From Phycisphaerales bacterium (GTDB lineage: Bacteria; Planctomycetota; Phycisphaerae; Sedimentisphaerales; Anaerobacaceae): a stretch of 33,000 bases of DNA. The notes beneath the pieces are model-generated. The model was not told the DNA's origin, ran no database searches, and saw only the letters and a program-made list of their open reading frames with translations. This document shows, in pieces, positions 1 to 33,000 of the stretch. Every line of letters starts with the position of its first letter. Position 1 is the stretch's first letter. The DNA lies in NCBI GenBank assembly GCA_020352515.1, contig CP070678.1:1398911-1431910 (forward strand), given 5' to 3'. The position numbers were made by a program, and so were the translations under genes.

Positions 1-300
1 ATCCGCCAATCCGGGAAATTCGCCCCTAACTCTTTGCCGTGCAACAACTTACGCCCAACATACCCTTCAGCCCCCGCAGGGAGCCAAAGCCAAACGAACC
101 CAAACGAACCCAATCGCAAAAAGCTCCCAAAAATGGGTATAACTCCTTACACCACCACGTCTTACGACAGATCCCGACCCTCCGACCGGCAAAAAAACGA
201 ACCCAATTGCCCAAAACCGCCCCTAACCCCTTACCCTGCAACAACTTACATCCCCAAAATCCGCCACTCCCGCAAAAAACGAACCCAAACGAACCCAATT
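1..300. repeat. Diverged tandem short repeats, intergenic
   Basis: This C-rich, non-coding stretch lies downstream of proA (proA is read from the minus strand). A unit with a CGCCCCTAACYCYTT start, a TGCAACAACTTAC core and a following run of AAACGAACCCAA motifs occurs at about 21-115 and again at 219-300. A weaker copy occupies 137-210. The motif CAAACGAACC is itself doubled at 91-110 and again near 278-298. Open frames here have no family resemblance and a biased composition, so I do not call genes. It looks like a dispersed intergenic repeat family; this is inference from internal similarity only. The rest of 301-437 shows nothing recognisable. Confidence 0.6.
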
Positions 301-437
301 CCAATTTACCCAAACCCCCGCGCGTGCATACCTGTTCCCTTGCCCAGAATACCGCGATACTTGTCCAGTTGCACATTCACACCCCAAATCCCCCGCCGGC
401 CGCCCGGCCAATCATGCCGCTTCTGCCGCCGCAGTCT

Positions 438-1736
438 CTACTCTTCGAGCACATCCTCCATCTTCCTGTGCGTGAATTTCCGCCCGCCTTGCCCGCTGTA
501 ATCGCCGGCGATCTGCCCGCGACCCACGAGCTTGTACTTGTAGATGATGAGCCCCTCCAGCCCGACCGGCCCCCTTGCGTGTATCTTGTTCGTGCTGATG
601 CCGACCTCCGCCCCCAGGCCGTACCGGTATCCGTCCGCGAACCGCGTGCTTGCGTTCCAGAAAACCCCCGCCGAATCCACGAGGTTCATGAAGCGCACCG
701 CCGCTTCCCTGTCCGCGGTGACAATCGCATCGGTGTGGCCCGAGCCGTACGTGTTGATGTGCTCTATGGCCTCATCCAGCGAATCAACTATCCTTATCGC
801 GAGGATGTAATCGAGGTACTCTGTGGCCCAGTCCTGCTCGGTTGCCGGCCGTACGTCTATTATGGCCGCGGTTCTTTCGCAGCCCCGAAGCTCCACCTTC
901 TTCTGCTGCAGGGCTGCGCCCAGCTTCGGCAGAAGCTCGCCCGCGATTTTCGAATGCGCCAGCAGGGTCTCGGCGGCATTGCAGACGGCGACATACTGGC
1001 ACTTGGAATCGACGGCGATGCGGACGGCCATCTCGATATCTGCGGCCGCATCGACATAAACGTGGCATATTCCGTCCGCATGGCCCAGAACAGGGACGTT
1101 GGTGTTGTCCATGATGTAGCGGACGAACTCGTTGGAGCCGCGAGGAATGACCAGATCGATATAGTTATCGAGCGCCAGCATGGCGGCGACCTCCTGGCGG
1201 GTCTCCAGAAGCTGTATCCAGCCTTCGGGCAACCCGGCCCTGCCGGCGGCACCGGCTATGATCTCGGCCAGAATCCGGTTCGTCGCAGCCGCCTCGGAGC
1301 CGCCTTTGAGCAGGACGGCGTTGCCGCTCTTGAGGCACAGTGTCGAAATCTGCACCAGCGCGTCGGGACGCGACTCGAACACGACGCCGATTACGCCAAT
1401 CGGGCAGCTTACCTTGTACAGCTCCAGACCGTCATCCAGCTCGGTCGCATCGAGAATTCCGCCGACCGGGTCCGGCAGCTTTACGAGGCTCTCGATGCCG
1501 GCGCAGACCTCGTCGATCTTGGCCTGGTCGAACTTGAGGCGTTTGAGCAGCGGCCCGGCCAGCCCGCCTTGCTCGGCGGCCGCCAAATCCTGCTTGTTGG
1601 CCGCAATTATCTCGGCGCTCCGGTCACACAGCGCCCGCCCAATCTCGGCCAGAGCCCGGTTTTTTGTCTGGGTAGGGACCGCAGCAAGCGGAAGCGACGC
1701 CGCCCTGGCCGCAACGGCTGTTTCGATAACGTCCAT
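438..1736 (-). CDS. proA: Gamma-glutamyl phosphate reductase (glutamate-5-semialdehyde dehydrogenase)
   Basis: This cytoplasmic enzyme of proline synthesis reduces gamma-glutamyl phosphate to glutamate-5-semialdehyde with NADPH. The 432-residue protein is close to the family length (about 417), with a short C-terminal extension. It shows the aldehyde-dehydrogenase fold signatures of ProA: the CPIGVIGVVFESRPDA segment near residues 111-126, the substrate/cofactor segment PRGSNEF near 198-204, the catalytic cysteine Cys252 within AVCNAAETLL, and GSGHTDAIVT at 331-340. The ATG is preceded by a clear promoter. No proB lies beside it in this window, so it appears to be transcribed alone. The long plus-strand frame across it is an antisense shadow. 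Confidence 0.97.
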   Translation of the reverse strand: MDVIETAVAARAASLPLAAVPTQTKNRALAEIGRALCDRSAEIIAANKQDLAAAEQGGLAGPLLKRLKFDQAKIDEVCAGIESLVKLPDPVGGILDATELDDGLELYKVSCPIGVIGVVFESRPDALVQISTLCLKSGNAVLLKGGSEAAATNRILAEIIAGAAGRAGLPEGWIQLLETRQEVAAMLALDNYIDLVIPRGSNEFVRYIMDNTNVPVLGHADGICHVYVDAAADIEMAVRIAVDSKCQYVAVCNAAETLLAHSKIAGELLPKLGAALQQKKVELRGCERTAAIIDVRPATEQDWATEYLDYILAIRIVDSLDEAIEHINTYGSGHTDAIVTADREAAVRFMNLVDSAGVFWNASTRFADGYRYGLGAEVGISTNKIHARGPVGLEGLIIYKYKLVGRGQIAGDYSGQGGRKFTHRKMEDVLEE

Positions 1737-1808
1737 TTTGTCCGATTTTCCTATTTACTGCCAACTGCCCGGCATTTATAATTATGTTTATCGACGCTCT
1801 ACAGCCGA

Positions 1809-1837
1809 ATAGTAAGTATCGGACGGCCGACTGTCAA
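1809..1837 (-). promoter_or_regulatory. Sigma-70-type promoter of proA
   Basis: On the minus strand there is a perfect TTGACA (1832-1837), a 17-base spacer and TACTAT (1809-1814). The predicted transcript would begin near 1802 and have a leader of about 66 bases before the proA ATG at 1736. The promoter sits between proA and the divergent tRNA gene. Confidence 0.8.
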
Positions 1838-1845
1838 CGATAATT

Positions 1846-1916
1846 GCGGGTGTAGCTTAGTGGTAAAGCCCCAGCCTTCCAAGCTGGTCAGGTGGGTTCG
1901 ATTCCCATCACCCGCT
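1846..1916 (+). tRNA. tRNA-Gly (anticodon UCC)
   Basis: A complete cloverleaf can be folded by eye. The acceptor stem is GCGGGTG/CACCCGC, and the D arm is GCTT...AAGC with the TTAGTGGTAAA loop. The anticodon stem is CCAGC/GCTGG around CTTCCAA (anticodon TCC, reading GGA), and the T arm is GTGGG-TTCGATT-CCCAT. The discriminator base is T, as is usual for bacterial tRNA-Gly, and CCA is not encoded. Confidence 0.96.
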
Positions 1917-2262
1917 TTCTGCGTGTTTTATCCCGGCAGGGGGGTCGGCTTGATGCGGCGGGCGCCAAGAGCTTACGGCGGGAGAACCTTCGGCAGGGGG
2001 GTGAGGCTTGCATCGGGCATCTCGACCGCCGCGCCGGAGCCGGTGAGGACAGGAGGGAACATGAGAGGGGCGGCCAAGTGCAAAGTCGGCGAGATTGCCG
2101 ATTGACAGTGTTGGGCTCGAGGTTAGAATTGGGTCAACGTGCGGTACGTGTTCCCGCCGTGGGAAGCCGGATCAAGGAAGGCGGGAACAAATCGGCAATC
2201 ATGCCAAGCAGTGGCTACCGGGGTCTGGGCTTGTTATCACTGCAATATAGCCGGGTGAAGAG
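1917..2262. other. Intergenic leader region between tRNA-Gly and the LamG genes
   Basis: I see no gene in these 346 bases. They contain a short imperfect direct repeat (CGGCAGGGGGGT followed by GGCTTG-like sequence) at about 1934-1952 and 1991-2009. They also contain the promoter annotated at 2102-2129, which leaves a 5' leader of about 127 bases before the ATG at 2263. Confidence 0.5.
2102..2129 (+). promoter_or_regulatory. Sigma-70-type promoter of the LamG-TPR pair
   Basis: Perfect TTGACA (2102-2107), a 16-base spacer and TAGAAT (2124-2129) precede the first LamG gene. The two LamG genes are three bases apart and probably share this promoter. Confidence 0.7.
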
Positions 2263-4047
2263 ATGAAAGAAAGATTCTGGATTGTGCAGGTGGCGTTGGT
2301 GGTGCTCTTTGCTGCGCTGCCGGCGGCTACCTCGCGGGCGGAGATAGTGGCGTACTGGGATTTCGACGATGTGACCGGGTCGGTGGCGAGGGACAAGTAC
2401 GGCGACAACCACGGCTCGCTCAAGGGCGGGCCGCGGCGGGTGACAGGGCGCGTGGGCGGCGCCCTGAGTTTTGACGGGCGCGACGACTATGTGGATTTCG
2501 GAGCCGGGGACGTTTTTGCAATCACCGATCAAATCACGATTGCAATGTGGATACTTCCAGACGAGCGTCAAATCTTCCAGCCGACCCTGCTAAGTAAGGG
2601 TGACAGGAGCTGGCGGATAGCGATTTTCCATGACGTGGACATTCTGGAGTTGAGCTGTACGGGCACCACGGGCGAGTTCTACTGTGGCCGGACGGGGGTG
2701 AGGGACGGCAGGTGGCACCATATCGCGGGAGTCTATGACGGGGGCAAGCTGAGCGTGTACCTGGACGGCGTTCTTGACGCCTCGAAGATCTGCATCGGCA
2801 AGATAGCGGCGACACCCGATCCGGTGTGGGTCGGCGGCAACTCGGCGTACGGCTTGGGTCGACTGTACAGAGGTCTTATCGACGAGGTTATTGTCTTCGA
2901 CGAGGGGTTGAGCGACGAGCAGGTGGCGCAGCTTTACGAGCACGGAGTGGAATCATTCATCCCCGGCTCGCTTGCCACGCTTATAGAGGACGCGCGAGAA
3001 GTGAAGTCGGCGGCGGGCCGCATGAAGCCGGCCGACGCGCTTGCGTTGTCGGAGAAGAAGGTCACCGAGTGGTCGCGATTCAAGCGGGAGAACCCGGATG
3101 GCTTTGGCGCCCGTCACGACGTCATGCTATCCGGCCTGTACCTCGCGCTTGCCGAGGCCGGACAGGGCGCCGGCGCGCCGGCGGCCAAAATCGTTGCGGC
3201 GTACAAGCAGGCGGCAGTGGTCTCGCTGGGCTCATCCAATTATGTTCCGGCTTTGCTACGGATGTACAAAAGAGTGTCGAGTCGTGATTTTGGCGAGGCG
3301 GTGAAGCAAAGCATACGCAACAGCGACGATGTCTTTGGGGGCGTTGGTCGGGCGAGCGCCGATTTGGCCGCGTCAAAGAACCGGGATGCGTTGAAGTTGT
3401 TTCTTGATGCTGTCTTTTCGGAGGTTGAGGACGTCACGGGCTGCGCCGAGGCGGTGAGCGCAGGGTTGAGCAAGAGCGGCGGAGGAGACGGCGGCTTCAT
3501 ACAGTATTGTCGAGACAGGCCCCGATTATGGGAGCACTTTCTCAGGCGAAGCGAGGAGCTGGCGGCTGAGAGAATGGGCAGCGATGAATTTGCGGAAGCC
3601 GCGGAGATATACCGTGACATGCTGAGCAGGTGCGACGGCAGCCGGAAGATGGGGTACGAGCTTCAAGTGTGCGAATGTCTCTTTCGGAGCGGGCGATATG
3701 AGGAGGCTATCGGCGAGATCGACGGCTTTGCAGAAAAGTATAGAGCTACGGAAAGACTGATGATATTGGAGGCGCTGCTGTTCAAGGGCCGTGCTTACCT
3801 TCACACGGATAAAAGAGAGCGTGCGTTGGAGTTGTTCCTTAAATTGATGATCGATTACCCGGAGGCCGAGAAGGCTTCGGAAGCCGGTTTCTTCGCGGGA
3901 TACTGCATCATGCTGGATGGGAATCTGAGCGAAGCTGAAACGGTTTTCGGGATGGTGATCAGGCGTGATCCCGAGAGCGCTGCGGCGAGCAAGTCGCGGC
4001 TGTGCCTGAGAAGAATAGCAGCGATGAAGAGTGGGAGGTCGATTTAG
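2263..4047 (+). CDS. Exported LamG-domain protein with TPR-like C-terminus (paralogue 1)
   Basis: The 594-residue protein begins with a Sec-type signal peptide (hydrophobic residues 7-22, probable cleavage after SRA). It is therefore probably periplasmic or surface-located. Residues about 27-232 form a LamG/concanavalin-A-like sandwich typical of planctomycete surface proteins: a VAYWDFDD start, then DGRDDYVDFG, DGRWHHIAGVYDG, LSVYLDG, and a closing IDEVIVFDEGLSDEQVAQLY. LamG domains usually bind glycans or proteins. The remaining 360 residues are helical, with TPR-like repeats near the C-terminus (for example the GRAYLHTDKRERALELF segment). The next gene is a paralogue three bases downstream. 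The specific ligand is unknown; no catalytic motif is visible. Confidence 0.85.
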   Translation: MKERFWIVQVALVVLFAALPAATSRAEIVAYWDFDDVTGSVARDKYGDNHGSLKGGPRRVTGRVGGALSFDGRDDYVDFGAGDVFAITDQITIAMWILPDERQIFQPTLLSKGDRSWRIAIFHDVDILELSCTGTTGEFYCGRTGVRDGRWHHIAGVYDGGKLSVYLDGVLDASKICIGKIAATPDPVWVGGNSAYGLGRLYRGLIDEVIVFDEGLSDEQVAQLYEHGVESFIPGSLATLIEDAREVKSAAGRMKPADALALSEKKVTEWSRFKRENPDGFGARHDVMLSGLYLALAEAGQGAGAPAAKIVAAYKQAAVVSLGSSNYVPALLRMYKRVSSRDFGEAVKQSIRNSDDVFGGVGRASADLAASKNRDALKLFLDAVFSEVEDVTGCAEAVSAGLSKSGGGDGGFIQYCRDRPRLWEHFLRRSEELAAERMGSDEFAEAAEIYRDMLSRCDGSRKMGYELQVCECLFRSGRYEEAIGEIDGFAEKYRATERLMILEALLFKGRAYLHTDKRERALELFLKLMIDYPEAEKASEAGFFAGYCIMLDGNLSEAETVFGMVIRRDPESAAASKSRLCLRRIAAMKSGRSI

Positions 4048-4050
4048 AAG

Positions 4051-5841
4051 ATGAAGGCGACGGCGAACAAACGGACGGCGCCGGCCTTGTTATTGTTGAT
4101 ATTATCCTGGCCGGGCGTTCTGAAAGCGGACCTGGTTGCATACTGGGACTTTGACGACGCGAACGGGACAACTGTGACGGACAAATACGGCGGCTGCGAC
4201 GGAAACTTCGCGGGCGACCCGGAGTGGGTGGAGGGCCATTCGGGCGGGGCCATCGGCCTGGACGGCTCGGGGGACTACGTTGACTGCAGGCACGACGAGG
4301 TATTCGACATAAACGACCGGATCACGGTTTCCGCGTGGATAAAGGTCGAAAGGTTCAACAGGGAATGGCAGACGATTATCGCAAAGGGCGACAGTGCGTG
4401 GCGGCTGACCAGAGCAGGGGGGGCGGATACAATCGCGTTTCACCTGACGGGCCTCACGCTACACAATGAACAAGTGTACGGCGTAACGGGGCTTATAGGC
4501 GTTGAAGACGGGCAGTGGCATCATCTGGCGGGCGTATATGATGGCTCGGTGGTAAGTTTGTACGTGGACGGAGTTCTTGACGCCGAGCAGAGCGCATCCG
4601 GGAACATTGGCACAAACGATTTCAGCGTACTGATCGGCGAGAACGCCGAGATGGCGGGGCGCTGGTTCTGCGGCTCGATAGACGACGTTGCCATATTTGA
4701 CCAGCCGCTGAGCGCCGAGCAGGTGGAGCGGCTTTACAATCGCGGGATAGGCTCCTACGTGTCGCCATCGGTTCTGCGGCTGATTTCGGCGTTTGAGAAA
4801 GCACAGGCGCTTGCCGGGCGGCAGAAGCTGCAGGAGGCAATCGCACTGGTGGAGGGCAAGATAGCAGAACACGAGCTTTGGGCCAAAGAGAATGCGGGCG
4901 ACGTCGAGATTCGTCACGGGTTGCTTTGTTCGCGGTTATACGCGATTCTGGCGGATGCGAAACAGCGGGCCGGCCGGCCGGCGCGTGAGGTTGCGGAGGC
5001 GTACAAGAAGTGCGTATCGTCGTCGTTGAGGGGGCCGTGCTGCGTTGCGGCCTTGACGTGGCTGTGCGGCAGGATACCGGCGGCCGATTGTGTCAGTTGT
5101 GTCAGGGCGGGTGCGAAGGACAGCGGGAAAGCGGCGGAGTACATGAGCGGGGCGGCCGGCGATTTCGAATCGGGGGGCAATTGGGAGGCCTTCGAGTTGT
5201 TTCTGGGCGGTGTGCTGGGAGCGGTTGAGGACGTGAACGCCTGTGCGTCGGCCGTCGCTCAGGGCCTCGAGCAAAGTGAACAATGGACGGCCAAGTTCAG
5301 GCAATATTGCCGCGGCAAGCGGGAATTGCGTGCATATTACGTCGATTCAGGCGAGAAGCTGGCCCAGGCTGAGATGGAGCAGAACGAGCCGATGAAGGCG
5401 AGCGAGATATACCGGGATATTGCAAAGCTGATTGAGGACGGGGCGGGCAGGATGGCGTACGAGATCAAGGCGCTTGACTGCGTGTTTCGTAGCGGACAAA
5501 GCACGAGGGCGATTTCGGAGCTTGACGATTTCATCGGCAGGCATAAAGGCGCATGCGGGGGGGAGATCACGAAGGCATATCTGCTCAAGGGCCGGGCTTA
5601 TCTTCAAACAGGCCAGACGGACAAGGCAAACGACGTTTTTTCGTCGCTGATGGCCGAATGCCCCGATACCGGCAAGACCGCGGCACCGCACTTTTACATC
5701 GGCTACTGCAACATGCTTCGGGGAAGGGCTGCCGGAGCCCGAGCGTCTTTCGAGCGGGTCGTCGGAGAGCATCCGGAAAGCGATTACGCAGTCAAGGCGA
5801 AGCTCTGCCTTGGTAGAATGGAGAAGATGGGCAAGAAATAG
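4051..5841 (+). CDS. Exported LamG-domain protein with TPR-like C-terminus (paralogue 2)
   Basis: This 596-residue protein is collinear with the preceding gene over its full length, so the pair arose by tandem duplication. It has a signal peptide (residues about 8-25, ending LKA), then a LamG domain opening with VAYWDFDDANG. The domain carries DGSGDYVDC, DGQWHHLAGVYDG and LYVDGVLD and closes with IDDVAIFDQPLSAEQVERLY near residue 230. The C-terminal TPR-like segment again contains GRAYLQTGQTDKANDVF. The two copies have diverged strongly outside these motifs, so the duplication is old. The stop of gene 1 and this start are separated by only three bases, which implies co-transcription. Binding of glycan or protein at the cell surface is an inference from the domain. 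Confidence 0.85.
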   Translation: MKATANKRTAPALLLLILSWPGVLKADLVAYWDFDDANGTTVTDKYGGCDGNFAGDPEWVEGHSGGAIGLDGSGDYVDCRHDEVFDINDRITVSAWIKVERFNREWQTIIAKGDSAWRLTRAGGADTIAFHLTGLTLHNEQVYGVTGLIGVEDGQWHHLAGVYDGSVVSLYVDGVLDAEQSASGNIGTNDFSVLIGENAEMAGRWFCGSIDDVAIFDQPLSAEQVERLYNRGIGSYVSPSVLRLISAFEKAQALAGRQKLQEAIALVEGKIAEHELWAKENAGDVEIRHGLLCSRLYAILADAKQRAGRPAREVAEAYKKCVSSSLRGPCCVAALTWLCGRIPAADCVSCVRAGAKDSGKAAEYMSGAAGDFESGGNWEAFELFLGGVLGAVEDVNACASAVAQGLEQSEQWTAKFRQYCRGKRELRAYYVDSGEKLAQAEMEQNEPMKASEIYRDIAKLIEDGAGRMAYEIKALDCVFRSGQSTRAISELDDFIGRHKGACGGEITKAYLLKGRAYLQTGQTDKANDVFSSLMAECPDTGKTAAPHFYIGYCNMLRGRAAGARASFERVVGEHPESDYAVKAKLCLGRMEKMGKK

Positions 5842-5898
5842 GTTCTGTGTCCGAACTGGCTGAGCTGAACGCGGCAATTTGGACAAGGCTGGCCGGGG

Positions 5899-6765
5899 GT
5901 GTCCGGCGTTGCCCAGGCGCGCAGCATTGCGGACGTCGAAGCCTTGCGCATGGCCCACCGTTACCGTCAGATAGAACTCTTGAAGGGCCTGCCCGTGCCA
6001 AGGCTAAGGTTTAGAAGGGTCAGTATTAGCATACCAATGCTCGTCTCCGAAGTTGTTCCGGGAAAACCCTGTACTTACACGGCCAAAGAAGAGCTTGCCG
6101 AGAAAGCGGCCGAGGCGGCCACGAACGCCATCGAGATCGTCGTTAGAGAAGCAACGGAGGATGCCGAAAGCAAACCGTCCGACCAGACTAAGCGCCTCAA
6201 AGGGATCGCAGTGCGCGTGCAAGAGACTTTTAAGAAGGATCGTTTTGTCAAGTCACTCGCGAAACGTCTCGAATACAGGTATCTGACACTGAACATTGTC
6301 CCTGGCGCTACACCTGCCCCGGATACTATTATTCGCGATGCAGCCGGCGAAGTTGCGCGAGAGTTGCTCAGAGATGCACTCAGATATATAGTGCGCAAAG
6401 AGATTCCCGCAGTGGCCAAGGATAGTAGTAAGAGCAGAAAAAGGAAGCAAGCCGAAGTTCCTGAGCAAGAGAAATACAAGGCTGTTAGTGAGAGCGAAAT
6501 CGAGAAGCAAACTGACACCTTTCTCGATTATCCGATCGTACAGTGGGCGATAGAAAAAGTCGGACATGAAGCTGAGGCCGCCGCAATTAAGGAACCAACG
6601 GTGTCGCCCGATTTTTATGTCTCGGTGAATACCGAAACGATAAAGAATGCCGGAGGCGGGCCGAACACGGTGACGCGCTTCAATATGGTTTTGCTGGAAG
6701 AAGGCCTCGAGTGGGTAAGCGAAACGCGAGATGGGGTCGAAACCGACAAGTTGATGCAGGAGTAG
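5899..6765 (+). CDS. Hypothetical protein, possibly DUF2589-like; first gene of a two-gene cassette
   Basis: I do not recognise this 288-residue protein with certainty. There is no signal peptide. A segment near residues 33-50 (RLRFRRVSISIPMLVSEV) and the closing VSVNTET...TRFNMVLLEEGLEW faintly recall DUF2589-type proteins; this is a weak inference. The middle is Ala/Glu/Lys-rich and probably helical. A charged lysine-rich linker lies near residues 175-195. The first in-frame start is GTG at 5899 and an ATG at 5950 is an alternative; neither has a good ribosome site. The base composition is visibly less GC-rich and the codon choice differs from its neighbours. It lies four bases before the next gene, so the two are co-transcribed. 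Confidence 0.7.
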   Translation: MSGVAQARSIADVEALRMAHRYRQIELLKGLPVPRLRFRRVSISIPMLVSEVVPGKPCTYTAKEELAEKAAEAATNAIEIVVREATEDAESKPSDQTKRLKGIAVRVQETFKKDRFVKSLAKRLEYRYLTLNIVPGATPAPDTIIRDAAGEVARELLRDALRYIVRKEIPAVAKDSSKSRKRKQAEVPEQEKYKAVSESEIEKQTDTFLDYPIVQWAIEKVGHEAEAAAIKEPTVSPDFYVSVNTETIKNAGGGPNTVTRFNMVLLEEGLEWVSETRDGVETDKLMQE

Positions 6766-6769
6766 CCGG

Positions 6770-7390
6770 ATGATCCTGTGTGTCCAGATCGATAAGCTTA
6801 GCTCGTGCCTGAGTGCGCTGGCACCGCTCATGGACTGTTACCTGAACGGCAAGCCGAGTTTTCCAGACGATACGTTGAAGTGGCTTGAGGATGCCGAAAA
6901 AACCATGAGCATGCTGCGCTTGGCGGACGGCGCCGAAATGTCTGCGCTTCGCGGCCGGATTCTCAGGGCGGCGGACGCGCTGCCGAGCGATGACGGTCGA
7001 CCAAAGCGAGCTGCTGTGCAGCGGGCTCGCAACGCCGCCGCGGCCGAGGCGCTGGAGCGCGCCGAAGCGATCATCCGCCGCCGCGTGTTCGACGCTGAGG
7101 AACGGCTGAGACGTTTTGAAGATAAACTGTGCGAAGGAATCACGGCTTTCTTGCTCGAGAACTCGCTGCCGGAGAAAACACCACCGCACCAGGTTTGGCT
7201 GAATCAGATTTGGACCCGGTTCAAGCAGTTTCAGGCCACGCGTCCGCTCGCGATCTACGTAGCCGCATCGCTGGCGAAAGTTGACCGCAGTTACATCCTT
7301 GACCGCGTTCTAGCTCGCGTAGCCGAAAACGAACTCGAACCTCGGTCCGTCGAGACCGTGAGCAATAGCGAAACAACACCAAATCAGTGA
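6770..7390 (+). CDS. Hypothetical helical protein; second gene of the two-gene cassette
   Basis: This 206-residue soluble protein is not assigned to a function. AGGAG at 6757-6761 is well placed for the ATG at 6770 and lies inside the end of the previous gene, so translation is probably coupled. The protein is almost entirely helical, with an Ala/Arg/Glu-rich stretch (residues about 75-115) that may form a coiled coil. The N-terminal pattern (an LxALAPLMDCYLNGKPSF-type segment, then KWLEDAEKTMSMLR) recalls small proteins I associate loosely with DUF2589-type gene clusters; I cannot verify that. Its stop codon is exactly the point where similarity between the following sequence and the aldo/keto gene begins. 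Confidence 0.7.
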   Translation: MILCVQIDKLSSCLSALAPLMDCYLNGKPSFPDDTLKWLEDAEKTMSMLRLADGAEMSALRGRILRAADALPSDDGRPKRAAVQRARNAAAAEALERAEAIIRRRVFDAEERLRRFEDKLCEGITAFLLENSLPEKTPPHQVWLNQIWTRFKQFQATRPLAIYVAASLAKVDRSYILDRVLARVAENELEPRSVETVSNSETTPNQ

Positions 7391-7455
7391 CGGCGGGAAG
7401 GGTCGGTGGTGTTCTGTAGGTCGTTTTGCAGGGAGCAGCGATTCGTGATCGACAT
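7391..7455 (-). pseudogene. Relic of the 5' end of a duplicated aldo/keto-like gene
   Basis: Read on the minus strand from the ATG at 7455, this encodes MSITNRCSLQND..., matching the MSNPNRRSLQNN... start of the intact gene at 8607. The nucleotide match (for example GCAGGGAGC[AG]GCGATTCG) runs on to CGGCGGGA at 7391 and stops there abruptly. The next bases are the stop codon of the plus-strand gene ending at 7390. Only the first 20 or so codons survive, followed by an in-frame stop. Confidence 0.8.
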
Positions 7456-7545
7456 TTCATAACTCCATCGGAAGTCGAGGGCAAATCGGGTTCAGATTAT
7501 CTCGATACCGGCAGGTGACCTCGCCGAGGGACTGCTTGGGGGCGC

Positions 7546-7574
7546 ATTGTAAGCTCCTGGAGGTGGTCCGGTAA
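7546..7574 (-). promoter_or_regulatory. Relic promoter of the duplicated aldo/keto-like gene
   Basis: TACAAT (7546-7551) is preserved on the minus strand in the same GGAGCTTACAAT context as the intact promoter at 8699-8727. The -35 position reads TTACCG (7569-7574) with the same 17-base spacer, against TTGCTA in the intact copy. It now drives only the truncated relic. Confidence 0.5.
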
Positions 7575-7591
7575 CACGTAACGAGGCCTCG

Positions 7592-7645
7592 GTATTCCCG
7601 CTGTTATGTGATTCCGGGCTGCGGGAGAGGAATTTGGCGGGGGCT
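7592..7645 (-). pseudogene. Relic of the 3' end of a duplicated Gfo/Idh/MocA gene
   Basis: On the minus strand this reads QIPLPQPGIT-stop-QREY. The intact MocA-family gene ends RYPVPQPGIVKDREY-stop at 8877. The flanking nucleotides (GGCCTCGGTATTCCCGC against AGCCTCAGTATTCGCGG) also match. The relic begins immediately after the stop of the intact aldo/keto gene at 7651. A tandem copy of the two-gene unit once lay here and has been almost wholly deleted. Confidence 0.75.
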
Positions 7646-7650
7646 CGATT

Positions 7651-8607
7651 TCAGGTTTTGGTGAAGCGTCGTGTGAATTGTGCGTCCTCGCCGGGCTGGT
7701 CGGAGTATTTGTCGTAGATTCCGATGATGACGGCGTCGTTCGGCTTTATGGATTCGAAGGTCTGGCGGAAGGCGTTTTCGACCCACTGCTTTCGCTCTGA
7801 GAGCCGGCCGGCCGCGAGAATCTTGAACGCCAGGCAGGGGCGGCGTGTCTGCTGCATGGCCTTGAACATTCGGGGCGGGTCTTCGGCCAGATAGACCTCT
7901 CCCACGGGCAGCGGGACGCGGCCGAGCAGCCTTTTGAGCTCGTCGGCGGAGCGGTGCCGCTCGTACACGCAGGTCATGTAGTAGTCGATGTCCCAGCCTT
8001 TTGATTCGACCGCATCGACGACGTCGGGCATGTGTGTCGAGAGGCCGACCATCAGGCCGGCATCGCGGACTCGCTTGAGGAAGTCGTGCGCCTCGTCGAG
8101 CCGGCCGGACTTGAAGAGCCCGTCGGTGACTTCACCGTGATGGGCGATGCCGATTGCGCCGGCCTCGGTCAGCGGGGCGATATCAGCGGGGTCGGAGTTG
8201 ATGGAGATGTAGTGCATCTTGACGCCGCTTTCTACGAGCCGGCGGTAGAGCTTGTAGCGGTCGGACCCGGCCTGCCAGCAGTTTATGCCGACCCGAAAGC
8301 AGTGGGTGAGGGTCTTGAGAACCTGCTCCTGCGTGTAATATTCCTTCATCTGCCGGTTGACGAACCGCGACAGGTGCGAGCCGCCGTTGAATGGGTTGGC
8401 GCCGCAGATAAGGCGCGAGAGCGAGTATCTGCCGAACTTGATTTGCGGCAGGGCGGTCGCGGCTGCGCGCGCGGCTGGCCCTGCAACGCCGCGGGCGGCT
8501 ATTGTGGCCAGCGGCAGCGCGCCGAGGGCTTTGAGCAATTCCCGGCGGGAGGGGCCGGCAGAACTCTGGTGGTTGTTTTGCAGGGAGCGGCGATTCGGGT
8601 TCGACAT
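7651..8607 (-). CDS. Tat-exported aldo/keto-reductase-like TIM-barrel protein
   Basis: This 318-residue protein has a twin-arginine signal (SRRELLKALG at residues 20-29, then a hydrophobic Ala-rich stretch), so it is probably exported folded to the periplasm. The body has the layout of an aldo/keto-reductase barrel: a GRYSLSRLICGANPFNGG start, GINCWQAGSDRY where the family usually has its active-site Asp/Tyr region, and VGLSTH. The usual Tyr of the catalytic tetrad is not evident, so redox activity is uncertain. GGAGG lies just before the ATG. It has its own promoter 92 bases upstream and follows a Gfo/Idh/MocA gene on the same strand, a common planctomycete pairing in sugar catabolism. Confidence 0.8.
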   Translation of the reverse strand: MSNPNRRSLQNNHQSSAGPSRRELLKALGALPLATIAARGVAGPAARAAATALPQIKFGRYSLSRLICGANPFNGGSHLSRFVNRQMKEYYTQEQVLKTLTHCFRVGINCWQAGSDRYKLYRRLVESGVKMHYISINSDPADIAPLTEAGAIGIAHHGEVTDGLFKSGRLDEAHDFLKRVRDAGLMVGLSTHMPDVVDAVESKGWDIDYYMTCVYERHRSADELKRLLGRVPLPVGEVYLAEDPPRMFKAMQQTRRPCLAFKILAAGRLSERKQWVENAFRQTFESIKPNDAVIIGIYDKYSDQPGEDAQFTRRFTKT

Positions 8608-8698
8608 ATTAAGCCTCCGTTGAGAATCGAGTGCAAATCGGGTTCAAATCGTCTGAAGGCCCGCGGGCGGACCCCGGCCGGCCACAGCCTTCAGGGGA

Positions 8699-8727
8699 AT
8701 TGTAAGCTCCCCGAGGAAGTTTAGCAA
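8699..8727 (-). promoter_or_regulatory. Promoter of the aldo/keto-like gene
   Basis: On the minus strand, TTGCTA (8722-8727), a 17-base spacer and TACAAT (8699-8704) lie between the MocA-family stop and the aldo/keto start. The element is partly conserved in the relic copy at 7546-7574, which supports its being functional. Confidence 0.6.
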
Positions 8728-8876
8728 TGGCCTTCTCAGACTCAAGAGCAGCACTGCGCGCATAGCAACGGCGCTCTATCCGAGCGGACACCATCGACAT
8801 TTGGGTACGCGCGAAACAGCAGCTTGAAGACGTTTACCAGCCCGCCGGTGCAGCGCCGGCAGCCCGCAACAAAGCC

Positions 8877-10268
8877 TCAGTATTCGCGGTCTTTGACGAT
8901 GCCCGGCTGCGGAACGGGATACCTGCCCTCGGCGTCCGCCTGCAGGGGCGCCGGCGAATCCGCCGTGATCTTGTCCAGCCCCGGGGCCATCTCGTGCTCA
9001 CAGTTTAGTATCTGCTCGTACGTGATCTCCTGCCCCGTGTGTGCGGCCATGCGCCCCAGGCTTGTCACGAGGCTGGCGCGGACGCCGCGTTCGACCTCGT
9101 TATACGGCCTGTCGTTGCGGATGGCGTACACCAGGTCGTTCCATTCGTTCTGATACGGATTGCGCTCGTCCGGGCTGACTCTGGATTCCCAAATCATCTG
9201 CGCCTTGTCCGTATTCTGGCCCCTGTACGTGCTTGAGGGCATCCCGCAGTCGCCGCTCTTCGAGACGATGGCAATGCCCTTGCTGCCGTGGGCATAGCTT
9301 GAGTAAATGTCTTTGCAGCCCATGATGCAGCGCCCGTCCAGGATGAACTTGCTGCCGTCGGCGTACGTGTACTCCACCGAGTACGTATCGAAATTCTGGT
9401 CCACGTAGGTCACACCTTTGGGGCTCTGCCGGTAATGGCGGCCGCCCAGCGCATGGGCCTTGACCGGCCAGGCGTCCTTCATCCAGCACTGATGATCGAC
9501 GATGTGGATGTAGAAGTCGCTGTAGTTGCCGCCGCTGGCCCAGATGAAGCTGTGGAAGCGCTGGATCTGGTAGAGCAGGTCGCTGATGCCGGGCGGCTTT
9601 GGCAGCGAGGAGAAGAACCCGATGGGTCCGTGCATCCGGTAGCCGCGCTGCATAATGATATCGCCGATTTCGCCGTCGCGGAGGCGTTTATATAGCTGCT
9701 CGAGCGCCCGGCTGTGGCGCGACATCAGGCCCACCCCCACCTTGAGATTCTTCGCGGTTGCCTGCTCGCCGAGCTTGAACATGCGCCGGCTGGTCGGTCC
9801 ATCCACGGTGACGGGCTTTTCCATAAAGACATTCAGGCCCTTCTTGATTGCGTAGGTGAAATGCACCCAGCGGAATCCCGGAGGCGTTGCAAAGATCGCG
9901 ACATCGCCCGGGCTCAGACAGTCCATCGCATGTTTGTAGGCGTCGAAGCCAACGAACCGGCGATCCTCCGGCACGTCGACCTTCTCGGCGTGTATTTTCT
10001 TCAAATTTTCGTAGCTGCTTTTGAGGCGGTGTTCAAAAACGTCAGCCATGGCGACGAGCTTCATCGGGCCGTACTTGACCGAAAGCGCGTCCGAGGCGGC
10101 GCCGGAGCCCCGGCCGCCGCAGCCAACCAGGGCTACCTTGATGGTGTTGTCCTGGCCCGCGTAAACCCGCGGCGCAACGCCCGCTGCCAGAGCCGAGGTT
10201 GCCGCGATCTTACCGGCCTGCTTCAAAAACTCGCGACGCGACGTGCTTTTTCCAGTGATTTCACTCAT
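8877..10268 (-). CDS. Tat-exported Gfo/Idh/MocA family oxidoreductase
   Basis: This 463-residue protein starts with a Tat signal (SRREFLKQAG, residues 10-19, then an Ala-rich hydrophobic stretch ending near YAG). A Rossmann fold follows, with VALVGCGGRGSGAA near residue 45 as the NAD(P)-binding loop. The family's EKP motif (FMEKPVTVDGP) is present, as is a C-terminal alpha/beta domain with GGNYSDFYIHIVDHQ. Members oxidise or reduce sugars and sugar-like substrates, and many planctomycete members are exported like this one. The ATG has a strong AAGGAGAAGG site. It is followed on the same strand by the aldo/keto-like protein, and a decayed second copy of this unit lies beyond. The exact substrate cannot be told from the sequence. 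Confidence 0.92.
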   Translation of the reverse strand: MSEITGKSTSRREFLKQAGKIAATSALAAGVAPRVYAGQDNTIKVALVGCGGRGSGAASDALSVKYGPMKLVAMADVFEHRLKSSYENLKKIHAEKVDVPEDRRFVGFDAYKHAMDCLSPGDVAIFATPPGFRWVHFTYAIKKGLNVFMEKPVTVDGPTSRRMFKLGEQATAKNLKVGVGLMSRHSRALEQLYKRLRDGEIGDIIMQRGYRMHGPIGFFSSLPKPPGISDLLYQIQRFHSFIWASGGNYSDFYIHIVDHQCWMKDAWPVKAHALGGRHYRQSPKGVTYVDQNFDTYSVEYTYADGSKFILDGRCIMGCKDIYSSYAHGSKGIAIVSKSGDCGMPSSTYRGQNTDKAQMIWESRVSPDERNPYQNEWNDLVYAIRNDRPYNEVERGVRASLVTSLGRMAAHTGQEITYEQILNCEHEMAPGLDKITADSPAPLQADAEGRYPVPQPGIVKDREY

Positions 10269-10749
10269 TTGCCTTCTTCTCCTTCTGATTGATTCTTATT
10301 ACTAAATCCGGGTTTCTTCCGGGAGTTGCCGTTTGCTCCCGCGCCGGGTGTTGTCGGAATTCCATTGGCCACCATTATAGTCGCCGTCCGGCCCATAGCA
10401 AGGTCGTTCAGGGGTCATTTTGCGGCAACTTCGGGCTGTCTTAATGAGGTCCTGGAGAGACGACCAGACAATTTCTCACGGAATTTGAAAAAAACGAGAA
10501 TTCGTTATCAACATTTTGTTGAGGGCCTCCGCTTCTCCGATGAAGTGATATTGAGGACAGGGGGTGTTAGCACTCTTCCTGGCCGACGAATTTGGAAGTA
10601 TTACTGACTATCGGCAGGTATTCGCAAATTGAAAGGCCGCGCCCTGACACTGTGCCGGGGCACCCCAGGGGGATATCGCGACCTGGAGACCACAATAGAC
10701 GGCTTTTACGCAGCCTTGGGCAAACTTGGCATCCGTAGGAGGCTCGAAT
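10269..10749. other. Divergent intergenic region
   Basis: These 481 bases separate the minus-strand MocA gene from the plus-strand TPR/LolA-like gene. They hold the minus-strand promoter at 10374-10401, and a TATAGT on the plus strand (10376-10381) overlaps it. I see no convincing gene. A plus-strand promoter for the gene at 10750 was not found with confidence. The ribosome site AGGAGG at 10737-10742 fixes the start of that gene. Confidence 0.5.
10374..10401 (-). promoter_or_regulatory. Promoter of the Gfo/Idh/MocA gene
   Basis: On the minus strand, TTGCTA (10396-10401), a 16-base spacer and a perfect TATAAT (10374-10379) would give a leader of about 100 bases. The same TTGCTA -35 is used by the neighbouring aldo/keto-like gene, so both may be read by the same factor. 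Confidence 0.65.
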
Positions 10750-13632
10750 ATGAGTAGGTTGCACTTTCTATTCCCGGTTATCTCAGTTCTGTCGCTTTTC
10801 TGGCTGGCCGAGGGGGCGGCGGGCGATTTTTCAGCCGAGCTTGACCGAGCAGAGGACTATTTGGAGGATGAGCAGTTCGCCCGGGCCGAGCAGATTTACG
10901 GGCAGGTTCTGGCCGGGTCAACTGCGGACAGTAACGATGCGCTGAAATCACAGCGGCAGCTTGCCTATCTTTACATTGTCGCGGGAGAACAGGCGAAGGC
11001 GGGGGCGGCATTTGCCGAATTGACGGCGCGCTTCGCCGATCACCCCGGCATAGCACAGGCCGTTTGGCAGGTTGGCGGGGCATACTTCCGGACCGGCCAA
11101 TATGCCAAGGCCCGTGAAATCCATCAATACAATGTAGAAAGCAACGCCGGCCGGTTTGCATTGTGGTCACAGGTGGAGATTGTCAAAACCGGCCTTCGCG
11201 CAGGCGAACACGCCGCCGCTGATGCAGCCTTTGACAAGCTCATGCTCGTTTTCTCTCAAGAGCCGACTTTGCCGAAAGAAATCTATCAGGTGGCGGACGC
11301 GTACAAAGCGGCCAAAAGGTATGACAAGGCCGACGAGCTTTATCAATATGGTCTCGACAACCAGTCGGCAGCCCACGACGCGTTTTGGGTTCAGGCGAGC
11401 CTGGCCGTCTCGAATCTCGAGCTTGGCGATGAGACCGCGGCTCAGGATGCTATTGGCGGATTGCTTGCCGGTTTTTCCGACGACGCGCGCATAGCACAAA
11501 CAGTCTATGAGCTGGCAAACCGCTATAACTCGTTCGCGCAACCCGACAAGGCCCTCCAGCTTCACCAATACAACTCAGAGCATTTTGCTGAGGATATGTA
11601 TGCGATGTGGTCGCAGGTTGAGCTCTTCAAATCCAAGATTCGGGATGGCGACGACGGGGCCGCGGACGCTGCCGTTGAAAGACTCCTGACCGTATTCTCG
11701 CAGCAGCCGACTCTGCCGAAGGAGATATATCAGATAGTCGATTCGTACAGAGAGGCCCGGAGAGATCGCAAGGCGGACGAGCTTTGCGCCTATGTCGCCG
11801 AGCACTGGCCCGAGAGCGAACAGGCGGTGCTGGCGCAGAAGGATATGGTGATCTTGCATAATGAGCTTGGGAATCAGGCCGCCGCCGAGGCTGCCCTCGA
11901 GAAGCTGCTCGGCGAGTTCTCCGAGCGTCAGGCTCTGCCGCAGGCCCTCCATGAGCTGGGGCGCTACTTTGCCGGTGCGGGCAGGCCGGAAAAGGGAGTC
12001 GAGCTTCACAAATACAATGTGGACCATTTTTCCGCGGACAGGTACGGAATGTGGTCGCAGGTGGAGACTATCTACACTCACATCCGCGACGGCAACGAGG
12101 CAAACGCGACAGCGGCCTTTGAGAAGCTTCTTACCCTATTTGCGGATGAGCCGACCCTGCCGAAGGAGATTTACCAGGTGGGGGATGAGTACGGCAAGGC
12201 AGGCAGAAGCGACAAGGCCGTCGAGCTCTACCAGTACGTTATCAACAACTGGCCCGATACCGAGCATGAAATGTGGGCAAAGACGCGCCTCGAAAGGCAG
12301 GGAATCCGTCTGCAGGACGAGACCGCTCCCGTCGCCGAGGTCGGCGAGCTTGTTGCCGACTTCAACGACCAGAGCAGCTTGCCGCAGGCCCTGTTCACGG
12401 TGGGTGAGGAGTACTATGAGAAGGCCCTCAGGCACGACCGTGAAGGCCTTGTGGACGAGTCGAGACAGGATTTTCACAAGGCAATAGGTATATGGGAGCG
12501 AATAATAACCGACCTGCCCGAAATCTCCCCGACCACAGCGGAGGCTTACTATTTCTCCGCTCGTTGCTATGAGCTGATCGGCGAATACGAGAAGGCGATA
12601 GAATACTACAGGCAGGTCACCGCAAACCTGCCCGAACCGCATCTGACCGCGCCGGCATACTACTTCTGGGCGGGCTGTCATTCTTATCTGGCTCAATACG
12701 AGCAGGCAAAAGCAGTCTGTCAGCAGCTAATGCAGAAGTATCCCGACAACGAGTTGTCGGCAAGGGCCCGCACAATCATCAGCAGGCTGGATTTGTCGAC
12801 CCTGTCACGAGAGGAGAGGGACAAGGCTATTTCGTTGTGTGCCGCCCAGCATGATAGCTGGCTCGGCATAAGGAGTATGTCGGCTCGATATACTGCCACA
12901 ATGAGTCTTTTCAAGGACGGTGAATGCGTAAAGGAATACCCCGGCTCCGGCAGCTTCGAGCTCCTGGTCACGCCGTCGAACGGCCCGATTCACCGGCAGA
13001 ATCCCGCGACCGTGCAGTTTCTCCTGTTCAACGAAACAAACGGGTATCATTACCTGGCGGACAGCATTCTCGATCCCAGGGCGTTCTTCGTCTGTTGGCC
13101 CGCAGAGCCGAATGCCTCCGCGACGGAGGTCAGGCGGGCGAAAAACCAGTTCATCGACGTGGCAAAGCTGCTCTTGAGGCCTCTGGCCGCGATGGCGGCG
13201 ACCTACAGAAACCACGTGTGGGACAACACCTACCTGACCTCAAGAAACGGCTTCTTTGCCTATCGCGGGACGCCTATCCGCCTCAGCGAGCAGGCCGAAA
13301 CGGATAGCATCTTCAACGGAGAGCCGCAATACCTGTTCGTGTTTAATTCCAGACCCGCCGAGGCCCAGTACTGGTTCAGTACCTCAACCGGCGAACTGAG
13401 GCAGATCCATCTGTTCAAGCCCGGGCATCCCGTGAGGATACTGCGTTACGAGGACTACGTCGGGGCTGAAAACGGCAACGTCAGATTCCCGAGAATATTT
13501 AGCTGCACCCTCAAGGAAAGAAACGGCCATAAGCCGAATGGCTGGGCATACGTGGTGGAGCTGCGCGATGTGAGATTGAATATAGAAATCCCGCCGGAGA
13601 GATTCGTCCCGCCGGGCGGCTCGCCTCCTTAA
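10750..13632 (+). CDS. Exported TPR super-repeat protein with LolA-like C-terminal domain
   Basis: The ATG at 10750 is chosen because AGGAGG lies just upstream (10737-10742) and a signal peptide follows at once (LHFLFPVISVLSLFWLAEGAAG); the TTG at 10726 is rejected. The 960-residue protein has TPR-like helical repeats over roughly residues 30-690. Within them a super-repeat of exactly 148 residues occurs three times: the PTLPKEIYQ motif falls at residues 172, 320 and 468. Residues about 700-950 resemble a LolA/outer-membrane lipoprotein-sorting type beta domain (SARYTATMSLF...; closing VVELRDVRLNIEIPPERF). No catalytic motif is seen. It is 105 bases upstream of the cysteine-repeat gene and may be co-transcribed with it. 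A role in binding or moving an envelope component is inference. Confidence 0.8.
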   Translation: MSRLHFLFPVISVLSLFWLAEGAAGDFSAELDRAEDYLEDEQFARAEQIYGQVLAGSTADSNDALKSQRQLAYLYIVAGEQAKAGAAFAELTARFADHPGIAQAVWQVGGAYFRTGQYAKAREIHQYNVESNAGRFALWSQVEIVKTGLRAGEHAAADAAFDKLMLVFSQEPTLPKEIYQVADAYKAAKRYDKADELYQYGLDNQSAAHDAFWVQASLAVSNLELGDETAAQDAIGGLLAGFSDDARIAQTVYELANRYNSFAQPDKALQLHQYNSEHFAEDMYAMWSQVELFKSKIRDGDDGAADAAVERLLTVFSQQPTLPKEIYQIVDSYREARRDRKADELCAYVAEHWPESEQAVLAQKDMVILHNELGNQAAAEAALEKLLGEFSERQALPQALHELGRYFAGAGRPEKGVELHKYNVDHFSADRYGMWSQVETIYTHIRDGNEANATAAFEKLLTLFADEPTLPKEIYQVGDEYGKAGRSDKAVELYQYVINNWPDTEHEMWAKTRLERQGIRLQDETAPVAEVGELVADFNDQSSLPQALFTVGEEYYEKALRHDREGLVDESRQDFHKAIGIWERIITDLPEISPTTAEAYYFSARCYELIGEYEKAIEYYRQVTANLPEPHLTAPAYYFWAGCHSYLAQYEQAKAVCQQLMQKYPDNELSARARTIISRLDLSTLSREERDKAISLCAAQHDSWLGIRSMSARYTATMSLFKDGECVKEYPGSGSFELLVTPSNGPIHRQNPATVQFLLFNETNGYHYLADSILDPRAFFVCWPAEPNASATEVRRAKNQFIDVAKLLLRPLAAMAATYRNHVWDNTYLTSRNGFFAYRGTPIRLSEQAETDSIFNGEPQYLFVFNSRPAEAQYWFSTSTGELRQIHLFKPGHPVRILRYEDYVGAENGNVRFPRIFSCTLKERNGHKPNGWAYVVELRDVRLNIEIPPERFVPPGGSPP

Positions 13633-13737
13633 GAAGCCCTGAACTCGATCGGTATCCCAGGAGCTTAAGCACCGGTCGGGTATAGCAGACAAGAGAGTTA
13701 TCATGAAATTCGCTTTTACAAGATAGAGGATTGAGAA

Positions 13738-15723
13738 ATGACCGAACCACGAGAACAAGGCTCTTCAGATGCTCTGTCTAAAGACGACCTCTCGAAAGAC
13801 TTGGCTGAGATCAAGAGAAACCTTATCTCCCGCCGGAAGTTCCTGAAAAGCGGCGCCGGGGGCGCGGCGCTAACCTTCCTCGGACTTGGCTTCTCCGAAA
13901 CATCTGAGCAGGAGGCTTTAGGGTGTCCATGCACCCCATGCGACTCGTGCGACGGCTGCGACTCGTGTGACGCATGCAATACCTGTAATACCGGCTGCGA
14001 GGTGAGCTGTGAAACGGGCTGTGAAGTCAGTTGTGAGACCGGTTGCGAGGTAAGCTGTGAGACCGGCTGCGAGGTAACCTGCGAGGTCGGTTGCGAGGTT
14101 AGCTGCGAAACGGGCTGTGAGGTCACCTGCGAGGTCGGCTGCGAGGTGAGCTGCGAGACCGGCTGCGAGGTGAGCTGTGAGACAGGCTGCGAGGTGACCT
14201 GCGAAGACTGCGATACATGCGAAACCACTTGTGAAGACTGTAACATATGTGACCCGTGCGAGACGTGCGAGGGCTGCGAAGTATGCGAGTACTGCGAGTA
14301 CTGTGAGTCCTGCGAGGTCTGCGAGCACTGCGAGGGCAGTTGCGATCCGTGCGACGCCGGCTGTGACAGTTGCGAGGTGTGCGAATACTGTGAAGTATGC
14401 GAATCATGTGAGACATGTGAGATGTGCGAGGGCTGCGAGGCACACTGTGAGCATTCGTGCGAATCGTGCGAGACATGCGAGACCGGCTGCGAGGTAAGCT
14501 GTGAGACGTCCTGCGAGGCCTGTGAGACTTGTGAGACGGGCTGCGAGGTCACCTGCGAATCGTCATGCGAGCGGTGCGAGCGCTGCGAGTCGGGCTGCGA
14601 GGTCAGTTGCGAAACGTCGTGCGAGTCGTGTGAGCACTGCGAGTCGGGTTGTGAGGCCAGTTGCGAGACATCGTGCGAACCTTGTGAGACCTGCGAGACG
14701 GCGTGTGAGAATTACTGTGAGACCAGTTGTGAGAGCAACTGCGAGACCGGCTGTGAGGTAAGCTGTGAGACCGGCTGTGAAGTTAGCTGCGAGACCGGTT
14801 GTGAAGTGACCTGTGAAGCGGCGTGTGAGAGTTCCTGTGAAGTCTGTGAGGTCTGTGAAACCGGCTGTGAAGTCAGTTGCGAGACGGCCTGCGAGGCATG
14901 TGAGACTTGTGAGACGGGCTGCGAGGTCAGTTGCGAATCGTCCTGTGAGTCGTGTGAGCGCTGCGAGACGGGCTGCGAGGTAACCTGCGAGTCGGCCTGC
15001 GAGGCATGTGAGCATTGCGAGTCGGGTTGCGAGGTGAGCTGCGAGTCATCCTGCGAGGCTTGTGAACGTTGCGAGACAAGCTGTGAGACGGGTTGTGAGG
15101 CAAGCTGCGAAACGTGTGAGACCGGTTGCGAGGTGAGTTGCGAGACATCCTGCGAAGCCTGCGAAACATGCGAAACGACGTGCGAGACCGGATGCGAGGT
15201 TTACTGTGAGACAAGCTGTGAGACCAACTGCGAGACCGGCTGCGAAGTAAGCTGCGAGACCGGCTGCGAAGTAAGCTGCGAGACCGCCTGCGAGGTAAGC
15301 TGTGAGACCGGCTGCGAAGTGAGCTGCGAGACCGGCTGCGAAGTGAGCTGCGAGACCGGCTGCGAGGTAAGCTGCGAGACCGGCTGCGAAGTAAGCTGCG
15401 AGACCGGCTGTGAGGTCACTTGTGAGACCTGTGATACCTGTAATGTGGATTGTGGGACGTGCGAAGTAAGCTGCGACAACATAGAGGCCGACCTGCAGGA
15501 CCCGCTAACGCCCAATACCGCCAGTGGGATCGAGTACGTTAAATTGGAGGTTTACAACAGTGGCAGCGGCCAGTGGGATGAGCTGTCCGATGTGGGGTCG
15601 TACATCACATGGGACGACCCCGACCACATTAGTGGGCATCTGAGCTATCCATTGTCAACGGATGAATCCGTGAGAATCTACTTGAGAGACAAGGCCGGCA
15701 ATGACGCGTGGTATTATTGGTAA
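13738..15723 (+). CDS. Giant Tat-exported CEx/CExx cysteine-repeat protein, candidate radical-SAM substrate
   Basis: This 661-residue protein has four parts. Residues 1-30 are a charged leader. Residues 31-37 are SRRKFLK, a canonical Tat motif, followed by a hydrophobic stretch. Residues 63-580 contain all 144 cysteines (22% of the protein). Residues 581-661 form a cysteine-free, beta-rich Ig-like domain ending DKAGNDAWYYW. Cysteines are spaced three (54 units) or four (88 units) residues apart; 126 are followed by Glu and 11 by Asp. The repeat has no Lys and few Arg, so it is extremely acidic. An eight-residue motif (CETGCEVS) and an 18-residue motif (spacing 4-4-4-3-3) recur. Synonymous codons vary freely (TGC/TGT, GAG/GAA), showing selection on the protein. 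The period-4 cysteines recall CXXX-repeat targets of radical SAM maturases, and two such maturase-like genes lie downstream. Metal binding or disulfide stapling is an alternative. I know no described protein of this size and type. Confidence 0.9.
   Translation: MTEPREQGSSDALSKDDLSKDLAEIKRNLISRRKFLKSGAGGAALTFLGLGFSETSEQEALGCPCTPCDSCDGCDSCDACNTCNTGCEVSCETGCEVSCETGCEVSCETGCEVTCEVGCEVSCETGCEVTCEVGCEVSCETGCEVSCETGCEVTCEDCDTCETTCEDCNICDPCETCEGCEVCEYCEYCESCEVCEHCEGSCDPCDAGCDSCEVCEYCEVCESCETCEMCEGCEAHCEHSCESCETCETGCEVSCETSCEACETCETGCEVTCESSCERCERCESGCEVSCETSCESCEHCESGCEASCETSCEPCETCETACENYCETSCESNCETGCEVSCETGCEVSCETGCEVTCEAACESSCEVCEVCETGCEVSCETACEACETCETGCEVSCESSCESCERCETGCEVTCESACEACEHCESGCEVSCESSCEACERCETSCETGCEASCETCETGCEVSCETSCEACETCETTCETGCEVYCETSCETNCETGCEVSCETGCEVSCETACEVSCETGCEVSCETGCEVSCETGCEVSCETGCEVSCETGCEVTCETCDTCNVDCGTCEVSCDNIEADLQDPLTPNTASGIEYVKLEVYNSGSGQWDELSDVGSYITWDDPDHISGHLSYPLSTDESVRIYLRDKAGNDAWYYW
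13924..15477 (+). repeat. In-frame cysteine repeat array (CEx/CExx), coding
   Basis: This is the DNA of residues 63-580 of the cysteine-repeat protein. The smallest units are 9 and 12 bases, combined into 24-base CETG-CEVS units and 54-base super-units. From about 15241 to 15408 seven consecutive 24-base units differ almost only at third codon positions. The 3' part therefore appears the most recently expanded. A larger block of about 30 units (protein units 55-84) recurs in similar order later (units 89-126). Confidence 0.9.
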
Positions 15724-15900
15724 TCAAACTGTTGCGTTGGAGCCCAGCTTCGTCCGGAAGGGGCGGCAAGATGCCATGAAAGGTCTTGGTAACGGCCGTG
15801 ATTTGCCTACCGTCGGCATCCGGTGTCGCAGTCACGGAAGCTGCGGGACGAAAGTCTTTGTGCGGGCGTTTTAGATTGTGAATTCGTAGGAGATGACGTT

Positions 15901-17253
15901 ATGTTCTCGAAGAACCTTACAATATCGACCGCGGCCGCGATAGTATCGCTGCTTTGCTGGGTGAACATCTGCATGTCCGCTTCACCTGCTCCGCCGGAGG
16001 CCCCGAGCAGGGCCGATATCCTTGCGGCTGTGCAGAAGGTCACAGACGACCCGAACGACCGCAAAGAGCTTGACGGCATCATCTTCTCGTTTCAGCGCCG
16101 CAGGGCCGAGCTTGCCGGCCCGGAGTTGTTCGCCGATTTCGTGTCCTATCTGAAACACAAAGATCCCCAGGTACAGTTCCTGGGGGCTATGGGGCTGGGC
16201 GAGCTGAAGAAGCCCGAAAGCGTCAAGCCTCTGTCCGATTTCATAAAGAACAAGGATTTCCGTGCCATTGACCGAGAGTTGAGGAGCCCGCGAACCGGCA
16301 CGCAGGCTGTGGCGCGCTTCTGGGATGTTCAGGCCGGTGTGGTGGCAATAAACACGCTCGCAGGGATCGGCGACCGATCCGTAACACCGATGTTGGAGTC
16401 TCTTCAGGGAATTCGATGCCTCCAGGCCGAGTGGGGCGGCTCTACCGTAGAGACGGCACTGTTGAAGCTGGGCTCGCTCCGGAGTCTGACCAGGGTATCT
16501 CCGGCTGACGACGCTCTGAAGAGAGAACGTGCGGCACGGGCGATTTACGGTATGAGAGACCCGAACGTGGTGCCGGGGCTGATGGACGCCGCCCGAGACA
16601 AGGGCGTGGCGACGGAGGTTCGTGTGGCGGCCCTGCATGCAATTGGCAGGATTGGCTCGCCCGGTGCCGCCGCCTTTCTCGCGGGATTCGTGGATGACCC
16701 GAACGCGCCAAAGGGTATCCGGCGCATGGCAGCCATTGCCGCCGGAAACACGAGAAAGAAGGCGGTCGAGCGTCCGCTTGAACGCCACGCCAAAGATCCC
16801 AATTCCGATATTCGTGCGGCCGCTTTTTGTGGCCTCGTGCTTGCTCGGCCACGGACGAATCTGGGTCGATGGTTTGCACTGCTGACGGACGCAAATGAAG
16901 ACGCCGACTTCAGGTCGGAGGTGGCAGACATGGGCTGTTCGCTCTTCCGCGGCCGTCTGCGGGAACACAGGAAAGAACTCTACGACTGTCTCGGCGCGTC
17001 CTACGCGGACGGGCGGCCCGTGGACAAAATTCGTGTGGATATCTGGACGGTTGTAAACGAACTGTTCGCAAAAGAGCCGAACGTCGTCCTGACGACCCGA
17101 TCCTCACGCGTGACGGCGGTTATGAGGGAGAAGATAAAGCGAAGAATCATCAGGGCGACCAGACTTCAAATCACCGGACAGCAACTGGAGGCCGCGGTCG
17201 ATAAGGCCGTGAACGAGCTGGTTAGTCTCTACGCGCCAAATGCTGATAAATGA
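15901..17253 (+). CDS. Exported HEAT-repeat protein
   Basis: The ATG at 15901 is preferred because AGGAG (15888-15892) is correctly spaced and a signal peptide follows (NLTISTAAAIVSLLCWVNICMS); the upstream GTG at 15823 would bury it. The 450-residue protein has HEAT-like helical repeats. One is near residues 84-112 (DPQVQFLGAMGLGELKKPESV) and others lie between about 205 and 330 (VRVAALHAIGRIGSPGAAAFL; GIRRMAAIAAGNTRKKAVE; DIRAAAFCGLVLA). Such repeats usually make scaffolds for protein binding. It lies 177 bases after the cysteine-repeat gene and 12 bases before the metalloprotein gene, with which it is probably co-transcribed. No enzymatic motif is seen. A scaffold role for the envelope product of this locus is inference. 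Confidence 0.85.
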   Translation: MFSKNLTISTAAAIVSLLCWVNICMSASPAPPEAPSRADILAAVQKVTDDPNDRKELDGIIFSFQRRRAELAGPELFADFVSYLKHKDPQVQFLGAMGLGELKKPESVKPLSDFIKNKDFRAIDRELRSPRTGTQAVARFWDVQAGVVAINTLAGIGDRSVTPMLESLQGIRCLQAEWGGSTVETALLKLGSLRSLTRVSPADDALKRERAARAIYGMRDPNVVPGLMDAARDKGVATEVRVAALHAIGRIGSPGAAAFLAGFVDDPNAPKGIRRMAAIAAGNTRKKAVERPLERHAKDPNSDIRAAAFCGLVLARPRTNLGRWFALLTDANEDADFRSEVADMGCSLFRGRLREHRKELYDCLGASYADGRPVDKIRVDIWTVVNELFAKEPNVVLTTRSSRVTAVMREKIKRRIIRATRLQITGQQLEAAVDKAVNELVSLYAPNADK

Positions 17254-17265
17254 GAGGGATTCGCT

Positions 17266-18462
17266 ATGAAGAGGTTTTCTCTATTCGTTATGTTCTTGGT
17301 TCTCGGCCTTAGCGGGGCTTTGCTCGCGTGGTCGCCGGTAAACACGCATGGGCTGATTACACATGACGCCCTGGATTTCCTGGACGCAGGTGAGTTTCCC
17401 GACCTTAAGACCTTCGAGGACGAACTCATTGTAGGCAGCAACACCGAAGCCCATAGTCCGCCGGGCGTCCCCCCGGGTGAGACAAGGTGGGAGCCGATCA
17501 AAGAAGACTGGTTCAGCAAACGGGACTGTCCCTACGGCAAGCAGTGTGCCCTTGAGTACTATGAGGAACTGTATTTTAGCCAGGCATACACGCGCATAGG
17601 CTACATCATGCACAATACTGCAGATGAGCATGTCCCCGCGCACATGGCGCGCGTCATCCACGGTCCGGGCATACATACGGACGAGATGGAGTTCCTTGCA
17701 GAGTTCAGCTATGGATTACTGCCTGGCATGTCTGATTGGCTGTTCACGGACAACCAGGGACACACATGGTCCTATTGGCTCTATGACTCTGGGGACGATG
17801 ACCGGCCTGATCCCCCCGACGATATCCCGGACAGTGGCGACACTTACCCGGACGATAACGGCCTGTCCGAGCCATACTGGGGCATTCCCGTATATGCCTT
17901 TGGCTCCTACGGATACGGCGTCTGGCCTACGGATAAGATTCCGGGCAACAGCCTCGGCCAGGACTATTTCTGGAACCAGCCCGACTATGTGCTGCTCCAG
18001 CAATGCCTGGGCGCGGCGTGGGGGTCCACGATTATCGAGCTTGCGTCGAGGTCGATGAGGTTGCCGCCGGTGGTTGCCTCACCCATAGTCCCGGGCAACT
18101 GGTTTGGGCCCAAAAGGCCCATTACGATGAAAATAACGGTGCGGGAAAATCGCAAGCCCGATGTGTACCTGCGGATAACGGTGGCGGGGGCGGCCATACG
18201 CGATGTGTATGGAAACAACATGGATGGAGGCCCCTCGTCTCACAAGGTGTTGACTCGCGTGTACTTCAGCAACAGCCTTCCGTACAAGAAACAGCTGGAG
18301 ATAAGATGGGACGGCACGATGGCGGCCGGAGGCTATCACGCTGACGGGATATACGCAATCAAATTTGAGGCCAAAGATATTGACGGCAACTGGTCCAACT
18401 GGAAAGCAGGCATAATAAAGTACGACAAGACTCCGCCGACCGCGACAAACCTCAGGAAGTAG
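17266..18462 (+). CDS. Exported zinc phospholipase C / S1-P1 nuclease-like metalloprotein with Ig-like tail
   Basis: The 398-residue protein has a Sec signal whose likely cut after Ala21 would leave Trp22 as the mature N-terminus. This is the metal-ligand position in the phospholipase C/S1-P1 nuclease fold. His28 and His33 follow. The family motif HxxxDxxxPxH is complete at His116, Asp120, Pro124 and His126, followed by His132, His137 and Glu140/142 as further possible ligands. The middle has an acidic Asp/Pro-rich insertion (about residues 180-210). The C-terminal 110 residues look like an Ig/FlgD-type beta domain (WDGTMAAGGYHADGIYAIKFEAKD). Hydrolysis of a phosphoester is expected from the fold; the substrate is unknown. 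It is 12 bases after the HEAT gene, forming one operon. Confidence 0.8.
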   Translation: MKRFSLFVMFLVLGLSGALLAWSPVNTHGLITHDALDFLDAGEFPDLKTFEDELIVGSNTEAHSPPGVPPGETRWEPIKEDWFSKRDCPYGKQCALEYYEELYFSQAYTRIGYIMHNTADEHVPAHMARVIHGPGIHTDEMEFLAEFSYGLLPGMSDWLFTDNQGHTWSYWLYDSGDDDRPDPPDDIPDSGDTYPDDNGLSEPYWGIPVYAFGSYGYGVWPTDKIPGNSLGQDYFWNQPDYVLLQQCLGAAWGSTIIELASRSMRLPPVVASPIVPGNWFGPKRPITMKITVRENRKPDVYLRITVAGAAIRDVYGNNMDGGPSSHKVLTRVYFSNSLPYKKQLEIRWDGTMAAGGYHADGIYAIKFEAKDIDGNWSNWKAGIIKYDKTPPTATNLRK

Positions 18463-18479
18463 CCGTTGGCCCTGAAGGC

Positions 18480-18508
18480 ATGGAACGTCCGCGGGCCTCG
18501 TGTATAAT
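18480..18508 (+). promoter_or_regulatory. Promoter of the radical SAM maturase gene
   Basis: ATGGAA (18480-18485), a 17-base spacer and a perfect TATAAT (18503-18508) lie 60 bases before the start at 18570. The -35 shares the core TGGAA with the promoter of the next maturase gene. Confidence 0.55.
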
Positions 18509-18569
18509 AGTTGCGGCCCGGCTCAGTGATGCAGACCGTGCCGCTTGATTGCCCTGATGGATAGTCACA

Positions 18570-19979
18570 ATGCCTCAGAATACCCAAACGAAGAAGACAA
18601 TTGAAGATATGCCTGTCACGTCCATGGACCTGGATATGACCAATAATTGCGTGTTGGCGTGCGATTATTGTTTCAGAGGCAAAAAGAACAAGCGTAGATT
18701 GAGCTGGGAGGTCGGCGCCAGGGCCATCGAGTGGCTGCTGGAGGAATCACGGGACAAAAAGAGCGTATCTGTGGCCCTTTTCGGCGGCGAGCCTTTGATG
18801 GAATTTGCACTTATCAAGAGGCTGGTCCCCTATGCCGAGCAGCAAGCCGCGAGGCGCGGCAAGAAAATTCACTTCAGCGCCACGACCAACTGCGTGCTGA
18901 TCAACGATGAGATGATAGACTTCTTCCGTCAGCACGGAATGACATTTCACACTTCAATCGACGGCGGCCCTGAGACCCACGACAAACATCGCCATTTCGC
19001 CGACGGGCGCGGCACGTCCGCAATAATAGCCCCCATAATAAGGAAGATACTGCAGCACTGGCCGAACCGGACCGCCCGGATGAGCGTGAGCAACGACACG
19101 GTTCACAACTGGATGGAGGATGTGCTGTACCTGGTCGACCTCGGCTACAAGAATCTGGCCATGATTCTCATTCCGGAGCTCGACTGGACAGAGGAGCAAT
19201 GGGAAATACTGAGGCGCCAGCTCAGGAAGATATCCGACTACTTTGTAGAACGATACCGGCAGGGCGACCCCATATACATCAAGCACATTGACAATGCTCT
19301 GAAGGGAATCGTCAACCCGTCAAAGCGAAAAAGCCACTGCGGTGCGGGCAGGGGCTACGTTCTTGTCAAAACCGATGGGGCGATATATCCGTGTCACAGG
19401 TTCGGAGGAGATATAGACGCAGAATCGGGCGGGCAATGGAGATTGGGCTCCATTTTCGAAGGATGGGATAGAGAAAAGCGAAAAGCACTTCTCAACTATG
19501 ACTGCAGGTCCGACGTCCAGGCCGATTGCGAGAACTGCCTCGCCGTCAACACGTGCGGCGTCTCGTGCATAGCCGTGAACTGGGCATGCTTCAAGAACAT
19601 ATACAAGCCCCACCCGAACCACTGCAGGGTTTACAACATGTATTTTGTCGAAGCGATGCGCATTCACTATATTCTCGAACGTGAGAATAACGAGCTGTTC
19701 ATGAGCAAGTATCACCCTGACAGGGTCAAGAATCGCCGGCCCGTCCGGGCAGGTCACCACGCTCGACCCGGCGCCCGCATTCGGAGACCGGGTGCAAAGG
19801 CCGTCGGCGCCGGCAGCGCGCCAATTCACCACAAGGATTTCGGCAGAATTCTTCAACAGCCCGCTCCGGGCCGCACGTCGCTCACCGAGACGGCATGCAA
19901 ACGGAAATCAGGGCGGCCGCATTCTACCTACCGCCGGGGCCGGTTTGCCGTGCGTCAAGAAAACGTCACTCCCGGCTGA
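18570..19979 (+). CDS. Radical SAM/SPASM peptide maturase (CXXX-repeat or anSME type)
   Basis: The 469-residue cytoplasmic enzyme has the radical SAM cluster motif CxxxCxxC at Cys27, Cys31 and Cys34 (NNCVLACDYCF). The SAM-binding GGEP lies near residues 72-75 (LFGGEPLMEF). A full SPASM domain follows: Cys257, Cys275, then Cx2Cx5Cx3C at 320, 323, 329 and 333, and Cys352. SPASM proteins of this kind carry two auxiliary 4Fe-4S clusters and modify peptides, often forming thioether or carbon-carbon links. The last 86 residues (384-469) are an unusual Arg-rich tail with about 21 basic and 3 acidic residues. No RiPP leader-binding domain is seen ahead of the cluster. The likely substrate is the acidic cysteine-repeat protein three genes upstream; this is inference from context. 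Confidence 0.9.
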   Translation: MPQNTQTKKTIEDMPVTSMDLDMTNNCVLACDYCFRGKKNKRRLSWEVGARAIEWLLEESRDKKSVSVALFGGEPLMEFALIKRLVPYAEQQAARRGKKIHFSATTNCVLINDEMIDFFRQHGMTFHTSIDGGPETHDKHRHFADGRGTSAIIAPIIRKILQHWPNRTARMSVSNDTVHNWMEDVLYLVDLGYKNLAMILIPELDWTEEQWEILRRQLRKISDYFVERYRQGDPIYIKHIDNALKGIVNPSKRKSHCGAGRGYVLVKTDGAIYPCHRFGGDIDAESGGQWRLGSIFEGWDREKRKALLNYDCRSDVQADCENCLAVNTCGVSCIAVNWACFKNIYKPHPNHCRVYNMYFVEAMRIHYILERENNELFMSKYHPDRVKNRRPVRAGHHARPGARIRRPGAKAVGAGSAPIHHKDFGRILQQPAPGRTSLTETACKRKSGRPHSTYRRGRFAVRQENVTPG

Positions 19980-20023
19980 ATCCCTCCTTTCTGCAAGAAG
20001 CTGGTTCATCCGGTTTCAAGCGC

Positions 20024-20051
20024 TTGGAAATCGTCGAATGTCTGGTATAAT
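20024..20051 (+). promoter_or_regulatory. Promoter of the twin-SPASM maturase gene
   Basis: TTGGAA (20024-20029), a 16-base spacer and a perfect TATAAT (20046-20051) would give a short leader of about 25 bases before the ATG at 20083. Confidence 0.65.
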
Positions 20052-20082
20052 CTGGTAGAAATAGAATCTCAGAGAACAGGTA

Positions 20083-22359
20083 ATGCGCCCAGGTATCGAC
20101 AAACACAAGCTGGCCCGGAACATAATCGTGCTGCAGGGAAAACGCGGGGATGTTGTTGTGGGCAACGGTGACGATTTCCGCTTTTTGCATTTCGAGCGGG
20201 GCCGGGCATTTCTCAAGGCGCTTGATACGGCCGTACGACAGGGAAAACTCTCGGTCGACAGGCGGCTCTTGGAATTGCTCAGCACGCACAGAATCGTCGT
20301 GGCGGGCAAGTCGGCTGTAAAGAAGCCGCCCAACGGGACAAGTCTCTGCTCTGGCACGATGGTTGAGCAGACCCTCATACTGCCCCTTGCCGAGCGCGTG
20401 GATGAAGAGGTATATGAGAAGGCTCTGAGCTATGGGTTGGACATCGTCGAAGACAACAGCGCGCTGATGATAGGATTCCATGGCGCCGATCCGGTGTCGA
20501 GCTGGCCCTCTGTTCGCGGAATTGCCGAGGTGGCCCGCAGTAAAGCGGCAAAGTCGAGGCCGGATATCCGGCTGAAATACCGCTTCGACTCGGTCTTGAG
20601 CGAGCTTCCGGATGAAATGCCCCGTTGGATCGGTCAGAGAGACGTCACGTTCAGGATCTTCTCGCTGGCGCCGGCCGGCCTCGATGGCATAACCTCGCGC
20701 CCCGACTATGCAAGCTTCAGAGATAACATTGAGAGCCTGTGCCGTGCGGGAGCGAAGGTCTCGCTGGTGACTCCGGCCTCCCGGGACAACGTACGGGAGC
20801 TTCTGCAGATAGCCGAGCACTATGCCCGGTGGAACGGGACATTTACTTTTGAGTTTCCGGCCCTGCACAATCCGAGTCACCCGTGGCCCTATGGGGACGC
20901 GAGCGACCTGCCGGACGCCGACGAATACCTGGAGGCCCTCACAGGTGTATACAGGGCAAAACACGTGGCCCGTGATTTGCTGGTCCCGGTCAACGAGCTG
21001 CGACACAGGATAGTGAACGGAGGCTATACCGCCGCCTGCTCATGCATGTACGACCACGTGACCGCAATTGACGCCGACGGCGGCGTCTATCCCTGTGCGC
21101 CTGCTCTGGCCATTGGCGCCATGCGCATCGGGAGCGTCAGGGAAGACCCGGAGAGAGACTTGGACAGTGCTCGACAGAAATTCGATCAATTCCGAAGGAC
21201 TCTGTGGGTCAAATGCAACAAATGCCGTTGGCGCGCTCTCTGCGGCATGCACTGTCCCCTGATCGGCAAAGGCAACGGTGCCGAGCCCGCCGGATACGAC
21301 CAACGCCAAATTGACAGTTATCTCTGCAAGCCCAGACTAAGCCTTGTCAGAGGAATAATATGGGACATGGTCGGCAACGTGAGGCGAAGGCGCGCAGGGT
21401 CCGCAACGCCGCCTGCCGCTCGGGCTTCTGATCGCACGTTGCTGATAATGCTGGGCAGCGATTCAAGTTCCCTGTGCCACGAATTCAGCCTCCCCGAAAG
21501 CATGCCGAGAACCAGACTCTCGCCCAGAAGTCTGACCGACATTCTACTGCAGCCCGCCGGAGACGGCGGGCCGAAACTGCCGGTGCCTTTCTTTATTGCC
21601 GGGGACGCTGAGCCTCTTGATGTCTCCATTGCCTCAATCCTCGAAGGCGTCAGTGACCATGTCGTCCTGCCTTTGATGCCTCGGGAAAGGCAGAGGTTCC
21701 TCCGCATTGTCTTCTCTCCGCAGCAGACGGTAATAGCCGACAGCCTTGAGGCGCTCGTAGAGTACAAGAGATGCATCGCCGCCCGCCCCGTCGTCTTGCA
21801 TATCGCCCGCACGGAAATAGCACCCCTGGCTGAGCGATTGTTCTCCATAAGCCGCTTCATCGGCAAGCTCACTTTTCGCCTAAGAGACATTCATCTGCTG
21901 GAGCAAGAGGACATCACCACATACAGACTGCAACTGGAAGCTCTGTCGGGCATCGAGCCGGCCAGAGAGACGGCCGGGGCCGGCAGGCTGCTCGATGTCA
22001 CGAATCTGGATTCTTCTGCCTTGATGTCGGGACGTCTTTCGCGTTGCCCCGCCGGTTCTAAGTTTCTGCTCATAGGCCCGGACGGTCTTGTTTACCCTTG
22101 CCAGGCATTCTACCGGGCGGGCAAGAAGCACTCGCTCGGCTCCCTCAAAGACGTTGAAAAAAACCGAGTCACCCTCGCCTGGGATCAGCAAACCTGCGGA
22201 ATATGCGGCTCTCGGACTTGCCTGGGCTGCCCCTTCCTCGAATCGGAGAAGCTCGGCGGCAGGGAGAAAGCCTGTAAAGTCTATGAAGCAGAAAGACTCG
22301 TCAGGGACCAGGTTGCCAGGCGAATTGCGGATTCTCGTCAGAGACGGGCGGCCGACTAA
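20083..22359 (+). CDS. Twin-SPASM protein: degenerate radical SAM half fused to CXXX-repeat-peptide-maturase-like half
   Basis: The 758-residue protein has two halves. Residues 1-420 resemble a radical SAM/SPASM maturase. The CxxxCxxC motif is absent from the expected place (residues 94-112) and the GGEP site reads HGADP (133-137). A SPASM region remains: Cys319, 321, 338, then Cx2Cx5Cx3C at 378, 381, 387, 391 and Cys415. Residues 10-72 could be a PqqD-like leader-binding domain. Residues 450-758 are a second SPASM-type unit with Cys655, PDGLVYPCQAF (Cys673), Cx2Cx4Cx2C at 705, 708, 713, 716 and Cys731. This layout matches, from memory, the CXXX repeat peptide maturase family, which also lacks a radical SAM cluster. 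It probably works with the adjacent maturase on the cysteine-repeat protein. Its last 59 bases overlap the convergent sialidase-like gene. Confidence 0.82.
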   Translation: MRPGIDKHKLARNIIVLQGKRGDVVVGNGDDFRFLHFERGRAFLKALDTAVRQGKLSVDRRLLELLSTHRIVVAGKSAVKKPPNGTSLCSGTMVEQTLILPLAERVDEEVYEKALSYGLDIVEDNSALMIGFHGADPVSSWPSVRGIAEVARSKAAKSRPDIRLKYRFDSVLSELPDEMPRWIGQRDVTFRIFSLAPAGLDGITSRPDYASFRDNIESLCRAGAKVSLVTPASRDNVRELLQIAEHYARWNGTFTFEFPALHNPSHPWPYGDASDLPDADEYLEALTGVYRAKHVARDLLVPVNELRHRIVNGGYTAACSCMYDHVTAIDADGGVYPCAPALAIGAMRIGSVREDPERDLDSARQKFDQFRRTLWVKCNKCRWRALCGMHCPLIGKGNGAEPAGYDQRQIDSYLCKPRLSLVRGIIWDMVGNVRRRRAGSATPPAARASDRTLLIMLGSDSSSLCHEFSLPESMPRTRLSPRSLTDILLQPAGDGGPKLPVPFFIAGDAEPLDVSIASILEGVSDHVVLPLMPRERQRFLRIVFSPQQTVIADSLEALVEYKRCIAARPVVLHIARTEIAPLAERLFSISRFIGKLTFRLRDIHLLEQEDITTYRLQLEALSGIEPARETAGAGRLLDVTNLDSSALMSGRLSRCPAGSKFLLIGPDGLVYPCQAFYRAGKKHSLGSLKDVEKNRVTLAWDQQTCGICGSRTCLGCPFLESEKLGGREKACKVYEAERLVRDQVARRIADSRQRRAAD

Positions 22360-23488
22360 CCTGACCGTACGTGATTTCCGCGACACCGCACGGCGCCGGC
22401 CAGATGGTCGCGGCGATGTAGCGCTCGCTGCGGGGCTCATCCAGCCAGTAATAGACCGTAACGAGTTTGCGGTCCGGCCGCTGCACGGTCCGCGTATAGC
22501 CGATGTCCGGCTCACCGGCGCCGCGCCGCAAGACATATTCCCGTCCCCAGGTCGCACCGTTGTCACTGCTGAAAACCGCGCGGATTGTGCGGGGCTCGTC
22601 ACGATTGGCATACGTGATGCACAGGCGCCCGTCGGCAAGGCGGACCATAGATGGCGGATTCCCGCTGTGTCCGCCGTTCCCGCTAACAGGGTTGGCCAGC
22701 CACCGCCAGCTCAGGCCGCCATCCCGCGAGCAGAAGAGTTCGATGAAGTTATGCTCTGCCGGGTCGTTGTCTCGGCGGCGCAGCGCCACGAGCAAATCGC
22801 CGTTGGGCATCAGAACCGAGGACGGCATGATCGAATAGCCGCTCGCCGGTTCCCACCCGATCCAGGCAAACTGGTTCCAGTGACGCCCTCCGGTTCGCGT
22901 CCGCGCACAAAACGGCCGGCCCTCTCGATTGTTGGTCTTCTGCGCGGTTAGAAAGAGTATCAGGTCGCTGCGCCCCAGCACCTTGTAATCCGTACGCGCC
23001 CGCAGGTGAATATCCGCAAAGGGCAGGCGGTAGGGGCCGTTCCAGCTTCGCCCTCTGTCAAGGGAAATGAAAGCCCTCTCGCCGCGGGCGTTCAGAGCGA
23101 AGCCGGACGCATCGAACGCAATGTCCGTGGGCAATGGCCCGGCCTCGCCGTCCGGGTAGCCGGCTTCCGAGACCGACCAGGTCTCCCCGCCGTCAAGGCT
23201 TCGCGCAAGCATAGCGTTCCGCGGACGCCCCGCATCGATCTGGTGCAGGCCTTGTTGCTCCGGAGGCGCAAGATAGCCGAGGCTAAAGCCCACCAAAATC
23301 TCGTTACCCCACTGCCAGATGCCGTTGTTCGCGGGCCATCCTGCAAACCGGCCCTCCTCGTAAAAAACCTTCAGGTGCCGGGCGTCTTTTACGACAACTG
23401 CTTCGTCTTTTCCAAACAAGATAATTGGATACGCCGTCGCTATCGCCAACACGACACCGAGCATTTGTTGTCGCTGACTCTTGATCAT
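22301..23488 (-). CDS. Exported sialidase-like (BNR/Asp-box) beta-propeller protein
   Basis: The 395-residue protein has an N-terminal hydrophobic export signal (residues about 9-26) and a six-bladed-propeller layout. At least five Asp-box-like turns are visible (SLDGGETW, SLDRGRSW, RTGGRHW, SRDGGLSW, SSDNGATW). An EEGRFAGWPANNG segment near the N-terminus and several Arg residues fit the exo-alpha-sialidase superfamily. Whether it cleaves sialic acid or another glycan, or is only a binding propeller, cannot be decided. GGAGG lies a few bases before the ATG. Its 3' end overlaps the 3' end of the convergent maturase gene by 59 bases. Context to the right suggests glycan breakdown. Confidence 0.85.
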   Translation of the reverse strand: MIKSQRQQMLGVVLAIATAYPIILFGKDEAVVVKDARHLKVFYEEGRFAGWPANNGIWQWGNEILVGFSLGYLAPPEQQGLHQIDAGRPRNAMLARSLDGGETWSVSEAGYPDGEAGPLPTDIAFDASGFALNARGERAFISLDRGRSWNGPYRLPFADIHLRARTDYKVLGRSDLILFLTAQKTNNREGRPFCARTRTGGRHWNQFAWIGWEPASGYSIMPSSVLMPNGDLLVALRRRDNDPAEHNFIELFCSRDGGLSWRWLANPVSGNGGHSGNPPSMVRLADGRLCITYANRDEPRTIRAVFSSDNGATWGREYVLRRGAGEPDIGYTRTVQRPDRKLVTVYYWLDEPRSERYIAATIWPAPCGVAEITYGQVSRPPVSDENPQFAWQPGP

Positions 23489-23860
23489 GAGCCTCCAATC
23501 CCTTCTTACCGAATTTCAACATCTCCTGCGAGCGCATCGCCGCACCGCGCGGCTAAAAAAACCGCTCGCTCGCGCCGAAGACTACCACAATAAATGTGCG
23601 GACCGCAAGGCCTTACCGGCAATTCCAGAATCTCTCAAGAACCGGCACGCAGCCGCCTTGCATCCGATCCATGCGGAACGGTCCTGACGGGCCGTCGCCT
23701 CCGCCGTGTCCACATAAAGCGCCGACGGAAAAGAGCTTGATGTTGTGTCCCTCGCGGCTATACTCTCATGAATGTTGGACCATGAAACAGAGAGCACTTC
23801 CGCTGAGCAGAAATGGCGCGGCTCAGTGCTTTCGCGGACTACTGATGGGAAGGTGTAGCC
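23489..23860. other. Divergent intergenic region before the GH120-like gene
   Basis: These 372 bases contain the plus-strand promoter at 23737-23764 and a 5' leader of about 90 bases. In the leader, AGCA (23793-23796) plus CTGAGC (23803-23808) can pair with GCTCAG plus TGCT (23821-23830), giving a bulged hairpin about 30 bases before the start codon. I see no gene and no clear promoter for the minus-strand sialidase-like gene. Confidence 0.45.
23737..23764 (+). promoter_or_regulatory. Promoter of the GH120-like gene
   Basis: TTGATG (23737-23742), a 16-base spacer and TATACT (23759-23764) precede the gene. GGGAAGGTG stands directly before the ATG at 23861. Confidence 0.6.
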
Positions 23861-26149
23861 ATGATTATTCACAATGACTTCAACAAGCTTTCGCTCATAT
23901 TGTGCACGCTGATTCTGCTGTCCGGGCCCGCGAGAGCTCGCGAATACCATGTTTCAGTCGAAGGCAATGACACAAAGGCAGGTACAGCCGCAACGCCTTT
24001 TCGGACAATCTCCAGGGCTGCAGAGTCTGCACGGCCGGGCGATGTGATCACCGTGCACGAGGGCGTCTATCGCGAACGAATCAAGCCACCGCGCGGCGGG
24101 GAGTCCCGGCAGAAACGCATTGTTTACCGGGCTGCGCCGGGGGAGAAGGTCATTATCAAAGGCTCCGAGGTCATCAAGGGCTGGCGGAAGCTTCAAAACG
24201 ACACCTGGAAAGTCACCCTGCCCAACGCCTTTTTCGGGGACTTCAACCCGTACAGCGACCTTATTAAGGGCGACTGGTTCAATCCTCGGGGCCGGGCTCA
24301 CCACACCGGGGCGGTTTATCTGAACGGTCACTGGCTCACCGAAGCGCGCGCGCTCGACGATGTGCTCAAACCCGCCGATGAAGCGTCGCCGCCCAAGGCG
24401 GACGGGCAGTATCTGCTGAATGTAGCCTGGCTGCGGCCGGGTAGAGGCGAGGAAAACGCCGCGCGGATTGCGGCGGCCGGTTTTGCAGCCCAGAGCGGCA
24501 TTCAAAAAGCTCCCTGCTCGGAGGGGGGAGAATGCATCGGCTGGATTGAGCACGGTGATTGGGCTCGATATGAGCAGATAGACTTCGGGCGTCGCACGGA
24601 CCTGATCGAGATTCGCGCTGCCTCTGCAACCGGCGGCGGGACCATCGAGATTCACCTTGACGCGCCAAACGGGGAGCTTCTCGGCGCGTGTCCGGTCACC
24701 AATACGGGTGACTGGCAATCGTGGTCTTCGTTTGCCGCAAGGGTCAAGCCGGTCAGCGGGATCAAGACGATCTGCCTGGTGTTCAGGAGGCCCAAATCCG
24801 AATCGGATACCCAGTTATGGTTCGCACAGGTGGACGAGACGAACACCACGATCTGGGCGCAGTTCAAAGACGTAAATCCCAACGAAGCGGAGGTTGAGAT
24901 CAACGTCCGGCGGACGGTCTTTTACCCGGACACCCCCGGCATCGATTACATCACCGTTCGCGGGTTCACGATGATGCACGCGGCCACGCCGTGGGCTCCG
25001 CCAACCGCCGAGCAGATCGGCCTTATCGGTACCCACTGGAGCAAGGGGTGGATCATCGAAGACAACGATATCCGCTACTCTACCTGCGTGGGGGTCACCC
25101 TCGGCAAATACGGCGACCGGTGGGATAACACGTCGCAAAACACGGCCGAAGGCTACGTCAAGACAATCGAGCGAGCACTGCAAAACGGCTGGTCAAGCGA
25201 CAACATCGGCCACCACGTCGTCCGCAATAACCGTATTTCGCATTGCGAGCAGGCGGGCATCGTCGGCAGCCTGGGGGCGGTCTTCAGCACCATCACCGGG
25301 AACGTCATCCACGACATCCATGTCCGTCGGCTGTTTAGCGGGGCCGAGATGGCGGGCATCAAGATTCACGCCGCAATCGACACCCACATCATCTGTAACC
25401 ATATCCACCGCACATGCCGCGGCATCTGGCTCGACTGGATGGCGCAGGGCACGAGGGTCACCCGAAACCTGCTCCACGACAACCACGGCAGCCAGGACCT
25501 CTTCGTCGAGGTCAATCACGGGCCGTTTCTCGTGGACAACAACCTGTTTCTTTCGCCGAACTCCCTGCTCGATATGTCGGAGGGCGGAGCGTATGTGCAC
25601 AACCTGTTCGCGGGTCGAATTGTGCTCCGGCCTGAACTGAGGCGCGAGACCCCGTTCCACAAGGCCCACTCGACTGAAGTCGCGGGCCTGCGCAATATCA
25701 AGGGCGGCGATGACCGCTTCTACAACAACATCTTCGTGGGCCACGATGGTCTGGCTCCGTACGACAAGGCCGTATTGCCCATGCAGACCGCCGGCAACGT
25801 CTTTCTCAAGGGCGCACGACCCTCCAGGCACGAGCAGGATGCGCTCGTGCGGCCGCAGTTCGATCCCGGAATCAAGCTCGTCGAACGGGACGACGGCGTT
25901 TACCTCCATGTCACGCTCGAAAAGTCCTGGGCTCAGGAGAACAAGCGCCGGCTCGTGACGACCGCACTGCTCGGAAACGCGAAAATCCCCGACCTGCCTT
26001 ATGAGCTGCCCGACGGCTCGCCATACCGCATCGAAACCGATTACTTCGACAGCAAGAGAAACGCCGTCAATCTGTGCCCGGGCCCCTTTGAGCTCGCCGG
26101 CGACGCCGCCCGCGTGATGAAAGTCTGGCCTCCAGTCACCGCCGAATAG
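23861..26149 (+). CDS. Exported GH120-like beta-xylosidase (right-handed beta-helix) with inserted CBM6-like module
   Basis: The 762-residue protein has a signal peptide (residues 1-26, ending ARA). The family-typical GH120 start follows: YHVSVEGNDTKAGTAATPF, then GDVITVHEGVYRE and LPNAFFGDFNPYSD. A parallel beta-helix runs to about residue 640 (ITVRGFTMMHAATPWAPP; HHVVRNNRISHCEQAGIVG). Family members remove xylose from xylo-oligosaccharides. Candidate catalytic acids lie in the conserved core, Asp525 (GIWLDWMAQG) and Glu550 (LFVEVNHGP), assigned by similarity from memory only. Residues about 195-310 are an extra module with CBM6 features (GWIEHGDWARYEQIDFG; IRAASATGGGTIEIHLD). The protein is therefore longer than plain GH120 enzymes (about 640 residues). 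The neighbours also suggest extracellular glycan use. Confidence 0.85.
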   Translation: MIIHNDFNKLSLILCTLILLSGPARAREYHVSVEGNDTKAGTAATPFRTISRAAESARPGDVITVHEGVYRERIKPPRGGESRQKRIVYRAAPGEKVIIKGSEVIKGWRKLQNDTWKVTLPNAFFGDFNPYSDLIKGDWFNPRGRAHHTGAVYLNGHWLTEARALDDVLKPADEASPPKADGQYLLNVAWLRPGRGEENAARIAAAGFAAQSGIQKAPCSEGGECIGWIEHGDWARYEQIDFGRRTDLIEIRAASATGGGTIEIHLDAPNGELLGACPVTNTGDWQSWSSFAARVKPVSGIKTICLVFRRPKSESDTQLWFAQVDETNTTIWAQFKDVNPNEAEVEINVRRTVFYPDTPGIDYITVRGFTMMHAATPWAPPTAEQIGLIGTHWSKGWIIEDNDIRYSTCVGVTLGKYGDRWDNTSQNTAEGYVKTIERALQNGWSSDNIGHHVVRNNRISHCEQAGIVGSLGAVFSTITGNVIHDIHVRRLFSGAEMAGIKIHAAIDTHIICNHIHRTCRGIWLDWMAQGTRVTRNLLHDNHGSQDLFVEVNHGPFLVDNNLFLSPNSLLDMSEGGAYVHNLFAGRIVLRPELRRETPFHKAHSTEVAGLRNIKGGDDRFYNNIFVGHDGLAPYDKAVLPMQTAGNVFLKGARPSRHEQDALVRPQFDPGIKLVERDDGVYLHVTLEKSWAQENKRRLVTTALLGNAKIPDLPYELPDGSPYRIETDYFDSKRNAVNLCPGPFELAGDAARVMKVWPPVTAE

Positions 26150-26154
26150 GTCTC

Positions 26155-26183
26155 TTGCATTCGAGAGCCGCACAGGGTAGTAT
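26155..26183 (+). promoter_or_regulatory. Promoter of the isomerase-like gene
   Basis: TTGCAT (26155-26160), a 17-base spacer and TAGTAT (26178-26183) begin right after the GH120-like stop codon and give a leader of about 120 bases. Confidence 0.5.
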
Positions 26184-26311
26184 GGACATTCGATTTGGGA
26201 ATGATCAGTCCCGGTTGGGTGGGCCGGCAAAAAGCACGATCATCCCCTATCGTACGCGGGTCGAAGAGCCCCGGACGGACTGATTGCACTGTGCATTATT
26301 GGAGAGCTATT

Positions 26312-27874
26312 ATGAACACGCGTGAACCGGTGTCGAGATGTGTGTGCCGCGGTATGAGCCGGCGGCGATTCCTGGCCGGATGTGCCGCATGCGCCGCAAC
26401 AGCAAGGTATCTGGCCGCCCCGAGCAGCCTTAAAGCGGCCGCGAGCGACGACAAAGTGCGCATTCGCGTCGTATATTCGCTCCACGGTCCCCTGCAAGAC
26501 CGCCCGGACTGGCCGAACAAGGGCTTTGATTTTCGCCCCGTCATGCAGCGGATCAATACCGAGCTGGCCGGGCGATGTCCGGGTTTTGTGTTCCTCTCGT
26601 CAATTGCCAACGGACCCGACCAGGCCAAGAAAATCCTCGAACAGGATAAGTCCGCTGCCGTTGACGGCTACCTTGTCTACCAGATGAACTGCTGGAACCG
26701 CGTTGTGCAAACAATAGCGACGACCGGCAAGCCCGTACTTTATGCCGACTTCCAGTATGCCGGAAGCGGTGGTTTCCTTGTTTACACGGCCGGTTTCCTC
26801 CGCAGCCGAACGCCGAACGTCGGCTTTGTCGCCTCATCTCGAATCGACGATTTGGCCGAAGCAGTAAAGTGCTTCGAAATGGTTAAGAAGGCCGGCTCGG
26901 TATCAGATTTCGTCGCTGCAACGGCGCGGGTGCGCATCGCGCGGACTGCGAAACCGGGCCCGTTCGGCTGCAAACCTGACAAGCTCAACGTTCTCTCGCC
27001 CGGCGACTGCCTGGCGCGCATGAAAGAGTCCAAAATCCTGGCCGTTCGGGGACAGGAATCAGGGCCCGCAGGACCCGTAATGGGAATACCGATGGAGAAC
27101 GTCTCTTTCGCGGAGGTCAACGAAGCGTGGAAAGACGCGGACAAGGATGCGGCTCGCGCGGTCGCCGAGCGCTGGCGGAAGAACGCCGCGGTCGTCCTCG
27201 ACGTCTCACAGGATACCCTCGAATCGTCGGCGGCCATGTACCTCGGCATGAAGGCCGTCTTAAAAAAGCACGCCGCCAACGCCATTACCATGAACTGCCT
27301 GGGCGGATTCTACGGCGGCCACATCCACGCATATCCCTGCCTGGGCTTCCACGAGCTGTGCAATGAGGGACTTATAGGCGCGTGCGAGTGTGATGTGCGA
27401 TCCACGGCGACAATGGTTGCCGTCACCGCAATGACACAGGGCCGGCCGGGCTACATCTCCGATCCCGTCATCGATACGTCCAAGCGCCAAATCATATATG
27501 CCCACTGCGTCGCGTCAAACCGCGTGTTTGGACCTCAAGGCTCGACCAACCCGTTCGAGATACTCACACATTCGGAAGACCGCCAGGGCGCCTCGGTGCG
27601 ATCGATCCTGCCGATTGGCTACATGACCACGACTCTTGAGTTCGAACAGCAGCGAAAAGAAATACTCTTTCACCAGGGCAAGGCCGTGGACAATGACCGC
27701 AACGACCGGGCATGCCGCACGAAGCTCGCGGCAGAACCCGTCGGCGACATCGAAAAGCTCTTCACCATGTGGGACCGGTGGGGCTGGCATCGCGTCACTT
27801 TCTATGGTGACCTGAAGGAGCCCGTCCATGCCCTGGCCGACGCGATGCGGTGGAAGGTGGTGGAGGAGGCATAA
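26312..27874 (+). CDS. Tat-exported L-fucose/L-arabinose isomerase-like protein
   Basis: The ATG at 26312 is chosen because GGAGAG (26301-26306) precedes it and a Tat signal follows (SRRRFLAG, residues 16-23, then Ala/Cys-rich). The longer upstream frame has no ribosome site. The 520-residue protein resembles the fucose/arabinose isomerase fold, with an N-terminal Rossmann-like region (DGYLVYQMNCWNRVVQ). The C-terminal part has conserved acidic and His residues (GGHIHAYPCLGFHELCNEG; GACECDVRSTATM; IIYAHCVASNR) where the family binds its metal and sugar. Such isomerases are normally cytosolic, so the Tat signal is odd. Similar exported members are frequent in planctomycetes as far as I recall. 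Activity is unproven; sugar binding is the safer call. Confidence 0.75.
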   Translation: MNTREPVSRCVCRGMSRRRFLAGCAACAATARYLAAPSSLKAAASDDKVRIRVVYSLHGPLQDRPDWPNKGFDFRPVMQRINTELAGRCPGFVFLSSIANGPDQAKKILEQDKSAAVDGYLVYQMNCWNRVVQTIATTGKPVLYADFQYAGSGGFLVYTAGFLRSRTPNVGFVASSRIDDLAEAVKCFEMVKKAGSVSDFVAATARVRIARTAKPGPFGCKPDKLNVLSPGDCLARMKESKILAVRGQESGPAGPVMGIPMENVSFAEVNEAWKDADKDAARAVAERWRKNAAVVLDVSQDTLESSAAMYLGMKAVLKKHAANAITMNCLGGFYGGHIHAYPCLGFHELCNEGLIGACECDVRSTATMVAVTAMTQGRPGYISDPVIDTSKRQIIYAHCVASNRVFGPQGSTNPFEILTHSEDRQGASVRSILPIGYMTTTLEFEQQRKEILFHQGKAVDNDRNDRACRTKLAAEPVGDIEKLFTMWDRWGWHRVTFYGDLKEPVHALADAMRWKVVEEA

Positions 27875-28057
27875 GCGGCCGGATGTGCCTCGGGGGCTCT
27901 TTGCAGGGGCTTCGGCTTCGGGCCGGCAAGGGAGCGGTTACGGTGCGCTGCAACACCAGGTGCTCGGAATCATCCCGGCCGAAAGTCGCGGATGGGCCCG
28001 CCCCGGGCGCCGCCGGGTTAAGGTTCGCCGTTGATTAATATAGTGGGGATATATTAG

Positions 28058-31000
28058 ATGAAACGGACACAGTTGATAGGAAACAATACTGAGGACCCGG
28101 CGCCCTGGGCTGTCCGCCGTGTATTGCCGGTTCTTCTGCTCTTGGGCCTCTCGCGTCCTTTGCCCGCCGAACAAACGAACGGCGGGGCCGACTGGCCCAT
28201 GTGGCGCCATGACGCCGCCCGAAGCGCCGCCACCTCGCACTCGCTGCCGGCCCGGCTGCATCTGCAATGGGTCAGACGCATGCGTCGGCCGGCCCCGGCA
28301 TGGCCCGAGGAGCAGTACAAGCTCCGCTTCGACCTTTCCTACGAGCCGGTCGTGATGGGCAAACTAATCTTTGTGCCCTCAATGGTCGGCGACAAAGTCA
28401 CGGCCTATGATACCGACACCGGCCGGCAGGTCTGGCGATTCTACTGCGACGGCCCCGTCAGATTCGCTCCGGTCGCCTGGAAGGACAGGATATTCTTCGT
28501 CAGTGACGACGGACACCTCTACTGCCTCATGGCGGCCGACGGCCGCTTGGTGTGGAAGATTCGCCTCGGGCCGTCGGATGCGCGTATACTGGGCAACGGC
28601 CGCCTCATATCCACCTGGCCAGCAAGGGGCGCCCCGGTGCTCCTCGACGACCGGATATACTGCGCCGCCGGCATCTGGCCGTTCATGGGCGTCTTCATCT
28701 ACGCCATCGACGCCGAAACAGGCGCGACCGTCTGGGAGAACACGGGCGGCGGCTCAACATACATGACGCAACAGCACAACAGCCCTGCGTTCGGCGCGGT
28801 CGCGCCCCAGGGGTATCTCGCCGCCACAGGCGACAGGCTTCTTATACCGAGCAGGACAACCCCCGCCTGCTACGACAGACGAACGGGCCGGCTGATCTAC
28901 TATCGGCTGTCCAACAGGGGCATGGGCAAGCACGTGGGCGGCTACAACGTCTATGTCTGGAAGGACCTCTTCTTCAACAACAGCATCATGTACCGGCTGC
29001 GCGACGGCGAAGGAATCGTCAAAACGGCTGTGCAGGTGCCGGCCGAAGATGCGATTGTCGCCTTCGACAAGGATGGACGTATCGTCGCATACCTGCCCGA
29101 GAAGGTCCCCCCGGCCCAAAAAGCAAAGAACGAGCCCGAGATAAAGGCGAAAGCCCTCTGGAAGGCCGAATTCGGGGCGGCGGTTGACAAAATCCACATC
29201 AGGGCCGGCGCCCGCCTCTACGGCAGCAACAGCCGGGGCAACATTGCCGCCATTGACACCGGCACGCCGGGGCAGGGTGACACCAAAACCAGAATCTCCT
29301 GGAGCTACCGTATAAAAGGCAGCGTATGGAACATGTTGGCGGCAGACGACAAGCTCTTTGTCGTCACCGAAGACGGGCTGCTCTATTGTTTCGGCGGCGA
29401 TGAGGTGGAAACCAAATGGCACGGCCTGGGCGACAGGCTCTCCCTGCAGGTCCCTCGTAAGGCCCGCCGCACAGCAAAACGAATACTCGAAGCCGCCGGG
29501 GCCAAGCAAGGGTACTGCCTTCTGTTGGGCGCAGGTAACGGCGGTCTGGCCAAGGCGATTTTGGCCGAGTCCGATTTCCATATAATAGCTGTTGAGCCGG
29601 ACCTCCGTGCGGTCGCCTCGCTACGGCAGGAAATGGACGAGGCGGGCGCCTACGGCCAACGTATCTCGATTCTCCCCGGCGATATTTCGACGCTGCAGCT
29701 ACCACCGTACCTCGCAAGCCTCATTGTGGCCGAGGACTCTGTCCCCCGGGGCCTCGACCGATCGGTGGAATATGTCCAAAAGGTCTATCACTCCCTCAGG
29801 CCCTATGGCGGAACCGCCTGGCTTACAGCAGGCAGAAGAGCGAGAGCCGCCGCCCGCCGAATAGCGAGCCTCGACCTTCCCGGAAGCAGAATTGAAGCCA
29901 TGACCGCCGCTGTTGTACTGCGCCGGGAGGGCCCCTTGCCGGGCTCGGGCGACTGGATCGGCCAGTATGGCGACCCCGCCAATACCGTGGTCTCCAAGGA
30001 CGACCTCAGGGCGCCCTTGGGCCTGCTCTGGTTCGGCGATGATTCCGAGTTCACCGACGTCCTTCCAAGGCACGGTCACGGCCCGCCGGAGCAGGTTGTC
30101 GGAGGAAGGCTTTTCATCGAGGGCATCGATTCGATAAGTGCACGCGACGTCTACACCGGCCGCGCCCTGTGGAAGAAAAAGCTCAAAAGCCCCGAGACGT
30201 TCGGGCTGTACTACGATGGATCGTACAAAGGCAATCACAGAGACCTCTCCTACAACCAGCTTCATATCCCCGGAGCAAACACCCGAGGGACCAACTTCGT
30301 GGCCACCCGGGACAAACTCTACATCATAGACGCAGCCAAATGCCTGGTCCTCGATGCGGCCACCGGCGTGCAGCTCGACCTCTTCACGCTTCCCGACCGC
30401 GAAGGCAAACCGGCGGCGAGCTGGGCGTATATCGGAGTTTACGGCGATTACCTGTTGGCCGGCGCCGATTTCGTTGCCTACCTTGACCTGCTCGCAGGCA
30501 ATAACAAGAAACTGGATGGATCTGCAAGGTTCTTCGACAAGTATGCGAGCAAGAGGCTTGTTGTCATGGATCGCCACACGGGCCGGGTCCGCTGGACCGC
30601 GGATGCTAATATCGGATTCATCCACAACTGCATAGCAGCAGGCCAAGGTCGAATTTTCCTCCTCGACGGGCTGCCGCCCTACCTCGCGAAGGTAATGGCC
30701 GAGAGAAATATCGAGATAAATTCGACCGCCAGAATCATCTCCCTCGATGTGCGCGACGGCTCGGTTGTCTGGGAAAAGACCGACGGTGTGTTCGGAAGCT
30801 GGCTGGGCTATTCCGAGCAGTACGATATCCTCCTGCAGGGATACAGAAAGTCACGCGACATGGTGCCCGAGCCAGGCGACAGGATGGCCACCTGGCGGGG
30901 CACAACCGGCCGGCCCCTTTGGGACAGGGCTATCGAATACAGCGGACCTTGTATGCTCCACGGAGAAAAAATCATCACCCAGGAGGCCGCCTACGACCTG

Positions 31001-31927
31001 CTGACCGGCGAGCGGATCATGCGCGAACACCCGCTCACAGGCGAGCCGGTTGAGTGGGGCTACGCTCGCAACTATGGCTGCAATACCGTTATCGCCGCCA
31101 GGAACCTCCTGACCTTTCGCTCCGCCGCGGCCGGTTACTTCAACCTCGCAAACGACGGCGGCACAGGCAATTTCGGTGGTTTCAAGTCCGGCTGCACCAG
31201 CAATCTCATAGTGGCAAACGGCGTCTTGAACGCGCCCGAATACACGAGAACCTGTACGTGCAGCTATCAGAACCAGACCTCGCTCGCGTTGGTCCACATG
31301 CCCCAGGTCGAGACCTGGACCTTCAATCGCATAAAGGCGGGCAACTGGCCGATACGCAGGCTCGGCGTCAACTTCGGCGCCCCGGGCGATAGAAAGGCGG
31401 CCAACGGAACCCTCTGGCTGGACTATCCCAGCGTCGGCGGGCCCTCGCCCCCTGTGAAGATAGCCGTCGCCCCGAAAAAGCCCCAATGGTTCAGGTCGCA
31501 CTCCTCCCGAATACGAAAGGGCGTTCTCGAATGGGTCGAGGCATCGGGTGCAAAGGGCATCACGAGCATCAGCATCAAGCTTGACGCCGGCGGCCGCAGG
31601 ACACGCGAATCCGGCGCATCTGAGCCGGACCCGCTCGCTGATTGCAGACAGGGGCGATACACGGTACGCCTCCATTTCGCCGAGCCCGACGCAATCAGCG
31701 AAGGGCAGCGTGTTTTTGATGTGGCTCTCCAGGGCGACACGGTCCTGAAGAACTTCGACATTGTCAAAGAAGCAGGCGCGCCCGGTATCGGGATTGTCAG
31801 AGAGTTCTCCTGTGTGCGGGCGCCCGACAATCTGGATATAACACTGCACTCGAAAGTCGAGGGCGTCGAGACGGTCATTTGTGGAATCGAGGTGATTGCC
31901 GAGCTGCCTGCTCGTCCCATTGAATGA
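28058..31927 (+). CDS. Exported PQQ-like propeller protein with embedded methyltransferase-like and C-terminal malectin-like domains
   Basis: The 1289-residue protein has a hydrophobic signal near residues 21-36. A PQQ/quinoprotein-type propeller follows (ADWPMWRHDAARSA; repeated AYDTDTGRQVWRF, YCLMAADGRLVWKI, YAIDAETGATVWEN). About residues 465-630 look like a class I SAM-dependent methyltransferase: LLLGAGNGGLAKAIL with the glycine loop at 491-495, an acidic VEPD strand end, then LPGDIS. Propeller blades resume at about 640 (ISARDVYTGRALWKK; VVMDRHTGRVRWTA) and continue to about 1130. Residues about 1145-1285 are malectin-like (RYTVRLHFAEP; RVFDVALQG), a carbohydrate-binding fold. Catalysis is uncertain because an exported protein has no obvious SAM supply. 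The gene stands alone, 183 bases after the isomerase-like gene. Confidence 0.85.
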   Translation: MKRTQLIGNNTEDPAPWAVRRVLPVLLLLGLSRPLPAEQTNGGADWPMWRHDAARSAATSHSLPARLHLQWVRRMRRPAPAWPEEQYKLRFDLSYEPVVMGKLIFVPSMVGDKVTAYDTDTGRQVWRFYCDGPVRFAPVAWKDRIFFVSDDGHLYCLMAADGRLVWKIRLGPSDARILGNGRLISTWPARGAPVLLDDRIYCAAGIWPFMGVFIYAIDAETGATVWENTGGGSTYMTQQHNSPAFGAVAPQGYLAATGDRLLIPSRTTPACYDRRTGRLIYYRLSNRGMGKHVGGYNVYVWKDLFFNNSIMYRLRDGEGIVKTAVQVPAEDAIVAFDKDGRIVAYLPEKVPPAQKAKNEPEIKAKALWKAEFGAAVDKIHIRAGARLYGSNSRGNIAAIDTGTPGQGDTKTRISWSYRIKGSVWNMLAADDKLFVVTEDGLLYCFGGDEVETKWHGLGDRLSLQVPRKARRTAKRILEAAGAKQGYCLLLGAGNGGLAKAILAESDFHIIAVEPDLRAVASLRQEMDEAGAYGQRISILPGDISTLQLPPYLASLIVAEDSVPRGLDRSVEYVQKVYHSLRPYGGTAWLTAGRRARAAARRIASLDLPGSRIEAMTAAVVLRREGPLPGSGDWIGQYGDPANTVVSKDDLRAPLGLLWFGDDSEFTDVLPRHGHGPPEQVVGGRLFIEGIDSISARDVYTGRALWKKKLKSPETFGLYYDGSYKGNHRDLSYNQLHIPGANTRGTNFVATRDKLYIIDAAKCLVLDAATGVQLDLFTLPDREGKPAASWAYIGVYGDYLLAGADFVAYLDLLAGNNKKLDGSARFFDKYASKRLVVMDRHTGRVRWTADANIGFIHNCIAAGQGRIFLLDGLPPYLAKVMAERNIEINSTARIISLDVRDGSVVWEKTDGVFGSWLGYSEQYDILLQGYRKSRDMVPEPGDRMATWRGTTGRPLWDRAIEYSGPCMLHGEKIITQEAAYDLLTGERIMREHPLTGEPVEWGYARNYGCNTVIAARNLLTFRSAAAGYFNLANDGGTGNFGGFKSGCTSNLIVANGVLNAPEYTRTCTCSYQNQTSLALVHMPQVETWTFNRIKAGNWPIRRLGVNFGAPGDRKAANGTLWLDYPSVGGPSPPVKIAVAPKKPQWFRSHSSRIRKGVLEWVEASGAKGITSISIKLDAGGRRTRESGASEPDPLADCRQGRYTVRLHFAEPDAISEGQRVFDVALQGDTVLKNFDIVKEAGAPGIGIVREFSCVRAPDNLDITLHSKVEGVETVICGIEVIAELPARPIE

Positions 31928-31983
31928 GGCTGCCCCGGAACAGGTTCACCGGCACATGTGCTAACGAGTAAATGCTGCGATCA

Positions 31984-32003
31984 CCTGCCGTTGCGCCGGC
32001 AGG
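31984..32003 (+). other. Hairpin downstream of the propeller gene
   Basis: CCTGCCG (31984-31990) and CGGCAGG (31997-32003) form a perfect seven-pair stem with a six-base loop, 56 bases after the stop codon. No T-run follows, so it is not a classical intrinsic terminator, though it may protect the mRNA end. Confidence 0.35.
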
Positions 32004-32061
32004 AAGGTACGCCTGCAGGCTGCAAGAGGCATTGAATAGCCGCAAATTGACATATGTTCGC

Positions 32062-32090
32062 TTGACCGCCGGTGCCTCCTGCGGTATGCT
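32062..32090 (+). promoter_or_regulatory. Promoter of the GLUG-repeat gene
   Basis: TTGACC (32062-32067), a 17-base spacer and TATGCT (32085-32090) lie 70 bases before the ATG at 32161. A second TTGACA at 32047-32052 has no well-placed -10. Confidence 0.6.
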
Positions 32091-32160
32091 ATGCATTAGC
32101 GAAATGAGGCCAAGTCGTCTGCGACCCTGTTACACCAAACACGGGAACGGAGGATCGAAA

Positions 32161-33000
32161 ATGGTGACGCTGAGATATTTGCGAGCTTTACGGGTAACCC
32201 TTTTTATGATTGCGGTTTGCTTTTCCGGCCTTCGCGCCCAGGCCAAATACGGCGGCGGAACGGGAGAGCCCAACAGCCCCTACCTGATACGCACGGCCGA
32301 GCAGCTCAATGCAATCGGTGCTGAACCGAACGACTGGGACAGGCACTTCAAGCTCGTGGCGAATGTCGACCTGTCGCCCTACACGGAAACAGATTTCAAT
32401 ATCATCGGTTTGTGGGTGGATTCGAGTTCTCGTGATAATAAACCATTTGCCGGAGTGTTTGATGGAAACGGTCATACAATTTCCAACTTCACCTGCACTT
32501 CAAGGCGTACAAGCTGTGTAGGGCTTTTCGCGTATGTTGACGGAAGGAATGCCCATATCAAAGATTTAGGATTGATTCATGCCGTTGTTCATGCACGGCG
32601 AGTTGTTGGCTCGCTCGCAGGCCAAGTCTTAAGGGGAACCGTGACCAACTGCTACGTTAAGGGTGGCGCTGTTACGGGAAGTGGCGGCGTCGGCGGCTTG
32701 GTCGGGCAAAACTGGGGGACAATCACAGACTGCTGCGCGGACGTCAGCGTGACCGGCGGTAACAACACCGGCGGGCTCGTGGGAGACAATCGTGCAGGTG
32801 GCAGTATCTCCCGCTGTTGTTCGACCGGGAGAATTAAGGGAAGGGAGTATGTGGGCGGCCTGACAGGAAACAACAGGGGCACAATCATCGACTGCTATGC
32901 CACGGGCGGCGTTTCGGGTGCCGGAATAGTCGGTGGCTTCGTAGGAGGCAACGGCTGGCCGTTTCTTGCAGAATTCAGGCCGCGCCCCGCTCCTCGGATC
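32161..33000 (+). CDS. Exported GLUG-repeat protein, 5' part (runs off the window)
   Basis: The frame stays open from the ATG at 32161 to the end of the window (280 codons). CGGAGGA lies just upstream as the ribosome site. A signal peptide (LRVTLFMIAVCFSGLRAQA) is followed by the planctomycete surface-protein start KYGGGTGEPNSPYLIRTAEQ, then GLUG-type beta-helix repeats (VGGLVGQNWGTITDCCADVS, TGGLVGDNRAGG, VGGLTGNNRGTIIDCYATGG). The function is probably adhesive or structural at the cell surface. The last 15 residues, after GGNGW, no longer fit the repeat; the sequence may have ended near an assembly edge or a frameshift. Full length and C-terminal anchor are not visible. Confidence 0.85.
   Translation, partial: MVTLRYLRALRVTLFMIAVCFSGLRAQAKYGGGTGEPNSPYLIRTAEQLNAIGAEPNDWDRHFKLVANVDLSPYTETDFNIIGLWVDSSSRDNKPFAGVFDGNGHTISNFTCTSRRTSCVGLFAYVDGRNAHIKDLGLIHAVVHARRVVGSLAGQVLRGTVTNCYVKGGAVTGSGGVGGLVGQNWGTITDCCADVSVTGGNNTGGLVGDNRAGGSISRCCSTGRIKGREYVGGLTGNNRGTIIDCYATGGVSGAGIVGGFVGGNGWPFLAEFRPRPAPRI

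Follow-up and report, generated by a model that had tools for sequence, protein, structure and literature searches.

The window, as the whole 33,000-nucleotide stretch of DNA analysed here is called, contains on one strand a gene for a Cys-repeat protein, a gene for a radical SAM/SPASM enzyme (rSAM) 2.8 kb downstream of it, and a gene for a double-SPASM protein (20083-22359). The Cys gene and the rSAM gene are separated by two other genes (Table 1). A YbgF-like TPR gene, as found upstream of the Cys gene in the window, also lies near the Cys gene of a related locus (G417), which is an association only. Between positions 13400 and 22800, promoter-like and terminator-like sites were no more frequent than expected by chance. 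A defence system was considered and rejected, as PADLOC yielded only weak viperin and HEAT matches.

Table 1. Genes and features of the locus, in positions of the window
Feature	Position	Strand	Basis
TPR (YbgF-like) protein upstream of the Cys gene	10726..13632	+	model match
Cys-repeat protein, predicted substrate	13738..15723	+	661 aa, 144 Cys
Predicted Tat signal SRRKFLK, residues 30-52	13825..13893	+	by eye; PF10518 E 7e-4
CEx/CExx repeat core, residues 63-580	13924..15477	+	Cys positions
C-terminal non-repeat part, residues 581-661	15478..15720	+	beta-rich in structure model
HEAT-repeat protein between Cys gene and rSAM	15823..17253	+	PF13646 73.2 bits
398-aa protein, hydrophobic N-terminus by eye	17266..18462	+	FlgD_ig 14.0 of 27 bits only
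PapB-like radical SAM/SPASM enzyme (rSAM), predicted stapling enzyme	18570..19979	+	PF04055, NF047865, CX3CX2C
CX3CX2C motif of rSAM, residues 27-34	18648..18671	+	motif search
SPASM cysteines of rSAM, residues 257-352	19338..19625	+	by eye; conserved in alignment
N half of the double-SPASM protein, with degenerate rSAM barrel and SPASM, no CX3CX2C	20083..21402	+	
C half of the double-SPASM protein, with the second degenerate SPASM	21403..22356	+	TIGR04119, HHalign, blastp

The counts and coordinates given for the Cys-repeat protein in an earlier sequence-only reading of this DNA, namely 661 residues with 144 Cys, 137 of which are followed by Glu or Asp, were correct. All 144 Cys are located within residues 63-579. 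The residue after Cys is Glu in 126 cases, Asp in 11 and Asn in 4, and successive Cys are spaced by 4 residues in 88, by 3 in 54 and by 2 in 1 of the 143 steps. The entropy at the residue after Cys amounts to 0.74 bits, as against 2.3-2.8 bits at four other measured offsets, which identifies Cys-Glu as the conserved unit. Cys is encoded by 90 TGC and 54 TGT codons, six codons are used for Ser, and no 24-base word occurs more than three times. This variety of codons between the copies favours a coding repeat that has been maintained. An origin of the repeat by chance or as a microsatellite was ruled out by the codon variation together with the conservation of the residue after Cys.

The putative Tat signal of the protein was recognized by eye from the twin-arginine motif and the hydrophobic stretch; the scores with the two Tat models lie below their cut-offs (PF10518, 19.8 bits of 22.7; TIGR01409, 13.5 bits of 16.7). 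Residues 581-661 yielded no Pfam match at E <= 1. In the structure model, residues 80-165 form a regular 8-residue beta element (pLDDT per ten residues up to 94), whereas other copies of the same repeat are modelled as helices (about 70-87), so that the model contradicts itself. One guessed register of the strands in the part modelled as beta places Cys opposite Ser/Thr and not opposite Glu, and no support for Cys-Glu links is therefore drawn from it. A comparison of the fold revealed no viral match below E 0.001.

Membership of the rSAM in the radical SAM superfamily is indicated by PF04055 (54.7 bits, cut-off 29.5) and by the CX3CX2C motif beginning at residue 27. Seven SPASM cysteines were assigned by eye from their spacing; the Pfam SPASM model does not match the enzyme. 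The best of 74 NCBIfam models is that of PapB (NF047865), with 269.8 bits at a cut-off of 340, followed by the models of the nif11 peptide maturase, QhpD (TIGR03906, 209.8 bits of 453), the SCIFF maturase (TIGR03974, 192.2 of 425), CcpM, a ScfB-related protein and the CXXX-repeat rSAM (TIGR04115, 164.1 of 350). Since none of the curated peptide-maturase cut-offs was reached among the 25 listed of the 74 models, the enzyme is placed in none of those families; membership of the SCIFF, QhpD, CXXX-repeat and sulfatase-maturase families was each rejected on this ground. Based on the ranking, the enzyme is predicted to work most like PapB, which is also the best model for four relatives of the rSAM that were scanned. 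The nearest solved chain by sequence, 5wgg (E 6e-41), stems from a study of thioether formation. The matches begin at residues 7-24 of the rSAM but at profile positions 70-88 of the nif11, QhpD and SCIFF maturases. Judged from these alignments, the enzyme lacks the N-terminal region of these maturases, which we take to be where they hold their leader-binding domain.

The double-SPASM protein contains two SPASM stretches, and a search for the CX3CX2C motif found none in it. It is composed of two degenerate rSAM halves. TIGR04119, the model of the CXXX maturase, aligns with residues 570-721 at 49.3 bits (cut-off 150), and HHalign assigns the C half a probability of 89.3. Relatives of the C half are fused behind an rSAM in 13 of the 120 rSAM relatives listed (blastp E 7e-53 to 1e-29), and the N half stands alone in three homologues, which together link the partner to the rSAM by gene fusion. 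The structure model has a mean pLDDT of 44.7 and is confident only at residues ~96-290. No relatives of the protein were found in a scan of the genome-contig collection. Single-sequence HHalign comparison of the N half with neighbour genes gave E 0.01 at G417 and E 0.0023 at a second locus of the source genome; these similarities are weak, and conservation of the partner there is therefore not claimed.

The claim of the sequence-only reading that a complete radical SAM/SPASM enzyme is accompanied by a double-SPASM protein devoid of the radical SAM motif is thus borne out by PF04055, CX3CX2C and the SPASM stretches. Its assignment of the locus to the CXXX-repeat systems did not hold, as each of the two CXXX-repeat models stays far below cut-off on its respective protein and PapB is the nearest model. 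The model search that it had proposed, against CXXX-repeat, SCIFF and anSME models, gave scores below cut-off throughout and hence no family, but does not favour the sulfatase-maturation assignment that would have spoken against it.

Evidence on the pairing of the two genes comes from the genomes of related bacteria. The rSAM served as query against 392 genomes from the phylum and 161 from the order, and up to 20 kb were read around 20 rSAM loci from the top of the phylum and order lists; loci of a rank similar to the lower ones (G037, G076, G145, G153, G233, G279, G498) were left out at this length. The five nearest loci, all with E below 1e-60, belong to four other genomes and to the second locus of the source genome. 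At all five, the rSAM has as its immediate neighbour an ORF that combines a twin-arginine segment with a Cys repeat, whereas the same filter found such a gene at none of 15 more distant loci of the phylum (E above 1e-50). The enzymes concerned are 38% (G417, which belongs to the window's family), 37% (G259), 35% (G103), 32% (own second locus) and 31% (G066) identical to that of the window. At four of the five loci, ~45-120 bases separate the Cys gene from that of the rSAM; the two reading frames of G417 touch or overlap. The substrates of these five relatives are Cys-repeat proteins but not of the CExx type, with Asn, Ser and Asp common near Cys as judged by eye. In other collections the filter matched 1 of 80 genome-contig loci (1269 kb), none of 80 viral pattern loci, none of 8 other rSAM loci of the source genome and 9 of 78 viral rSAM loci. 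The genome-contig match is L046, where a Cys protein clearly of the Tat type is encoded at a distance of 0.8 kb from the rSAM of that locus; of the nine viral matches two were translated, and neither shows what looks like a true Tat signal. The predicted pairing of the rSAM with a Cys-repeat protein is well supported by these comparisons, as the sequence-only reading had proposed for a Tat-type substrate, and the neighbourhood survey, which it had named as a possible refutation, did not refute it.

Several further loci deserve description. The second locus of the source genome (L130:8161-9951, about G000:C1:1626160-1627950), whose rSAM is the one with 32% identity, encodes a 156-residue twin-arginine protein with 16 Cys, 45 bases from the rSAM, and on the other side of the rSAM a 509-residue protein whose SPASM match falls slightly short of the cut-off. 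In G409 (L355), a locus kept outside the counts of 5 and 15, a short Cys-rich ORF at ~7976-8209 (CAPCEKACTFCTAGSCTGC...) lies upstream of an rSAM with CX3CX2C (~8620-10113); it contains a Tat-like TRQEFL with no true twin arginine and is possibly a minimal form of the system. Two records that are not named as planctomycetes encode Cys-rich proteins adjoining a related rSAM, one with FDC repeat units (L042:8921-9796, Sumerlaeia) and one with a clear twin-arginine signal (L046:8657-9217). A scan of the genome-contig collection for the rSAM family matched at least 80 loci; the 80 considered are mostly from Clostridia, and a SCIFF-type motif is present at 59 of them.

The giant CExx protein itself was found in none of the order's 160 other genomes; matches in three of them were short CSxG peptides or frames with stops. 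The peptides of L358:1498-1848 (G528) and L360:1279-1623 (G539), from two families of the order, comprise ~115 residues with a signal-like N-terminus, nine CSxG units and a last Cys at the end, and their genes lie beside those of two large membrane-like proteins. No rSAM of the window's family was found in the 14.0 and 19.5 kb read around them.

In a quick maximum-likelihood tree, the rSAM of the window and its five nearest relatives fall into one clade of 21 rows (SH-aLRT 99), the other 15 rows of which are database proteins, so that the genomic context was read for the window and the five. The 15 loci of the phylum without a Cys gene are placed outside this clade. Among 30 viral Cys-linked rSAMs, 18 are found in a wider clade (98) together with the window, 10 in a clade next to the rSAMs of SCIFF type, which are not part of the wider clade, and 2 at other places. 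The label "Cys-linked" requires 18 changes on the tree, compared with a mean of 30.7 after shuffling. By this measure the Cys-linked rSAMs are clustered and do not form one group, and their split placement implies that the pairing arose or was lost more than once. The gene fusions and the split position of the viral rSAMs act on the odds given below in opposite senses and leave them unchanged.

Viral contigs contain related pairs, and such pairs are thus not confined to planctomycetes. The five-unit C[EQ]xx pattern was present at at least 80 viral loci. Many of those returned are microsatellite-type repeats, and 59 of 80 fail the Cys-repeat filter, one of these 59 having an rSAM of the window's family. 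Of the 21 that pass, some are on stretches that end at the repeat and several look like microsatellites; 8 have a window-family rSAM within 3 kb. When the search proceeded from the enzyme, 142 viral stretches were found to encode rSAM relatives; 79 of the best 80 of these gave an rSAM ORF, and they formed 50 clusters at 80% identity. By the filter applied, a Cys-repeat ORF lies within 3 kb of the rSAM in 26 clusters and is absent from that distance in 24, the fractions in falling score bands being 8/9 (above 200 bits), 3/12, 9/15 and 6/14. Up to 1.5 kb from the rSAM, the density of such ORFs amounts to 19.7 per 100 kb, versus 1.3-3.1 at larger distances. Ten viral Cys-repeat proteins were scanned: that of L298 contains a Phage-tail_3 domain over the cut-off, those of L208, L223, L288, L308 and L310 gave weaker matches to tail families, and the other four gave none to such families; seven further viral Cys-repeat proteins had no Pfam match. 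Some of the viral contigs may be host DNA, and one locus filed as phage, H6, is an ordinary SCIFF locus.

Large viral Cys-repeat proteins beside a window-family rSAM are encoded at L269, L271, L199, L208, L281, L298, L223, L310 and others. A window-type rSAM is also present in the human-gut phage Phass-1 (L347:9112-10659; OQ749652.1), whose complete genome encodes suppressor tRNAs; a Cys-rich ORF follows directly if TAG is read as a residue.

In the model that we prefer, with a probability of roughly 0.6, the 144-Cys protein is the substrate of the PapB-like rSAM and becomes a giant, Tat-exported protein stapled by multiple Cys-Glu thioethers. While the protein is still in the cytoplasm, the rSAM would link the sulfur of many Cys to a side-chain carbon of a nearby Glu; export, likely by Tat, would follow. 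Tat carries folded proteins and an rSAM must work in the cytoplasm, so that export by this route fits the model, and Tat may have been chosen because it can carry folded, already modified proteins. The double-SPASM protein would hold or position the substrate. As the short N-terminus of the rSAM leaves no room for binding of a leader, the first 90 residues of the double-SPASM protein may do so. By analogy with PapB and the SCIFF enzymes, the partner of each Cys would be the acidic residue that follows the next Cys, and every link formed would lower the mass by 2 Da. Such an acidic residue occurs in 137 of the 143 steps, 50 of which are CX3[DE] and 87 CX4[DE], and the protein thus contains the CX3D/E motifs of a PapB-type substrate; the agreement with the spacings of PapB and Tte1186 is nevertheless to be regarded as arithmetic of the repeat and not as proof. 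The product would likely be a rigid, redox-inert structural, surface or matrix protein.

PapB, according to passages of PMC9413430, links Cys to the beta-carbon of Asp or the gamma-carbon of Glu in CX3D/E and accepts CXnD with n from 0 to 6 (0 and 6 only partly), forming in-line and nested links. The review PMC8172795 states, at odds with the later PMC9413430, that X3 is strictly required by PapB; it also reports that Tte1186 links Cys32 to Thr37 and that QhpD links Cys to Glu/Asp. The window system resembles PapB/freyrasin ranthipeptide maturation in its best model, in Asp/Glu 4-5 residues after Cys and in repeated in-line motifs. It differs in the score below the PapB cut-off, in the extra degenerate double-SPASM partner and in the substrate, which in the PapB system is a short peptide with six links, whereas that of the window has a Tat-like signal and 144 Cys in 661 residues. 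Its resemblance to the SCIFF systems, with the maturases Tte1186 and CteB, lies in the 192.2-bit match of the rSAM, although this stays below the cut-off. The SCIFF core CQTSCQSACKTSC in the loci read is also a repeat with Cys at every fourth residue, but one short core stands against the giant array of the window. The CXXX-repeat systems likewise have Cys mostly at every fourth residue, which applies to part of the window repeat (88 of 143 spacings are 4 and 54 are 3), and they too include a second SPASM protein that lacks the radical SAM motif; with both of their models, however, the window proteins score far below cut-off, as stated. In the case of QhpC, the gamma subunit of quinohemoprotein amine dehydrogenase, the rSAM QhpD staples a protein by Cys-Glu/Asp thioethers, as described in PMC8172795, with three links compared with a possible hundred or more in the window protein.

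The composition of the viral proteins bears on the type of bond. In the Cys ORFs beside viral rSAMs, the residue after Cys is Q in 213, E in 198, D in 143, N in 137 and T in 98 cases, and this mixture implies that Glu/Asp is not required across the family. The rSAM might therefore modify the Cys protein by another bond, either a sactionine (Cys to alpha-carbon), a link to carbons of Thr, Ser, Gln or Asn, or a change other than a thioether, such as epimerisation; in that case the role of the Glu that follows Cys would be in solubility or recognition. SCIFF enzymes, as a passage of PMC8172795 states, join Cys to Thr. Arguing against this possibility, which we consider unlikely though deserving of attention, are the Glu or Asp after 137 of the 144 Cys in the window and the use of Asp/Glu by PapB, the nearest model.

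Less probable still is an exported Cys protein that remains unmodified and forms disulfides or binds metal, with the rSAM and its partner acting on another target. The two genes that in the window separate the Cys gene from that of the rSAM would agree with such a role, as would the CSxG-repeat peptides of G528 and G539, near which no window-family rSAM lies, and genomic context was read for a minority of the 169 C[EQ]xx proteins; the genomic linkage (5/5 versus 0/15) and the viral linkage argue against it. A chance placement here of an rSAM that matures sulfatases or serves another cofactor pathway is very improbable, since its match to TIGR03942 (90.3 bits) lies far below the cut-off of 349.45 and below seven other maturase models (164-270 bits), and within its clade every genomic member with readable surroundings adjoins a Cys-repeat gene.

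If Cys-Glu stapling is accepted as the preferred reading, its significance lies in the size of the substrates. The thioether maturases described in passages of PMC9413430 and PMC8172795 act on short peptides or, in the case of QhpC, form three links; among the papers listed in the literature searches, titles and abstract openings disclosed no CXXX-repeat, phage or planctomycete version of such a system. Enzymes related to that of the window appear to be matched to proteins of ~150 to >1000 residues with tens to >100 Cys, which at the bacterial loci carry twin-arginine signals and at some viral loci show tail-family matches. Radical SAM stapling might be a general route to large ladder-linked structural proteins, with up to ~140 Cys-Glu staples in a protein that leaves the cytoplasm folded through Tat here, and with related enzyme-substrate pairs stapling tail proteins in phages, a tentative generalization that we rate at somewhat less than even odds. 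Should the links form, heavily cross-linked proteins insensitive to redox conditions could be produced by genetic encoding, and phage particles would be shown to carry a post-translational modification that is new for them.

A search for proteins with C[EQ]xx repeats gave 169 matches, a large and mostly unnamed family. Among the 120 listed, none was placed on a contig carrying P0001 or P0005, two metagenome rSAMs more than 50% identical to that of the window, and many are tagged PF27846, of which no mention was found in the literature searched. The proteins listed (P0125, P0127 and similar) include two entries under the name Bathyarchaeota and two annotated as phage tail-like. In the source genome, a region of ~16 kb (G000:C1:465968-482050) contains ten Radical_SAM matches, one of them below the cut-off.
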